Part shown: positions 1 to 64,000 of the stretch, in pieces
Numbering within the stretch: position 1 is the stretch's first letter
How the letters are laid out: each line of letters opens with the position of its first letter
Translations under genes and position numbers: made by a program
Notes under the pieces: generated by a model
The model's input: only the letters and a program-made list of their open reading frames with translations
Told to the model about the DNA's origin: nothing
Databases searched by the model: none
Assembly (NCBI GenBank): GCA_944322675.1
Contig: CALUPO010000012.1
Coordinates: forward strand, 1 to 64,000
Length of the DNA: 64,000 bases
Direction of reading: 5' to 3'
DNA from: Candidatus Gastranaerophilales bacterium
GTDB taxonomy: Bacteria; Cyanobacteriota; Vampirovibrionia; Gastranaerophilales; Gastranaerophilaceae

Positions 1-186
1 AAAAAACAATTATTTAGTTAAAGATGTAAAGTAATACGTAAGTGTCAAAATTGGACTTCTTGGTTTGAGTTGTGCTAGGTTTGTATAAAAAAGAAAAAAC
101 AATTATTTAGTTAAAGATGTAAAGTAATACGTAAGTGTCAAAATTGGACTTCTTGGTTTGAGTTGTGCTAAGTTTGTATAAAAGAA
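1..186. repeat. Two tandem copies of a 93-bp unit with promoter-like 3' end
   Basis: Positions 1-93 and 94-186 are nearly identical direct repeats; the visible difference is GCTAGG versus GCTAAG. Each unit contains the 18-mer GTCAAAATTGGACTTCTT (44-61 and 137-154) and ends in TTGTATAAAA. The same 18-mer recurs once more upstream of argG at 13877, again followed by a TATAAA, so the unit looks like a repeated promoter/operator on the plus strand. No gene is seen in 1-226; the copies point rightwards at the 3' end of aroQ. Confidence 0.85.
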
Positions 187-226
187 ACAAAAACACAATA
201 CACTATTTGAGGAAAAAAATAATTAA

Positions 227-667
227 TTACAGATTTTTTAAATGTTTAATTATAGCATAAACGGCTAAAATATAACTATAACACCCAAATCCTGAAATTT
301 GACCAATACAGCAAGTGCTCAAAAATGACTTATGCCTAACTTCTTCACGAGAATATATATTTGAAAGATGAACTTCAACTGTTGGAATTTGAACGGCTTT
401 AATTGCATCTGCTATAGCAAGACTCGTATGAGTATAGGCTCCTGCGTTTATAATAATTCCATCCACTTTGCTTATTGAGTCGTGAAGTTTATTTATTATT
501 TCACCTTCAATATTATTTTGATAAAATTCAAAATTTATGTCTTTATTTTTTGAAAATTCAGTTTTAATTTTATCATTGATATCGTTTAAAGTCATATTTC
601 CATAAATATGAGGTTCACGTGTACCAAGCAAATTTAAATTTGGACCGTTAATTATAAGAATATTCAT
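227..667 (-). CDS. aroQ: 3-dehydroquinate dehydratase, type II
   Basis: This is the third enzyme of the shikimate pathway, dehydrating 3-dehydroquinate to 3-dehydroshikimate in the cytoplasm. The protein is 146 residues, the usual type II size. It opens with NGPNLNLLGTREPHIYG, which carries the family's catalytic Arg and Tyr, and then has the INAGAYTHTSLAI and VEVHLSNIYSREEVRHKS segments with the Glu/His and Arg expected at the active site. The frame is open 19 codons further upstream, but the ATG at 667 is chosen because it is preceded by AAGGAG and begins the conserved MNILIINGPN start. It is transcribed divergently from the leuC-type operon. Confidence is high. Confidence 0.96.
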   Translation of the reverse strand: MNILIINGPNLNLLGTREPHIYGNMTLNDINDKIKTEFSKNKDINFEFYQNNIEGEIINKLHDSISKVDGIIINAGAYTHTSLAIADAIKAVQIPTVEVHLSNIYSREEVRHKSFLSTCCIGQISGFGCYSYILAVYAIIKHLKNL

Positions 668-692
668 TATTAAAGCTTTCTCCTTGAAGATG

Positions 693-721
693 ATTATAAC
701 ATTTTTTAAGAAATGAGTAAA
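693..721 (-). promoter_or_regulatory. Probable promoter of aroQ
   Basis: On the minus strand TTTACT (716-721) and TATAAT (693-698) are separated by 17 nt. They lie 25 to 50 nt upstream of the aroQ start codon, followed by the AAGGAG ribosome-binding site. This is a sequence match to sigma-70-type boxes only. Confidence 0.55.
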
Positions 722-801
722 CATTTGTAATATTATTGAATGGAATTAAAAAATGTGCTATTGTTTTTAAAGGAGAAATAAAAAACGAGGTTTTAAAGAT
801 A

Positions 802-2070
802 ATGGGACAAACAATAGCCGAGAAAATAATCTCAAAGCATGTAGGTTGTGACGTAAAAGCAGGCGAACTTGTGATATCAAAAGTGGACGTGGCTGCAGTT
901 CAGGATGGAACAGGGCCATTGACTTGTCAAGAATTTAAAAAGCTTGGACGGGATAAACTTGCAAATCCAAGCCGTACTATACTATTTATAGACCATGCTG
1001 CACCAAGCCCCAGAAAAGAATTGTCAAATTCACATATGGTTTTAAGAGAGTTTGCAAAAGAATATGGTGCAATATTATCCGATGTTGGTGAAGGTGTTTG
1101 TCATCAAAGACTTGTTGAAAGTTATGTAAATCCTGGTGAAATACTTGTTGGAGCAGATTCACATACTTGCACTTCAGGTGCTTTGGGAGCATTTGCAACA
1201 GGTATGGGGTCAACTGATGTGGCTGTTGCTATGGCTTTGGGTAAAACTTGGTTAAAAGTTCCAAAAACTATAAAAGTTGAAGTAAGCGGTAAATTTGGTT
1301 TTGGTGTGTATCCAAAAGACTTAATTTTGCATTTGATTGGTGAAATTGGAGCTGATGGTGCCACTTATTGTGCTTTAGAATTTTGCGGCGATACTATTGA
1401 CAAAATGGAAATGACAGATAGATTTACCCTTGCTAATATGGCTGTTGAAGCAGGTGCAAAAGCAGGATTATTCAAAACAGATGCAAAAACTTTTGAATAT
1501 TTATCACAACATGGTCGTGGTGATAAATTTATAGTCATTGAACCTGATAGTGATGCACATTATGATAGAATAGTTAAAATAGATGCTTCAAAAATAAAAC
1601 CAACGGTTTCTTGTCCACATACTGTTGATAATACAAAATTAGCAAGTGAATTAGGAGATGTAAAAGTTGACCAGATATTTTTAGGCAGCTGTACAAATGG
1701 TCGTATTGAAGATTTGAGAATTGCCGCTAAAATACTTAATGGACGCAAAGTCAAAGAAGGCGTTCGGTTGCTTGTATCTCCGGCTTCAAGAGATGTCTTT
1801 CTTCAAGCGTTAAGTGAGGGTTTAATTGAAATATTTGTAAAAGCAGGGGCTTCAATTGTGACATCAGGTTGCGGATGTTGTGTTGGTGTGCATGCAGGAA
1901 TTTTAGGCGATGGCGAAGTTTGTTTATCAACTCAAAATAGGAACTTTCAAGGACGTTTAGGAAATACAAATGGTTTTATTTACCTTTGTTCTCCTGCAGT
2001 TGCAGCTTATAGTGCTATATTTGGTCATATTGTATGTCCAAGTGAAATGTTTAATAAAGCTATCGGTTAA
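802..2070 (+). CDS. leuC: Aconitase/3-isopropylmalate dehydratase family, large subunit
   Basis: This is the large subunit of a two-subunit [4Fe-4S] hydro-lyase of the LeuC/HacA group, 422 residues from the chosen start. Visible family features are VGADSHTCTSGALGAFATG, cluster ligands in FLGSCTNGR and GCGCC, and STQNRNFQGRLG near the end. The frame extends upstream to 736, but the conserved protein begins at MGQTIAEKI (802), preceded by a GAGG about 11 nt upstream. It is followed by a matching small subunit and an isocitrate-type dehydrogenase, so the substrate may be citrate/isocitrate rather than isopropylmalate. The fold is certain; the leucine assignment is not, and homoaconitase is a third possibility. 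Confidence 0.88.
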   Translation: MGQTIAEKIISKHVGCDVKAGELVISKVDVAAVQDGTGPLTCQEFKKLGRDKLANPSRTILFIDHAAPSPRKELSNSHMVLREFAKEYGAILSDVGEGVCHQRLVESYVNPGEILVGADSHTCTSGALGAFATGMGSTDVAVAMALGKTWLKVPKTIKVEVSGKFGFGVYPKDLILHLIGEIGADGATYCALEFCGDTIDKMEMTDRFTLANMAVEAGAKAGLFKTDAKTFEYLSQHGRGDKFIVIEPDSDAHYDRIVKIDASKIKPTVSCPHTVDNTKLASELGDVKVDQIFLGSCTNGRIEDLRIAAKILNGRKVKEGVRLLVSPASRDVFLQALSEGLIEIFVKAGASIVTSGCGCCVGVHAGILGDGEVCLSTQNRNFQGRLGNTNGFIYLCSPAVAAYSAIFGHIVCPSEMFNKAIG

Positions 2071-2099
2071 AAAGTTAAAAGCGAGGTTAAGGAAAAAAT

Positions 2100-2600
2100 A
2101 TGATTCTTGAAGGAAAAGCTTGGAAATTTGGAGATAATATATCAACTGACCATATTGCACCCGGTCGTTTATTTCACTTGAGGTCAAATTTAGAAGAATT
2201 TTCAAAACATGTGCTTGAAGATGCTGACCCAAATTTTGCAAGTCAAATGGAAAAGGGTGACTTTGTTGTCGGAGGGAACAATTTTGGGCTTGGGTCAAGT
2301 CGTGAGCATGCTCCTCAAATTATTAAAATAGCAGGTGTTGGTGCTGTTTTGGCTAAGTCTTTTGCTAGGATTTTTTATCGTAATTCAATAAACATTGGAC
2401 TTTTATTGATTGAATGTGATACTGATAGAATTGATGCTAATGATAAACTTGAAATTGATATTCAAAATGGTGTCGTAAAAAACATCACTAAAAACGAAGA
2501 AATAAAAATACAGCCGCTTCCACCTGTTATGATAAAACTTTTAAACGAAGGTGGATTAATTGAACATATTAAAAAACACGGGGATTTTGAATTAGTATGA
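2100..2600 (+). CDS. leuD: Aconitase/3-isopropylmalate dehydratase family, small subunit
   Basis: This 166-residue swivel-domain subunit partners the protein encoded just upstream and completes the substrate pocket of the iron-sulfur hydro-lyase. It begins WKFGDNISTDHIAPGR and carries GGNNFGLGSSREHAPQIIK, the loop that binds substrate in LeuD proteins. The length fits the short LeuD2-type subunits found with HacA-like large subunits. It starts 29 nt after the large subunit, with AGGTTAAGGAAAA as the likely ribosome-binding region, and its stop overlaps the start of the dehydrogenase gene by 4 nt, suggesting translational coupling. As for the large subunit, isopropylmalate specificity is not proven. 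Confidence 0.88.
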   Translation: MILEGKAWKFGDNISTDHIAPGRLFHLRSNLEEFSKHVLEDADPNFASQMEKGDFVVGGNNFGLGSSREHAPQIIKIAGVGAVLAKSFARIFYRNSINIGLLLIECDTDRIDANDKLEIDIQNGVVKNITKNEEIKIQPLPPVMIKLLNEGGLIEHIKKHGDFELV

Positions 2601-3598
2601 AAACGGTTACATTGATTAAAGGTGATGGTATTGGGCCTGAGATTGCTGATGCTTGTTTAAAAGTGTTTGAAAAAGCAAATGTAAATATAAATTGGGATAT
2701 ACAACTTGCAGGCTTGAAGGCTGTTGAGGAATATGGCACTCCTTTGCCCAATGAAGTTATTGAAAGTATAAAGAAAAACAAAATAGCACTTAAAGCACCT
2801 TGCACAACACCAATTGGCAAAGGGTTTAGAAGTGTAAATGTAGCTTTGAGAAAAGAACTTGATTTGTATGCTTCAGTTCGTGAGGCTAAAAATTTAAATA
2901 ACATAAAAACACGATACGAAAATGTCGACATTACTGTTATACGTGAAAATACTGAAGATTTATATGCAGGAATTGAAAGAAAAATTGATGATGACACTTG
3001 TGAGTCAATAAAAATTATTACACGTGCGGCTTCAATGCGAATTGGAAAGTATGCTTTTGACTATGCCATAAAAAATAGTCGAAAAAAAGTTACAGCCATT
3101 ACAAAGGCTAATATTTGTAAACTGACTGATGGATTGTTTTTGGAATGTGTAAGAAATGTTGCAAAAGAATATGAAGGCAAAATTGAATATAATGAAATTC
3201 TTATTGATAATGCTTGTATGCAGCTTGTTATAAATCCAAATCAGTTTGATGTGATGGTGTTACCAAATTTATATGGTGATATTGTTTCTGATTTAACGTC
3301 AGGTCTTGTTGGCGGGCTTGGTGTGGCTCCTGGAGCCAATATAGGGAAAGATTATGCTGTTTTTGAAGCTGTTCATGGTAGTGCTCCTGATATTGCAGGA
3401 AAAAATATAGCCAATCCAACAGCACTTTTAAGAAGTGGAATTTTGATGCTTGAATATATGGGTGAAAACAATGCAGCCAATAATATTAAAAACGCTTTAT
3501 ACAAAGTTTTTGATGAAGGAAACGTTTTAACTCGTGATTTAGGCGGTAATGCAACAACAAACGAGTTTGTTGAAGCTATTATTACAAATTTAAAGTAG
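2597..3598 (+). CDS. Isocitrate/isopropylmalate dehydrogenase family, probably NAD-dependent isocitrate dehydrogenase
   Basis: This 333-residue beta-decarboxylating dehydrogenase completes the operon. Family motifs include GDGIGPEI, IRENTEDLYAGIE, and LPNLYGDIVSDLTSGL. The substrate loop reads GFRSVNVALRKELDLY, matching the Ser and Asn of isocitrate dehydrogenases rather than the hydrophobic loop of LeuB. The cofactor segment HGSAPDIAGKNIANPTA has the Asp-Ile pair typical of NAD-dependent enzymes, where NADP enzymes have Lys-Tyr. I therefore infer oxidation of isocitrate to 2-oxoglutarate with NAD; homoisocitrate or isopropylmalate are less likely alternatives. ATGA overlaps the leuD stop codon. 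No terminator is obvious downstream. Confidence 0.85.
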   Translation: MKTVTLIKGDGIGPEIADACLKVFEKANVNINWDIQLAGLKAVEEYGTPLPNEVIESIKKNKIALKAPCTTPIGKGFRSVNVALRKELDLYASVREAKNLNNIKTRYENVDITVIRENTEDLYAGIERKIDDDTCESIKIITRAASMRIGKYAFDYAIKNSRKKVTAITKANICKLTDGLFLECVRNVAKEYEGKIEYNEILIDNACMQLVINPNQFDVMVLPNLYGDIVSDLTSGLVGGLGVAPGANIGKDYAVFEAVHGSAPDIAGKNIANPTALLRSGILMLEYMGENNAANNIKNALYKVFDEGNVLTRDLGGNATTNEFVEAIITNLK

Positions 3599-3683
3599 TT
3601 TATATTTTAGCGAAAAAATTTGTGTTAATATGTTAATTATTTATATTTCACTTTATACTTAAAAGTTAGGTCTTTGGGCTCGT

Positions 3684-4202
3684 TTAAAAATCAGCAGGGT
3701 TTGCACTTTTTTTATACCTCTTCCAAGTTGCAATATTTGAGATTGTCGTAGCGGTAAGTGCAATACCTGAGAGGCAGGCGGCAATTATGCCGCCTTTGCG
3801 GTCAAATTTTTTCTTCCCAAATGCATTATCCAATCCTCCAATCAAAGACATTAATGCTAGAGCTGATTGACCTATTTGTTTATATATTAAATAATTCTTT
3901 GCTTTTTTATCATTTGTATTACCAAAAATATCATCTATAGTTTCAGACGAACGCAAAGAGCCAATTAGGATAATTATTGCAGTACAAAAACAAAGTAATA
4001 TTTTATTTGATTTTTTATATTCTTCAATAAACTTTTTTTCTCCATCCATTGCAAGAGAAGTGGCACTAATCAAAGATGTAATATATATTGGTGCACATAT
4101 AGGTTCCAATGGTGTTTTAAGTGAAAAATCATTTTTCTTATTTTGAGATTTGTCTAAAACGATATTCTTATTTTGTCTAAAACTTATTTGAGATATTGTC
4201 AT
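3684..4202 (-). CDS. Unknown membrane protein, second gene of left cassette
   Basis: No known family is recognised. The 172-residue protein has hydrophobic segments near residues 35-52, 68-82, 110-122 and 135-153, so it is probably an inner-membrane protein. It begins MTISQISFRQ, with an ISF motif like other small proteins here. Its C-terminal 35 residues, including AACLSGIALTATTISNIATW, are almost identical to a frameshifted remnant at 9882-9983 in the opposite orientation, while the remaining sequence is unlike the gene at 9346. It starts 17 nt after the 4220-4774 gene and is probably co-transcribed with it. Function is unknown. Confidence 0.7.
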   Translation of the reverse strand: MTISQISFRQNKNIVLDKSQNKKNDFSLKTPLEPICAPIYITSLISATSLAMDGEKKFIEEYKKSNKILLCFCTAIIILIGSLRSSETIDDIFGNTNDKKAKNYLIYKQIGQSALALMSLIGGLDNAFGKKKFDRKGGIIAACLSGIALTATTISNIATWKRYKKSANPADF

Positions 4203-4219
4203 TTTGTTTGCCTTAAAAA

Positions 4220-4774
4220 TTAATAGTTTTTACTTAGATACTTACAAGCATCAATAACAGCTTCACCAATTTTCTTAGCTGAACGGGTATTTAATCCTGC
4301 TTTAATAAAAGGTGCTATTTGTACAACTGTTTGTGAAAGTTCTCCTAATACCGAAGTAAACGACTCTTCTATCGCTTTCTTTTCAATATATTTAGATAAG
4401 CCTCGTGATGCTTCAATTGTACCGTTAGTTATAAAATTATTTATTTGGTCTATATCTTCCAAACCCAAAGTTCTTGTTATTATATATCTATCTTCGGGTT
4501 TTAGTTCATATATATCAGCAATTTCTTCAACCATAAGTTTACGTTGTTTTGGAGCTAAAGATAAATCAGCCAAAGAAGCAAATGGAACTAAAGAAAATGC
4601 TCCTCCTGTAGTTGCAGATGCAACAGTATAAGTATTAACAACAATTCTTGCTTCTTGTTCTTTTGGTGAAATTATCTTGCCTTTATCTTCTTTAATATAT
4701 TCTTCAAGTACCTCTAAATTATAACCAATATTATGCCCTAAAATTTTACTAGCTCGTCTAATAATATATCCCAA
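4220..4774 (-). CDS. Unknown protein, first gene of left cassette (probably frameshifted at 5' end)
   Basis: The 184-residue open frame has no family I recognise. It contains a hydrophobic stretch around ATTGGAFSLVPFASLADLSL and a long helical C-terminal part. In-frame translation can only begin at a TTG (4774) just after an in-frame stop, with GGAGG three bases away. The neighbouring frame encodes a natural leader ending KVSFGGSW exactly at this point (4738-4854). Inserting one G in the TTGGGA run would fuse leader and body. I infer either a real frameshift, an assembly error at a homopolymer, or a genuinely short TTG-started gene. It is followed closely by the 3684-4202 membrane protein. 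Confidence 0.6.
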   Translation of the reverse strand: MGYIIRRASKILGHNIGYNLEVLEEYIKEDKGKIISPKEQEARIVVNTYTVASATTGGAFSLVPFASLADLSLAPKQRKLMVEEIADIYELKPEDRYIITRTLGLEDIDQINNFITNGTIEASRGLSKYIEKKAIEESFTSVLGELSQTVVQIAPFIKAGLNTRSAKKIGEAVIDACKYLSKNY

Positions 4775-4854
4775 GATCCTCCAAAACTAACTTTATCTTT
4801 TTGTGAAGCATGTTGATTATTCATCTTCATGCCAAAGCTTGTCTTTTGTTTCAT
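4738..4854 (-). pseudogene. Out-of-frame leader of the left-cassette gene (SFGMKMN / VSFGG)
   Basis: From ATG 4854 a 38-codon frame reads MKQKTSFGMKMNNQHASQKD followed by KVSFGGSWD and then runs to a stop. SFGMKMN-Q is repeated in the protein starting at 8531 (SFGMKMNKQ), also followed by an SFGG motif, and the DNA around it is similar. This leader therefore belongs to the same gene type and has been separated from the 4220-4774 body by a one-base shift. Between 4855 and 4961 there is a further short ATG frame (MRINGINLGL) but no gene I can support. Confidence 0.55.
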
Positions 4855-4961
4855 GCCTATTTTATTTTTAGAAACTACATTTGTTTGTTAGCCCTAAATT
4901 AATACCATTGATTCTCATGCTCTTTTTCCTCCTATTTTAATTAAAACATGACCATTTACAC

Positions 4962-5017
4962 TTATATAAAAAACATAAAAAAATAATTTGCTAGTTGAAT
5001 ATAAAATGTTTACAAAA
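4962..5017. repeat. Left arm of 56-bp inverted repeat
   Basis: Its reverse complement matches 8385-8440 at 55 of 56 positions (one T/C difference). The two arms flank the SNF2 helicase gene and each lies about 90-110 bp upstream of a divergently oriented cassette, so they may be shared promoter regions of duplicated cassettes or recombination sites. Confidence 0.9.
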
Positions 5018-5030
5018 ATTCACAATTATT

Positions 5031-8000
5031 TTAATCAAGTGAGAAAATATCTTGCAAGTCTTGATAAGTAAGAGATTTGCCAATATTTCTATCAATTGAA
5101 ATAACGGAATCAACAAGGTTGCGTTTTGTTTGCTTAAGTTTTTGAATTTTTTCCTCAACAGTACCTTTTGTAATAAGGCGATATACAAATACCTTTTTAG
5201 TTTGTCCTATTCGATAAGCACGGTCAGTTGCTTGATCTTCAACAGCAGGGTTCCACCATGGATCATAATGGATAACATAATCAGCACCTGTCAAGTTTAA
5301 ACCTGTTCCTCCTGCTTTTAAAGAAACTAAGAAAATCGGAATATCGTCATTATTATTAAATCTTTCAACAGCAGCTTGACGATCTTTTGTGTTACCTGTT
5401 AAATATTCAAATTTTATACCTTTAGATATAAGCCATTCTTTAATAATGTCAAGCATATCAACAAATTGACTAAATAAAAGCACACGATGCTTTTCTTGAA
5501 TTATTTCATAAAGCATTTCTTTTAATTGTTCAAATTTACCTGATTCATTAATGCCTTTTTTATTTTCTTTGTCATAAAGTCTTGGGTGACAACATATCTG
5601 TCTTAAACGCAGCAAAGCTGAAAATATTGACATACGGCTCTTTTCCAATCCATTTTGTTCAATGGATTTAAATAGTTCTTCTTTTGTTGAATCCATAACT
5701 TCTAAATAGAAGTCTTTCTGTTCAGGTGTAAGCTCGCAATATGCAACGTTTTCAACTTTATCAGGCAAATCCTCTGCTACATCACGTTTCATACGACGAA
5801 GAATAAAAGGAAATATTTGTGATTTTAAACGTTTTTCAACGACTTTATCTTCTTTTTCAACAATAGGATTTACATATCTATGATTAAATTCAGATTTATC
5901 AAAAAGAAATCCGGGCATTAAAAAGTCAAATAAGCTCCACAATTCTTCCAATTTATTTTCAATAGGTGTACCGGATAGTGCCAATTTATGTGAGCAATTT
6001 AACATCTTAACCGATTTTGATGTTATAGATTCTGGATTTTTTATATTTTGTGACTCATCAAGTATTACGTATCTGAATTTATAATCTTTTAAATTTTCAA
6101 TATCCCGCCGAAGCAATGCATAACTTGTAATTATAATATCATAATCATTAATTTTTTCAAAATTAGTTTTCCTATCAGTTCCTGAAAGTTTTAAAACAGA
6201 TAAATCAGGTGTAAATTTTTGAATCTCATTTTCCCAGTTAAAAACAACCGAAGTTGGACAAACAACAAGATTTGGCTGCTTTTTATGCTTATCTTTTGCT
6301 TTTTGAAGCAAAGTCAAGGCTTGAACAGTTTTACCTAACCCCATATCATCTGCAAGAATACCATTTAAACCATATTCATATAAAAACCATAACCAGCTAA
6401 ACCCTTTTTTCTGATAATCTCTTAAATTTGCATTAAGCTTCTTAGGCACACGAACATTAGCTGAAACTGAAAATGTTGAAATTTGCTTCCAAAATTTTTC
6501 AAATTTTTCGCTCATTTCAAGTACAATTTCAAGATTTTTCATTTCAGATAGAATACCGGCACGATATGTTTTTACAATATATTTATCTTTATCATTTTTA
6601 TAAACATCAAAGGTGTTAAAAGTCCTTAAAAGAGACCACAAATTTGAAGAAGGGACTTCAACAAAACCAAGGTTTTTAAACCTTACATATTTATTGTTTT
6701 CACTCATTAAATCATGAACTTCATCCAATGACATTACTTCATTACCAACACGACCGGATAATTCAACTTCAAAACTATCTGATATTTCATTTGAAAAGTC
6801 TATTTTTGCAACTATTTCAAGTTTTTGTTTTGCTATATTAAAAAACTGCATATCGTCTTTTTCAACAAATTCCCACCCTTCGGGAGCATGTTTCATATAG
6901 TAATTATAAAAATCAATAGCACTTTCCTTATCCATACCAAGATTATTAGTTTGCATAGGTGCAAATTTGCATGCAAGTAACATTCTATAAGAATCATCTT
7001 CATGCTTAATATTACGTTTAACCCAGTAAAGCAAGTCTTCTTTTGGCTTCTTTATTGTAACATAAGGAGTTTGATTTGTATGTTTAGAATAAGGCACAAT
7101 TACACCATCATAATCAAACTCAAGAGAAGCCTTTAATGAACCGTCATAATCAAGCCCTAGTGTCACTATATTTTTGGGTACTTTATCTTCTAGTGTCAAT
7201 TTTTTTATCATTTCTGATAAATTAACAGGCATAATTTCTTTTATTTTAGGTAATTCTTCATATAAAAATTGTGCACCATCAGCATCTTTTATATCAGTAA
7301 AACTTGATTTAATAAGCTTTTGCGGTATTGAATTTATTGTAATATTTATTGGAAATATAATATTTTTATACCGACCCCACTTTAACTGACGAGAAAAGTA
7401 CCTTACCTCTTCAAACGGCAAAACATCATCCTTATCAGTTCTTTGCCAGTTTAATGAGAGAAGAACATTTCCTACCATTGAAAAATTTACATCAAGTATT
7501 AAGTTCCAAACCTCATGTTTAAATTTTATTATATCTTTTGTACGACCATCTAAAACCTCCTCCGCTTTTGATAAAAGTTGAAAAAACGGTTCAAACTTGT
7601 TTATTTGAATATCATACCAACCTGCACGTTTATCAAGTCTAGAAAATTTAAGAAGATTTTGAAAAATCATTACTTCAATAGTTTGCTGGTTTGTTAATTT
7701 AAAATTTGGATTTTCTTTTTGACAATTTATAATTTCTTTTAAAACGCTTTCCAAATCACGTATAACTTTGCCTGTATTTCGCGAAATTACAAGAATAGAA
7801 AAGAAACTTTGCCTCCTTTGAGGATTAAAATGAAAAATGTAATCACCCATTGGATCTTCAATTGGGGGTGTATATTCATCACTATAATCCGGTTCATATT
7901 TATATTGTTGAATTGCATATTTGTCATAAACTTTTTCATCAATAGCCTTTAAAGCAAGTGCAATTGAATGTTTACACCATGATTCTTTCAAAGGACAATT

Positions 8001-8216
8001 ACACTGAGGTATAATTCTATCCTTTTTGAAACTTAAACTTGTTTCGTAAAAATCTTTAAAATTCCCTTTTATTTTAGCTTTATATACATTATTTTGCTGA
8101 ACAACATCATAAATGTAACCAACACCATTAGACTTATAAGCTTCATATCCACGACGAAAACTTCCAGGTGTTGAATTATCTTTAACGTACTTATAATTAA
8201 AATTGCAAATTTCCAT
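5031..8216 (-). CDS. SWIM-domain SNF2-family DNA-dependent ATPase/helicase
   Basis: This 1061-residue protein is a Swi2/Snf2-type translocase acting on DNA or nucleoprotein. A SWIM zinc-binding motif (CNCPLKESWCKH, about residues 73-84) is followed by a long family-specific middle region. The ATPase core lies at about residues 600-1045. Visible motifs are DDMGLGKTVQALTLL (Walker A), LDESQNIKNP (motif II in DESQ form), LSGTPIENKLEELWSLFDF, LLFSQFVDML, and GGTGLNLTGADYVIHYDPWW with ATDRAYRIGQ (motifs V-VI). The architecture is typical of bacterial SNF2 proteins whose role is not firmly established. It is monocistronic and sits between two inverted copies of an accessory cassette. Its stop is 14 nt from the left inverted repeat. 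Start is the ATG of MEICNFNYKY. Confidence 0.95.
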   Translation of the reverse strand: MEICNFNYKYVKDNSTPGSFRRGYEAYKSNGVGYIYDVVQQNNVYKAKIKGNFKDFYETSLSFKKDRIIPQCNCPLKESWCKHSIALALKAIDEKVYDKYAIQQYKYEPDYSDEYTPPIEDPMGDYIFHFNPQRRQSFFSILVISRNTGKVIRDLESVLKEIINCQKENPNFKLTNQQTIEVMIFQNLLKFSRLDKRAGWYDIQINKFEPFFQLLSKAEEVLDGRTKDIIKFKHEVWNLILDVNFSMVGNVLLSLNWQRTDKDDVLPFEEVRYFSRQLKWGRYKNIIFPINITINSIPQKLIKSSFTDIKDADGAQFLYEELPKIKEIMPVNLSEMIKKLTLEDKVPKNIVTLGLDYDGSLKASLEFDYDGVIVPYSKHTNQTPYVTIKKPKEDLLYWVKRNIKHEDDSYRMLLACKFAPMQTNNLGMDKESAIDFYNYYMKHAPEGWEFVEKDDMQFFNIAKQKLEIVAKIDFSNEISDSFEVELSGRVGNEVMSLDEVHDLMSENNKYVRFKNLGFVEVPSSNLWSLLRTFNTFDVYKNDKDKYIVKTYRAGILSEMKNLEIVLEMSEKFEKFWKQISTFSVSANVRVPKKLNANLRDYQKKGFSWLWFLYEYGLNGILADDMGLGKTVQALTLLQKAKDKHKKQPNLVVCPTSVVFNWENEIQKFTPDLSVLKLSGTDRKTNFEKINDYDIIITSYALLRRDIENLKDYKFRYVILDESQNIKNPESITSKSVKMLNCSHKLALSGTPIENKLEELWSLFDFLMPGFLFDKSEFNHRYVNPIVEKEDKVVEKRLKSQIFPFILRRMKRDVAEDLPDKVENVAYCELTPEQKDFYLEVMDSTKEELFKSIEQNGLEKSRMSIFSALLRLRQICCHPRLYDKENKKGINESGKFEQLKEMLYEIIQEKHRVLLFSQFVDMLDIIKEWLISKGIKFEYLTGNTKDRQAAVERFNNNDDIPIFLVSLKAGGTGLNLTGADYVIHYDPWWNPAVEDQATDRAYRIGQTKKVFVYRLITKGTVEEKIQKLKQTKRNLVDSVISIDRNIGKSLTYQDLQDIFSLD

Positions 8217-8530
8217 ATTTTATTTTTTATATTTATTTTTTTATTAATATGCCCTTGTGAGACTTAAAAAGCTTATTTTATATTTTCGCTTAAGCTTGTC
8301 TCAAATTTAATTTTTTAAAACTCGATACATCATGTTTCTACAATTTTAATTATACATAAAAAGAAAAAAATAGCAAATATTAACTTTTGTAAACATTTTA
8401 TATTCAACTAGCAAATTATTTTTTTACGTTTTTTATATAATTAAAAATTAAACTAAAGATTATTAAAAAAAGAGAGGATAAATAAAATAAAAAATAAACA
8501 ATTTAAGTTATGGGGTACAAATGAGTACAA
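8217..8530. other. AT-rich intergenic region between helicase and right cassette
   Basis: This 314-bp stretch holds the helicase upstream region, the right arm of the inverted repeat (8385-8440) and the beginning of a 10-bp tandem repeat. AAAAAGAGAGGATAAA near 8468-8483 resembles a ribosome-binding site but no long frame starts after it. I see no RNA gene. Confidence 0.6.
8385..8440. repeat. Right arm of 56-bp inverted repeat
   Basis: It begins TTTTGTAAACATTTTATATT and is the inverted partner of 4962-5017 with a single mismatch. It is 90 bp upstream of the 8531 start codon. Confidence 0.9.
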
Positions 8531-8550
8531 ATGGGTACAAATGGGTACAA
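8510..8550 (+). repeat. Four tandem ATG-containing 10-bp repeats at a start codon
   Basis: Units of ATGGGTACAA or close variants occur at 8510 (11 bp, extra G), 8521, 8531 and 8541. Each supplies an ATG, but only the ATG at 8531 opens the long frame; those at 8510, 8521 and 8541 soon meet stops. Since 10 is not a multiple of three, gain or loss of a unit would change which ATG is in frame. Confidence 0.85.
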
Positions 8551-9352
8551 AACAAAATTAAATAGAAATGGCATGAAAGTAAAAAACATTCATTCAAATC
8601 CCAAAAGCTTTGGAATGAAGATGAATAAACAAAAACAATCAGCAATGGATAGTAAAAATATATCTCAAAATTTAACCTCATTACCTATAAATGTTTTAAG
8701 AAATAAATACAATTTACAAATAAATACGATAAACTTAAATAAAGTTAAATCCATAAGTTTTGGCGGCATTGAGGATTGGAAAAAATGGACGGATAAAAAC
8801 CCGTTATTTAAATCTTTAGTAGATTTACAAAAATATACAGCATTAGGGACAGTTACTGCGGCTTTAGGTAAACATTTAGGTTTAGTTAGTGGAAGTATAT
8901 TAACGAACTGTAATGCAACAAAAAAACATTTTTTACATATTTCTCAAATTCTTGACAGCGAAGGTTTTGATACAGATTTTGATGATATAGATAACTTTTT
9001 TGAAAATATTGATATGGATAAACTAAAAAAATACCATAAAGTTTATGAAAGCTATATGGAAGAATATATACCTAAAAAAATGGATATTAATGAAACATAT
9101 TCAATTAAATTAGAAAAAAAAGATAAAAGAATATGCATATATGATGAAATTGAATGTGAAGATGTTTTTTATGTTAAAAACCTTCCTATTGAATTATTAA
9201 ATACTATATCAGAAGAAGTAGAAGAAGAAGAAAAAGAAGAAGCAATATTAAATGTTATTTCGTATTCCTATACTCCTTTACATTTGAACACCAATTCTTA
9301 TTCTTATAATCGGTATGGTCTTAAAAATGGAGATGGTATGATGTTATGTTAA
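8531..9352 (+). CDS. Unknown protein with SFGMKMN leader, first gene of right cassette
   Basis: The 273-residue protein matches no family I know. It has an N-terminal leader with SFGMKMNKQ, shared with the left cassette, then SISFGGIEDWKKW at about residue 76, a mildly hydrophobic stretch near TALGTVTAALGKHLGLVSGS, and a strongly acidic region (EEVEEEEKEEA) before a Tyr/Asn/Ser-rich tail. The start is uncertain: ATG 8531 lies within 10-bp repeats and lacks a clear ribosome-binding site; ATG 8573 (MKVKNIHSN), aligned with the left leader's start, is an alternative. It overlaps the next gene by 7 nt. No secretion signal peptide of the classical kind is visible. Confidence 0.7.
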   Translation: MGTNGYKTKLNRNGMKVKNIHSNPKSFGMKMNKQKQSAMDSKNISQNLTSLPINVLRNKYNLQINTINLNKVKSISFGGIEDWKKWTDKNPLFKSLVDLQKYTALGTVTAALGKHLGLVSGSILTNCNATKKHFLHISQILDSEGFDTDFDDIDNFFENIDMDKLKKYHKVYESYMEEYIPKKMDINETYSIKLEKKDKRICIYDEIECEDVFYVKNLPIELLNTISEEVEEEEKEEAILNVISYSYTPLHLNTNSYSYNRYGLKNGDGMMLC

Positions 9353-9891
9353 TAAATAATATAAGTAGTAAATTTTCTAATAATAGTTTTAAAAAAAGTG
9401 ATGAAATAAAAAAACGAAATAGTGAAAAAGTTTTTTTATTTAGAGAAAATACAAAAGAAAATAATAAACTAATTGACACATTGTTTGGTATAGCTTTAAC
9501 TGTATCAACATTACTTATTCCAAATTATAAAAAGGAAAATTATAATCAAATAACTTTAACATATTTAGCTTGTTTAATACCTGGATTAATTATAAATTCA
9601 TTTTCAAATTCAAAAATATATAATGAAGAATACAAAGAAAAAGTACAAAATACACCATTAAAAAAAGAAAAACCTTGGAAATATATATTGGCTTCTGCAT
9701 TGCCTTTATTTATCCCAGTAATTAATTATCTCACAGGTGAAAAAATAACAAGTAAGGATAAAAAATATAGTACTATCGGTTTAGCAATAGCAGTTATAAG
9801 TTCAACTTTAACTTATTTATTTAAAAATTATAATATTAAAACCTGTGAAGATGAAGTTAATAAGCTTAAGCAAAATGCAAAAGCGGCATAA
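9346..9891 (+). CDS. Unknown four-helix membrane protein, second gene of right cassette, 3' end altered
   Basis: The 181-residue protein has four predicted membrane segments, around LIDTLFGIALTVSTLLI, TLTYLACLIPGLIINSF, ILASALPLFIPVINYLT and TIGLAIAVISSTLTYLF. No family is recognised. Its ATG overlaps the end of the upstream gene (ATGTTAA), indicating translational coupling. The frame stops at AAAGCGGCATAA, exactly where homology to the 3' end of the left-cassette membrane gene begins. There the left copy has one more G and reads on, so this gene is either truncated by a one-base deletion or is a recombinant with a new end. Confidence 0.68.
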   Translation: MLINNISSKFSNNSFKKSDEIKKRNSEKVFLFRENTKENNKLIDTLFGIALTVSTLLIPNYKKENYNQITLTYLACLIPGLIINSFSNSKIYNEEYKEKVQNTPLKKEKPWKYILASALPLFIPVINYLTGEKITSKDKKYSTIGLAIAVISSTLTYLFKNYNIKTCEDEVNKLKQNAKAA

Positions 9892-9983
9892 TTGCCGCTT
9901 GCCTTTCAGGCATTGCACTTGCCGCCACGACAATATCAAATATTGCTACCTGGAAAAGTTATAAAAAAAGTTATAAAAATTAA
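9882..9983 (+). pseudogene. Frameshifted C-terminal remnant paralogous to the left-cassette membrane protein
   Basis: Shifted by one base relative to the 9346 gene, this stretch encodes SGIIAACLSGIALAATTISN followed by IATWKSYKKSYKN and a stop. The protein ending at 3684 has the same segment with only a few substitutions, and the DNA is about nine-tenths identical. The shift lies at AAAGCGGC here versus AAAGGCGGC in the left copy. Confidence 0.75.
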
Positions 9984-9987
9984 AAAG

Positions 9988-10039
9988 ATAAATATAAAAT
10001 AGCTTTTGACAATTATGTCAAAAGCTATTTTATATTTAT
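9988..10039. terminator. Bidirectional terminator between right cassette and rpmB
   Basis: A perfect 24-bp stem (9988-10011 pairing with 10016-10039) with loop ATTA. The arms are A/T rich outside a GCTTTTGACA core, giving U-runs in both directions. It separates two converging transcription units. Confidence 0.85.
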
Positions 10040-10052
10040 TATAAACAATAAC

Positions 10053-10232
10053 TTATACTTTATTTGCTTTTAAACAAGAAGTACAAACTTTAATAGTTTT
10101 TGTTTGCCCGTTAATAGTTCTTTTTACAGTTTGTAAGTTAGGAAACTGACGATGAACATTTTGTTTATGAGAAAATGATATTTTTGCTGCTTTTAAAGCT
10201 TTCTTACCGCATACTTCACATATTTTTGACAT
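10053..10232 (-). CDS. rpmB: 50S ribosomal protein L28
   Basis: This 59-residue large-subunit ribosomal protein begins MSKICEVCGKKALKAAKISF and ends IKVCTSCLKANKV. The paired CxxC motifs (residues 5-8 and 50-53) are the zinc-binding form of L28. SHKQNVHRQFPNLQTVK is the family's conserved centre. An AAAGG lies 8 nt before the ATG at 10232. It is a single-gene unit here, not joined to rpmG. Confidence 0.96.
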   Translation of the reverse strand: MSKICEVCGKKALKAAKISFSHKQNVHRQFPNLQTVKRTINGQTKTIKVCTSCLKANKV

Positions 10233-10352
10233 ATTTATAAACCTTTCATGATTATTTTCTTAACTATAACAAAATGATACTTCAAATACACTACATAATC
10301 AAGCATAAAATTTTTTTAACCATAAAATGTCTCCAAACGTGTATAAAATTTT

Positions 10353-10381
10353 TTGACATAGTATGTTTAGATTTATATATA
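10353..10381 (+). promoter_or_regulatory. Promoter of the glutaredoxin/Hcp-like pair
   Basis: A consensus -35 TTGACA (10353-10358), a 17-nt spacer and TATATA (10376-10381) precede the GGAGG ribosome-binding site at 10403. This is the best -35 box I noticed in the window. Confidence 0.75.
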
Positions 10382-10415
10382 TAAATTAAAAACCTATTTT
10401 TTGGAGGCTAAAACT

Positions 10416-10682
10416 ATGAAAAAAGTTGAAGTATATTATGCTACATATTGCCCGTATTCAATAAAAGCATTAAAAATGTTAGATGAAAAAGGTGTTGAAT
10501 ATAAAAGTTATGCAATTGATGATGACGAAGATAAATTGCGTGAAAAACTAGGCGAATATTATAAAATTGAAGGAAAAGTAACTGTTCCGCAAATAATAGT
10601 CGATAATAAACGAATTGGTGGATATGATGATATAAAAAAACTCGATGAAGAGGGTAAATTTAACGAAGTATTTTTGGATTGA
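10416..10682 (+). CDS. Glutaredoxin
   Basis: An 88-residue thioredoxin-fold oxidoreductase that reduces disulfides or glutathionylated thiols. The N-terminus MKKVEVYYATYCPYSIKALK holds the CPYS active site, and TVPQIIVDNKRIGGYDD carries the cis-proline and the GG substrate-binding loop of class I glutaredoxins. GGAGG sits 8 nt before ATG 10416; an upstream in-frame TTG overlaps that site and is rejected. It is followed 20 nt later by the Hcp-like gene, with which it shares the promoter, so a redox partnership is plausible but inferred. Confidence 0.93.
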   Translation: MKKVEVYYATYCPYSIKALKMLDEKGVEYKSYAIDDDEDKLREKLGEYYKIEGKVTVPQIIVDNKRIGGYDDIKKLDEEGKFNEVFLD

Positions 10683-10702
10683 TAATTTGGGAAGTAAAAA
10701 AA

Positions 10703-12331
10703 ATGCATAACTATTTTAAAATGTATAATGCCGATAAATGTATATTTGATGCTGAAGTGTCTTGTGTTTCAGATCCTATTCAAGCATCTTTAAGAGAAAT
10801 TTTGTTGTATGAAATAAGACTTCTTGCTTATTATACATTAAAACTCAAGGAATTTAATTTTGAGTATAACAAATATGCAAAACATATTATTGATGGTGTT
10901 TGCGTTGCTTCACTTAATATGGAGATAAACAGGAATGAATTTAGTGACTATTTATTAAATTTAATTGATTTACGCTGTGTTGCCCAAAAAAATTATATTG
11001 ATTATAGCGAAAAAAATAATTTAGACCTTCAAATTTTAAAAGCATACACTGATAAATGTAGTGATTTTAATTTTATTGATGCTTTAAAGCAAGGCGAATT
11101 ACAAAATATCCAAAAAAATAAAATACTTGATAAAGATAAAAAAAGTTTATATGACATTTTATATATAATAATCCAGAATGCTTGTCGTAATATAGCCCAA
11201 ATAAACTTGTTTAAGGAAAATGAAGTTGAGTATGAAACATTTGAAATAATTAAATTAATTTCGAGCACAAATTTTAAATCAACGCAAACCGAAAAATTAA
11301 AAAATCGTATAGAAAAAGCTTCCAAGATTAATTACAACCTTTATAAAAAACTTAAAGAATTATCTTCTCAAAAATTTGGTATTCCAAAATTAAGCGAAGT
11401 TAAACTTGATTATAAAAAAGGAAAAGCTATTTTGGTAACAGGCGATTCGCTTATGGATTTATACGATTTATTAAAATATGTTGAAGGAACGGATATTAAT
11501 GTTTATACACATGATGCATTAATACTTGCTCATTGTTATGATGAATTTAAAAAATTTAAAAACCTGGTTGGACATTATCAAAAATCAATAGATAATTTAG
11601 AAATGGATTTTTCTTCATTTCCTGGTGTTATACTTATTACTCGAAATGGGAACGGTAACTATTTAAATATTATTCGTGGTTTAATTTATACAACAAATGA
11701 AATAGGCGGCAAAGGCGTTACCGTGATTAAAGATGGAAACTTTGAAAACTTAGTTAATCAAGCAAATGAAAGAATTGGGTTTAAAGAGGATAAAGAATTT
11801 GGGAAAATTCAAATCGGATATAATTTTGACGAAATAGAAATAAAAATTAATGAAATTATTGAAAAAATTAATAATAATGAAATAAAAACCCTTTATATGT
11901 TTGGTCTTTTAAATAATATTGGGGATTTAGACGAATATTTTAAGCATTTTATTGATAAAATTAACGATAACTCGTATATTATATCACTTTCATATAATGC
12001 AAATAAAGAAAATCTTTATCATATTGATTCATATTATGATTATTCTTTAACTTATAAAATACTTGAAAAACTTGAGCCTGTTTGTGTTAAAAAAAATATT
12101 CCAATAAATATTATAATGACAGAATTTAATTTAAGCTTAATTTCACGTATTTTTGACATAATAAATAATTTTCAATATGAAAATATTTATATCCCAAATA
12201 GAATAAGTGACCATGTTAATCCTCAAATAATTGAAACTTTAAGGTCAATATTTGGATTAATACTGCTAACCGGCAATGTCGGAAAAGACCTAAAAATAAT
12301 AACTTCCATAAACAAAGAAAACTCCAATTAA
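10703..12331 (+). CDS. Degenerate hybrid-cluster protein (Hcp) homologue without metal ligands
   Basis: This intact 542-residue protein follows the Hcp fold from end to end but appears unable to bind the hybrid Fe-S-O cluster. Recognisable blocks are SDPIQASLREILLYEIRLLA near the N-terminus, AILVTGDSLMDLYDLLKYVE, DINVYTHDALILAHCYDE, VGHYQKSIDN, and FPGVILITRNGNG. Known Hcp proteins have GHDL, HGE, TTNC, GGCDG, ACGK, GQCND and WYEQK at the aligned places; here the His, first Glu, all hybrid-cluster Cys and the Lys are missing. Only one Glu, and two of the four N-terminal Cys, seem kept. The long open frame argues against simple decay. Start is ATG 10703 after GGGAAG; an upstream TTG at 10679 is also open. 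Confidence 0.82.
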   Translation: MHNYFKMYNADKCIFDAEVSCVSDPIQASLREILLYEIRLLAYYTLKLKEFNFEYNKYAKHIIDGVCVASLNMEINRNEFSDYLLNLIDLRCVAQKNYIDYSEKNNLDLQILKAYTDKCSDFNFIDALKQGELQNIQKNKILDKDKKSLYDILYIIIQNACRNIAQINLFKENEVEYETFEIIKLISSTNFKSTQTEKLKNRIEKASKINYNLYKKLKELSSQKFGIPKLSEVKLDYKKGKAILVTGDSLMDLYDLLKYVEGTDINVYTHDALILAHCYDEFKKFKNLVGHYQKSIDNLEMDFSSFPGVILITRNGNGNYLNIIRGLIYTTNEIGGKGVTVIKDGNFENLVNQANERIGFKEDKEFGKIQIGYNFDEIEIKINEIIEKINNNEIKTLYMFGLLNNIGDLDEYFKHFIDKINDNSYIISLSYNANKENLYHIDSYYDYSLTYKILEKLEPVCVKKNIPINIIMTEFNLSLISRIFDIINNFQYENIYIPNRISDHVNPQIIETLRSIFGLILLTGNVGKDLKIITSINKENSN

Positions 12332-12345
12332 AATTTAATTGGAGT
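12321..12345 (+). terminator. Terminator-like hairpin at the end of the Hcp-like gene
   Basis: ACTCCAATTAAA pairs perfectly with TTTAATTGGAGT across the stop codon, followed by AATTGTTT. The tight loop and short T-run make strength uncertain. Confidence 0.5.
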
Positions 12346-12451
12346 AATTGTTTAAATAAGAAGAGAGAGCTTTTATATTTATATAAAGTATTTTCACATT
12401 TAAAAATTGCTTAAATTGTTCAAAAATGTAACAAAACTTTACAATTTTCTC

Positions 12452-12479
12452 TTGCATTTTTTTACAGTTAATATATAAT
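12452..12479 (+). promoter_or_regulatory. Promoter of the argF leader transcript
   Basis: TTGCAT (12452-12457), 16-nt spacer, perfect TATAAT (12474-12479). The predicted transcript start near 12486 would give a leader of about 185 nt containing a short peptide gene and a terminator before argF. Confidence 0.75.
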
Positions 12480-12509
12480 AAGAAAGTTAGCTTGTAAAAG
12501 GGTATTAAT

Positions 12510-12581
12510 TTGAAGAAAGTTGCAAATAAAATTCAATTACGACGTAGCCGCTCGAATCAAGTTTTGAATCGGGTTATTTAA
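12510..12581 (+). CDS. Arginine-rich leader peptide of argF
   Basis: A TTG-started frame of 23 codons, MKKVANKIQLRRSRSNQVLN then RVI and stop. AAAAGGG lies 7 nt before the start. Four of its residues are Arg, three of them clustered as CGA CGT AGC CGC. Placement between a promoter and a terminator upstream of an arginine gene makes it a candidate ribosome-stalling leader peptide. It is too short for routine gene calling, and its translation is not shown directly. Confidence 0.72.
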   Translation: MKKVANKIQLRRSRSNQVLNRVI

Positions 12582-12645
12582 GTTTGCAATAAAAATATAA
12601 ATTTTAAGCTGCCCTATTCAAAACATTGAATAGGGCGGCTTTTTG
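12561..12645 (+). promoter_or_regulatory. Transcription attenuator of argF (antiterminator and terminator)
   Basis: The terminator stem is GCCCTATTCA (12611-12620) with TGAATAGGGC (12627-12636), extended by AGC/GCT outside and followed by TTTTT. The leader segment GTTTTGAATCGGG (12561-12573) can instead pair with CCCTATTCAAAAC (12612-12624) with one mismatch, which would block the terminator. A ribosome stalled at the Arg codons at 12540-12551 for lack of charged arginine tRNA would leave 12561-12573 free, favouring antitermination. The pairings are read from sequence; the control model is inference from known amino-acid attenuators. Confidence 0.75.
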
Positions 12646-12670
12646 TGTATATAAAAAAAGAGGATAATAT

Positions 12671-13615
12671 ATGACAAATACTTGTAATTTAAATTTAAAA
12701 GGAAAACATTTTATTAATTTAGAAGATTTTACAGCAAATGAACTTCAATATTTGATTGAAGAAGCACAAAACTTGAAATCCAAGGTTAAAAGCAAAGAAG
12801 AAATTAATTTGTTGAAAGACAAAATTATGGTAATGTATTTTGCAAAGCCAAGTTTAAGAACAAGGTTAAGTTTTGAAATTGGTATGAAAAAATTAGGCGG
12901 TGATGCTTATGTTTTAAAGCAGGATGAAATAATTCTCGGGAAACGTGAAAGCATTGAAGATAGTGCCAATGTAATTTCTCGTTACTGTGATTTGATTATG
13001 ATAAGAACTTTTGCACATGAAGATATCGAAAACTTTGCAAAACATTCAAAAGTTCCTGTTATTAATGCTTTAACTGATTTATCCCATCCATGTCAAATTA
13101 TGGCGGATTTATTAACCATAAAAGAACATTTTGGCAAACTTGATGGATTAACTTTGTCTTATATTGGTGACGGAAATAATGTTTGCAATAGCTTGCTTAT
13201 TGGATGTTCAATGTTAGGTTTAAACATAAAAGTCGGATGTCCTAAAGGCTATGAGCCAAATAAAGACTATATTAATCTTGCAAAAGAATATGCAAAAGAA
13301 AATGGAACTTTTGTTGAGATATTAAACAATGTAAAAAATGCTTCAAGTGGTGCTGACATTTTATACACTGATGTTTGGGCTTCAATGGGGCAAGAAGATG
13401 AAAAAGAAATGCGAAAAGAAATCTTTAAGGATTATCAAATTAATAACACGTTATTAAAAAATGCAAGTGATAATGCAATAGTTCTTCACTGTCTTCCTGC
13501 ACATAAAGGTGAGGAAATAAGTGATGAAGTCTTTGATAAAAATGCTTCTATTATATATGAAGAAGCCGAAAACAGGATGTATGCCCAAATGGCAATAATG
13601 AAAAGTATAGGTTAG
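12671..13615 (+). CDS. argF: Ornithine carbamoyltransferase
   Basis: This 314-residue transferase converts ornithine and carbamoyl phosphate to citrulline. The carbamoyl-phosphate loop is PSLRTRLSFE (SxRTR form), followed by SHPCQIMADLLTI (HPCQ) and the ornithine-binding HCLPAHKGEE motif. AGAGGA lies upstream of ATG 12671. It is separate from the argGHCJBD run and is the only arg gene here with a clear leader-peptide attenuator, so its expression probably follows arginine supply. Confidence 0.97.
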   Translation: MTNTCNLNLKGKHFINLEDFTANELQYLIEEAQNLKSKVKSKEEINLLKDKIMVMYFAKPSLRTRLSFEIGMKKLGGDAYVLKQDEIILGKRESIEDSANVISRYCDLIMIRTFAHEDIENFAKHSKVPVINALTDLSHPCQIMADLLTIKEHFGKLDGLTLSYIGDGNNVCNSLLIGCSMLGLNIKVGCPKGYEPNKDYINLAKEYAKENGTFVEILNNVKNASSGADILYTDVWASMGQEDEKEMRKEIFKDYQINNTLLKNASDNAIVLHCLPAHKGEEISDEVFDKNASIIYEEAENRMYAQMAIMKSIG

Positions 13616-13700
13616 TAAAACAGATTTAAAGCAGGTAATTAAAAAACAATATTTAGTATTGACGAATGATAAGAAATTTGAAAATAAAATATAATATAAA

Positions 13701-13798
13701 CCGCCTGAGGCATGCTGTCTTCACGGTGTAAAGCCATCTAGCCACGGCGGTAGATTTTCAGGCGGGGGCAGCTTCGCCGCCCCCGCCTGAAAATCTAC
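13701..13798 (+). other. GC-rich structured element between argF and argG
   Basis: A perfect 20-bp stem (13750-13769 with 13779-13798, loop AGCTTCGCC) stands out in an AT-rich region. CCGCCTGA occurs at both 13701-13708 and 13783-13790, and either can pair with TCAGGCGG at 13758-13765, so two exclusive folds are possible. It may be an RNA switch, a terminator or a palindromic repeat. There is no T-run immediately after the stem. Confidence 0.6.
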
Positions 13799-13876
13799 TC
13801 AATATGAATAATTACACTAAATTAAAATAAAAAAAGAAAGGAATAAAACGTTAAAAACCACAATAAAATAACAAAA

Positions 13877-13922
13877 GTCAAAATTGGACTTCTTTGCTAA
13901 AAGTATACTAAGTTTATATAAA
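13877..13922 (+). promoter_or_regulatory. Probable argG promoter with repeated 18-mer
   Basis: The 18-mer GTCAAAATTGGACTTCTT (13877-13894), seen twice at the window start, overlaps TTGCTA (13894-13899), which is 17 nt from TATAAA (13917-13922). The AAAGGA ribosome-binding site of argG follows. The 18-mer's position at the -35 box suggests an operator or activator site; that is inference. Confidence 0.55.
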
Positions 13923-13943
13923 AAAAAGAAAGGAATAAAAATT

Positions 13944-15161
13944 ATGAAAAAGAAAGTAGTATTGGCATACTCAGGCGGACTTGATACAACAGTTATTATC
14001 CCGTGGTTAAAAGAAAACTATGATTATGATGTAATAGCAGCTTGTATTGATGTTGGTCAAGGCACAGAAACAGATGGATTAGAAGAAAAAGCCTTGAAAA
14101 CAGGAGCTATAAAGTATTATTTAATAAATTGTGAAGACGAATTTGTTGAAGATTATATTTATCCTACATTAAAAGCTGATGCGATATATGAAGGTAAGTA
14201 TTTGCTTGGGACTTCAATTGCTCGTCCAATTATTACCAAAAAGCTTGTTGAAATAGCAATAAACGAAGGTGCAAGTGCGATATGTCATGGTGCGACAGGG
14301 AAAGGCAATGATCAAGTGAGATTTGAATTAAGCATAAAAGCACTTGCACCACATCTTGAAATTATTGCACCGTGGAGGATTTGGGATATTCAATCACGTG
14401 AAGATGAAATAAAATATTTAGAAGATCGAAATATTCCCGTTCCAATGAAAAAAGATGATACATATTCTAGGGATAAAAACTTGTGGCATTTATCACATGA
14501 AGGGCTTGAACTTGAAGACCCCAAAAATCCTCCAAATTATGAAAAACTTTTAAAAATGTCTAATACGCTTGAAAATGCACCAAACGAGCCACAGTTTATT
14601 GAAATAGAATTTGAAAAAGGAATACCTGTTTGTGTTGATGGTAAAAAATTTAGTCCTTCAAATCTGGTTAAATATTTAAATGAAATTGGTGGAAAACATG
14701 CAATAGGAATAATTGATATAGTTGAAAATCGTGTTGTCGGGATGAAATCACGTGGAGTTTATGAGACACCCGGAGGTACTATTTTATATGCTGCTCATAA
14801 GGAACTTGAGTATTTATGTTTGGATAAGCAAACTTTATCGTTTAAATCAATTGTTGCAAATAAGTTTGCAGAACTTGTCTATAGCGGTGAATGGTTCACA
14901 CCATTGAGAGAAGCTTTAAGTTCATTTGTCGACAAAACACAAGAAACAGTAACAGGGAAAGTTTCACTAAAATTGTATAAGGGAAATATTATACCAAACG
15001 GTGCAAGTTCACCATATTCTTTATATAGCGAAAGCCTTGCAAGTTTTACAACAGGTGAATTATACAACCACAAAGATGCAGAAGGATTTATCAACTTATT
15101 TGGATTACCATTAAAGGTTAATGCTTTAATGAAACAAAAAAATAATTGTGAGGTGAAATAA
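13944..15161 (+). CDS. argG: Argininosuccinate synthase
   Basis: This ATP-dependent ligase joins citrulline and aspartate to argininosuccinate. The 405-residue protein begins [20 protein letters not shown], the PP-loop nucleotide site, and has [13 protein letters not shown] and APWR typical of the family. ATG 13944 is preceded by AAAGGAATAAAAATT; the frame is open to 13884, but the 20 extra residues are not family-like and run through the promoter region. It begins the argG-argH-argC-argJ run, with the argH start only 5 nt after its stop. Confidence 0.97.
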
Positions 15162-15166
15162 TAGAA

Positions 15167-16567
15167 ATGGGAAAACAACTTTGGGGGGCAAGATTTTCAA
15201 AATCATTAGCAAAAGAAGCAAATGATTTTAATTCTTCACTTCATTTTGATAGTGTTATGTTTGAAGAAGATATTTTAGGTAGCATTGCACACGCAACAAT
15301 GCTTGGAGAAACAAATATAATTTCAAAAGAAGAAAGTCAAAAAATATCAAACGGATTAAAAGAAATTTTAGAAGATATAAAACAAGGTAAGCTGCAGTTT
15401 GATTATAATTTAGAAGACATCCATACGCAAGTTGAAAAATGGCTTATTGATAAAATTGGTGAAACAGGGAAAAAAGTCCATACAGGAAGAAGTCGCAATG
15501 ATCAGGTGGCACTCGATTTAAGAATGTATTTAAAAAAAGAAGTTAAAAATATAAAAACTTTATTGCTTAATGTATTAAAAACCCTTATAAATCTTCAAAA
15601 AAAACACACAAAAACATATTTAAGCGGCTATACTCATCTTCAAAGAGCACAGGTTATTACTTTTGCACATTATTTAGGTGCATATGTTGAAATGTTTAAA
15701 CGTGATGTTGAAAGACTTGAAAATGCTTTTGAACGCATTGATACAATGCCTTTGGGAGCTGGTGCTTTGGCTTGTTCTACTTATAATATTGACAATAAAA
15801 TGACAGCTCAACTTTTGAAATTTAAACATGTAATGATAAATTCCCTTGATGCTGTTTCTGATAGAGATTTTGTAATTGAGATGGGGGCATGTTTATCAAT
15901 TATTATGATGCATTTAAGTCGCTTTGCTGAAGAACTTGTTTTGTATACAACCTCAGAATTTAAATTTGTTGAATTTGACGATGGATTTACAACAGGCTCA
16001 AGTTTGATGCCACAAAAGAAAAACCCTGATATCCTTGAACTCATCCGTGGAAAAACAGGTCGGGTTTATGGCAATTTGTTTTCGATTTTAACCATTATGA
16101 AATCACTGCCTTTAGCTTATAATAAAGATATGCAGGAAGATAAAGAGGGAATTTTTGACTCAATTAAAACTGTCAAAGATTGTTTAGCAATTTTGCCTCA
16201 AGTTTTAACAACAATGAAAATTAATACAGATAAAATGCTTTTATCTGTAAATGAAGGGTTTTTAAATGCAACAGAAGTTGCTGATTATTTGGTAAAGAAA
16301 GGTGTTCCGTTTCGTGATGCACACGGAATTTCAGGAAAGCTCGTTGTATATTGCATAAATAACAATAAAAACTTAACAACGCTAACATTAAACGAATACA
16401 AAAAAGAATCATCACTATTTGAAGAAGACATTTATCAAAAAATAACACCTGAAGCACAGGTCAATAATAAAACAATTGTGGGAAGTCCAAGTGAAAACTC
16501 TGTTCTTGAAGTTATAAAAATAAACGAAAAATGGTTAGAAAAAAAGGAAAAAAATAACAATGATTAA
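15167..16567 (+). CDS. argH: Argininosuccinate lyase
   Basis: The 466-residue lyase releases arginine and fumarate from argininosuccinate, the last step of arginine synthesis. Signature GSSLMPQKKNPDILELIRGK is present, along with HTGRSRNDQVALDLRMYL and SGYTHLQRAQ. Its likely ribosome-binding site GAGGTG lies in the final codons of argG. The last 8 nt overlap the start of argC, implying coupled translation. The Lys/Asn-rich tail (KEKNNND) is a small lineage extension. Confidence 0.97.
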   Translation: MGKQLWGARFSKSLAKEANDFNSSLHFDSVMFEEDILGSIAHATMLGETNIISKEESQKISNGLKEILEDIKQGKLQFDYNLEDIHTQVEKWLIDKIGETGKKVHTGRSRNDQVALDLRMYLKKEVKNIKTLLLNVLKTLINLQKKHTKTYLSGYTHLQRAQVITFAHYLGAYVEMFKRDVERLENAFERIDTMPLGAGALACSTYNIDNKMTAQLLKFKHVMINSLDAVSDRDFVIEMGACLSIIMMHLSRFAEELVLYTTSEFKFVEFDDGFTTGSSLMPQKKNPDILELIRGKTGRVYGNLFSILTIMKSLPLAYNKDMQEDKEGIFDSIKTVKDCLAILPQVLTTMKINTDKMLLSVNEGFLNATEVADYLVKKGVPFRDAHGISGKLVVYCINNNKNLTTLTLNEYKKESSLFEEDIYQKITPEAQVNNKTIVGSPSENSVLEVIKINEKWLEKKEKNNND

Positions 16568-17585
16568 AGCAGCAATTATAGGCGCAACAGGTTATACTGG
16601 AATAACATTAATGGATATTTTGTTAAAACATAAAGATGTTGAAATAAAATATATCACCTCGAAAAGTTATGCAGGGGAAAAGTTTTCGCAAATATATCCT
16701 AAGTTTGAAAGCATTACAGATCTTGTTTGCATTGAAGAAAATATAAATGAAATATCAAAAAATGTCGATGTAATATTTATGGCATTGCCTCATGGGATAG
16801 CAAGTGGAAAGATAAATAATGATATTTTAAAACGAACAAAAGTTATAGACCTTGGAGCTGATTTCAGACTAAAAGATAAAAACACTTATGAAACTTGGTA
16901 TCAAGTTGAGCATAAAACACCAGAATTGCTTAATGATTCTGTTTACGGATTATGTGAATTAAATCGGGAAAAGATTAAAGAAGCAAAATTAATTGCAAAT
17001 CCAGGTTGTTATACAACAGCTAGTATCTTAGCTTTAAGTCCTTTGGTTAAACATCAACTTATTGAAACAAGTAGTATTATTATTGATGCAAAATCAGGTA
17101 TAAGTGGTGCAGGTAGAAGTTTAAATATTCAAAATTTATATTGTGAGGCAAATGAAACAATTAAAGCATACAAAGTCGGTTCTCATCGTCATACGGTTGA
17201 AATAGAACAAGAACTTTCAATATTAAATCATAACAACAAAATTAATTTGACGTTCACTCCACATTTGACACCAATGAACCGTGGAATACTTGCAACTTGC
17301 TATTCTAAAGCGAAAAATCAAGTTAAGTATGAAGAATTAATAAATTTATACAAAACTTTTTACAAAAACGAATTTTTTATAAGAATAAAGAATAGTGCAA
17401 ACGATGTTGAAACTAAATTTGTTACAAATTCAAATTTTGTCGACATTGGAATTTCGTATGATAAAAGAACAAATAACATTATTGTCACAAGTGCTATAGA
17501 CAATTTGATAAAAGGGGCATCAGGTCAAGCTGTCCAGAATATGAATATAATGTTTAATTTAGATGAAAGTGAAGGGTTAAAATAA
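16560..17585 (+). CDS. argC: N-acetyl-gamma-glutamyl-phosphate reductase
   Basis: NADPH-dependent reduction of N-acetylglutamyl phosphate to the semialdehyde. The 341-residue protein has an N-terminal dinucleotide fold (IIGATGYTGITLMDILL), the catalytic cysteine in LIANPGCYTTAS, and the GSHRHTVEIEQEL segment with the catalytic His. Its ATG lies within the argH stop (ATGATTAA), and argJ starts 4 nt after its end. Confidence 0.97.
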   Translation: MIKAAIIGATGYTGITLMDILLKHKDVEIKYITSKSYAGEKFSQIYPKFESITDLVCIEENINEISKNVDVIFMALPHGIASGKINNDILKRTKVIDLGADFRLKDKNTYETWYQVEHKTPELLNDSVYGLCELNREKIKEAKLIANPGCYTTASILALSPLVKHQLIETSSIIIDAKSGISGAGRSLNIQNLYCEANETIKAYKVGSHRHTVEIEQELSILNHNNKINLTFTPHLTPMNRGILATCYSKAKNQVKYEELINLYKTFYKNEFFIRIKNSANDVETKFVTNSNFVDIGISYDKRTNNIIVTSAIDNLIKGASGQAVQNMNIMFNLDESEGLK

Positions 17586-17589
17586 AAAT

Positions 17590-18822
17590 ATGGAAGTAAT
17601 CAAAGATGGTGGAATTACAACACCAAAAGGTTTTAAAGCAGCAGGAATACATTGTGGAATAAAGAAGAGAAAGAAAGATTTAGCGATTATCACAAGTGAG
17701 AAAGAATCATTATGTTATGCTTGTTTCACTCAGAATACTATGAAAGCAGCACCTTTAAAAATTTGTGAAGAAAATTTAAAATCTTCAAATAACCAAATAA
17801 AAGCTATTATTATAAATAGTGGCAATGCAAACGCTTGTACTGGTGATAGAGGATATCAAGATGCAAAACTTATGACAAAAACATTGGCAAAATGCTTAAA
17901 TATTGAAGTAAGTAAAACGCTTGTAAGTTCAACTGGTGTTATAGGAGCATATTTACCTATAGAAAATATTCTTGACGGGATTGAAAATATCGTTAAGGAA
18001 ATAAGTGAAGACACAAAAAATGCAAAAGATTGTGCAGAAGCAATTATGACGACTGACACTTTTATTAAAGAAATAGCTGTTAAAATAAAACTAAAAGATG
18101 ATGCCATTATTAAAATTGGTGGTATATCAAAAGGTTCAGGAATGATACACCCGAATATGGCAACAATGCTAGGGTTTATAACAACCGATTGCAATATTTC
18201 AAAAAAGCTTCTTGAAAAAGCTTTCAAAGAATGTATCGATTCAAGTTTTAATATGATATCGGTTGACGGAGAAACTTCCACAAATGATATGGCTGTTATA
18301 ATGGCTAATGGTGAAGCTTCAAACAATAAAATTGAAAAAGAAGATGAAAATTATAAATTGTTTAAAACAGCTTTGATGTTTGTTTGTTCATCTTTAGCCA
18401 AAATGATTGTTAAAGATGGTGAGGGGGCAACAAAATTTTTAGAAGTTAATATTAAAAATGCAAAAAACAAAAACGAAGCAAAGATTTTATGCAAATCAAT
18501 AATTAATTCAAATCTTGTTAAAACTGCCTTTTTTGGTTGCGATGCAAATTGGGGGAGGATATTATCGGCTATGGGCTCAACCGGTGTTAAATTTGACCAA
18601 AATAAAATAACAATAAGTTTTTGTAACAATGCGGGTGATATAGTTTTATTCCAAAACGGAGAACCATTAAATTTTGATGAAAAACTTGCACTAAAAATAT
18701 TGAAAGAAAAAGAAATAATAATAAATGTAAATTTAAATCAGGGTAATGAAGAAAATGTTCAAGGATGGGGGTGTGATTTAAGTTATGAATATGTAAAAAT
18801 AAATGCAGATTATAGGACATAA
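17590..18822 (+). CDS. argJ: Ornithine acetyltransferase/N-acetylglutamate synthase
   Basis: ArgJ recycles the acetyl group from N-acetylornithine to glutamate and may also use acetyl-CoA. The 410-residue proenzyme has GGITTPKGFKAAGIHCGIK at the start and the self-cleavage site in MIHPNMATMLGF, where the Thr becomes the catalytic N-terminus of the beta chain. NSGNANACTG and the near-C-terminal region GCDANWGRILSAMG are typical. A bifunctional ArgJ would make argA/argE unnecessary, consistent with neither being seen here. It ends at a GC-rich repeat island. Confidence 0.96.
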   Translation: MEVIKDGGITTPKGFKAAGIHCGIKKRKKDLAIITSEKESLCYACFTQNTMKAAPLKICEENLKSSNNQIKAIIINSGNANACTGDRGYQDAKLMTKTLAKCLNIEVSKTLVSSTGVIGAYLPIENILDGIENIVKEISEDTKNAKDCAEAIMTTDTFIKEIAVKIKLKDDAIIKIGGISKGSGMIHPNMATMLGFITTDCNISKKLLEKAFKECIDSSFNMISVDGETSTNDMAVIMANGEASNNKIEKEDENYKLFKTALMFVCSSLAKMIVKDGEGATKFLEVNIKNAKNKNEAKILCKSIINSNLVKTAFFGCDANWGRILSAMGSTGVKFDQNKITISFCNNAGDIVLFQNGEPLNFDEKLALKILKEKEIIINVNLNQGNEENVQGWGCDLSYEYVKINADYRT

Positions 18823-19610
18823 GGGTTGTTTAATGAAAGCAAAAAAACATGTTTGTTTCGCCGCAATAAATTGCGAAATATATTTAATTAATATATTTAA
18901 TGTCCTCCGGACGGGGCTAACTGTCTTGGATTTGCTCCAAGCTCACAGAGCCTTACCTTTTGCCCTTTGGGCAAGTCGGTGCGGTCTGTTTGCTATGTGG
19001 ATTCACTTCGCTCCATCCGTATGCAAATCCGCTTGTGTGGACAAAGCAGATTTCACTCTATCGAGTGCCCTCCTTGTATGGCTCAACTTCGTTTCGTCTA
19101 CAAGAGGAGCTGTTGGTAGGGCAAAGCCCCGGAGAGCGAAAAAAGCGTAATTCATTAGTTGGACTTCAACGCAACAATCGGGGGAATGCGTGAAAAGCGT
19201 AAGCCGTGCGAAGTTTTAGACGAGGAAGCGACCCAGCTTTCGAGTATAAAGGAAGCAGTTAATGACCGCCCATAGGACAAACGCCCGAATGTAATGAGGG
19301 CGGATACCACAGGCGGGAAAAAGCCGGAGCCGGCAGCACGAAATGCGACAGGCGAAGTGCTTTGAGCTTGAAGGAAATTCAAGACAGCACTGCTTATTCC
19401 AAGCTGCGTATGGATTGAAAATGTTAACTTCATCCCACAAATATTCACAACAAATTAAACAACTCCACAGGGGTTGTATGGGGGGGGGTGGCTTTACCGC
19501 CTCCTAAATAAACTATTTTGGTGAAACAAAGGTTTGATGCAAAAAACAAAAATCGTGCTAGTTTCGCCCCTACCAACGTAAAACAAAAAAAGAAAGGATA
19601 CACACTAAAT
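18823..19610. other. GC-rich repeat island splitting the arg operon
   Basis: This 788-bp gap has base composition very unlike its surroundings and no convincing gene. It contains GTCCTCCGGAC followed by GGGG (18902 on), small palindromes such as TGCCCTTTGGGCA, a 113-bp segment repeated at 41443-41555, and at about 19514-19572 a degenerate reverse-oriented copy of the GGGGCGAAAC...GTTTCGCC repeat seen at 50.5 kb. I looked for RNase P RNA, tmRNA and SRP RNA hallmarks and found none. Frames crossing it are repeat translations. Confidence 0.7.
19273..19385. repeat. Dispersed 113-bp repeat, copy 1
   Basis: Starts TAGGACAAACGCCCGAAT and ends GAAGGAAATTCAAGA. It aligns over its whole length with 41443-41555, with scattered substitutions and a one-base length change in an A-run. 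It includes GCCGGAGCCGGC, able to form a short stem. Confidence 0.85.
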
Positions 19611-20465
19611 ATGCAAAAATATATTGAAAAAGCAGATATATTAATCGAAGCTTTACCATATATTCAAAAATTTAACGGTTCAGTTGTTGTTATAAAATAT
19701 GGCGGTTCAGCAATGATTGATGAAAAAATAAAACAATCTGTTATTGGTGATATTTCATTTATGAAAATGGTTGGGATAAAACCTATTGTTGTGCATGGAG
19801 GTGGGCCTTTTATAAACAAAGCATTAAAAAAATTAAATATAAATCCACAATTTAAAAACGGCTTACGAGTAACAGATGAAAATACAGTTAAAATAGTTGA
19901 AACGACCCTTTCTGGAGAAGTAAATAAATCCATTGTTTCGGATTTTCAAAAACAAGGAATGCAAGCTTGTGGTATTTCGGGTAAAGACTGTAAACTGATT
20001 GTAGCTAAAAAAAGTGATGAAAATATAGGTTTTGTTGGTGAAATAGAAAAAATAAACCCAAAAATCATTAATACACTTATTGATAATGATTTTGTTCCGG
20101 TCGTTTCTCCAATTGGCACAGACGAAAATGGTAATACTTATAATATTAATGCAGATTATGTCGCAAATGAACTTGCTATAGCTTTAAGAGCTAATAAACT
20201 TGTATTTATGACAGATATTGACGGATTACTTGAAGATGAAAATGATAAAAAAACACTAATTTCAAAAATAAATGTAAAAACAATAGAGAAAATGATTGAA
20301 GAAGACAAAATTAAAGGCGGAATGCTTCCCAAAATAAACAGCTGTAAAAAAGCGGTTGAAAATGGCGTAAAATCCGTACACATAATTAACGGCAACATAA
20401 AACACGCACTTCTTCTTGAAATTTATACAAATCAAGGCATTGGAACAATAATCGAAAGGAATTAA
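19611..20465 (+). CDS. argB: Acetylglutamate kinase
   Basis: Phosphorylates N-acetylglutamate, usually the arginine-feedback step. The 284-residue protein has VVIKYGGSAM and VHGGGPFINKALKKL nucleotide/substrate loops, NGLRVTDENTV, and NINADYVANELAIALRANKL. MQKYIEKADILIEALPYIQK matches the N-terminal helix found in arginine-sensitive kinases, so feedback inhibition is plausible. The frame is open from 19518 through repeat sequence; ATG 19611 after AAAGGA is chosen. argD follows 4 nt after the stop. Confidence 0.96.
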   Translation: MQKYIEKADILIEALPYIQKFNGSVVVIKYGGSAMIDEKIKQSVIGDISFMKMVGIKPIVVHGGGPFINKALKKLNINPQFKNGLRVTDENTVKIVETTLSGEVNKSIVSDFQKQGMQACGISGKDCKLIVAKKSDENIGFVGEIEKINPKIINTLIDNDFVPVVSPIGTDENGNTYNINADYVANELAIALRANKLVFMTDIDGLLEDENDKKTLISKINVKTIEKMIEEDKIKGGMLPKINSCKKAVENGVKSVHIINGNIKHALLLEIYTNQGIGTIIERN

Positions 20466-20469
20466 AAAT

Positions 20470-21660
20470 ATGGAAAATAATATTATAAATAATACTGATA
20501 ATTATATTTTGAATACATATAAAAGACAGGATTTGGTAATTGACAAGGGAAATAATGTCTATTTGTATGACATAAACGGTAAAAAATATCTTGATTTTGT
20601 TTCAGGCATTGGAGTGAATAGCTTAGGTTACCAAAACAAAAAATATAATGAGGCAATAGTAAACCAGCTCAATAAGTTTAACCATTGCTCAAATTTATAT
20701 TATTGGGAAACACAATCTAAACTGGCTCAAAAATTGATAAGCATAAGCCCTTTTGACAAAGTTTTTTTTGCAAATAGCGGAGCTGAAGCAAATGAAGGTG
20801 CTTTAAAACTTGCAAAGAAATATGGTAATACAAAAAAAAACACCAAAATAATAACAATGAAAAACTCGTTTCACGGAAGAACATTAGGAAGTTTATCTGT
20901 TACCGCTCAAAATAAATACCAAAATAGTTTTACACCTTTATTGTCTAATATTTTAGAAGGGGAATTTAATAATATAGAAAGTGTTAAGAAACTAATTAGT
21001 GAAGGAGTTTGTGCAATTATAGTTGAGCCTATTCAAGGAGAAGGTGGATTAAAACCGGCTAAAAAAGAATTTTTGGACGGTTTGAGAAAAATATGTGACG
21101 AAAATGATATCATATTGATTTTTGATGAAGTGCAATGTGGTGTTGGAAGAACAGGCAAGTTTTTTGCATTTGAAAATTATGACGTTATTCCTGATGTTGT
21201 AACAATGGCAAAAGGACTTGCAAACGGTCTTCCCATTGGGGCATTTATGATTAATAAAAAATATTCTTCAATTTTAACCTATGGAGACCATGCTTCAACT
21301 TTTGGCGGCAATCCTATTTCAACAGCAGGAGCAAATGTTGTTGTGGATGAAATAATAAATAATGGGATTTTAAATAACGTAAAAACAAACGGTGAATACT
21401 TATTTGCTCAACTAAATAAACTAAAAACAAAATACGATTTTATAAAAGACATTCGAGGTTTAGGATTTATGGTTGGTATTGAGTTTGATTTTGAGGTTGC
21501 TTCAACGATGAGCAATTTAAAAGATAATGGTTTGCTTGTATTAAATGCAGGTAATAATGTATTAAGGTTTTTACCGCCATTAATTGTCAAGAAAAATCAT
21601 ATTGATGAGGCAATGGGTATTATTGAAAATGTTTTAAAAGATGTTAAAGTAAATGTGTAA
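20470..21660 (+). CDS. argD: Acetylornithine aminotransferase
   Basis: A PLP-dependent class III aminotransferase of 396 residues converting N-acetylglutamate semialdehyde to N-acetylornithine. NSGAEANEGALKLAKKY, IIVEPIQGEGGL, IFDEVQCGVGRTGKFFAFE and the Schiff-base lysine in VVTMAKGLANGLPIGAF are present, with the STFGGNPISTAG segment. It closes the arginine run and converges with the large unknown gene on the other strand, only 15 nt away. Confidence 0.96.
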   Translation: MENNIINNTDNYILNTYKRQDLVIDKGNNVYLYDINGKKYLDFVSGIGVNSLGYQNKKYNEAIVNQLNKFNHCSNLYYWETQSKLAQKLISISPFDKVFFANSGAEANEGALKLAKKYGNTKKNTKIITMKNSFHGRTLGSLSVTAQNKYQNSFTPLLSNILEGEFNNIESVKKLISEGVCAIIVEPIQGEGGLKPAKKEFLDGLRKICDENDIILIFDEVQCGVGRTGKFFAFENYDVIPDVVTMAKGLANGLPIGAFMINKKYSSILTYGDHASTFGGNPISTAGANVVVDEIINNGILNNVKTNGEYLFAQLNKLKTKYDFIKDIRGLGFMVGIEFDFEVASTMSNLKDNGLLVLNAGNNVLRFLPPLIVKKNHIDEAMGIIENVLKDVKVNV

Positions 21661-21675
21661 AATTTTGGTGTATTT

Positions 21676-24021
21676 TTAAACACACTTTTTAATTAATGCA
21701 CAAATACCAACTGTTACAGCTCCAAGAGCTAGGACACCCAAAGCAATCCAACCAACGGGACCACTTGCTAGTGCAGTTGTAATAGCTGCTCCCACAAGTG
21801 CCCCTGTTGCAGCTCCTCCTACCGTTGCTGTTGCTTTGAAAGCATTTGCTTTACCATCTCTAAAATTACCATTTTGGTCAACAAAATCACCGGATGTATC
21901 ATTTTTTACAATTTCATTAGCTATCCCATAACCAATTCCACCACCTGCCACTGCACCCGCTATCGGTGCGGCATAACTCCCCACAACCTTAGCTCCTATG
22001 GCAGCTGATTCCCCAATCGTAATTGAACTTGAGAAGAAGGTAGAACAAATTGCCCCAACGCCAGCCCCAACGCCAGCCCCAACGCCAGCAGCTGCTGCAC
22101 CTACGCCAACTGCAATTCCTGCTGTTGCAAAACCTGCTCCTGTTCCATTTTTAGTATTTTTAACATTTTCTCCGCTAGTCAACCCGTTGAGAAGAGATTG
22201 AATAGCGTTATCATTTTTAGAATCATTAATTTTTTCGTTGTCGCCAGCGATATAATTTCCGTTTTCATCACATCTTGAAGCCTTATACATTTGTGTTAAT
22301 ATATTCAAATGCTGAGCCACATTAACTACATTCAAATCCATTTTTGCTGTTAACAAATTGCCATTTTCATCACAGGCAACTTGTCCTGTAGTTTCATCTA
22401 TATAATACATTAAAGGCGTTTGTCCTTTGCCTCCGCTTAATGTCCCTTTTGCCTCCGCTATTTTCTTTATCTTCTCCTGAACACCACTATCACTTAACAT
22501 CTTATATGCCAATTCCGGATCTCTTAATTCTGCTAAAAACATTAATGCTTCATCCGGTTTTGTACAATTGCCATTCGTATCGAAATAATCATTAAAATCT
22601 TCTATAGTTTCTTCAACAGCAAAGTCACTAACCCCTTGCGATTGTGTATTGTCAAAATAACTTTGCATAGATATACTTGAAGATGAACGATTTTGATTTT
22701 GTGATAGGATTTTTGCTGCATTTAGTTGTGGATCATTAGAATTAATACTATTAACATCTATACCCATATTAACGAGTTGATATAACGGCAATTCAAGTGA
22801 AACTTTGTTACCATCCTCATCTGTTGTAATTTTATATTCAACACCATCTACAGTAAATTTACCATCTTGAACCTCATAATATGTTTCACCTACTCTAATA
22901 CGATTAGTTTCATTTTTCTTTATTATAAATGTTTTACCATTTATAGAAGTTTCATATTGAGTTTGACTGGTATTTAACTCCATTTTTTCTTCTTTTGTAA
23001 AATCTTTTTGTCTATCTTCAAATTTTAAGTAAGCAAGCGGGTCATTGATTAATTCATTTTTTTCTTTCATTAAGTCGCTCCAGGTGATATTAGAGCTTAT
23101 TTGTGTCCTGTTGCCATATTGATCGGTGTATGTTGTGCCCTGATATGTTCCTATAAAATTACCCACAGCATCTAATAACCCCGGGTTCATCTTCTCTATT
23201 AACTCTATTTCGCTTATGCTTAACTTACGAAATAACTCAAGCAAGTTTAACCTGCTTTGATTTGCCAGAGTCAATGTTGATGGATTAAGATTTTTTGAAA
23301 TAGTACTAATTATCTCATTTATACTCTTAAATACCTCATCATTATCATTAATATTTCCCGATGAATCAACCTCCAAACCCAGAGAAGTTAACAAATTTAT
23401 ATAATATGCCTTCTCGTCTTCATCTGTTGACATTTGATTTATATTAGTATAATATATTTTATTCAAATTCTTACTATCTATTGTCGTTGTCGTTTCGCCT
23501 GTTTCACTATTTGTTACAAGTCCTATTGCTTCTTGATACTGTGCTAGCGAATTAGATGACAATATATTAGAAGTTATATAACTCTCATCAAGCTTTGTTC
23601 CATCTTTTGACACCATCTTTGCGTCACCTATTTGTGCTCTTATTTGTTTTATTATATTTTCAATTTGTTTATCATAAGATAAAGTTGTGTCATTTGCTTC
23701 AACTATAGTCATATTAAAGCGTTCAGAGGTTGAGCTTATATTCTCAAGATCAATAATATATGCTTTAGCTTCATCGGCATCAAAACACAAAAGTCTTCCA
23801 TCTTGAAGTTCGACAACTGATTGTTTGACGAACATATCTCCTTCTTGATAGCCATCAAAATTTTTAGCGAACAACTGTAAATTTTCATCACTTGATAGTA
23901 AGAATTCTTTAAAACTTTTGGTATTGCCATTTTTCACACGGTTTAACCATGTGTTATATATATTGTTATTCGTTGATGTTGTAGTAAAATTTACGGTATC
24001 CCAACCCATTTTTTCATCCAT
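21676..24021 (-). CDS. Large unknown protein with Gly/Ala-rich C-terminal membrane domain
   Basis: No family is recognised for this 781-residue protein. The first 600 residues are polar, with several Asp/Asn-rich loops resembling calcium-binding repeats (VDSSGNINDNDEVF, DTNGNCTKPDEALMF, CDENGNYIAGDNEK). The last 150 residues are Gly/Ala-rich and hydrophobic (GIAVGVGAAAAGVGAG, ASGPVGWIALGVLALGAV) and end KKCV. A 12-bp DNA repeat (CCAACGCCAGCC type) near 22057-22092 encodes GVGA units. There is no classical signal peptide. The shape suggests a surface-associated or exported effector-like protein whose glycine-zipper region inserts in a membrane, but this is a guess. Start could be ATG 24021 or 24009; no strong ribosome-binding site. 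Confidence 0.75.
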   Translation of the reverse strand: MDEKMGWDTVNFTTTSTNNNIYNTWLNRVKNGNTKSFKEFLLSSDENLQLFAKNFDGYQEGDMFVKQSVVELQDGRLLCFDADEAKAYIIDLENISSTSERFNMTIVEANDTTLSYDKQIENIIKQIRAQIGDAKMVSKDGTKLDESYITSNILSSNSLAQYQEAIGLVTNSETGETTTTIDSKNLNKIYYTNINQMSTDEDEKAYYINLLTSLGLEVDSSGNINDNDEVFKSINEIISTISKNLNPSTLTLANQSRLNLLELFRKLSISEIELIEKMNPGLLDAVGNFIGTYQGTTYTDQYGNRTQISSNITWSDLMKEKNELINDPLAYLKFEDRQKDFTKEEKMELNTSQTQYETSINGKTFIIKKNETNRIRVGETYYEVQDGKFTVDGVEYKITTDEDGNKVSLELPLYQLVNMGIDVNSINSNDPQLNAAKILSQNQNRSSSSISMQSYFDNTQSQGVSDFAVEETIEDFNDYFDTNGNCTKPDEALMFLAELRDPELAYKMLSDSGVQEKIKKIAEAKGTLSGGKGQTPLMYYIDETTGQVACDENGNLLTAKMDLNVVNVAQHLNILTQMYKASRCDENGNYIAGDNEKINDSKNDNAIQSLLNGLTSGENVKNTKNGTGAGFATAGIAVGVGAAAAGVGAGVGAGVGAICSTFFSSSITIGESAAIGAKVVGSYAAPIAGAVAGGGIGYGIANEIVKNDTSGDFVDQNGNFRDGKANAFKATATVGGAATGALVGAAITTALASGPVGWIALGVLALGAVTVGICALIKKCV

Positions 24022-24177
24022 CAATATATTTTTAACTACTACTTCTTTTTATCGACAAATTATATATTTAACTTGAATAAAAATTTATTTCTTTAACACA
24101 TTAAAGTCTTAAAAATACAGTTATATCAATATTCTACAACTTAATTAATATTTCTTAATATTATGTTAAATATATTA

Positions 24178-24460
24178 ACGTCCTACGGGTGGGGCAATCG
24201 TTTTGTATTATTTCTCCCTTTCCTCTTTTTAGTGTGAGGGAGAATAAAAAAGTTGGAGAATGAGGTCAACAATGGCAACCCATACGCAGGTTTGAGTAAT
24301 AGTCACAGACGAAACGTTGTCAAAGCCTCCTTTTGTTTGAGTGCACGAAGTGCACGAGTTAAGGAGGCTTAAGTTGAGTCGTGTGAATATACGAAAACCA
24401 AGTGGGTTGAAAGGTTTTGGTTACTTTTGGCTTCAAAAGTAACCCCGTCCGGAGGACATT
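24178..24460. repeat. Small element with inverted GTCCTnCGG termini
   Basis: ACGTCCTACGGGTGGGG at the left and CCCCGTCCGGAGGACAT at the right are imperfect inverted repeats about 280 bp apart. The right end recurs at 41644-41662 and its inverse at 18899-18916. The interior holds a 27-bp motif (24277-24303) also found at 24602. The region 24025-24901 carries no gene I can support. Confidence 0.6.
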
Positions 24461-24567
24461 AAATTAATTTTAAACTTAACAATTTTGTCACCCTCACCCC
24501 AGCCCTCTCCCTTTAGGGAGAGGGGGATAGGAAAAGATCTTTACCCCCCTAAAAAAAGAAAGCGGAA

Positions 24568-24857
24568 AATAAAAAAGTTGGAGAATGAGAGCAACAATGC
24601 CAACCCATACGCAGGTTTGAGTAATAGTCACAGACGAAACATTGTCAAAGCCTTCTTTTGTTTGAGTGCACATTGTGCACGAGTTAAGGCTGCTTTAGTT
24701 GAGTTTAGTGAGAATGTGAGTGACAAGTCGGGTTACGGTTTTGGGCACTTTGTCCACACAAAGTGCCTCCGCCTGAAAGGCTTTAATTTTCTTTAAATAT
24801 TTAAAATTTTTCTCAAAAAATTATTTAAAAACTATTACTCAAACCTGCGTATGGGTT
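24568..24857. repeat. Second repeat copy with a perfect inverted 27-bp motif
   Basis: From 24568 the sequence repeats 24243 onwards for about 115 bp with few differences. A 27-mer starting AACCCATACGCAGG occurs at 24277-24303 and 24602-24628 in direct orientation and at 24831-24857 inverted, all three identical. Between the copies (24487-24526) lies a CCCTCACCCCAGCCCTCTCC/GGGAGAGGGG palindrome of a kind widespread in bacterial genomes. Confidence 0.75.
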
Positions 24858-24901
24858 ACATTTTTTAACTTCACTTACTAACCTATAATAAGTTTTTAAT
24901 C

Positions 24902-25516
24902 TTAAAAATTTCGCCGTTCATTTTTTATAGTAGTTTTACACCCATGCCCGGGATAAACAACTGTATCTTCATCAAGGGGTAATAGTTTTGTCTTAATAGA
25001 ATTTATAAGCTCGTTATAACTGCCACCTTCTAAATCAGTCCTGCCAATTGAATTATAAAATAAGGTGTCACCTGAAAATAAATTATTATCTATTAAAAAA
25101 CAACAACCGCCTTTTGTGTGCCCCGGTGTGTGAAATATTTTAATTTTATTATCACCTATTGAAAAATTATCATTTGTTTCATCAAAAGTGTAAACCTGCT
25201 TTGGCGGGCTTTGAAACGGGAAACCCCACAATTTTGTATATGCCTCAAGATTTTTTACCATATCATAATCTTTTTTATGAATATAAACATCAATATTATA
25301 TTTATCTTGAGCTTCTTTTTCTCCCCAAATGTGGTCAAAATGTCCGTGGGTGTTTAAGATATACTTTAATTTGCCGCCAAATTTATTTATATCGTTATAA
25401 ATTTTATCTATTTCACCACCTAAATCAATGATTATACATTCTTTTGACACATCATCACATACTAAATATGTATTTACAGATAATGGACCTGTCGGATATT
25501 GTTTTATTATTAACAT
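24902..25516 (-). CDS. Metallo-beta-lactamase-fold hydrolase (glyoxalase II-like)
   Basis: A 204-residue single-domain hydrolase of the hydroxyacylglutathione hydrolase/YcbL type. Metal-binding motif NTHGHFDHIWGE (HxHxDH), then HTPGHTKGGCCFLI, FSGDTLFYNSIGRTDL and VYPGHGCKTT supply the remaining ligands for two metal ions. It lacks the C-terminal helical domain of true glyoxalase II, so a general thioesterase or related role is as likely. It is the last gene of a minus-strand run with the kinase and receiver upstream, 13 nt from the receiver gene. Confidence 0.9.
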   Translation of the reverse strand: MLIIKQYPTGPLSVNTYLVCDDVSKECIIIDLGGEIDKIYNDINKFGGKLKYILNTHGHFDHIWGEKEAQDKYNIDVYIHKKDYDMVKNLEAYTKLWGFPFQSPPKQVYTFDETNDNFSIGDNKIKIFHTPGHTKGGCCFLIDNNLFSGDTLFYNSIGRTDLEGGSYNELINSIKTKLLPLDEDTVVYPGHGCKTTIKNERRNF

Positions 25517-25529
25517 AGATACCTCAATT

Positions 25530-25886
25530 TTATTTTTTTATATACTTTTCAATTCTGCTAATAAAATCCTTAATATGAAGCGGTTTTGTGATGTAGTCCA
25601 AACAATTATAATTCAATGCTTTTTTTACATCATCTTCCATAGCACAAGCTGAAACAATTATAACTTTTACATCTTTTTTTATATTTTTTAAAACATCAAA
25701 ACCTGAAATTTTGGGAAGTTGTAAATCAAGCAAAATCAAATCAAAAGTTTCGTTATTTATAATATTTATTGCTTCTTCCCCATTATCAATACATATTGTT
25801 TCATAATTATAATGATTTAAAACATCATTCATTAAAGTCATATTCATTTGATTATCTTCAACAATTAGTATACGACCTTTTGACAT
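25530..25886 (-). CDS. Single-domain response regulator (receiver only)
   Basis: The 118-residue protein is a complete CheY-like receiver with no output domain. It has RILIVEDNQMN acidic pocket residues, the phosphoacceptor Asp in LILLDLQLPKISG, conserved Ser in VIIVSACAM and Lys in YITKPLHI. It lies 5 nt downstream of a histidine kinase gene, almost certainly its cognate donor. Without an output domain it would act through protein-protein contacts, as in DivK-like or phosphorelay systems. Confidence 0.93.
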   Translation of the reverse strand: MSKGRILIVEDNQMNMTLMNDVLNHYNYETICIDNGEEAINIINNETFDLILLDLQLPKISGFDVLKNIKKDVKVIIVSACAMEDDVKKALNYNCLDYITKPLHIKDFISRIEKYIKK

Positions 25887-25891
25887 ATAGT

Positions 25892-27202
25892 TTAATCCTT
25901 AATAACCATAGTATTTTGTGGCAATTTAACAATGAATGTAGAGCCTTCATTTATTTTACTTTCAACGTATATTTTGCCCTTATGAAGTTCAACAAGTTCT
26001 TTTGTAATTGTTAATCCAAGCCCCGTTGAGCTTTCTTTTTTTGTATAAACGCTATGCAGTTGAACAAATTTTCCAAAAATTTTACCCAAATATTTTGAAT
26101 CTATTCCAATTCCTGTGTCTTTTATTTTTATTACAATAAAATCATCTTCAAATTCTGTTATAATAGATATTTGACCATTATTTGGTGTAAATTTTATTGC
26201 ATTGCTTAACAAATTATAAAGAATTTGCTGCACTTTTTGATAATCAGCTTCAAGCTCTATATCTGGCTTAATATCGCAGTTTAAGGTTATATTTTTCTTT
26301 TGACTTAATGGTTTTATTACATTTATTACTTCATTTATTGACATATTTAAATCAAATTTTGAATAGTTAATATTCATTGCATTTGACTCAATTTTTGAAA
26401 TATCAAGAATTTCATTAATCATTCCAAGCAAATGGACTCCTGAAACGTAAATATCATTTATGTATTCTTTTTGTTTATCGTTTAAATCGCCAATAATTCC
26501 TTCTTTTAAAACTTCTGAAAAGCCTATTATTGAATTTAAAGGCGTTCTTAGTTCATGCGATATATTTGCTAAAAATTCATTTTTTGCTTTATTGGCTTCA
26601 ACAATTTTTTCATTTTGTTCTTCTATTTTTTTGTATGCTTGTGTTTTTTCAGAAATATTATTTTCAAGTATTTTTAATTGCATTTTAAAAACTTGAGATA
26701 ATTCTTTATCCTTTATTTGATAGGACATAATTGATGAGTATGCATCTATAGCGTTTATTTCATCTTCACTAAAATTATTATCTCGTTCAAGCAACAAAAA
26801 ACCAAATGAAGTGCTTTTGATTTTTAAATTAGTTATTAAAAACTTTTTATTTTCAAAATCCTTATCAAAAAATTTAATGTTATTTTTATCTTGAAACAAA
26901 ATATGCTTTATTAACTTATCATTAGCATCAAGTGTATATGTGTTTTGACTATTTATAAGTACATATAATTCGTTATCAAATGGAATATCCTTTTGTAATA
27001 TATCCAATAATATCTTTTTTTTTGTATAGTTTTTAAAATCAACAAGATTTATTTTATCCAAACTTAAATAAAACAAAGCACAACTATCAAATTTAACTAT
27101 TTCATATAAGTTATCAAAATAATCATGTAAATTTGAGTCATTATAATTTAAATTATTTAAAACATCTGATATTTTGTTTAAAGTTTTTCTATAAATCCCC
27201 AT
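25892..27202 (-). CDS. Sensor histidine kinase with GAF-like N-terminal domain
   Basis: A 436-residue kinase without membrane segments, so a cytoplasmic sensor. Residues 1-150 look like a GAF-type sensing domain, followed by a coiled coil (KILENNISEKTQAYKKIEEQ), the H-box FLANISHELRTPLNSIIGFS and the ATPase boxes LSNAIKFTPNNG, IKDTGIGIDSKYLGKIFGKF and STGLGLTITKELVELHKG. The single-domain receiver gene follows immediately. The signal is unknown. Start ATG at MGIYRKTLNK. Confidence 0.93.
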   Translation of the reverse strand: MGIYRKTLNKISDVLNNLNYNDSNLHDYFDNLYEIVKFDSCALFYLSLDKINLVDFKNYTKKKILLDILQKDIPFDNELYVLINSQNTYTLDANDKLIKHILFQDKNNIKFFDKDFENKKFLITNLKIKSTSFGFLLLERDNNFSEDEINAIDAYSSIMSYQIKDKELSQVFKMQLKILENNISEKTQAYKKIEEQNEKIVEANKAKNEFLANISHELRTPLNSIIGFSEVLKEGIIGDLNDKQKEYINDIYVSGVHLLGMINEILDISKIESNAMNINYSKFDLNMSINEVINVIKPLSQKKNITLNCDIKPDIELEADYQKVQQILYNLLSNAIKFTPNNGQISIITEFEDDFIVIKIKDTGIGIDSKYLGKIFGKFVQLHSVYTKKESSTGLGLTITKELVELHKGKIYVESKINEGSTFIVKLPQNTMVIKD

Positions 27203-27323
27203 AATCCAATTATAGTTATATTTATCTTTAAGTCAAGAATTTTTTGTTGTGTTTTATTTTTTATGAGAGGATAATAATGATATAGATAATATGGTAAATT
27301 ATTTTTGACGGATTTGAATAAAA

Positions 27324-28661
27324 ATGTTTAATATAAAAGAATTAATAGAAATAACAGAAGCCAAAAAACTCAATGATTTTAAAATAGATGAAAATAAAAC
27401 ATTTGTTATTTCAACAGATACAAGAACAATAAACGAAAATAATGTTTATTTACCACTTGTTGGAGAAAAGTTTGACGGGCATTCATTCATTGAAAATGCG
27501 ATAAAAATTTCTAATGTTGAAATTTATTTTACAAGTGATAAGAAATATAATTTTAAAAATGCACTAGGGTTGTTGGTTAAAGACACTAAAGAAGCATATT
27601 TAAAGCTTGCAAAATACTATAAGGACAAAATTAACCCAATAACTATTGCCGTAACAGGAAGTTGTGGAAAAACAACAGTTAAGGAAATGTTATATAATGT
27701 TTTATCTCAAAAATATAAAACTCATAAAACAAAACTAAACCACAATAATGAAATTGGTTTTGCACAGACTATTTTTTCATTAAATCCTGATATACAAGTT
27801 TTGATTGTCGAAATGGGAATGCGAGGTTTGAATGAAATTGATTTAATATGTAAATATGCAAATCCAAATTATTCAATAATAACAAATATTTTAACGGCTC
27901 ATATTGGAAGATTGGGAAGTCGAGAAAATATTGCAAAAGCAAAATGTGAAATTACTCATTATATGAAGGAGCCAAAAACTGCAGTTGTTAACAATGACCC
28001 TTTAATTTTAGAAAATATAACTAATAAAAGTATAAATATTTTGACTTTTGATATTAATTCGCCAAATTTAAAAATAATAAAACAAGAAGAATCAAAAAGT
28101 GTATTTGAATATAAAAATAATTTATATAACTTGAATATTGAAGGTGTTTATAACATTCAAAATGCACTTCCAACAATAGAATTGGGATTATTATTAGATT
28201 TAACTCCAACACAAATAGCAAAAGGTCTAAACGAATTTAAGCCAGTTGGAATGAGGTGGAATGTAATAAAGTATAATAATGATAAAATGACAATAATTAA
28301 TGACTGTTATAATGCAAATCCTGATTCAATGAAAGCAGCGATAAAAACATTTTTTGATATATACAAAAATCAAAAAAATATTCTTGTGCTTGGAGATATG
28401 TCAGAATTGGGTGATAATGAAATTAGTTATCATAAAGAATTGGGAGAATATCTAAACAATTTTGAATATTATGCTTTAATTACAGTAGGAAAACTTGCAA
28501 AGAATATAAATATCACTTCAAAAAATAAACATAAAATTCATTTTGATAATATAAATGAGTGTAAAGGTTATATTTTTGATAAAATAAAAGAGGGAAATAT
28601 ATTAATAAAGGCTTCACGAAGCATGGAATTTGAAAAAATAACACAGGGAGTGACAAAATAA
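27324..28661 (+). CDS. murF: UDP-N-acetylmuramoyl-tripeptide--D-alanyl-D-alanine ligase
   Basis: Adds D-Ala-D-Ala to the UDP-muramyl tripeptide, the last cytoplasmic peptide step of peptidoglycan synthesis. The 445-residue protein has the Mur-ligase ATP loop TGSCGKTTVKEML, the NNEIGFAQTIFSL segment typical of MurF, and NDCYNANPDSMKAAI with MRWNVIKYNN in the C-terminal domain. It begins a five-gene plus-strand run; mraY starts at the very next base after its stop. Confidence 0.95.
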   Translation: MFNIKELIEITEAKKLNDFKIDENKTFVISTDTRTINENNVYLPLVGEKFDGHSFIENAIKISNVEIYFTSDKKYNFKNALGLLVKDTKEAYLKLAKYYKDKINPITIAVTGSCGKTTVKEMLYNVLSQKYKTHKTKLNHNNEIGFAQTIFSLNPDIQVLIVEMGMRGLNEIDLICKYANPNYSIITNILTAHIGRLGSRENIAKAKCEITHYMKEPKTAVVNNDPLILENITNKSINILTFDINSPNLKIIKQEESKSVFEYKNNLYNLNIEGVYNIQNALPTIELGLLLDLTPTQIAKGLNEFKPVGMRWNVIKYNNDKMTIINDCYNANPDSMKAAIKTFFDIYKNQKNILVLGDMSELGDNEISYHKELGEYLNNFEYYALITVGKLAKNINITSKNKHKIHFDNINECKGYIFDKIKEGNILIKASRSMEFEKITQGVTK

Positions 28662-29624
28662 ATGATATTAAGTATTATAGCTTGTTTGACTGCAATAGTT
28701 TTATCGCTATTATTTGGTGTCGTATATATAAAGTTTTTAAAAGATAAAATGTATGGTCAATATATACGTGAAGTTGGACCAAAATCACATATGGTGAAAG
28801 AAGGAACACCAACAACTGGTGGCGTTTTTATTGTGTTGGCTTCGCTTGTTACTTCAATAATCGTTTTACTTATGCAGCAAGAATCTACAAGTAGAGCTTT
28901 TATTATTTTAATCGCTTTTGTGTTTTTTGCACTTGCAGGATTTAAAGATGACATAAATAAAATTAAAAATAAAAGTAATGATAAAGGCTTAAAAGCACGA
29001 GATAAGCTGTTTTTGCAATGTGCAATAGCATTGTTACCAACATTATATGTATTTTTAGAAGGGCTAACAACTTTAAATTTTGGTGCTTTTGTATTAAATC
29101 TAGGTTTTATTTATCCTTTATTTTCGTTGTTTTTAATAACAGGTGTTTCAAATGCTGTCAATTTAACTGATGGGTTAGATGGACTTGCTTGTTCTAATTT
29201 GATATTTTCATTTATTGCTTGTTCAATAATATGTTTACTGTCAGGAAATATAGATATTGCTATAATTTCATCATCAATAACAGGAGCCTTGATAGGATTT
29301 TTATACTATAATAAACATAAAGCACAGGTATTTATGGGAGATACAGGTTCACTTGCTTTAGGCGGTGTTTTAGGTACGGTTGCTGTTATGGGTAAATTTG
29401 AATTGTTGCTTGTTTTAATTGGTGCAATATATATGATTGAAACTTTAAGTGTTATAATACAAGTGGCATCATTTAAAATGTTTGGTAGGCGAGTTTTTAA
29501 AATGAGTCCAATTCATCATCATTTTGAATTGTCAGGTTATAGTGAAAATCAAATTGTTATAGCTTCGTCATTAATAACTCTTATTTTAAGCACGATTGCT
29601 ATTATAATTTATATAAAATTTTAA
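28662..29624 (+). CDS. mraY: Phospho-N-acetylmuramoyl-pentapeptide transferase
   Basis: This 320-residue integral membrane enzyme transfers phospho-MurNAc-pentapeptide to undecaprenyl phosphate to make lipid I. About ten hydrophobic segments alternate with the conserved cytoplasmic loops GFKDDINKI, NLTDGLDGLACSN, FMGDTGSLALGG and MSPIHHHFELSG, which carry the catalytic Asp residues and the HHH motif. The ATG directly abuts the murF stop, indicating tight coupling. Confidence 0.97.
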   Translation: MILSIIACLTAIVLSLLFGVVYIKFLKDKMYGQYIREVGPKSHMVKEGTPTTGGVFIVLASLVTSIIVLLMQQESTSRAFIILIAFVFFALAGFKDDINKIKNKSNDKGLKARDKLFLQCAIALLPTLYVFLEGLTTLNFGAFVLNLGFIYPLFSLFLITGVSNAVNLTDGLDGLACSNLIFSFIACSIICLLSGNIDIAIISSSITGALIGFLYYNKHKAQVFMGDTGSLALGGVLGTVAVMGKFELLLVLIGAIYMIETLSVIIQVASFKMFGRRVFKMSPIHHHFELSGYSENQIVIASSLITLILSTIAIIIYIKF

Positions 29625-29649
29625 TATAAAATAAAGATTTAGGGGAAAT

Positions 29650-31002
29650 ATGGTAAATAATAATCAAGAAGAAAAAGTACTTATTTTAGGATTATCAAAA
29701 ACCGGAATTGCTGCAGCGAAGTATCTTGCAAAACATGGTGCAAGTTGTTTTATAACAGAATTAAACGAAAAAAATGAGAATAACAATGAAAATTGTTTAA
29801 CTGATTTAAAAAACGCAGGAATTGAAGTTGAAATAGGAAGACATTCCGATGAATTTATTGAGAATGTAACTTATGCTGTTACATCACCCGGTATTCCCCC
29901 AACATCTGAAATATTTACAAAATTAAAAGAAAAAAATATAAAAGTTATAAGTGAAATTGAGTTAGCTTATAAAAATACCAAAACACCATTTGTTGCAATA
30001 ACAGGAACAAATGGCAAAACAACAACAACAATGCTTGTTTCACATATCTTATCATCAATTTATAAAGCACCTGTTTGCGGGAATATTGGTGTGCCACCAA
30101 TTAGCTTAATTGATAATCAAAATGATTATTTAGTTTGTGAGGTAAGTTCGTTTCAGCTTGAAAATACAAGTGATTTTGCACCTCTTGTTGCTGTTTTTAC
30201 CAATTTTACACCTGACCATATAAATTACCATGGGTCATTGGAAAATTATTTTGATGCAAAAGCAAAGTTATTTAAAAATACAAAATTTGCCGTATTTAAT
30301 TCTCGGGATGAGAAAATAAACGACTTTGCAAAAAATTATAGTGGTGAAAAATTCTACTTTGATGATTATAATTATAAAAATGCTTCATACATAAAAAATA
30401 ACGCAATATATTTTAAACAAAACAATATTGAAGAAAAGATTATTGATATAGATGATATAAACTTAGTTGGACATCATAATTATCAAAATGTTATGTGTTC
30501 TATTATTGTTGCAAAATTACTAAATGTCCCAAATGAAAAAATAAAAGAACAAATAAAAAGTTTTAAAAGTGTTGAGCATCGAATTGAACTTGTACAAAAT
30601 ATAAAAAAGGGAACTCAAAAATTTTATAACGACTCAAAAGCAACAAACCCTGAAGCAACAATGGTGGCGTTAAAGTCATTTTCTGGCAAAAAGGTAACTT
30701 TGCTTGTTGGCGGACGTGATAAAAATACAACTTTGGATGAGTTTTGTATTGATGTAAAAAAATATATAAATAATGTAATCGTTTTTGGTGAAGCAAAAGA
30801 ACGATTTTATAACGAATTAAAAAAAAGCGGGTATAAAAATTTATATATAACAAATAAAATGTATGAAGCTATTGATAAATCAATTGACTTAAATGATGAA
30901 GTTGTGCTGCTGTCACCTGCTTGTGCAAGTTTCGATGAATTTAAAAGTTATGAAGATAGAGGAATAAAATTTAAAGAATATGTCACAAACAAGTTATCCT
31001 AA
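29650..31002 (+). CDS. murD: UDP-N-acetylmuramoylalanine--D-glutamate ligase
   Basis: Adds D-Glu to UDP-MurNAc-L-Ala. The 450-residue protein has an N-terminal Rossmann-like UDP-binding domain (ILGLSKTGIAAAKYLAKHG), ATP loop AITGTNGKTTTTMLVSH, FTNFTPDHINYHGSLENYF and the C-terminal FYNDSKATNPEATMVALKSF motif. AGGGGAAAT precedes the start. Its 3' end overlaps the ftsW start by 23 nt. Confidence 0.96.
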   Translation: MVNNNQEEKVLILGLSKTGIAAAKYLAKHGASCFITELNEKNENNNENCLTDLKNAGIEVEIGRHSDEFIENVTYAVTSPGIPPTSEIFTKLKEKNIKVISEIELAYKNTKTPFVAITGTNGKTTTTMLVSHILSSIYKAPVCGNIGVPPISLIDNQNDYLVCEVSSFQLENTSDFAPLVAVFTNFTPDHINYHGSLENYFDAKAKLFKNTKFAVFNSRDEKINDFAKNYSGEKFYFDDYNYKNASYIKNNAIYFKQNNIEEKIIDIDDINLVGHHNYQNVMCSIIVAKLLNVPNEKIKEQIKSFKSVEHRIELVQNIKKGTQKFYNDSKATNPEATMVALKSFSGKKVTLLVGGRDKNTTLDEFCIDVKKYINNVIVFGEAKERFYNELKKSGYKNLYITNKMYEAIDKSIDLNDEVVLLSPACASFDEFKSYEDRGIKFKEYVTNKLS

Positions 31003-32131
31003 AAGGTTAATAAAGCGGAAAAATTTAGAAGGTGTAGTTATTTCAAAACCTGATACAATATTAAAAACTGTTGTATACTTTCTTGTTGCAATAGGAATAA
31101 TAATGATATTTTCATCATCATCACCAAAGTGTATACAAGAAGGTGTAAACCCTGCATCGTTTGCAATAAAGCAGTTTGTGGCCGCAATAATTGGATTATT
31201 TTTAATGCGATTTTTTACAAATTTTGATTACCGACGTTTGTTTCCACTTGCAATTCCCTTTGCGTGGCTTGTTGTATTTTTGTTATTTCTTGTTAAATTT
31301 ACACCGCTTGGTGTAGAGGTAAATAATGCAAAGCGTTGGATGTCAATAGCTGGGTTTCAGTTTCAACCTTCTGAAATGGCAAAACTTTCAACAATAATGC
31401 TTTTAGCCTGTGCTTTTTATAATAATACAATTCTTTTTGACAATGAAAAAATAATGAAATATTTTTTGCCAATTATATTAATGATTTTATTTATTTTTGC
31501 ACAACCAAATTTAAGTATGGTGATGTTGTTAGTTATAACAAGTATAGCTATGTATATTTGTGCCGGTGGTTCATGGCGTTTTTTGTTCTTTTTTATTGTG
31601 ATGGGTATTATTGTTTTAAAATTAAAGATGAGAAAATATCAGCTTGGACGTCTTAAAATATGGCTAAATCCTGAAACAGACCCTTTAGGAGCAGGATATA
31701 ACATAATACAATCTTTAATAGCCTTTGCGGTTGGCGGATTTACAGGTGTCGGTTATGGCAATTCAAAACAAAAACTTTTTTGGCTGCCTGAGTGTCACAC
31801 GGATTTTATATTTGCTGTTTTTGCAGAAGAATTTGGGTTTATAGGATGTCTTTTTGTTATAGGACTTTTTGCAACCTTTATGCATCGTGGCTTTATTATA
31901 TCGTCAAACTGTAATGATATGTTTGGCAAACTTATTGCATTAGGTATAACAATTTCAATAGGTATGCAAGCCTTTATAAATATGGCTGTTTCAAGTGCTA
32001 TGATTCCTGCAACAGGCGTTCCAATGCCATTTATAAGTTATGGTAATACATCACTTATTGTATCAATGTGCATGGTTGGTATTCTTTTAAATATTTCTAA
32101 AAAACGACTTCGTAGGATAAAAAATTATTAG
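30980..32131 (+). CDS. ftsW: SEDS peptidoglycan glycosyltransferase FtsW
   Basis: A 383-residue polytopic SEDS protein that polymerises lipid II at the division site with a partner penicillin-binding protein. About ten membrane segments are visible, with AKRWMSIAGFQFQPSEMAKL, the LNPETDPLGAGYNIIQSLIA loop and GVPMPFISYGNTSLI, all SEDS signatures. Location within the mur cluster favours FtsW over RodA. The start at 30980 lies inside the end of murD; a later start is possible. murG begins one nucleotide after its stop. Confidence 0.93.
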   Translation: MSQTSYPKRLIKRKNLEGVVISKPDTILKTVVYFLVAIGIIMIFSSSSPKCIQEGVNPASFAIKQFVAAIIGLFLMRFFTNFDYRRLFPLAIPFAWLVVFLLFLVKFTPLGVEVNNAKRWMSIAGFQFQPSEMAKLSTIMLLACAFYNNTILFDNEKIMKYFLPIILMILFIFAQPNLSMVMLLVITSIAMYICAGGSWRFLFFFIVMGIIVLKLKMRKYQLGRLKIWLNPETDPLGAGYNIIQSLIAFAVGGFTGVGYGNSKQKLFWLPECHTDFIFAVFAEEFGFIGCLFVIGLFATFMHRGFIISSNCNDMFGKLIALGITISIGMQAFINMAVSSAMIPATGVPMPFISYGNTSLIVSMCMVGILLNISKKRLRRIKNY

Positions 32132-32132
32132 T

Positions 32133-33236
32133 ATGAAAAATAAAACGAATAAAAAAAAGTATTTTATTACAGGTGGTAAAACAGGCGGACATATTTACCC
32201 TGCTTTATCTATTGCTTTAAAATTATGTGAAAATGAAAATAACAAAGTTTTTTATATCGGGAACAAAAAAAATATGGAGTATGAACTTGTTCAAAAATAT
32301 CCTCAAATTGAATTTTTATCTATTGATTTTGAAGGAATGCCTCGAAAAATAGGCTTTAAACTTTTTTTGTGGGGATTTAAACTTATATTTTCAACATTAA
32401 AAAGTTTATATTTTATTCTAAAATACAAACCAGATGCAATATTTGGAACAGGTGGTTTTATAACATTTCCTGTTTTATTTGCAGGATATATTTTAAATAA
32501 ACCAATTATGATACACGATTGTGACACAATACCCGGGCTTGTTTCCCGTGTTGCAAGCCGGTTTGCAAATAAAGTTTCTTTAAATTTTGAAGAGGCAAAG
32601 AAATATTTAAAGTGTAAAAATATAAAAATAAACGGCAACCCGATTAGAAATGAGTTTTTTATTAAAAACAATATTTATAAAGACTATAATTCAGATTACC
32701 TTAATATACTTGTTATGGGCGGGTCTCAAGGAGCTATAAAGATAAATGAAGTTGCAATTAATGTGTTTCAAAAACTTATAAATGAAGGGTATAACATAAA
32801 TGTTGTTGTACAAACAGGTGTTAAAAATTATGAAAAAGCTTTAAAATTGCTTGAGAACAAAAATAATTCAAAAATTACTTTAAAACCATATTTAAATGAA
32901 ATATGGAATGAATTAAAGAATGCACATTTTGTAATAGCAAGAAGCGGGTCTTTAAGCTTAAGTGAGATATGTGCAACATCAACACCTTCAATTCTTATTC
33001 CTTATCCATTTTCTGCTTCAAATCATCAAGAAAAAAATGCAAGAGAACTTGAAAAAGCAAATTGTTCTATTTGTATTAGTGAACATGATTTATCTTGTGA
33101 TGTTCTTGAAAAAGTTGTTGTTGACTTAATAAATAACCGTCAAAAGCTATTTGAAATGAGTCAAAATACCTGTAAATTTTCAAAACCGGATGCGTTAAAT
33201 AATATTGTTAATGATTTTATTGAACTTGGTTTTTAA
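32133..33236 (+). CDS. murG: UDP-N-acetylglucosamine--undecaprenyl-PP-MurNAc-pentapeptide transferase
   Basis: This peripheral membrane GT-B transferase makes lipid II from lipid I. The 367-residue protein begins with the glycine-rich lipid-diphosphate loop ITGGKTGGHIYPALS, then has FGTGGFITFPVLFAG, LVMGGSQGAIKIN and the UDP-GlcNAc site ARSGSLSLSEICATSTPSIL with PYPFSASNHQEKNA. One base separates it from ftsW. The usual next genes (murC, murB, ftsQ) are absent; a helicase gene follows instead. Confidence 0.96.
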   Translation: MKNKTNKKKYFITGGKTGGHIYPALSIALKLCENENNKVFYIGNKKNMEYELVQKYPQIEFLSIDFEGMPRKIGFKLFLWGFKLIFSTLKSLYFILKYKPDAIFGTGGFITFPVLFAGYILNKPIMIHDCDTIPGLVSRVASRFANKVSLNFEEAKKYLKCKNIKINGNPIRNEFFIKNNIYKDYNSDYLNILVMGGSQGAIKINEVAINVFQKLINEGYNINVVVQTGVKNYEKALKLLENKNNSKITLKPYLNEIWNELKNAHFVIARSGSLSLSEICATSTPSILIPYPFSASNHQEKNARELEKANCSICISEHDLSCDVLEKVVVDLINNRQKLFEMSQNTCKFSKPDALNNIVNDFIELGF

Positions 33237-33286
33237 AATTGGTATAATTTTATACAAAATAAATTATTTTTTTGTTGAATATATAA

Positions 33287-36200
33287 ATGAGTTCAGGTAA
33301 TAAATATATGAATAATAATACAATAGTGCAAACAAAAAAAACACCTAATAAAAAGCAAGAAGAATGTATAAGATCTTTTAACGGGAAAATCATGGTTCTT
33401 GCAGGGCCAGGTACGGGAAAAACTTTTACATTAATAAATAGAATAAAAAATATGCTTAATAATAATATAGAACCTCATTCTATATTATGCCTAACTTTTT
33501 CGGATGCCGCAGCCGGTGAAATGCGTCAAAGGCTTATTAAAGAGTTAGGTATAATTGCAACAAAAGTAGATATATATACTTATCATTCATTTTGTAACTT
33601 AATTATTAAATCATATCCTGCTCAATTTGAACTTAATGAAAATGTAAAACTAATAAATAAAACAGTTTCATTGGAATTTATGAAAAAAACAATAGACAAA
33701 GTTTTGCCAAAAGATTTTGTTTCTCAAAGGAGTGATAAATATTTTTATGCTAAGGATTTTATTTCACATATTTCAAAATTAAAATCACTTCGTATTTCAA
33801 AAGAAGAATATTTAAAATATATTGATATAAATCCAAATTTTAGACCAAAAATAAATGAAATAAAAAATGAAATATTTGAAAGAGAAAAAGTCGGAAACTT
33901 TAAAAATGTAACGTTGGAAAAAAAGATTCAAAAAATAGAAAAAGATATCGCAAAAGCTATTGAACTATGGGATATATATGAAGTTTATTCAAAAAAGATG
34001 TTTGACAATAATTATATAGATTTTCAAGATATGATAAATTTTGTTATTGACAAATTTGAGTCAGATAATATTTTTTTAGAAGAAATAGCTAATAAATATA
34101 AATATTTAATGGTTGATGAATATCAAGATACTAATTCACTTCAAAATAAGATTATATTTTGTCTTTTGGAAGGAATGAAAGATAAAAATATAATGGTTGT
34201 TGGAGATGATGATCAAATAATTTATGGTTTTCAGGGTGCAAAGTCGGATAATGTAGAAAATTTTCTAAAAAAATATCCCGATGCAAAAGTTATATGTTTA
34301 GATGAAAATAATCGTTCTACACAAAGTGTTCTTGATTTGAGTTATCTTGTTATAAGTCAGGATCCTAACCGGCTTGAAAATAACAAAAATTTTAATAGTT
34401 ATAATATTTCAAAAAAACTAACAGCAAAAAATAATAAAGTTATTGAAAAAGAAAGAAAGATAAAATTATACCAGTTTGGTGAAACCATGCAAGAATATAA
34501 CTATATTGTCGAAAATATAGAAAAACTTGTAAATTCTTGTAATTTAACTTTTGATGAAAATAATGAAAAAGATTTATCAAAAATTGCAATTATTTCAAAA
34601 AAAAGAGCAGATTTGTCATTATTTGCCGAGTTATTGAAAAATAAAAATATCCCCTATCAAATTGATGAAGGAAAAAGTATTTTTACTATTCGTTCATCTA
34701 TATTAATTTATTTTTATATAAAATCACTTGTAAACCGTCTTTTAAATTCGGATAAATTATTCGGTCTTTTATTGTCACCGCCTTTTTGTCTTAATAATAA
34801 CGATTACAATAGACTTTTAATTGAAAATAGGATAAATAATAAAGATTTCATTACTAATATGGAAAATTTGTTAAATAAAGGTGAGAAATTTGTTGAAGAA
34901 AACAAGATAAAAGAATTTTTAAATACTTATAATTATCTAAAAGACTTTGAATCCAAAAATAATCTTCATGAAACAATTATTGAAGTAATTAATAGAACTG
35001 GCATTTTAAAATGTTACTTTGAATCAAACAAAAATAAAATGGAAAATATTTTAGGAATTAAAAAGATTATTGATGAAGCAAAAGAATTAACAGATTTAAA
35101 TCCGCTTGCAAGTATGAGTGATTTTGTAAAATATTTTGATGATGCATTGGAAAATGAAATTGATATTACTGTTGATAAAAATAATATGGTACAAAATGCT
35201 GTTCAATTAATAACATACCACGGTTCAAAAGGTCGGGAATTTGATTATGTTTATTTACCTAATTTAGTTGCATCATCCTGGGAGGATTTTCGTAGAAATG
35301 GTGATTATAAGTTTATAACGGATGATGCTTTGTCACAAAATGAGGAATTAGAAAAAAAAGATTCGGAATTACTAAAACTTCTTTTTGTTGGAATAACCCG
35401 TGCAAAATATGATTTAACATTATCATTTGCAAATAATAATAATGAAAAACCTCAGGAACTTACTAAATATTTAAATTCCACATTGAATAATTTTAATTAT
35501 GAATTTTATCAAATTGACTATAATCGTGATTTATTTGAAGATGAATATTATAAATTTTTATCAAAAGATATTTATGACAATCAAAAAGCCTTTGAACAAG
35601 AAATAAAACAAAGGGTTAATAACATTATTTTGAGTCCTACAAGGTTAAATGATTATATAAAATGTCAAAAAAAATTCTTCTATTTAAAAGTTTTAAACAT
35701 TGATATTCAAAATTCAAATTGGGATAGTGCAAATTATGGCACAGCTATTCATAATGTTCTTGAAAAATCTGCTAATTTTGCTATAAAAAATAATTATTAT
35801 CCAAAACTAGAAGATATGTTAAATCATTTTAAAAACAATATTCATAATAGTATTTTTACAACTGATGAAAAAAAAGAAATGTTCTTAAAAAGGGGAATTG
35901 ATGCTTTAACTAATTATTATGGTAGGTTTATTGAAACACCAATAAAATCAATAGCGTATATTGAATATAGTTTTAATGATATTTGTGTTGAGGACAATTT
36001 TATATCAGGTAAAATTGATAGAATTGAGAAAAATAAAGATGGAACATACGAATTATATGATTACAAAACAGGAACACCGGTAAGCTCTAAAAAAGTTGAA
36101 ATTGGAGAAATACATGAAGACTATTTTAACCAACTTTGTTTTTATAAGTATGCGTTTGAAAAACTAACAAATAAAAAGGTGTCTAAAGTTGGTTTAATAT

Positions 36201-36385
36201 ATGTTGAAAATCATAGCAAAACTATATATAAAGAACTTACAAATGATGATATGAAATATATTGAAAATTTAATTATAAAAACTTATGAAAATATAAAAAA
36301 ATTAAATTTTAAGGAAAACTCAAAGTCAAAAGATAACTGCAAATATTGTCCTTATAAGCAACTTTGCAATCTTGAGATAATATAA
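33287..36385 (+). CDS. UvrD-family helicase fused to PD-(D/E)XK nuclease (AddA/RecB-like)
   Basis: A 1032-residue superfamily 1A DNA helicase with a C-terminal nuclease. Helicase motifs: AGPGTGKTFTLINRI (Walker A), LMVDEYQDTNSLQ (motif II), DDDQIIYGFQGA, TYHGSKGREFDYVYL and FVGITRAKYDLTLS. The nuclease domain after residue 780 has a first Cys in YIKCQKKFFYLK, GKIDRIE, YDYKTG and a terminal CKYCPYKQLC, the four cysteines expected for an AddB/Cas4-type iron-sulfur staple. A role in double-strand-break repair or foreign DNA processing is likely. It starts 50 nt after murG without a strong ribosome-binding site; ATG 33308 is an alternative. Confidence 0.92.
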   Translation: MSSGNKYMNNNTIVQTKKTPNKKQEECIRSFNGKIMVLAGPGTGKTFTLINRIKNMLNNNIEPHSILCLTFSDAAAGEMRQRLIKELGIIATKVDIYTYHSFCNLIIKSYPAQFELNENVKLINKTVSLEFMKKTIDKVLPKDFVSQRSDKYFYAKDFISHISKLKSLRISKEEYLKYIDINPNFRPKINEIKNEIFEREKVGNFKNVTLEKKIQKIEKDIAKAIELWDIYEVYSKKMFDNNYIDFQDMINFVIDKFESDNIFLEEIANKYKYLMVDEYQDTNSLQNKIIFCLLEGMKDKNIMVVGDDDQIIYGFQGAKSDNVENFLKKYPDAKVICLDENNRSTQSVLDLSYLVISQDPNRLENNKNFNSYNISKKLTAKNNKVIEKERKIKLYQFGETMQEYNYIVENIEKLVNSCNLTFDENNEKDLSKIAIISKKRADLSLFAELLKNKNIPYQIDEGKSIFTIRSSILIYFYIKSLVNRLLNSDKLFGLLLSPPFCLNNNDYNRLLIENRINNKDFITNMENLLNKGEKFVEENKIKEFLNTYNYLKDFESKNNLHETIIEVINRTGILKCYFESNKNKMENILGIKKIIDEAKELTDLNPLASMSDFVKYFDDALENEIDITVDKNNMVQNAVQLITYHGSKGREFDYVYLPNLVASSWEDFRRNGDYKFITDDALSQNEELEKKDSELLKLLFVGITRAKYDLTLSFANNNNEKPQELTKYLNSTLNNFNYEFYQIDYNRDLFEDEYYKFLSKDIYDNQKAFEQEIKQRVNNIILSPTRLNDYIKCQKKFFYLKVLNIDIQNSNWDSANYGTAIHNVLEKSANFAIKNNYYPKLEDMLNHFKNNIHNSIFTTDEKKEMFLKRGIDALTNYYGRFIETPIKSIAYIEYSFNDICVEDNFISGKIDRIEKNKDGTYELYDYKTGTPVSSKKVEIGEIHEDYFNQLCFYKYAFEKLTNKKVSKVGLIYVENHSKTIYKELTNDDMKYIENLIIKTYENIKKLNFKENSKSKDNCKYCPYKQLCNLEII

Positions 36386-36394
36386 TATATTTTG

Positions 36395-37153
36395 CTAAGT
36401 TAAGGTTTGAGTCTTCTCTTTTGTTTCATTTAGATTTTCATTTTCGTTGTTTTCATTTTTGCTCATCTTCATTCCTGTTTCAAAGCCTGGCATAAGAAGA
36501 GCAATTGGGATAAAACGTGATACAATTTTTCCCCAGTGTCCACCGCCTTGAGTAAGCATAGATGCGGCAAGGCATGTATCATCAAGTTGGGCTGATAAAT
36601 CTTTTATACTTAATTTTCTTTCATTTTTAGATTTAAAAATTTTTTCATTAATAAAATTTCCCACCTTATTTCCTGCAAATATACCGATAATAAGCCCGCC
36701 TATGGTTACACATGCTTTTAAGATATTTAATTTTTTTCCTTTTATATTAAGTTTTGGAACCGCAAATTTGTTAAAAGCTTTATTACAAATACCAACAGTT
36801 GAAATTGGTACTAAGATATTTGCAATCATTTGAAAGATTCCTTCTTTAAATTTGGATTTTATATTTTCTTTTTTATCAAATAAACTTCCCCCGATAAATC
36901 CACCGGCAACGGAACTTCCTGCAAGAGCAATCATTTCCTTTTCTTCATAATTAATTTTACTTATAAGCCAGTCTTTAGGTTTATTCCATTTGCTAAAATC
37001 AGGTTTTTTAAAAATTTTATATCCCTGTTTTTTTCCAATTAAAGCAATAGCAGCTCCAACTGACGCACATGTGCCAATAGTTGAACCTGCTATAACTTTT
37101 TTATTCGGCTTAGTTTTTACACTATGTATGCTGCTTTTAGATCTAACTTCCAT
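36395..37153 (-). CDS. Unknown membrane protein
   Basis: The 252-residue protein has no recognised family. Hydrophobic segments occur around residues 20-40 (AGSTIGTCASVGAAIALIG), 72-88 (MIALAGSSVAGGFIGGS), 105-122 and 145-165 (ACVTIGGLIIGIFAGNKVG), with small-residue spacing typical of packed membrane helices. The tail is rich in Glu, Asn and Lys. It converges with the helicase gene, 9 nt apart, and is read separately from clpP. A structural or surface role is possible but unsupported. Confidence 0.75.
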   Translation of the reverse strand: MEVRSKSSIHSVKTKPNKKVIAGSTIGTCASVGAAIALIGKKQGYKIFKKPDFSKWNKPKDWLISKINYEEKEMIALAGSSVAGGFIGGSLFDKKENIKSKFKEGIFQMIANILVPISTVGICNKAFNKFAVPKLNIKGKKLNILKACVTIGGLIIGIFAGNKVGNFINEKIFKSKNERKLSIKDLSAQLDDTCLAASMLTQGGGHWGKIVSRFIPIALLMPGFETGMKMSKNENNENENLNETKEKTQTLT

Positions 37154-37212
37154 ACTTATATAAAAACGCTAAAAATTTTTTTTGTTATTTAGAAAAATAT
37201 TTTTACAAAACT

Positions 37213-37803
37213 TTACGAAATTGTTTCAGGTGTAACAACCTTATCAATCATTCCGTATTCTAAAGCTTCTTGAGGTGTCATAATATAATCACGGTCTGTA
37301 TCTTTTTCTATTTTCTTTAATGACTGTCCTGTATTTGAAGCTAAAATTTCATTTAATGATTTTTTGATACGTATTATTTCTGCAGCCTGTATTTCGATAT
37401 CAGTTGCCTGACCTTGAGCACCACCTAGAGGTTGGTGAATTAATACACGTGAATGAGGAAGACACATACGTTTTCCTTTTGCACCTGATGAAAGTAAAAA
37501 TGCTCCCATTGAAGCAGCCTGTCCCAAGCATATTGTCGAAACATCGGCCCTTATATGCTGCATTGTGTCATATATAGCAAATCCTGCTGTGACACTGCCT
37601 CCAGGGCTATTAATATATAACATAATATCTTTTTCAGGATTTTCACTATCAAGCAACAACAACTGTGCAACGATTAAATTAGCTACCATATCATCAACAG
37701 GTGTGCCTAAAAATATAATACGTTCACGAAGTAAACGTGAAAAAATATCAAAAGAGCGTTCTCCACGTGATGATTGTTCAATTACTACAGGTACAAAACT
37801 CAT
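37213..37803 (-). CDS. clpP: ATP-dependent Clp protease proteolytic subunit
   Basis: The 196-residue serine protease subunit forms the double heptameric Clp chamber working with ClpX or ClpA/C. Catalytic Ser is in [13 protein letters not shown], His in [17 protein letters not shown] and Asp in [28 protein letters not shown] forms the oxyanion region. It lies 79 nt downstream of tig on the same strand, the common tig-clpP arrangement; clpX does not follow here. Confidence 0.98.
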
Positions 37804-37882
37804 ATATTTACTCCTATCTTTTACTAATATTTCTTTTATTCTTAGTTATTTTTCCGAATAACTTTTTGTTAAAATCTTTGTA

Positions 37883-39178
37883 TTATATTAAGTTTACGGT
37901 ATTTTTTTGGGCTAAAAACTTACTAACTTTATCCATCAATGCTTGTTGCCCTATACCATGAAGTATATTACTATTTTTTCTTATTTCTTCATAAATAACA
38001 TCCAAACTTGTGTTATATGCATAGGCTAACTCTTCAATTTTTGTTTGTAATTCTTGTGGTGTCACTTGAATATTTTCATTTTGGGCTATTTTTGCAATAA
38101 TCAATGTATTTTTTATTCTGTTTTTAGCTTCTTCTTTTATATTTTCCATAAGTTGTGGATTTTTAGTTTCAAGTAACTTACCAAATTCAATACCTGTCCC
38201 TGCATCAAATTTTGCAGCATATTCATTTAACAAATTATGTGATTCTCGTTCAATCATTGCATCTGTAACAGTGACTTCACCAAGTTTCATAATTTCGTCA
38301 AATATTTTTTTCTCCTTACGGCGAATATTTTCTTTTTCTTCATATTCTTTTAAGTATTTTTCGATATCAGCTTTTAACTCATCTAATGTTTGAAAACTTG
38401 AAACTTTTTTGGCAAATTCATCATTTAATTCTGGCATTATGCGTTCTTTTATTTCATTTATTTTTATTTTAAATATAGCGTCTTTACCTTTAATTTTTTC
38501 ATCATGGTAATCATCCGGAAATTTTACATTGATATCAAATTCTTCATTTAAATTGTGTCCAACAATACCTTCGGCAAAACCCGGAATAAAGGCTGAATTT
38601 GCTAAATCAAGTAAATAATCCTTACCTTCACCATGTTCAATAGGTTCATTATCAATAAAACCTTTAAAATCAATAACAACACTATCATCTTTTGTGGCTT
38701 GTGTATGTTGAGCTGTTTTAAGTTCTGCACTTTTTTTAACAAGATTATCAAGTTCTTCTTGAACATCATTTTCTTTTCTTGTGTATTTTTCAGTTTCAAA
38801 AGTTAAATCTTTATAATTTTCGATTTTAACCTCAGGTTTTAATTCTACCTCGGCTTTAACAACAACCGGTTCATTTTTTTCAAATTTATAATCCAAAACA
38901 GATGGTTCGACGATTATATCAAGATTATTTTCAACAATAGCCTTGTGAAATGCTTTTGGAAGCATTGATTCAATGGCTTCACGTTTTATATAGTCAGTTC
39001 CAACATGCTTTTCAAGAATATGTTTAGGAGCCTTACCACGTCTAAAACCTGCGATATTTACACTATTTGCTATTCTTCTGCAAGACATATCATAAGCTTT
39101 TTGTGATTCTTTTTCGTCAAATGTTATATCTAATTTTGCTATTGTATTATTTTCATTTTTTTCTACTTTTATTTCCAT
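37883..39178 (-). CDS. tig: Trigger factor
   Basis: Ribosome-bound chaperone and peptidyl-prolyl isomerase that shields nascent chains. The 431-residue protein has the ribosome-docking loop GFRRGKAPKHILEKHVG in the first 60 residues, an FKBP-like domain around residues 155-250 (VVIDFKGFIDNEPIEHGEGK, FIPGFAEGIVGHN) and a helical C-terminal domain. It is the promoter-proximal gene of the tig-clpP pair. Confidence 0.96.
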   Translation of the reverse strand: MEIKVEKNENNTIAKLDITFDEKESQKAYDMSCRRIANSVNIAGFRRGKAPKHILEKHVGTDYIKREAIESMLPKAFHKAIVENNLDIIVEPSVLDYKFEKNEPVVVKAEVELKPEVKIENYKDLTFETEKYTRKENDVQEELDNLVKKSAELKTAQHTQATKDDSVVIDFKGFIDNEPIEHGEGKDYLLDLANSAFIPGFAEGIVGHNLNEEFDINVKFPDDYHDEKIKGKDAIFKIKINEIKERIMPELNDEFAKKVSSFQTLDELKADIEKYLKEYEEKENIRRKEKKIFDEIMKLGEVTVTDAMIERESHNLLNEYAAKFDAGTGIEFGKLLETKNPQLMENIKEEAKNRIKNTLIIAKIAQNENIQVTPQELQTKIEELAYAYNTSLDVIYEEIRKNSNILHGIGQQALMDKVSKFLAQKNTVNLI

Positions 39179-39261
39179 TTTTTTTCCTCAACTGCCTTCA
39201 AATTAATTACTATTATAAAACAAATACATAAATATGCAAAGAGTCTTTAATATTTATCATT

Positions 39262-40530
39262 CTATTTGAAAATATATTCAAATGCTTGGTTAACTGCTCC
39301 TTTATTTTCTTTAAAAACCTCATAACAATTCTTTTGTGCTAAATTATAGAATTCTTTATCGTTTATTAGTTTTTGAGTGATATTGTAAAATTCTTCTTTA
39401 TTATTAACAATAAATGATGAGTTTTTATTCTTTAAAATATTATAAACATCCTTAAAGTTAAAATAAAATGGTCCACTTATTACAGGCTTATCCCACACTA
39501 TTGCTTCAAGCGGATTATGTCCGCCTGTTTTTATAAAACTGCCTCCAATAAAAGCAAAGCTGCATATTGAATATAATTTACTTAACTCACCTATTGTATC
39601 AAGCAGGATTACGTCTTTTTCTTCAAAGTTATCATTTTCCGAACGTTTACCTGTGTTTAAATTATTTTTAATTAATAAATTCATAACATCATTAAATCTT
39701 TCAGGATGTCTTGGAGCAATTATCATTTTAAATTGAGGATTATTTATTTGTATTTTTTTAAAAACCTCAATAACAAGTTCATCTTCTCCTTTGTGTGTAG
39801 AAGCTGCGATCATAAGTTTTTTGTCGCCAATAGCAAACTGTGATTTCAAATTATCAATATCATTTGTATTTAAAGTTTTTTCGATATCAAACTTTAAATT
39901 TCCCATAACTTCAACTATATTTTCGTTTGCACCAATATCAATAATTCTATATTTATCTTCATTTGTTTGCATTAAAATTTTTGTATATTGATTAAGTATT
40001 TTTGAAAAGAAGAATTTTAGTTTTTTATAACCACAATAAGAATTTGGTGAAATTCTTCCATTTATTATATACAATTTTATGCCCGATTTATTTGCTTCAT
40101 TTACAAAATTTGGCCATATTTCCGTTTCTGCTATTATTATTTTATTTAAATTTAATTTATTCAAAAAAGATTTAACACTAAAATAAAAATCATAAGGGAA
40201 GCAGAAAATACCATCAACCCTATTTTCAAATTTCTTTTTTGCAAGTTCATAACCGGTTTTTGTTACGGTTGATATAAAAATTTTATAGTCCTTTCTTTTA
40301 CCATCCAATAAAATTTTTTCAATAAAATTTTGAACGGCATTAACTTCACCAACAGACACCGCATGAATTAATATATTTTCTTTATTGTCTTTTTTATTTT
40401 GATATTTATAAAAACCAAGTTTTTCAAAAAATCCAAAACGAAATTTTTTAATAAACAAAATAACTATAAATATTAAAGGTAAACATATTAATGTGCAGAT
40501 AATTTGTAAAATGTTATATATAATAAACAT
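39262..40530 (-). CDS. waaA: 3-deoxy-D-manno-octulosonic-acid transferase
   Basis: Transfers Kdo to lipid A precursors at the inner face of the cytoplasmic membrane. The 422-residue protein has an N-terminal membrane anchor (IILQIICTLICLPLIFIVIL-like hydrophobic stretch), IHAVSVGEVNAVQNFI, ISTVTKTGYELAKKKF, the acceptor-side IIAETEIWPNFVNEAN, then the GT-B C-terminal motifs AASTHKGEDELV and SFIKTGGHNPLEAIVWDKPV. Its presence indicates lipopolysaccharide and therefore an outer membrane. Confidence 0.94.
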   Translation of the reverse strand: MFIIYNILQIICTLICLPLIFIVILFIKKFRFGFFEKLGFYKYQNKKDNKENILIHAVSVGEVNAVQNFIEKILLDGKRKDYKIFISTVTKTGYELAKKKFENRVDGIFCFPYDFYFSVKSFLNKLNLNKIIIAETEIWPNFVNEANKSGIKLYIINGRISPNSYCGYKKLKFFFSKILNQYTKILMQTNEDKYRIIDIGANENIVEVMGNLKFDIEKTLNTNDIDNLKSQFAIGDKKLMIAASTHKGEDELVIEVFKKIQINNPQFKMIIAPRHPERFNDVMNLLIKNNLNTGKRSENDNFEEKDVILLDTIGELSKLYSICSFAFIGGSFIKTGGHNPLEAIVWDKPVISGPFYFNFKDVYNILKNKNSSFIVNNKEEFYNITQKLINDKEFYNLAQKNCYEVFKENKGAVNQAFEYIFK

Positions 40531-40590
40531 ACATCACTTTTGCCTCTTAATTTTTATTAACTTATTAATACTAACTAAAAATAAAACATA

Positions 40591-40618
40591 TTGTCAAATG
40601 GTCTTTAAATTATATAAT
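40591..40618 (+). promoter_or_regulatory. Promoter placing a leaderless start for the Nudix gene
   Basis: TTGTCA (40591-40596), 16-nt spacer, TATAAT (40613-40618). The next ATG, at 40625, is just 6 nt after the -10 box and has no ribosome-binding site, so transcription would begin at or near the start codon. Confidence 0.55.
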
Positions 40619-40624
40619 GAAAAA

Positions 40625-41191
40625 ATGGAAGAATTTAAGGAAAAACAAATAGATAGAAAACAAATATATAATGGTAGAGTCATTGATGTTGTTTGTGATA
40701 GTGTACAACTTCAAGATGGTAAGTTATCAAAAAGGGAAGTTGTGCTTCACCCAGGTGGTGTTGTTATACTTGCTATTGATGAAAACGATTATATTTATAT
40801 GGTAAAGCAGTTTAGGTATGCTATATCCAAAGAAATTTTTGAACTTCCAGCAGGAAGGCTTGAAAAAGATGAAAATCCACTTGAATGTGCCAAAAGAGAA
40901 TTGGAAGAAGAATGCGGACTTGTTGCTCAAAACTGGCAAAATCTAGGATTTGTGTATTCTTCTCCAGGTATCTTAAGTGAGAAGCTTTATTTATACAAAG
41001 CCTCAAATCTAATACATACAAAGCAACATCTTGATGAAGGTGAGTTTTTATCTATTTATAAATTTAAGCTTGACTCAATTCTTAACATGATTATTGAACA
41101 TAAAATTAATGATGCTAAAACTATATGTGCTTTTTTATATAACTTGCTGCCATACTTTCAAGGAAAAAATTTGTTACTCAATGTGGATTGA
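40625..41191 (+). CDS. Nudix hydrolase (ADP-ribose pyrophosphatase type)
   Basis: The 188-residue protein carries a complete Nudix box, GRLEKDENPLECAKRELEEE followed by CGL, which binds catalytic magnesium. VKQFRYAISKEIFELPAG upstream and FVYSSPGILSEKLYLYKA downstream match ADP-ribose/nucleoside-diphosphate-sugar pyrophosphatases, which clear ADP-ribose from NAD turnover. The frame is open from 40493, overlapping waaA's 5' region, but conserved sequence begins near MEEFKEKQID (40625). It is divergent from waaA. Confidence 0.92.
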   Translation: MEEFKEKQIDRKQIYNGRVIDVVCDSVQLQDGKLSKREVVLHPGGVVILAIDENDYIYMVKQFRYAISKEIFELPAGRLEKDENPLECAKRELEEECGLVAQNWQNLGFVYSSPGILSEKLYLYKASNLIHTKQHLDEGEFLSIYKFKLDSILNMIIEHKINDAKTICAFLYNLLPYFQGKNLLLNVD

Positions 41192-41392
41192 TTGGGTTGA
41201 TTGATATTTATATTTAATATATGGGGTTTATATACAATTTTACATAAAACTTAGTGTAACTGATATATAAATTTCCAAAATATATTTTAAATAACTTAAA
41301 AAAAACAAATGTTTAAAATTCACTTGAGATTGGATTATAAAAAGCGATTAATTTATTGAAGCTAAACTATTAAAACCACTTTCACCCCCGCC

Positions 41393-41427
41393 CACACACG
41401 TGCACACGTGTGCACACATATATATAT
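41393..41427. repeat. Alternating purine-pyrimidine tract with 16-bp palindrome
   Basis: Thirty-five consecutive alternating bases, CACACACGTGCACACGTGTG then CACACATATATATAT. It includes the perfect palindrome GTGCACACGTGTGCAC (41400-41415). Such tracts can adopt Z-DNA or cruciform structure under supercoiling. Confidence 0.85.
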
Positions 41428-41442
41428 TACTAATTCCCGCTG

Positions 41443-41555
41443 TAGGAAAGACGCCCGAATGAAATGAGGACGGATACCACAGGCGGGAAAAAAGCCGGAG
41501 CCGACAGTACGAAGTACGATAGGCGAAGTGCTTTGAGCTTGAAGGAAATTCAAGA
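41443..41555. repeat. Dispersed 113-bp repeat, copy 2
   Basis: Begins TAGGAAAGACGCCCGAAT and ends GAAGGAAATTCAAGA; matches 19273-19385 in the same orientation. It is bounded by different sequence on both sides. Confidence 0.85.
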
Positions 41556-41876
41556 GAGTGATAATTGTTTGTGCCTGCATATGTGTTATATTTATTGACC
41601 TTATTCTACAATTGTTTAATTCTTTAAAAAAAATAAACAGAGTAACCCCGTCCGGAGGACATTAAAATAATTTTTAAATAATTTTATTTAAATTTTAATT
41701 TTTTAAATCTTGTATTGATTTTTTGTAACGCTATATTAATTCTAAATAAACTTACTTGAAATTATTAAAAAATGTGCATTTTTTAAACTGAATATAATTA
41801 TAAAAACCTTTACTTCATTTTATATTTTATATAATATAAAAATAGACGGAAAAACATTAAAAAAGGTTTAGTAAGT

Positions 41877-42923
41877 ATGGGGTATGATTTTATAACAATA
41901 GGCAGTGCAACATTAGATGTATTTGTAGGAACAGATCAAGCTAATATTGTATCTGTGACGAACATTGACCGTAAACTTGATTTTATGTCATTTCCATATG
42001 GAAGCAAACTTGATATAAATGAATTTTCATTTGATATTGGAGGCGGAGCTGTTAACACAGCTTGTAACTTTGCAAATCTTGGTTATAAAACAAGCATAAT
42101 TGTCAAACTGGGACATGATTTTCAAAGTAAAACAATATTTAAACATATTGATAATAAAAATATTGATACAAAAAATATCATAAAAACAGATAATGAAATT
42201 TCAGGGTTTTCAATAATTTTAACAAGTTTTCAAGGTGATAGAACAGTTTTAACACACCGTGGAACAAATGCAACCATAAAAAAATGTGAAATTGATTTTG
42301 ATGCAATAAAAGATTCTAAATGGTTATATATTGCACCACTTAGCGGACAATCTGCCGCTATTTTAGATGATTTAAGCATTTATGCATGTAACAATAAAGT
42401 TAATGTTGCTGTTAATTTAGGTACAACAAGTATCAAAAAATGTGCTAAACATTTAAATAAAACACTTGAAATTGCAAAAATACTTGTTATGAACTTAGAA
42501 GAAGCCATAATGCTTACAAAGATTGATGTAAAACCTGATAATTTGAGTGAAACATATTCTAATCAATTAATTCATCCGGATATACAAAAAATCTTCAAAA
42601 CATTATTTAAACGTGATGGACAAATAATAATAATTACAGATGGCAAAAATGGTGCATATTGTTATGATGGTATAACTTTTTATAAGTGTGAAAATTATGA
42701 ATCAAATGTGGTTTCAACGCTTGGTGCAGGTGATGCTTTTGCTTCAACATTTGTTGCAGCTTATTCAAAATGGAATGATATTAAAAAAGCCTTAAAGTAT
42801 GCAGCTGTTAATGCTTCAAGTGTAATTGAATATTTTGGAGCAACTTGCGGGTTGTTAAATTATGGTGAAATTGAAGAAAAATTAAGACAGAAACCTGATT
42901 TTCAAGTGTTTATGCTTGAATAA
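41877..42923 (+). CDS. PfkB-family carbohydrate/nucleoside kinase
   Basis: A 348-residue ribokinase-fold kinase phosphorylating a sugar or nucleoside. The N-terminal substrate signature is IGGGAVNTACNFANLGY and the C-terminal PfkB signature is STLGAGDAFASTFVAAY, containing the catalytic Asp and anion hole. VLTHRGTNATIKK resembles adenosine/ribokinase sequences; the exact substrate cannot be told. It precedes pgk on the same strand by 77 nt, but pgk has its own ribosome-binding site and perhaps its own promoter. Confidence 0.9.
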   Translation: MGYDFITIGSATLDVFVGTDQANIVSVTNIDRKLDFMSFPYGSKLDINEFSFDIGGGAVNTACNFANLGYKTSIIVKLGHDFQSKTIFKHIDNKNIDTKNIIKTDNEISGFSIILTSFQGDRTVLTHRGTNATIKKCEIDFDAIKDSKWLYIAPLSGQSAAILDDLSIYACNNKVNVAVNLGTTSIKKCAKHLNKTLEIAKILVMNLEEAIMLTKIDVKPDNLSETYSNQLIHPDIQKIFKTLFKRDGQIIIITDGKNGAYCYDGITFYKCENYESNVVSTLGAGDAFASTFVAAYSKWNDIKKALKYAAVNASSVIEYFGATCGLLNYGEIEEKLRQKPDFQVFMLE

Positions 42924-43000
42924 TTTTATCATATTTATTTAATTTTGTTTTTGATATAAAATAAAATTGTGATAGAAAGATTAAAAAGGAGTGTTCTATT

Positions 43001-44203
43001 ATGAAAAAATCAATAAAAGACTTAACCGATTTAAAAGGTAAAAGAGTTCTTGTTCGTGTTGATGTAAATGTTCCATTGGATGAGAACCAGAATGTAACTG
43101 ATGATACACGTGTTCGTGCAATATTACCAACTGTTAATTATTTAAAAGATAAAGGTGCAAAAGTTATTTTAACAGCACACTTAGGTCGACCAAAAGGTGA
43201 AAAGAAACCTGAATTTTCATTATCACCTGCTGTTAAACGTTTAAGTGAACTATTAAATGATGAAGTTGTTTTTATTCAAGATGACTTATTTGATGAAGAT
43301 AAAGTATTAAACAAAGTTAATGCTCTAAAAGACGGTCAAGTTGCAATGTTGGAAAATATCCGTTTTTATAAAGGTGAAGAAAAAAATGATGAAAATGTTT
43401 CAAAAGCCCTTGCAAAATTGGCTGATGTTTATGTAAACGATGCGTTTGGTGCAGCACATCGTGCTCATAGTTCAACAGCAGGTGTAGCTCATCTTGTTAA
43501 ACCTGCGGTAAGTGGATTTTTAATGGAAGCAGAATTAAACGCTTTAGGCAGTTTATTAAGCAATCCTGAACGTCCTTTTACAGCTATTGTTGGAGGGGCA
43601 AAAGTTTCATCAAAAATAGGTGTTTTAGAAAATCTTCTTGATAAAGTTGATAATTTAATCATTGGCGGCGGTATGGTATTCACATTTATTAAAGCTAATG
43701 GTGGAAAAATTGGTAATTCCTTATGCGAAGATGACCAAATTGAAACAGCTAAAGCTATTGAAGAAAAAGCTAAAAAGAATGGCGTCAATTTGTTGCTTGC
43801 TTATGATGTTGTAGCCGGTGACAGCTTTAGCAATGATGCAAATACTAAAATCGTTGATGCTAATAACATTGAAGACGGTTGGTTAGGTTTGGATGTTGGA
43901 CCTGAAACTGTGAAATCTTATGAAGATGTAATCAAAAACTCTAAAACAATTCTATGGAATGGACCTGTTGGGGCATTTGAAATGGATAAATTTACAGAAG
44001 GTACAAAAGAAGTTGCAAAATTTGTTGCTCAGGCAACAAAAAATGGTGCCAAAAGTGTGCTTGGTGGCGGCGATACTGTTGCAGCTGCTAAAAAATATGG
44101 TATGAGCGATTGCTTTACTCATATTTCTACAGGCGGCGGTGCAAGTTTAGAATTTATTGAAGGTAAAAGCCTTCCAGGTGTAGATGCTTTAAATGATAAG
44201 TAA
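43001..44203 (+). CDS. pgk: Phosphoglycerate kinase
   Basis: Glycolytic kinase making ATP and 3-phosphoglycerate from 1,3-bisphosphoglycerate. The 400-residue protein has [37 protein letters not shown], the hinge region [16 protein letters not shown] and the nucleotide loop [25 protein letters not shown] precedes the ATG by 9 nt. A long perfect palindromic terminator follows. Confidence 0.98.
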
Positions 44204-44230
44204 ATTTATTTATATGAATAAATAATTGTA

Positions 44231-44278
44231 TAAAAATAAAAGGATTTATAATTTAAATTATAAATCCTTTTATTTTTA
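44231..44278. terminator. Bidirectional terminator between pgk and the restriction-modification gene
   Basis: A perfect 48-bp palindrome (arms 44231-44254 and 44255-44278) with an AGGATTT/AAATCCT core and A/T-rich flanks that give U-runs in both directions. It separates converging genes. Confidence 0.85.
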
Positions 44279-44293
44279 TTTATTAATATTTTT

Positions 44294-46771
44294 CTATATT
44301 AAATAAGCTTCATAATTCTTACGTAGATTTTGTATATCTTCTTTTGCCTTCCATTGAGCTTTAACAATGCTTGAGGCTTGTTCTTTTATATTATCAAAAA
44401 TATGCCTGTCCTTGAATAAAGGAATCATGATATCTTTCCATCGTCCGGCTATATTTGGAAGACAAGGCTCGTAAAATACTTTATTTTCTGTTTGTTCCCA
44501 TACATATTTATGAGATAAGGCATATAACAAATATTCAGGTGTTATATTATACTTATTATTTTCATCTTTTATTCTTATAACAACAATTTCACGTGTTAGT
44601 AGCATTTCATTGTCATAAGGTGATACCATTGCAACACTACCAATTCTATAGCTACCACGACTTACATATAAGATATCTTTAGGTTTTAAAGCTTTATTTT
44701 TTTTAAATATTTTATTATATTCATCAATTGGTATCATAGATGTAACATCTATATATGGTTGCCAGTTAACGATATCTTTTACTCGTATATATGGAATATC
44801 GCCAAAACCTTTTAATTCTCCCTTTGGCGAACCATGACCTGTAAAATATTCAATAATTTTCTCATCTATAAGTTGTTTAAGGGTAATAAGTTCAATATTA
44901 TTTTTTTTTGCTTCATGTTTAACTTTTTCGAGTTTTGCATTCCAATAAAATCTGGGTATAAGTATATTTTTTTCTTTTACAATTCTTGCTTTTACCCGAA
45001 AAGTTAATGGTCTTTTATACTTATTAATTAAATTTCCATTATTATTTTGCCTTTCTTTTATTTCCTTTAAAATTTGAGAAGAGTCATCTTTAAGATTTTT
45101 ATCTTCATCGTAAATAGGTCTTCCTTGATGATCGTGTCCTATATATTCAGCAACAGCCATATTTATGTATTCTTGTTGTGAAGTTTCCTTTTGTATTATA
45201 ATAGCACAGCATTTTGCATTATTATGAGGTCTAAAAGTATTATGCGGCAAATCAATAATTGATATTATATTATTACCTTCAAATATAAAATTTATAACAT
45301 TTTGATACGATGGAAGTGCAAAGTAAGATTCAGGAAGTATAATACCAATTTTACCTCCTTTTTTAACTAGTTGTAAATTACGTTCAAGAAATAATGTTGA
45401 AACATTACATTGTTTTTGTATTTTTTTTGTTCCTTTTTTATCAAATGAATGAGCAAGTTCATATTGTGATAATTTTTTTTCACCTTCAACTTTTATATTT
45501 TTGCCAAAAGGAGGATTAGCAAGTACAACATCAAATGTTCCTAATTTTATTTCATTTTGTGTTTTTGATGTCCAATTTTGAGGTAAATCTAAAGAATCTT
45601 CCTGAAATATACCACCTTTTCCATCACCTAAAATTGCCATATAGGATTTTGATAACTTTGTTAAGAAAGGATCTTTTTCAATACCTCTTATATTTTTTAT
45701 TGCTAAAGCTTTAACTTCTTCATTTTTTGCTTCTTGTGACCAGCCATATATATTACCTTCTTCGTCTGTAAGTTGTTCTATTTTTTTTAAAGCCTGAACT
45801 AAAAAACCACCGCTTCCACAAGCACTATCAATTATTTTATCTTCTCGTTTTAAATCAATAGCTTGAATAATAATATCAATAACATTGCGAGGTGTAAAAT
45901 ATTGTCCTTCTGATTTTTTTACTGCTTTACCTATAAAAATTTCAAAAGCATCTGCAATACAATCTCTATCAGTTTTTAAAATACTAAAAGATTGTATTCT
46001 TCCTATAATCCCGCGAAGAGTTTTACCATTAAAAAGTATACTGTCATTTGAAAGAATTACATCACTATATTTCTTTTGTGTTGCTAAAAATAAAGCATCT
46101 ATTCTTTGTTTTATTTCTTCATCTTTATCTGATAATGTGGCTCTAAATTTACAATTTTCATCAAGGGGGGTAAATCTTTCGTCATAAATTTTACATAGTA
46201 TTAGAAGAATAATTTGACTTGCTATTATTTCATCACGGCTAACATTTCCATTTGCAGCAATCCAGCCTCTTATTTCCTTAAATATATTTTTCAAATTGTG
46301 TGTAGGTTTTAGATTACATTTTTTATATAAACCTATTTCTTCAAGTTTTTCTCCAGATTTTGGAATAGCAGGTATTTTTTCAAAGACATCACCATTTTTA
46401 GTTCTTGTTTTGTGGAGGTAAACACTATCCTCACCATTAAAGATTACACCTATTTCTGCGTCAGATAAAGACATGTAGATTTCTAATTGTTTAGTATCTA
46501 AAATTTTTATTCCCGGTGCTTTACATTCAACAATTATTTTTATTTTTTTGACACCGTCGATTGTTTCAAAAACTGTAATATCCAGCGGATATCCTTTTTT
46601 ATCAGATGGATTTCGTTTTACCCGATATTGTGGTCTTGTAACGATCATTGATTTATTATAACCATAATCTTCTACAAGCATTTTTGAAAATGGTTGCACA
46701 GCATACTTTTCTTCAGGTGTTGCGTTAATTTCTTTACCTGAAATATAATCAGTTAATTTTTCTTGCACCAT
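44294..46771 (-). CDS. Single-chain restriction-modification protein: HsdR-N-like nuclease, N6-adenine methylase, specificity domain
   Basis: This 825-residue protein unites three activities. Residues 1-130 resemble the type I R-subunit N-terminal nuclease domain (YPLDITVFE then IIVECKAPG, a D...ExK arrangement). Residues 240-560 form an HsdM-type methylase with GQYFTPRNVIDIII, SACGSGGFLVQALKK (AdoMet site) and VLANPPFGKN (catalytic NPPF). Residues 640-825 look like a target-recognition domain with ELKGFGDIPYIRVKDIVNWQ and a terminal helix. No helicase motor is present, so this is closer to type IIG/IIL enzymes than type I. No other defence genes lie beside it. Confidence 0.88.
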   Translation of the reverse strand: MVQEKLTDYISGKEINATPEEKYAVQPFSKMLVEDYGYNKSMIVTRPQYRVKRNPSDKKGYPLDITVFETIDGVKKIKIIVECKAPGIKILDTKQLEIYMSLSDAEIGVIFNGEDSVYLHKTRTKNGDVFEKIPAIPKSGEKLEEIGLYKKCNLKPTHNLKNIFKEIRGWIAANGNVSRDEIIASQIILLILCKIYDERFTPLDENCKFRATLSDKDEEIKQRIDALFLATQKKYSDVILSNDSILFNGKTLRGIIGRIQSFSILKTDRDCIADAFEIFIGKAVKKSEGQYFTPRNVIDIIIQAIDLKREDKIIDSACGSGGFLVQALKKIEQLTDEEGNIYGWSQEAKNEEVKALAIKNIRGIEKDPFLTKLSKSYMAILGDGKGGIFQEDSLDLPQNWTSKTQNEIKLGTFDVVLANPPFGKNIKVEGEKKLSQYELAHSFDKKGTKKIQKQCNVSTLFLERNLQLVKKGGKIGIILPESYFALPSYQNVINFIFEGNNIISIIDLPHNTFRPHNNAKCCAIIIQKETSQQEYINMAVAEYIGHDHQGRPIYDEDKNLKDDSSQILKEIKERQNNNGNLINKYKRPLTFRVKARIVKEKNILIPRFYWNAKLEKVKHEAKKNNIELITLKQLIDEKIIEYFTGHGSPKGELKGFGDIPYIRVKDIVNWQPYIDVTSMIPIDEYNKIFKKNKALKPKDILYVSRGSYRIGSVAMVSPYDNEMLLTREIVVIRIKDENNKYNITPEYLLYALSHKYVWEQTENKVFYEPCLPNIAGRWKDIMIPLFKDRHIFDNIKEQASSIVKAQWKAKEDIQNLRKNYEAYLI

Positions 46772-46798
46772 AAATTTTTATCCGTTCTTTTAACTAAA

Positions 46799-48586
46799 CT
46801 ATTTTTTAGTCCTAACATTAAGTTTTAAATGTAATTCACGAAGTTGCTCTTCAGATGCTGAAGTTGGAGCATCTGTCATTAAACATTTTGCATTTGAATT
46901 TTTGGGGAATGCAATAACATCACGAATTGAATCAGTTCGAGCCAAAAGTGCAATAAGTCTATCAAGTCCTAAAGCAATACCTGCATGCGGTGGTGTTCCA
47001 TATTGAAACGCTTCAACCATAAATCCGAATTTTTCCTTTACCTGTTCATCGTTAAAGCCAAGTGCTTTAAATACACGTTTTTGCACATCACTTGAATGGA
47101 TACGAACGCTACCACCGCCAAGCTCATTACCGTTATAAATTATATCATACGCTATTGAACGGCAATTTTGAGGGTCAGTTTCCATTTTGTCAATATCTTG
47201 AGGATTTACCATTGTAAAAGGATGGTGAACGCTTGTATATCGTTTATTTTCTTCATCATAATCAAACATAGGGAAATCAGTTACCCACAATAAATCGTGT
47301 TTTTTATTGTCAATTAAATCAAGTTTCTTTCCAAAATGAAGTCTTAATCGACCTAAAACATCAAACACAACTTTTTTGTTGTCTGCAACAAAGAAAACAA
47401 CATCACCCAAATTTGCATTGGCTCGTGATTTTAGGCTTTCAATTTGTTCTTCGTTTAGGAATTTGAACATAGGTGATTTAACTTCACCATTTTCCATATA
47501 GGTAATCCAGGCAAGTCCTTTTGCTCCAAAAGAAATAGCTAGATTACGAATGTCATCCATTTCTTTTCTTGAATATGAAGCAATATTTGGTATTTTTAAA
47601 GCTCTAACAGTTCCACCTGCTTTTATAACATTTAAAATAGGCTCAAATGTTGAATTTGCAAAAATATCTGTTATATCAAAAAGCTCAAGTCCAAAACGAG
47701 TATCCGGTTTATCAGAACCAAACCTATCCATAGCTTCTTTATAAGTTATACGTCTAAATGGGCCTTTAATGTCTTCAACACCTGCAGCTTTAAAAATATC
47801 TTCAATTAAGCTTTCTGTCATATTTATTATGTCATCTTGATTAACAAAAGACATTTCAATATCGACTTGAGTAAATTCAGGCTGCCTATCAGCACGTAAA
47901 TCTTCATCACGAAAACAACGAGCTATTTGGTAATAACGTTCCATACCACCAACCATCAAAAGTTGTTTATAGATTTGAGGTGATTGAGGAAGTGCATAAA
48001 ACTTTCCTTCATGAACTCGAGAAGGTACTAAATAATCCCTTGCACCTTCAGGTGTTGTATTTATTAAAATTGGTGTTTCAACTTCTAAAAATTCATTCTC
48101 ATTCAAGTTGTTACGAATTGCTTGAACCACTTTATGGCGAAGGATAAGATTATTTTTAGTTTTTTCACTTCTTAAATCCAAATAACGATATTTTAGACGA
48201 ATATCTTCACTCACATCATCATTATCCAACAAAAACGGAAGCAATTTTGCTTTACTTAAAATTTCAACCTCACTTGGATATATTTCAACTTCGCCTGTTG
48301 GAAGTTTATCATTATATGTTTCTTCAGGACGTTTTGAAACAACACCTTTAATTTTTATTACATATTCAATTTTTAAGGTAGAAAATATATCATGAACATT
48401 CTTATTAATTTGAGGGTCAGCTACCAATTGAAACAAACCGCTTCTATCTCGAAGTTCAAGAAAGATGATACCGCCAAGGTCTCTAATTGTTGCAACCCAA
48501 CCACATAAAGTCATTTCTTTATTTTCATCTTTTAAAGTGATTTCTCCACAATTGTTTGTTTTCATTGATATTTTTAAATTACTCAT
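46799..48586 (-). CDS. aspS: Aspartyl-tRNA synthetase
   Basis: Charges tRNA-Asp. The 595-residue bacterial-type class II enzyme has an N-terminal OB fold (LCGWVATIRDLGGIIFLELR), motif 2 CFRDEDLRADRQPEFTQVDI, the bacterial GAD insertion, and motif 3 GIALGLDRLIALLARTDSIR. Start at MSNLKISMKT follows AAAAGGTGAG. It is 27 nt upstream of the restriction-modification gene on the same strand. Whether it also makes Asp-tRNA-Asn cannot be decided here. Confidence 0.97.
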   Translation of the reverse strand: MSNLKISMKTNNCGEITLKDENKEMTLCGWVATIRDLGGIIFLELRDRSGLFQLVADPQINKNVHDIFSTLKIEYVIKIKGVVSKRPEETYNDKLPTGEVEIYPSEVEILSKAKLLPFLLDNDDVSEDIRLKYRYLDLRSEKTKNNLILRHKVVQAIRNNLNENEFLEVETPILINTTPEGARDYLVPSRVHEGKFYALPQSPQIYKQLLMVGGMERYYQIARCFRDEDLRADRQPEFTQVDIEMSFVNQDDIINMTESLIEDIFKAAGVEDIKGPFRRITYKEAMDRFGSDKPDTRFGLELFDITDIFANSTFEPILNVIKAGGTVRALKIPNIASYSRKEMDDIRNLAISFGAKGLAWITYMENGEVKSPMFKFLNEEQIESLKSRANANLGDVVFFVADNKKVVFDVLGRLRLHFGKKLDLIDNKKHDLLWVTDFPMFDYDEENKRYTSVHHPFTMVNPQDIDKMETDPQNCRSIAYDIIYNGNELGGGSVRIHSSDVQKRVFKALGFNDEQVKEKFGFMVEAFQYGTPPHAGIALGLDRLIALLARTDSIRDVIAFPKNSNAKCLMTDAPTSASEEQLRELHLKLNVRTKK

Positions 48587-48653
48587 AATTTTCTCACCTT
48601 TTATAATTTATATAGCTTATATTAATATACCAAAAAAGTCTTTAGTGTCAAAG

Positions 48654-49292
48654 TTAAAACTTAACGTCATTTAACATTCTTAACCTATTTAATGGCCAAA
48701 AAATAACAATGGCTCGACCAATTACACGGTCTTCTTTTAAAAACCCCCAAAAACGAGAATCTTGAGAATTGCCACGATTATCACCAAGAAGGAAATAATG
48801 CCCTTCAGGAACCGTCATTGGACCACAATACATGTCATCGTTACATTCGATATAGTCAAAATCGTTTAGGATATAATCCTCTTTCAATTCCTTACCATTT
48901 ACAATAACTTTATACTTGTTATCTTTAATTTTTTTAACTTCAACTTTATCACCACCTTTTGCAACAATACGCTTTATATATGCTATATCCTTGCAAAAAA
49001 ATCCCGTTAAACGTTGAAATACTTTTAAAGGCGTATTTTGCAACTGTGTCATTGGCGGATAAAATACAACAATATCACCACGTGTCGGTTTTTTATAAAA
49101 ACGACTTACACGTTCAATAAACAACCTGTCACCCACTGTTAAAGTCGGCTCCATGGATGATGACGGTATCCAACGTATTTCACCTATAAAAAATCTTATA
49201 ATGATAACCATTACAACAACAAATACAATTGTTTCAATGCTTTCTTTTAATGCTCCTTTTATGTTTTCACGACTAAAGATTTTTTTTAACAT
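48654..49292 (-). CDS. lepB: Signal peptidase I
   Basis: The 212-residue membrane protease removes Sec/Tat signal peptides. One N-terminal membrane segment (TIVFVVVMVIIIRFFIG) precedes the catalytic Ser in IPSSSMEPTL; the general-base Lys is in IKRIVAKGGDKVEV, and LLGDNRGNSQDSRFWGFL is the family box E region. It is monocistronic or weakly linked to aspS downstream. Confidence 0.97.
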   Translation of the reverse strand: MLKKIFSRENIKGALKESIETIVFVVVMVIIIRFFIGEIRWIPSSSMEPTLTVGDRLFIERVSRFYKKPTRGDIVVFYPPMTQLQNTPLKVFQRLTGFFCKDIAYIKRIVAKGGDKVEVKKIKDNKYKVIVNGKELKEDYILNDFDYIECNDDMYCGPMTVPEGHYFLLGDNRGNSQDSRFWGFLKEDRVIGRAIVIFWPLNRLRMLNDVKF

Positions 49293-49372
49293 ATCCTATT
49301 ATCCTGCTATTTTATTTATTTATGTTTATATAAAAATACTTTAACATAAAAACATATTTTTGAGTTTAATTT

Positions 49373-49885
49373 TTAAAATATAAAATCATTTTTTACCCTA
49401 ACTTCAATAGGAAACATTTGCGGAATTTTTGCCTGCCCTCCTCGAACAAAACCAAATAACAATAATGGCCATATTATTATACCGGTTGTCATTAAAACTT
49501 TAGGATAGTTTTTTTCTTCACCTTTAATTTTATAATATATTTCACCTGAATGTTTTATACCTTTTGAATCATATAACGTTGCTCCATATAAAAGTATTTC
49601 ACCTGCATTGCCTATAAATCCGTTACTTTTTACATCCGAAACATAAAGTAGAGCATTGTCACCTTTTTTAAAAACAGTTACGTTGTCTATAATTACATTT
49701 TCATGTATTTTAGCTTTTATGCTCTCACCAGGTGTTGTGTTTTTACTTGTTTTCTTTTTATCAACAATAACATAAACACTTACACCCTCTCGAATTGTAA
49801 TTGGTTTACAATTTACACATAGTATTGTCGAGTTTGATATTAAAATAAACAATAACAAACTTACAATATTTTTCTTTTTAAACAT
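49373..49885 (-). CDS. Unknown exported protein
   Basis: A 170-residue protein with a classical signal peptide (KKKNIVSLLLFILISNSTIL, probable cleavage near residue 24-27). The mature part looks beta-rich, with IIDNVTVFKKGDNALLYVSD and GFIGNAGEILLYGATL, a pattern seen in periplasmic barrel-like domains that regulate or coat other proteins. A hydrophobic stretch, LMTTGIIIWPLLLFGFVRGG, lies near the C-terminus. No family name can be given with confidence. It lies between lepB and the flagellar genes. Confidence 0.78.
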   Translation of the reverse strand: MFKKKNIVSLLLFILISNSTILCVNCKPITIREGVSVYVIVDKKKTSKNTTPGESIKAKIHENVIIDNVTVFKKGDNALLYVSDVKSNGFIGNAGEILLYGATLYDSKGIKHSGEIYYKIKGEEKNYPKVLMTTGIIIWPLLLFGFVRGGQAKIPQMFPIEVRVKNDFIF

Positions 49886-50005
49886 ACTTCGTTATCTCTT
49901 TTTTGTATATATTTCAAAGATATACTAACATAGAATTATATTTATTGCAAGAAAAATTGTATATATTTTCTTATCAGCTTAATAAAAGTTAATATAAATA
50001 TAAGT

Positions 50006-50446
50006 TTACACTCTTATTTGATTTATTTCATTATATGCGTTTAAAACTTTATTTCTAAGTTGAATTGCCATTTGCATTGATAAACTTGATTTTTCTGCAG
50101 CTATCATTACTTCATGAACTGAAATGTCATCTCCACGGGCAAACGCTATTTGTGCATTATCAGCTTCTAATTGTGTTTCATTTAATGATTTAATACTTGA
50201 TTCAATTGAACTTCCTACTCCATTTAAAAAACTTTCAACCTGTGATGTTTGATCTTTTGCATTTGCATTTGCATTTTCGTTTCTAAAATCATTTTCTATT
50301 CCACCATATAACTTTTCGTTTGTTTTATTTGTTAATATATTATCAAACGATTTATCTTCTTTATTTAAATCAATGTCATTTATATTTTTGTTGAAAAGTT
50401 CGTTAAAATTATTAATACTATTTAAGTTATTAAAATTTATTGACAT
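50006..50446 (-). CDS. fliE: Flagellar hook-basal body protein FliE
   Basis: FliE joins the MS ring to the proximal rod of the flagellum. The 146-residue protein is longer than usual because of a low-complexity Asn-rich N-terminus, including NANANAK encoded by tandem AATGCA repeats. The last 70 residues are typical: SVHEVMIAAEKSSLSMQMAI and QLRNKVLNAYNEINQIRV. It is separated from flgC by tandem repeats, so may be expressed separately from the flgBC pair. Confidence 0.93.
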   Translation of the reverse strand: MSINFNNLNSINNFNELFNKNINDIDLNKEDKSFDNILTNKTNEKLYGGIENDFRNENANANAKDQTSQVESFLNGVGSSIESSIKSLNETQLEADNAQIAFARGDDISVHEVMIAAEKSSLSMQMAIQLRNKVLNAYNEINQIRV

Positions 50447-50470
50447 GTTTTTATCCTTTCATTCTTCTTT

Positions 50471-50849
50471 TATTCACCATTGGTTGGGGCGAAACCAGGT
50501 TTATTTGCTTATTTTCTTTTGAAAACATTTTGTTTCGCCAAAATAGGTGTGTGCAAGGGGGCAAAGCCCCCTTGCAACCTTAAGAAACTTTTTAATTTTT
50601 AATCCATTTACTTTTAATTTTATATCTTTCATTTTTTTTATTCACCATTGGTTGGGGCGAAACCAGGTTTATTTGCTTATTTTCTTTTGAAAACATTTTG
50701 TTTCGCCAAAGCAGGTGTGTGCAAGGGGGCTTTGCCCCCTTGCAACCTTAAGAAACTTTTTAATTTTTAATCCATTTACTTTTAATTTTATATCTTTCAT
50801 TTTTTTATTCACCATTGATTGCGACAAAACCAGGGGTCGATTTTTGTTT
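50471..50849. repeat. Two tandem 168-bp repeats plus a partial third, with inverted hairpin loops
   Basis: Copies start at 50471 and 50639, with a degenerate third start at 50806. Each has GGCGAAAC (50488-50495) able to pair with GTTTCGCC (50532-50539), then an 11-bp stem TGCAAGGGGGC/GCCCCCTTGCA. The loop is AAA in copy 1 (50563-50565) but TTT in copy 2 (50731-50733), as if that hairpin were flipped. The gap between flgC and fliE holds no gene. Confidence 0.92.
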
Positions 50850-51359
50850 TTATATCTTTAACGCCGTCGATATCATATTTTTTGTAGTTTCAGCAATGGT
50901 AGCATTTGCTTCATAAGCTTTTGAAGCTTGAATCATATTTACCATTTCCTCAACTATATTTATATTTGGTAATGTTACAAATCCTTCTTCATCAGCATCA
51001 GGATGGGATGGATCATATACTGTTTTGTATGGATTTTTTGCTTCTTCAATCGTTTGAACTTCAACGCCCTTTGCTATTCTATTCTGGTCAAATGATATTC
51101 CACCATTAAGTGACAAATTACCGGTTTCACTATTAAATTGAGCTTTATGTGTTCCCTGTGGAAAACCTATATCATTTGAAGGGTTTAACTCATTATCATA
51201 TATAGCCTTAAATGTTACTGTTTTCTTTATGTAAGGACCAAAGGAACCGTCATCTTTACGTGTTGTATTTATATTTGCCATATTGGCTGCAATTGTATCC
51301 ATTTTGGTTTTTTGTGCATACATCCCTGAAGCACAAGTTTTAAATATGTCAAAACTCAT
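50850..51359 (-). CDS. flgC: Flagellar basal-body rod protein FlgC
   Basis: Proximal rod component, 169 residues. N-terminal rod signature SFDIFKTCASGMYAQKTKMD and IAANMANINTT, and C-terminal VTLPNINIVEEMVNMIQASK with AYEANATIAETTKNMISTAL, form the paired helices common to rod, hook and filament proteins. It lies 56 nt downstream of flgB on the same strand. Confidence 0.96.
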   Translation of the reverse strand: MSFDIFKTCASGMYAQKTKMDTIAANMANINTTRKDDGSFGPYIKKTVTFKAIYDNELNPSNDIGFPQGTHKAQFNSETGNLSLNGGISFDQNRIAKGVEVQTIEEAKNPYKTVYDPSHPDADEEGFVTLPNINIVEEMVNMIQASKAYEANATIAETTKNMISTALKI

Positions 51360-51415
51360 TATTTTATAATAATCTCCCTGTTTTTTTGTTTTTGTTTTTT
51401 TATATTATTATATTT

Positions 51416-51892
51416 TTATTCCCCTCTTATCACACTTTGAAGACCGGAAAAAGCACGACCTTCAAGTGTTGATAATATGTTATAACGCATAGCAGCTTCT
51501 GTCATATCCATCATTTCTTTTTCAAGTATTACATTATTATTATTTTCATTGTCATACTTTGACATATCCATTAAAGTTTCAACTTTAAATTGTGAATAAT
51601 TATCTTCTTGTAAAAATGCTTTTACATCAGCTCCATTCGTCTTTTCAAGAAGTTCATCTATAGGTTTATAATTTTGATTTTTAACAAGTAAACTATTGGT
51701 TTCTTTTATTTTATCTTTAAGTTCTTCTTTATTTATTATTTCACTTAATTTATCTTCAAAAACGATATCTTTTCTTTGATAATTTGGAGTATTTACATTA
51801 GCCGTATTCGCTGCTATTGTTTTTTGGCGTTCATATAACCCGTCAAGCGCAAGTCTTGTAACTTCAATTTTGCTTGATGATATAAAGTCCAT
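51416..51892 (-). CDS. flgB: Flagellar basal-body rod protein FlgB
   Basis: The 158-residue proximal rod protein is the first of the flgB-flgC-fliE set. Its N-terminus has ALDGLYERQKTIAANTANVN TPNYQRKDI-type rod sequence, and the C-terminal part EKEMMDMTEAAMRYNILSTL matches FlgB. It is 72 nt downstream of the sensor kinase gene, so kinase, regulator and rod genes may be one transcript. Confidence 0.95.
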   Translation of the reverse strand: MDFISSSKIEVTRLALDGLYERQKTIAANTANVNTPNYQRKDIVFEDKLSEIINKEELKDKIKETNSLLVKNQNYKPIDELLEKTNGADVKAFLQEDNYSQFKVETLMDMSKYDNENNNNVILEKEMMDMTEAAMRYNILSTLEGRAFSGLQSVIRGE

Positions 51893-51964
51893 TATTTATA
51901 TCCCCCTCCTAAATCTTTTAATATTTGCATAATATTTTAAGCTATTTTCTTAAATAACTTTCAA

Positions 51965-53215
51965 TTATTTTTTAAATACAATTTCAAATATTGTTTCTTC
52001 ACTATTACTTTTTATTAACTTCAAATCTCCATTTTGTTTTTGCATATTTTCTCTTGATATAGCAAGCCCCAGACCATGACCTTCTTTTTTTGTTGTATAA
52101 CCCTTTAAGAAAATTTTTTCAAAGTTATCTTCATTTATAACTTGACCATTATTTTTTATATATAATGAAATATGTTCGGTATCTTCACTACATGAAATAT
52201 TGATTTTTTTATTTTCAATATTTTCAAGGCTATCAATACTATTATTCAATAAGTTATAAATAACGTTTTTTGTTATTAGATTATCAAAAATAGCTGCTTT
52301 ATTTTTTTCAATGTCAATATTAATAAGTACATTGCTTTCATTAAATTTGTTTGATAATGTTTTTATAATTTCTTCAACAAAATTATATAAATTATACTCC
52401 TTCATATTAATATCATTTTCATTTTTAAATTTGTCAAGAAGTATCGTTATATCATTTGTTGCTTTTTTTATTGTCTCGATAACTTCATAAGCATATTCGT
52501 TTAAAGAAGAATTTGAACTTTCATTTTCGATCTTTTTTAAAAGAATTTTTGAATTTAAATTTATTATTGAAATATAATTATTAACTTCATGAATATTTTC
52601 TTTAAAATTGCTTATTTTCTTTTCGAGAGAAACAAGAGCATTATTTTCAATTGTATTTGCCATAAGTTCATTATTGGCATTATTTATTAATGTAATAATT
52701 GAATTAATTGCATCATTCAAGTTTTCATTAGCACGTCTTTCAGGTGTCAATCTATCCCAGTATGAAGTAAAATCAAGATTTGAATTTGAAGATATAAATT
52801 TTAAAATATCACGAATATTACGAGAATTTAAAGCAATATAACTTTGACAACTTTCATTTAAATTCATACCGTCATTAAACCACATAATACAAGAACAATA
52901 TCTAGAAGCAACAACAATGACAAATTCAAGTTCATCATAGACATCATTTTTTATTGGATTTGGAAAATTTAGAAGATCCTCATTTTCGCAAAATGAAAAG
53001 ATATCGGCATTTGCAAATTCCAATCTTTGAAGTACACTTTTAACTTTTGATGTATCATTCATTCTTATTAAAACAAGTGATTTTCTTTTATCCTGTATGT
53101 TTAAAACAGGAGTTAAGGTTGATTTAACTATGGAATTAACTGTTTGAAAGCTCAAACCCTGGACTTTTTCGCCATATATAAAATGTTTTATTTCATTTAG
53201 CGGTTGGATATTCAT
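51965..53215 (-). CDS. Sensor histidine kinase beside flagellar genes
   Basis: A 416-residue soluble kinase. Residues 1-190 form an unrecognised sensor region. A putative phosphoacceptor His lies in KENIHEVNNYISIINLNSKI, followed by the ATPase boxes NLLNNSIDSLENIENK (N box), LYIKNNGQVINEDNFEKIF (G1-like) and KEGHGLGLAISRENMQKQNG (G2). No membrane segments are seen. The gene lies 41 nt downstream of a NarL-type regulator and upstream of flgB, suggesting a pair controlling or responding to flagellar assembly; partnership is inferred from position. Confidence 0.88.
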   Translation of the reverse strand: MNIQPLNEIKHFIYGEKVQGLSFQTVNSIVKSTLTPVLNIQDKRKSLVLIRMNDTSKVKSVLQRLEFANADIFSFCENEDLLNFPNPIKNDVYDELEFVIVVASRYCSCIMWFNDGMNLNESCQSYIALNSRNIRDILKFISSNSNLDFTSYWDRLTPERRANENLNDAINSIITLINNANNELMANTIENNALVSLEKKISNFKENIHEVNNYISIINLNSKILLKKIENESSNSSLNEYAYEVIETIKKATNDITILLDKFKNENDINMKEYNLYNFVEEIIKTLSNKFNESNVLINIDIEKNKAAIFDNLITKNVIYNLLNNSIDSLENIENKKINISCSEDTEHISLYIKNNGQVINEDNFEKIFLKGYTTKKEGHGLGLAISRENMQKQNGDLKLIKSNSEETIFEIVFKK

Positions 53216-53256
53216 TTTTATTTTTTCCTTAATTTTTCATATTAAAACAATATAAT

Positions 53257-53979
53257 CTATAAAGCAGCTAATGCTTTGGAATATTTTTTATTAACATTAA
53301 AACCATTATTTAAAGCGTATAAAACTGCTTGAGTGCGGTCATTGACTTGAAGTTTTTGAAAGATATTATTAACGTGTGTTTTAACTGTTGTTTCTGAAAT
53401 AAATAGTTTTTGAGCTACACCTTTGTATGTTACACCCTGAGTTAATAATTCTAAAACTTCATTTTCTCTTTGTGTTAAATAAGAAAGAAGGTTGTCCTCA
53501 TCTGTAATAACTTCATTTTCTTTAGATCTAACAAGCTGTTGGAAATAATCAAAAAACTTTGAAGATAATGTTTGCGGCAAATAAATTTTATTCGCTGCAA
53601 CTTCTTCAATTGCATAAATCAATTGGGCCGAAGCCATTGTTTTTAATATATAACCTTTTGCACCAAGTTTCATAGCACGATAAATTAAATCAGGATCATC
53701 ATAACCTGTTAATGCTATAATATTTACATCTAAATTTAGTTTTGAAATTTCAGCAATAGTTGATAATCCGTCTTTTTCTGGCATATTTATGTCCATTAAC
53801 ACAATATCCGGGTTATATTTTTTAATAAGACTAATGGCAACTGAGCCGCTTGAAGCAGTTCCTACAACATCAAAGTCACTTTCAAGTGTAATAAGCTCAC
53901 GTATTCCATTTAAATGATCCAAATTGTCATCAACTATAACTAACCGGGCTTTTTTCTTAAAAGTAGTGTTTCTTCTCAT
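53257..53979 (-). CDS. NarL/LuxR-type response regulator
   Basis: A 240-residue regulator with receiver (LVIVDDNLDHLNGIREL, phosphoacceptor Asp in IVLMDINMPEKDGLS, Lys in GYILKTM) and a C-terminal LuxR-type helix-turn-helix (LTQRENEVLELLTQGVTYKG, ISETTVKTHVNNIFQKLQVN). It likely binds DNA when phosphorylated by the adjacent kinase. It is the first gene of a minus-strand run leading to flgB, flgC and fliE. Confidence 0.95.
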   Translation of the reverse strand: MRRNTTFKKKARLVIVDDNLDHLNGIRELITLESDFDVVGTASSGSVAISLIKKYNPDIVLMDINMPEKDGLSTIAEISKLNLDVNIIALTGYDDPDLIYRAMKLGAKGYILKTMASAQLIYAIEEVAANKIYLPQTLSSKFFDYFQQLVRSKENEVITDEDNLLSYLTQRENEVLELLTQGVTYKGVAQKLFISETTVKTHVNNIFQKLQVNDRTQAVLYALNNGFNVNKKYSKALAAL

Positions 53980-54433
53980 AATATTATATTCCTCTCCTTT
54001 ATTTGAAGTGTTTTTTACCCCTAAACCCCTCTTTCTATATCATTGATATTACAACTTTTTAAATAATCTCTCATCAATCGGTGGGATAAATTTTGTTTAA
54101 AATATTAATTTAAAGATCTAAACCTACTGGCTAAAATATTATATTTTGTGTATTACTTAATAAATTTAAATATTTTTACTCTCGTTTAATAGTATTACTT
54201 TATTTGTTCTATAAATAATTTATTTGTAGTACTCTTTATAAAGTGATTAAAAATAATGATAAGACTATTATTTAATTAAAATAATTAAAATAATTAAAAT
54301 GATAAATTAGAGAAATTTATTAAAGTAAATATTAAATATAATCCGATAAAGCATTATATAAAAATACTTGCCAAAAAAAGAAATTTATTTTAATATCAGT
54401 ATATAAGAAAAACAGTTTAAAGGAGATACAACA
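53980..54433. other. AT-rich divergent region between regulator and infC
   Basis: No gene is seen. TAATTAAAA is repeated three times at 54273-54299. A candidate infC promoter is TTGCCA (54368-54373), 17-nt spacer and TAATAT (54391-54396). The rest is very AT-rich and may hold the regulator's promoter on the other strand. Confidence 0.5.
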
Positions 54434-54979
54434 ATTAATAACAATTATCAAAACAATGGTCGTGATAAAAATAATGTGCCAATAAATGAAAGGATTTATT
54501 CAAAAGAAGTTCGTTTAATAGATGATGAGGGTCATAACCATGGTGTGGTTTCGACTTCAAAAGCTTTAAATATGGCAAAGGAAAAAGATTTAGACTTAGT
54601 TGTTGTATCACCCGGTCAGGAACCTCCTGTGGCAAAGATAATGGACTACGGGAAATATAAATATGAAACCGAAAAGCGGGCAAAAGAAGCAAGAAAAAAA
54701 CAACATGTTGTTGAAGTAAAAGAAATAAAAATACGTTATAAAATAGATATTCACGATTACAATGTGAGATTAAAAAATATTCGTAAATTTATTCAAGCCG
54801 GAAATAAAGTAAAAGTTGCAGTTATGCTCCGCGGTCGTGAGATGCAGCATAGCAAACTTGCTTTTGATTTGGCAAATCGTTTTATTGAGGATTTAAAAGA
54901 AGATCCAATAGCCGTTGAAAAACAACCATCAATGGATGGTCGTAATGTGGTATTAATTTTATCACCGCAACAAACTTAA
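54434..54979 (+). CDS. infC: Translation initiation factor IF-3 (AUU start)
   Basis: IF-3 monitors start-codon selection and keeps ribosomal subunits apart. The 181-residue protein contains PINERIYSKEVRLIDDEGHN, VSPGQEPPVAKIMDYGKYKY and the C-terminal DIHDYNVRLKNIRKFIQAGN with VAVMLRGREMQHSKLA. I place the start at ATT 54434, 8 nt after AAAGGAG (54419-54425); reading begins INNNYQNNGRDKNN before the GTG at 54476, which has no ribosome-binding site. An AUU start is the classical means by which IF-3 represses its own synthesis. The usual rpmI and rplT genes do not follow. Confidence 0.93.
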   Translation: MNNNYQNNGRDKNNVPINERIYSKEVRLIDDEGHNHGVVSTSKALNMAKEKDLDLVVVSPGQEPPVAKIMDYGKYKYETEKRAKEARKKQHVVEVKEIKIRYKIDIHDYNVRLKNIRKFIQAGNKVKVAVMLRGREMQHSKLAFDLANRFIEDLKEDPIAVEKQPSMDGRNVVLILSPQQT

Positions 54980-55014
54980 TTTATTAACAAAAAAAAGAAG
55001 TGAAGTGTTAAAAA

Positions 55015-56577
55015 GTGGTATCCAATATATTAACATCAACAGTAATAGGCCTTGATGCTTATAAAATACTTGTTGAGACAGATACAAATAATTCTCTTCC
55101 TGGTGTCACAATTGTGGGACTTCCTGATGCTGCAGTTTCAGAAGCTAAGGAAAGAGTGCGAAGTGCTATAAAAAATTCAGGTTTTACTTTTCCTACAAAA
55201 AAAATAGTAATTAATCTTGCACCTGCTGATATAAGAAAAGAAGGTACAAATTATGATTTACCCATAGCTATTGGTATTCTTGCAAAAGATGGTATAATTA
55301 ATGAAGATGAAATTAAAAATACAGCTTTTATAGGCGAACTTTCTCTTGATGGGTCAATACGTCCGGTTAACGGTATTTTGCCAATTGTTAGCGGATTAAA
55401 AGAATTAAATATTGATAAAATTTTTGTTCCCTATGAAAATCGTATTGAAGCAGCAATAATTGATAATATTAAAATTTATCCGGTTAAAACTTTAAGTGAG
55501 GTTATTTATAGCTTTACAAAAGACCATATTAATTACAAGCCGATTGAACCTTTTAAAATAGATATAAAAAGTTATTTGGATGAATTAAAAAATAATGATA
55601 AAGAATCATTACATTATGATTTTAAGGATGTTAAAGGTCAAACTATGGCAAAAAGAGCTATGGAAATAGCTGCTGCAGGCGGGCACAATATGCTTATGAT
55701 TGGTTCACCAGGGTCCGGAAAAACTTTATTATCTAAATGTTTTAATTCAATATTACCGCCTTTAACTTTAAATGAAGCTATTGAATTAACAAAAATATAC
55801 TCTGTTTCTGGGCTTTTACATAAGGATAAGCCAATAATATACAAGCGGCCTTTTCGTGCTGTGCATCATCTTGCATCATCTGTTGGCATTATAGGCGGCG
55901 GGTCAAATCCTAAACCCGGTGAAATAACACTTTCACACAGGGGTGTTTTATTTCTTGATGAGATAGTTGAATTTCCGCGAAATGTTCTGGAAGTGTTGCG
56001 GCAACCTCTTGAAGATGGTGTTGTCACTATTTCAAGGGCACAAACAAGTGTTAAATATCCTTGTGATTTTATGCTTCTTGCTGCTATGAATCCTTGCCCT
56101 TGCGGATATTTAGGAGATAAAGAAAAAAAATGCACTTGCAATGAGTATCAAATAAAGAAATATCGTTCAAAATTGTCAGGTCCTTTGCTTGATAGAATTG
56201 ATATTCAAATTGAAGTCCCACGATTGTCTGTTGAAGAACTTACAAATTATAATGGAGTTGAGGCTGAATCTTCAGAGGAAATACGCAAAAGAGTTATTAA
56301 AGCCCGTCAAATACAACAAGAAAGATTTAAAGATTATGGAATTTTAACTAATTCGCAAATGACTCCAAAGCTTGTCAAAAAATTTTGCAAAATGTCAAAT
56401 GACTGTGAACCTATTTTGAAAATGGCAATAACTAAATTTCAATTATCAGGGCGTTCTTATGATAGACTTTTAAAAATTACAAGGACTATTGCTGATTTAC
56501 TAAATGATGAAGTTATAACCTCCAAACATCTGGCTCAAGCTTTACAATTTAGGAATATTATTTATAATGATAATTAA
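55015..56577 (+). CDS. comM: ComM/YifB-type Mg-chelatase-like AAA+ ATPase
   Basis: The 520-residue AAA+ protein is related to ComM, a hexameric helicase that extends branch migration during natural transformation. An N-terminal Lon-like/ChlI domain (GVTIVGLPDAAVSEAKERVR) precedes Walker A MIGSPGSGKTLLSKC, Walker B RGVLFLDEIVEF and a cysteine cluster CPCGYLGDKEKKCTC. The start is GTG 55015, with GAAGTG upstream. It overlaps the glycosylase gene by 11 nt. Confidence 0.93.
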   Translation: MVSNILTSTVIGLDAYKILVETDTNNSLPGVTIVGLPDAAVSEAKERVRSAIKNSGFTFPTKKIVINLAPADIRKEGTNYDLPIAIGILAKDGIINEDEIKNTAFIGELSLDGSIRPVNGILPIVSGLKELNIDKIFVPYENRIEAAIIDNIKIYPVKTLSEVIYSFTKDHINYKPIEPFKIDIKSYLDELKNNDKESLHYDFKDVKGQTMAKRAMEIAAAGGHNMLMIGSPGSGKTLLSKCFNSILPPLTLNEAIELTKIYSVSGLLHKDKPIIYKRPFRAVHHLASSVGIIGGGSNPKPGEITLSHRGVLFLDEIVEFPRNVLEVLRQPLEDGVVTISRAQTSVKYPCDFMLLAAMNPCPCGYLGDKEKKCTCNEYQIKKYRSKLSGPLLDRIDIQIEVPRLSVEELTNYNGVEAESSEEIRKRVIKARQIQQERFKDYGILTNSQMTPKLVKKFCKMSNDCEPILKMAITKFQLSGRSYDRLLKITRTIADLLNDEVITSKHLAQALQFRNIIYNDN

Positions 56578-57118
56578 TGAAACTTTTTTTAATGATTCAA
56601 CTATAAATGTTGCGAAGAAACTTCTTGGAACTAATCTTTGCAGAAAACTTGAAAATGGTGATATTTATTGTGGTAAAATAGTTGAAACTGAAGCTTATTG
56701 TGAAGATGACCCTGCTTCTCATTCATTTTGCGGAATTACAAAACGTTCAATAACAATGTTTAAAAAACCAGGTTTTGCATATGTTTATATGACTTATGGA
56801 ATGTATTATTGTTTTAATGTAGTTACTGAAAAAGAGGGAACCGGATGTGCAGTTTTAATACGGGCTATTGAACCATTATCAGATAATATAACATTAAAAA
56901 CAAAAGGTCCTGGTTTACTATGCAAAGCTTTTAATATAACAAAAGAACAAAATGGGCTTAATTTACTTGATGAAAATTCTTTAATATGGCTTGAATATGG
57001 AATATCGCCATTAAAAGATGATGAAATTATAACGACAACAAGAATAGGGATAAAAAAAGCAATTGATTATCCCTATCGTTTTTATATTCGTGATAATAAA
57101 TTCATATCAAGAAAATAA
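56567..57118 (+). CDS. 3-methyladenine DNA glycosylase (AAG/MPG family)
   Basis: The 183-residue base-excision enzyme removes alkylated purines. KIVETEAYCEDDPASHSFCG contains the catalytic Glu of the family and YVYMTYGMYYCFNVVTEKEG the Tyr-rich substrate pocket; VLIRAIEPL and KGPGLLCKAFNI follow. Its start overlaps the end of comM (ATGATAATTAATGA), so the two are coupled. It converges with gyrA. Confidence 0.94.
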   Translation: MIINETFFNDSTINVAKKLLGTNLCRKLENGDIYCGKIVETEAYCEDDPASHSFCGITKRSITMFKKPGFAYVYMTYGMYYCFNVVTEKEGTGCAVLIRAIEPLSDNITLKTKGPGLLCKAFNITKEQNGLNLLDENSLIWLEYGISPLKDDEIITTTRIGIKKAIDYPYRFYIRDNKFISRK

Positions 57119-57136
57119 ATGTAAATGTAATTTTAT

Positions 57137-59734
57137 CTATTCACTTATTTCATTTTGATTATCATTTGAATCATATAAAGAATTTTGCTTAAGATTTAAG
57201 TTATTATCTTGTTGATTAGTCAAATTTACATCCTGTCCTTCCAAAAATGCTTTTTCAATTTGATCACAAGATGATTCATCAGGATCAACAATTTTATTAA
57301 TTCCAGCAACTTGATCATTATCATCAAGACTTTGAATTTTAACACCTGTAGCAGGGCGTCCTTGACGAGATATGTCGCTTGCTTTAATACGTGTAACTAT
57401 GCCATTTGCTGTTACAACCATTATTTCATCTTTTTCAGAAACAATAGTTAATGCAACAAGACGAGATTTAGTTGACTTAAATTTAGTCGCAATTAACCCT
57501 AAACCGCCTCTATTTTGTGGTCTAAACTCAGATAACTTTGAACGTTTTCCAAAACCATCGGATGTCACAACAAGCAAATCAGCATCATAATCACGAGGTA
57601 CAATATCACATCCTATAATAGTATCACCACTTCTAAGTTTCATTGAATTTACCCCGCGGGCACTTCGACCAAGAGGGCGTAAATCATTTATTGCAAATCT
57701 TATTGCCATGCCTGAACTTGTTCCAATAAGAACTTCTTCATTATCTTTTGCTTCTTTTACCCAGCATAATGAATCATTATTTTCTAAACCTATTGCAATA
57801 ATGCCATTACGACGAATTGTTTTAAAAGTATCAAGTGAAATACGTTTTATGTAACCCATTTTTGTAAGCATTATTAAATTTGCACCTGATTCAAAATTTG
57901 AAACAGGAACAACGGCTGTTATTTGTTCATCTTGTTCAATTGGAAGTATATTAATAACAGGTAAGCCTTTTGATTGTCTTGAGCCTTCCGGAAAATCATA
58001 GACATTTAGGCTGTAACATACACCTTTTGAGCTAAAGAAAAGAACTTTATCATGCATTTTTGCAGTAAAGAAATGTTCAACATCGTCATTTTCCTTTGTT
58101 TTCATGCCACCTTTGCCACGGCAGGCACGATTTTGCCTTTCAAATGTGTCAAGAGATATCCGCTTTAAGTAACCCTGACGTGTTATAAATACAGCCATTG
58201 GTATATTTGGAGTTAAATCTTCGATAGTTATTTCGTTTGTTTCAGGTAAAATTTGTGTCTTTCTTTCATCACCATATTTTTCTTTATCTTCTCTTAACTC
58301 ATCTTTTATTATATTTAAAACCTTTTGCCTATCTTGCAATATAGCTTCGTATTCAGCAATTTTACGTTTCAAATCTTCATATTCTTCTTTTATTTTGCTT
58401 TGTTCCAGGCCTGTTAATTTACGCAATTGCATTTCTAATATTGCATTAGCCTGATCAATATCAAGACCGAATCTTGACATTAACCCAATACGGGCTTCTT
58501 CTGTTGTTTTAGATTTTTTTATTAATTCTATAACTTCATCAAGATTTTGAAGTGCGATCATTAAACCTGCAAGTATGTGAGCACGCATTTTTGCTTTTTT
58601 AAGGAAAAATACAGTACGTCTTGTTATAATTTCAACACGATGCTCAACAAATTCGTTTAATACTTCATAAAGATTTAAAAGTCTTGGTTGTTTACCCACA
58701 AGTGCAAGCATATTGACTCCAAATGATGCACTTAATTGAGTAAATTTGAATAAGTTGTTTTTAACAACATCAGGTTTTGCATCACGTTTTAATTCAATAA
58801 CAATCCTCATCCCATCACGGTCTGACTCATCACGTAAATCAGAAATTCCATCTATTTTTTTATCTCGCACTAATTCTGCTATTTTTTCAATCAATTGTGC
58901 CTTATTAATTTGATATGGTAACTCGGTAACAATAATAGCAGTCCTTGCCTGTCTTCCGCTGCCGCCCGGGATTTCTTCAATATTTGCAACAGCCTGCATT
59001 TTTATTGACCCACGACCTGTTTCGTAAGCACGTTTTATATCATTTATACCAATAATTGTTGCAGCTGTGGGAAAATCAGGACCTTTTATATGCTGCATAA
59101 GTCCTTCTATTGTAATATTAGGATTGTCAATTAGAGCAATTGTACCATCAACAATTTCACAAACATTATGCGGAGGTATATTAGTTGCCATTCCAACAGC
59201 AATACCTGAAACGCCATTTAATAGCAACATAGGCAGTCTTACAGGTAAAACAGTTGGTTCTTCTAAAGAACCATCAAAATTTGGTCCAAAATCCACAGTT
59301 TCGCAATCAATATCGGCAAGCATCGATGTTGTAATTTTACTCATTCTCGCTTCAGTATAACGCATTGCAGCAGCACTATCGCCATCAACAGACCCAAAAT
59401 TGCCATGACCATCTATTGTTTGGTAACGAGTTGCAAAATCTTGAGCCATTCTTACCAAAGCTTCATATACAGAAGAATCGCCATGTGGATGATATTTACC
59501 AAGAACTTCACCCACAATTCTTGCACATTTCTTATATGGCTTATCAGGAGTCATGCCAAGTTCATTCATTGCAAAAAGAATACGTCTATGAACAGGTTTC
59601 AATCCATCCCGAACATCAGGTAACGCACGCCCAACGATAACTGACATAGCATAATCAATATAAGAACGCTTCATTTCATCACGAATACTAACCGGTAATA
59701 TTTTTCCGTCTTCAAAGAGATTTTGTTGACTCAA
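57137..59734 (-). CDS. gyrA: DNA gyrase subunit A
   Basis: The 865-residue subunit breaks and rejoins DNA in type IIA topoisomerase. [20 protein letters not shown], the quinolone region [20 protein letters not shown] and the catalytic Tyr in [13 protein letters not shown] are present, with the GyrA box [14 protein letters not shown]-like sequence (residues QRRGGKG are the classic form) and six C-terminal beta-pinwheel blades. The acidic/Asn-rich tail is lineage-specific. gyrB is not adjacent. Gyrase rather than ParC is favoured by length and pinwheel. Confidence 0.95.
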
Positions 59735-59815
59735 TTTTTTACTCTCCCATAATTTTAAATATCTTTTCCTTATTTATATTTTAACATAAAGAAATTTTTT
59801 TTATTAAGATATTAA

Positions 59816-61234
59816 TTACTCAGCAACAATTTCAATAAACTCTTCATTAATATTTTCAATATGCCAATTTTGTATAACTTCACCGGGTAATAATAAAGGT
59901 GATGCCGGAGGGTATGGTATTATTGCACTTTTTGAAATACAACCTAAACATTCAACAAGAGGTTTCCTTACACCTTTTAATAATTTTGCCATAAACGGTG
60001 TATATTTCATAATAGGATATACTTGTTTTTCTAATTCTTTATGTTTTGCTGCTTCCCCGTTATCATTGTTTTCATTTTCATCTTTATCTTCAATATTTTT
60101 TGATTTAAATTTGGATATTTTTCTTAAAGCATTATAAAGTTTGTTTAATTTCATTGAAGATGTTCCAAGCCCGCATACAAATAGAATACTTTTTTCATTT
60201 GCAAGTTCATCTTCAATATTAAATTTATTAAGTAAAATATCTGATATTTCATAACCTGAAAAGCCATCAACTTTTATTAAAATTTTTGTTACATCATTAT
60301 TTTGAGAGTATATATGAATATTTTTAATTTTTTGAAGACGTTTTTTAAATCGTTCAATTTCATTAACAAGATGAGCAATTTTATTTTTTCCTTTATTAGA
60401 ATTTAAAAAATCAATATTTGCCTCAATTGAAGCTAATAAAGGATATGACTGTGATGTTGTTGTTATTAAATCAAGTGATTCTTGAACATCATTTATGTCT
60501 ACTTTTGAGTCAAAACCTATATGCAATAATGCTGTAGGATTTACACCTGCAGCCGTTTTATGGAGTGATTGTATACAAAAATCAGCCTGAACATCAAGAG
60601 CTGACGTTCCTATAGTTTTATCAAATTTGTATAATGCACCATGTGCTTCGTCAACAATTAAGTATATATTTTTTTCTTTTGCAATTTTTGCTATTTTTTC
60701 AACATCTGATAAAGCACCATAATAACTTGGCGAAGTGATAATGATAGCTTTAATATCAGGATGTACTTCAAGCACCTGTTCAATTACACCGGGATTCACA
60801 GATTCATATATCCCCCAATTTTCGTTGTAATTTGGCATAATCCAAATAGGCAAAGCATTTGTTAATACAAGTCCTGAATAAACACATTTATGACAATTCC
60901 TTGCAACAAGCACTTTGTCGTATGGACGTAAAATACATAACATTGAAGCCAACACTCCTGATGTCGAACCGTTTGTGAGATAAAATGTAGCTTTTGTTCC
61001 ATATATTTCACTTGCATTTTCCTGTGAATGTATAAGTTGTTTTTGAGGACCTTCTATATTTTTATAACCTTCAATTTCTGAAATATCACAATTATAAAAA
61101 GAATGTCCCAAAATTTCATTTGCCTTAGGAACAACAAAATTCCCCAAATGATGTGAAGGTGTTGTAAAATAGCTGCGTCTTCTAAAGCGGCTTGTTTTAT
61201 TTTTTATTTTTTTTAATAATTTGATTAAGCCCAT
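59816..61234 (-). CDS. Orn/Lys/Arg decarboxylase (PLP-dependent)
   Basis: A 472-residue fold-type I decarboxylase of the short form lacking the N-terminal wing domain. FYLTNGSTSGVLASMLCI, VDEAHGALYKFDKTIGTSAL and the Schiff-base lysine in CIQSLHKTAAGVNPTALLH are visible; the C-terminal domain has PLVECLGCISKSAIIPYPPA. The substrate may be arginine, giving agmatine for polyamines, but lysine or ornithine cannot be excluded. It is monocistronic, divergent from ligA. Confidence 0.92.
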   Translation of the reverse strand: MGLIKLLKKIKNKTSRFRRRSYFTTPSHHLGNFVVPKANEILGHSFYNCDISEIEGYKNIEGPQKQLIHSQENASEIYGTKATFYLTNGSTSGVLASMLCILRPYDKVLVARNCHKCVYSGLVLTNALPIWIMPNYNENWGIYESVNPGVIEQVLEVHPDIKAIIITSPSYYGALSDVEKIAKIAKEKNIYLIVDEAHGALYKFDKTIGTSALDVQADFCIQSLHKTAAGVNPTALLHIGFDSKVDINDVQESLDLITTTSQSYPLLASIEANIDFLNSNKGKNKIAHLVNEIERFKKRLQKIKNIHIYSQNNDVTKILIKVDGFSGYEISDILLNKFNIEDELANEKSILFVCGLGTSSMKLNKLYNALRKISKFKSKNIEDKDENENNDNGEAAKHKELEKQVYPIMKYTPFMAKLLKGVRKPLVECLGCISKSAIIPYPPASPLLLPGEVIQNWHIENINEEFIEIVAE

Positions 61235-61339
61235 TTTTTATTTTACATTCGTTGAAATTCAAACATTATTTAAGTATAATTTTAATACAATTTTATAGAA
61301 TTTACTAACCAGGAATTTTATATACAAATAAATTAGTAG

Positions 61340-63331
<1,992 letters not shown>

Positions 63332-63376
63332 AATAAAGTTAAATAAGTCAGTTTAGGAAAGGATATAAAAAAATAA

Positions 63377-63739
63377 ATGAAAATATTAAAAATAAATGGT
63401 TTACGAGGTGTAGTTTTTGTATTATTTTGTATATGCTGTCTAGCAACAGGTTTTATATTTTTCCCATCCTGGGCTTGTATGCATATATGGAATTTTATTG
63501 CAAATTATTTTTATCAGATACCTAAAATGGAACTTATACATGGTGTAATATTGTGGGCAATAATAGCACTTTCTTTATATACCTGTCATAAGAATAAATC
63601 ATTTATTAGTTTTCAAAGAGTTAACCCATATAATGATCAATTTATGAAAGGTCTAATTCAAAAATTAAAAGAGGAAAAAAATCAATCAACATTGAATGAG
63701 AATTTGAAACAAAATGAATTTGATAATACGCAAAAATAA
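63377..63739 (+). CDS. Unknown small membrane protein
   Basis: The 120-residue protein has two membrane segments (VVFVLFCICCLATGFIFF and VILWAIIALSLYTCHK) and a polar C-terminal tail. PSWACMHIWNFIANYF and FQRVNPYNDQFMKGLIQKLK are distinctive but not recognised. AGGAAAGGATATAAAAAA lies upstream of the start. It lies between ligA and a lipoprotein gene on the same strand, so all three may be co-transcribed. Confidence 0.72.
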   Translation: MKILKINGLRGVVFVLFCICCLATGFIFFPSWACMHIWNFIANYFYQIPKMELIHGVILWAIIALSLYTCHKNKSFISFQRVNPYNDQFMKGLIQKLKEEKNQSTLNENLKQNEFDNTQK

Positions 63740-63767
63740 TATTGTATAGTATAAAAAGGAGACAAAA

Positions 63768-64000
63768 ATGAAAAAAACATTAATTACCGCAGGAATTGTA
63801 GGTTTATTATTAAGTGGTTGTGCTTTTTCAAGTTCAGTTGTAAATGTTGCAAATGGAATAATTTCTACATTTAGTGAAGTTGAAAAGGAATTTATGCCTG
63901 ATTTTGCAAATATTTCAATATCTATAGAAACAGTTGATAAAAACTCGTTAAAAGCAAGTGAAGAAAATAAAAAAACAACACAAAAGGTTATTGACGCTAT
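63768..64000 (+). CDS. Lipoprotein with SIMPL (DUF541)-like domain, truncated by window end
   Basis: Only the first 77 codons are in the window. MKKTLITAGIVGLLLSGCAF is a lipoprotein signal peptide with lipobox LSGC. The visible mature part, EFMPDFANISISIETVDKNS followed by ASEENKKTTQKVIDA, resembles the first strand-helix unit of SIMPL/DUF541 periplasmic proteins. AAAAGGAG lies 6 nt before the ATG. The start is clear; the family is a reasonable guess from a partial sequence. Confidence 0.75.
   Translation, partial: MKKTLITAGIVGLLLSGCAFSSSVVNVANGIISTFSEVEKEFMPDFANISISIETVDKNSLKASEENKKTTQKVIDA

Follow-up and report, generated by a model that had tools for sequence, protein, structure and literature searches.

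Organization of the argF leader and the arg cluster

The window (the whole 64,000-nucleotide stretch of DNA that was analysed) carries argF, encoding ornithine carbamoyltransferase, followed on the same strand by argG, argH, argC, argJ and argB. Immediately upstream of argF, at 12452-12670, a promoter, a short reading frame containing clustered Arg codons and an intrinsic terminator lie in close succession:

12452-12479, forward strand: promoter, with -35 box TTGCAT at 12452-12457, a 16-nt spacer and -10 box TATAAT at 12474-12479
12496-12502, forward strand: leader Shine-Dalgarno sequence AAAAGGG
12510-12581, forward strand: leader peptide MKKVANKIQLRRSRSNQVLNRVI, 23 codons, TTG start at 12510 and stop TAA at 12579-12581
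12540-12545, forward strand: core tandem Arg codons CGA CGT, the predicted stall site
12550-12574, forward strand: 1:2 hairpin (anti-antiterminator) of the minimum-energy fold, which a ribosome at the core Arg codons would disrupt
12561-12573, forward strand: region 2, predicted left arm of the antiterminator, GTTTTGAATCGGG
12612-12624, forward strand: region 3, predicted right arm of the antiterminator, CCCTATTCAAAAC, shared with the 5' arm of the terminator
12606-12644, forward strand: predicted intrinsic terminator, stem 12606-12641 with 16 pairs, U-run 12640-12644
12660-12664, forward strand: argF Shine-Dalgarno sequence GAGGA, outside the terminator and 3' of it
12671-13615, forward strand: argF, ATG at 12671 (TIGR00658, 418.6 bits against a cut-off of 280.85; NF001986, 427 bits against a cut-off of 306)
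13944-20465, forward strand: argG, argH, argC, argJ and argB, all NCBIfam equivalogs above cut-off; the argG start is approximate

The original prediction had described a promoter, the AAAAGGG motif, a 23-codon frame with Arg codons, an alternative pairing and a strong terminator in the classical order, and each of these elements is found where it had been placed. The -35 box is weak relative to the E. coli consensus and was not listed by the promoter scan; boxes resembling TTGCA(A/T)-17-TATAAT recur at the equivalent position upstream of argF-type leaders in relatives, and a motif of the AAGG/GGA type lies ahead of nearly all relatives' leaders. At the level of sequence, the locus has the short translatable leader frame and ribosome-binding site expected of an attenuator, with Arg codons CGA at 12540, CGT at 12543, CGC at 12549 and CGG at 12570. 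Region 2 is computed to pair with region 3 as an alternative to both the 1:2 and the 3:4 (terminator) pairings, such that 1:2, 2:3 and 3:4 are mutually exclusive in the window leader. The terminator has a calculated energy of about -25 kcal/mol and a tail of only U5.

Two compositional irregularities lie further downstream. A G+C-rich inverted repeat (GGTAGATTTTCAGGCGGGGGC / GCCCCCGCCTGAAAATCTACT) occupies 13749-13799, between argF and argG, and may represent a terminator or else a small mobile element. Between argJ and argB, the stretch 18900-19499 reaches about 50% G+C within a window of 29% G+C, and is possibly an insertion parting argB from the operon. Statements below that involve argGHCJB are conditional on their co-transcription with argF, whose strand they share.

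Distribution of the leader among relatives

Judged by its nearest named relatives, which are Candidatus Gastranaerophilales MAGs and Candidatus Adamsella avium if two Brachyspira-labelled MAGs are set aside, the host is a gut bacterium of the order Gastranaerophilales, placed in the Melainabacteria, a sister group of cyanobacteria. Few genomes of the order encode ArgF (33 of 383 sampled, E <= 1e-60). Within the window's family, an Arg leader was found in 21 of the 22 sampled genomes with ArgF at the same threshold, and in the remaining genome, G080, the contig stops about 100 bases upstream of argF; counted over family genomes with both ArgF and an assembled operon head, the leader is present in 21 of 21. 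Adamsella avium, from a sister family, also has an Arg leader, and in its leader and those of the 21 genomes the core Arg pair is located near codons 11-13. Loss of the Arg codons or of the alternative pairing in relatives had been named in the original prediction as evidence that would speak against it; the relatives have both, with different sequences.

The argF-type leader peptides include ...QLRRSRS..., ...ELRRQGLR, ...QIRRQDRNF, ...QLRRSIL, ...EIRRGIH, ...QARRSIP..., ...ELRRRNLF and ...ELRQSRF..., and the argC-type leader peptide, which occurs where argF comes later in the operon, reads ...[IL]RRRLIRxESY. The leader mostly lies at the front of the arg cluster, ahead of its first gene; in G087 it lies at the end of one contig and argF at the end of another. 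Because it stands before argF or argC, whichever is first, the leader appears to be tied to the operon head and not to one gene.

No recognisable leader precedes argF in families f2, f3 and f4 of the order, where operon heads are not all assembled, and none was found in the Brachyspira MAGs that carry a close ArgF. The ArgF of these two MAGs (L052, L053) is 72-73% identical to that of the window, closer than most Gastranaerophilales sequences; misbinning of contigs or horizontal transfer may account for this. Genome G059 lacks a full ArgF, and there a similar leader (MKKSIFTIQFRRSIR) with a degenerate terminator sits directly before argG (L211:1500-1760), perhaps an attenuator decaying after argF loss. 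Our sequence-only leader model (R1) loses specificity above about E 1e-5, and its weaker matches look mostly like noise.

Departure from chance expectation

The leader RNA folds with a z-score of -3.96, a value for which none of 200 shuffles was as good, and the number of terminator-like sites expected by chance is 0.0. Finding at least four CGN codons in 22 has a chance probability of about 2e-4, the window antiterminator lies at z of about -3.3 relative to shuffles, and a scan of the regions upstream of 188 open reading frames of the same genome returned the argF leader as its sole match. The estimates for the fold, the codons, the antiterminator and the upstream scan oppose the explanation that the terminator merely closes the transcript of the upstream gene and that the Arg cluster is accidental. 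A hydroxylamine-reductase-like gene does end at 12331 on the same strand, but it has a hairpin of its own at 12321-12345, and the promoter and leader sit between this gene and the terminator. Moreover, the arrangement is kept in every testable relative, a conservation that refutes the explanation, and we consider its probability negligible.

Modelled antiterminator formation and covariation

We modelled antiterminator formation in 17 leaders, ten argF-type and seven argC-type, that were chosen by Arg codons and position and not by energies. The quantity calculated is the energy gained when the 5' arm of the terminator pairs upstream before its 3' arm exists, in each of three ribosome states: untranslated, stalled with the A site on the first core Arg codon (RNA free from +13), and ribosome at the stop codon. 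Both the ribosome edge (+13) and the nearest-neighbour energies are assumptions. The modelled antiterminator ranges from -4.3 to -19.8 kcal/mol in the stalled state, from 0 to -6.1 at the stop and from 0 to -7.4 when untranslated, and each of the 17 leaders has its strongest antiterminator in the stalled state. Values for the window are -11.9 kcal/mol stalled (-15.6 at the second codon), 0.0 at the stop and -4.6 untranslated. Scanning the A site along each leader in one-codon steps places the antiterminator maximum at the core Arg codons for 16 of the 17; the exception is G026, where the maximum falls one codon beyond the second Arg. As computed, a stall at the regulatory codons frees the antiterminator and a ribosome at the stop codon does not, which is the behaviour expected of an attenuator. 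The terminators of G129 and G125, which were assigned by hand, are weak (-6.5 kcal/mol).

Relative to dinucleotide shuffles of the segment from stall site to terminator, the mean z-score is -4.3 for the argF type (n = 10, all p <= 0.013) and -1.8 for the argC type (n = 7, of which two or three miss p = 0.05). The pairing is kept despite sequence change, with GTTTTGAATcGGG/CCCtATTCAAAAC in the window, AGATAAGGTCTTTT/AAAAGACCTTATCT in G147, CGAATGcGGT/ACCcATTCG in G129 and ATATCGAATGcGG/CCcATTCGATAT in G346; hairpins analogous to 1:2 are likewise found in relatives (for example GCATTC...GAATGC and AAGACC...GGTCTT). When regions 2 and 3 of argF-type leaders were swapped across species, none of 20,000 permutations matched the true pairing. 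The argC-type leaders are near-identical and show no covariation, and the corresponding permutation test was not significant for them. Covariation of the leader, proposed at the outset as a check, is thus borne out in the argF-type group only. RNAalifold returned no common structure from the leader alignment, because helix sequence and register vary from leader to leader, and for the same reason we relied on per-leader energies, A-site scans and arm-swap permutations in place of a structured covariance model.

Codon choice in the leader core and tRNA-Arg

Every one of the 41 core Arg codons of these 17 leaders is CGN (21 CGC, 12 CGA and 8 CGT), although the leaders are related and these counts are therefore not independent. 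Across 170 open reading frames of the window's genome, AGA is the commonest Arg codon (40%) and CGC accounts for 5%. The tRNA-Arg anticodons of this genome are UCU, CCU, CCG and ACG. The gene for tRNA-Arg(ACG) (G000:C17:31471-31531; L182:172-232) escaped ARAGORN and was instead recognised in the Infernal alignment, with a score of only 37 bits and an unusual-looking D arm. Because the core uses only CGA, CGC and CGT, and tRNA-Arg(ACG) reads all three, one tRNA serves the leader core. General theory of attenuator codons suggests that this would be the most starvation-sensitive isoacceptor.

A second group of leaders ahead of an A3-family gene

The Arg-leader model also matched two relatives that lack ArgF, G099 and G011, in which the leader is followed by a terminator and has a predicted stall-specific antiterminator (z = -7.0 and -5.5). 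Both leaders precede a protein of about 350-440 residues (A3 family) for which there is no Pfam match, and whose gene occurs in 151 of the 191 family genomes. Among 70 regions upstream of A3-family genes (L231-L300), 22 contain an Arg-pair leader and then a terminator, all 22 with a stall-specific antiterminator, while the same criteria selected 0 of 187 upstream regions of the window's own genome besides that of argF. The leaders at L277 and L279 may be false. Leaders of this group include MTKQLRRSRRNQKGLF, MKFQIRRSKRNFKKGLF and MQKQLRRSANIF, at loci such as L213 and L210 (both minus strand). The window's own genome has an A3-family gene, and no Arg leader was found ahead of it.

In most genomes examined, a conserved short open reading frame ending in ...KANAPIVKLMNLIWGL or similar is also present just upstream of the A3-family gene. 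This micro-ORF mostly starts with Arg-Arg; the copy in the window's genome (L302, minus strand, 1395-1478) is without the Arg pair. That the A3-family gene has a role in arginine supply is speculation on our part.

Interpretation of the argF leader

We judge, at a probability of about 90%, that the argF leader is a classical ribosome-mediated transcription attenuator sensing the charging of tRNA-Arg. With plentiful arginine, the translating ribosome would clear the tandem CGN codons and reach the stop codon just past region 2; by masking region 2 it would allow the 3:4 terminator to form and halt transcription before argF. With charged tRNA-Arg scarce, the ribosome would stall with its A site on CGA or CGT and cover region 1, so that region 2 would be freed to pair with region 3 and the terminator would be prevented. 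Read-through would then allow argF to be made, along with argGHCJB if these are co-transcribed. If the leader is not translated, 1:2 is expected to form and the terminator would win again. Termination, read-through and the identity of arginine as the signal within the cell are what we infer from this arrangement.

ArgR (PF01316) was not found in the window's genome, which is 99.45% complete, nor above cut-off in 191 sampled genomes of the family or in 17 further genomes of the order, and the same search was positive in nine control genomes (E. coli, B. subtilis and seven others). An Rfam search of the window returned no riboswitch and no T-box. Because neither ArgR nor an Rfam riboswitch or T-box is detected, the usual alternatives drop out. 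However, in other families of the order arg genes occur with neither ArgR nor any leader that we could find, so the absence of ArgR need not by itself require attenuation.

Alternative explanations can be set against these data. A switch acting at the RNA level, with terminator and antiterminator, could in principle be driven by an arginine-binding riboswitch or by a T-box, the small reading frame being incidental, and arginine T-boxes are known elsewhere (PMC1262725). We regard this as highly improbable, since Rfam finds nothing in the window, no RNA structure is conserved across the leaders, which share little sequence beyond the start region and the CGN codons, and modelled antiterminator formation tracks the position of the ribosome. 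More deserving of attention, though still unlikely, is the possibility that a nascent [Leu/Ile]-Arg-Arg peptide senses arginine or ornithine in the manner of SpeFL or the fungal arginine attenuator peptide, instead of or together with tRNA charging. Leu or Ile precedes the first core Arg in 31 of 38 leaders by way of eight different codons, and the same Leu is encoded by CTA, TTG and CTT in the close relatives G166, G065 and G337; in Salmonella, speF orf34 carries its two Arg codons at positions 12-13 within a conserved HIRRT core (PMC6386406). By contrast, the peptides are not conserved between genera beyond [LI]RR, one leader carries Arg-Gln, in another the residue ahead of the pair is Ala, the leader peptides (very short queries) have no Pfam match, and the leader geometry works with simple stalling.

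Taken together with the A3-family leaders, attenuation at argF raises a broader scenario, which we offer tentatively and regard as doubtful. An Arg-attenuation regulon may replace ArgR in Gastranaerophilales, acting on arginine synthesis or, in genomes without ArgF, on the A3-family gene with its conserved micro-ORF, with the [Leu/Ile]-Arg-Arg chain perhaps helping to set the stall as a mixed sensor of tRNA charge and arrest peptide.

Comparison with known systems

The trp, his, leu, ilv, thr and phe operons are the textbook cases of ribosome-mediated attenuation, whereas control of arginine synthesis has been ascribed to ArgR or, at the RNA level, to T-boxes. The argF leader shares with the trp, his, leu, thr and phe attenuators its clustered regulatory codons in a leader reading frame, three exclusive pairings, an intrinsic terminator, a biosynthetic operon downstream and predicted termination when untranslated. 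It differs from them in that the amino acid is arginine, the core codons are those of one isoacceptor, and the host belongs to the Melainabacteria. ArgR also shuts off arginine synthesis when arginine is plentiful, but is a DNA-binding protein. The fungal arginine attenuator peptide is encoded by an Arg-responsive upstream open reading frame of an arginine-pathway gene; it differs in being eukaryotic, in stalling at high arginine, and in acting on translation with no transcription terminator.

Arginine T-boxes likewise link tRNA-Arg charging to transcription, but they do so by direct tRNA binding through a conserved RNA, with no leader peptide. A survey of Actinobacteria saw no RNA structures ahead of arginine operons and listed T-boxes as the RNA-level control of arginine genes (PMC1262725). 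In Salmonella, the consecutive Arg codons 12-13 of speF orf34 (SpeFL) sense arginine through ribosome pausing and alternative folds, with control exerted by Rho, by RNase G and by hiding the ribosome-binding site (PMC6386406). That system governs polyamine synthesis, whereas here an intrinsic terminator would govern arginine synthesis, and the Pfam family of SpeFL/orf34 gave no match to our leaders, which are very short queries. A literature search that covered few subscription journals found no earlier report of leader-peptide attenuation of arginine biosynthesis, in agreement with the remark in the original prediction that Arg attenuation would be unusual.

As far as we have checked, the argF leader represents a known mechanism that is new for the arginine pathway and for Gastranaerophilales. 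A conserved arginine attenuator in a lineage devoid of ArgR would indicate that attenuation can take over the arginine pathway, and the use of codons read by a single tRNA-Arg at the predicted stall site provides a natural test of whether attenuators choose the starvation-sensitive isoacceptor. The presence of a similar device before the widespread A3-family gene, in an order where most sampled genomes lack ArgF, hints that this gene might contribute to arginine supply.
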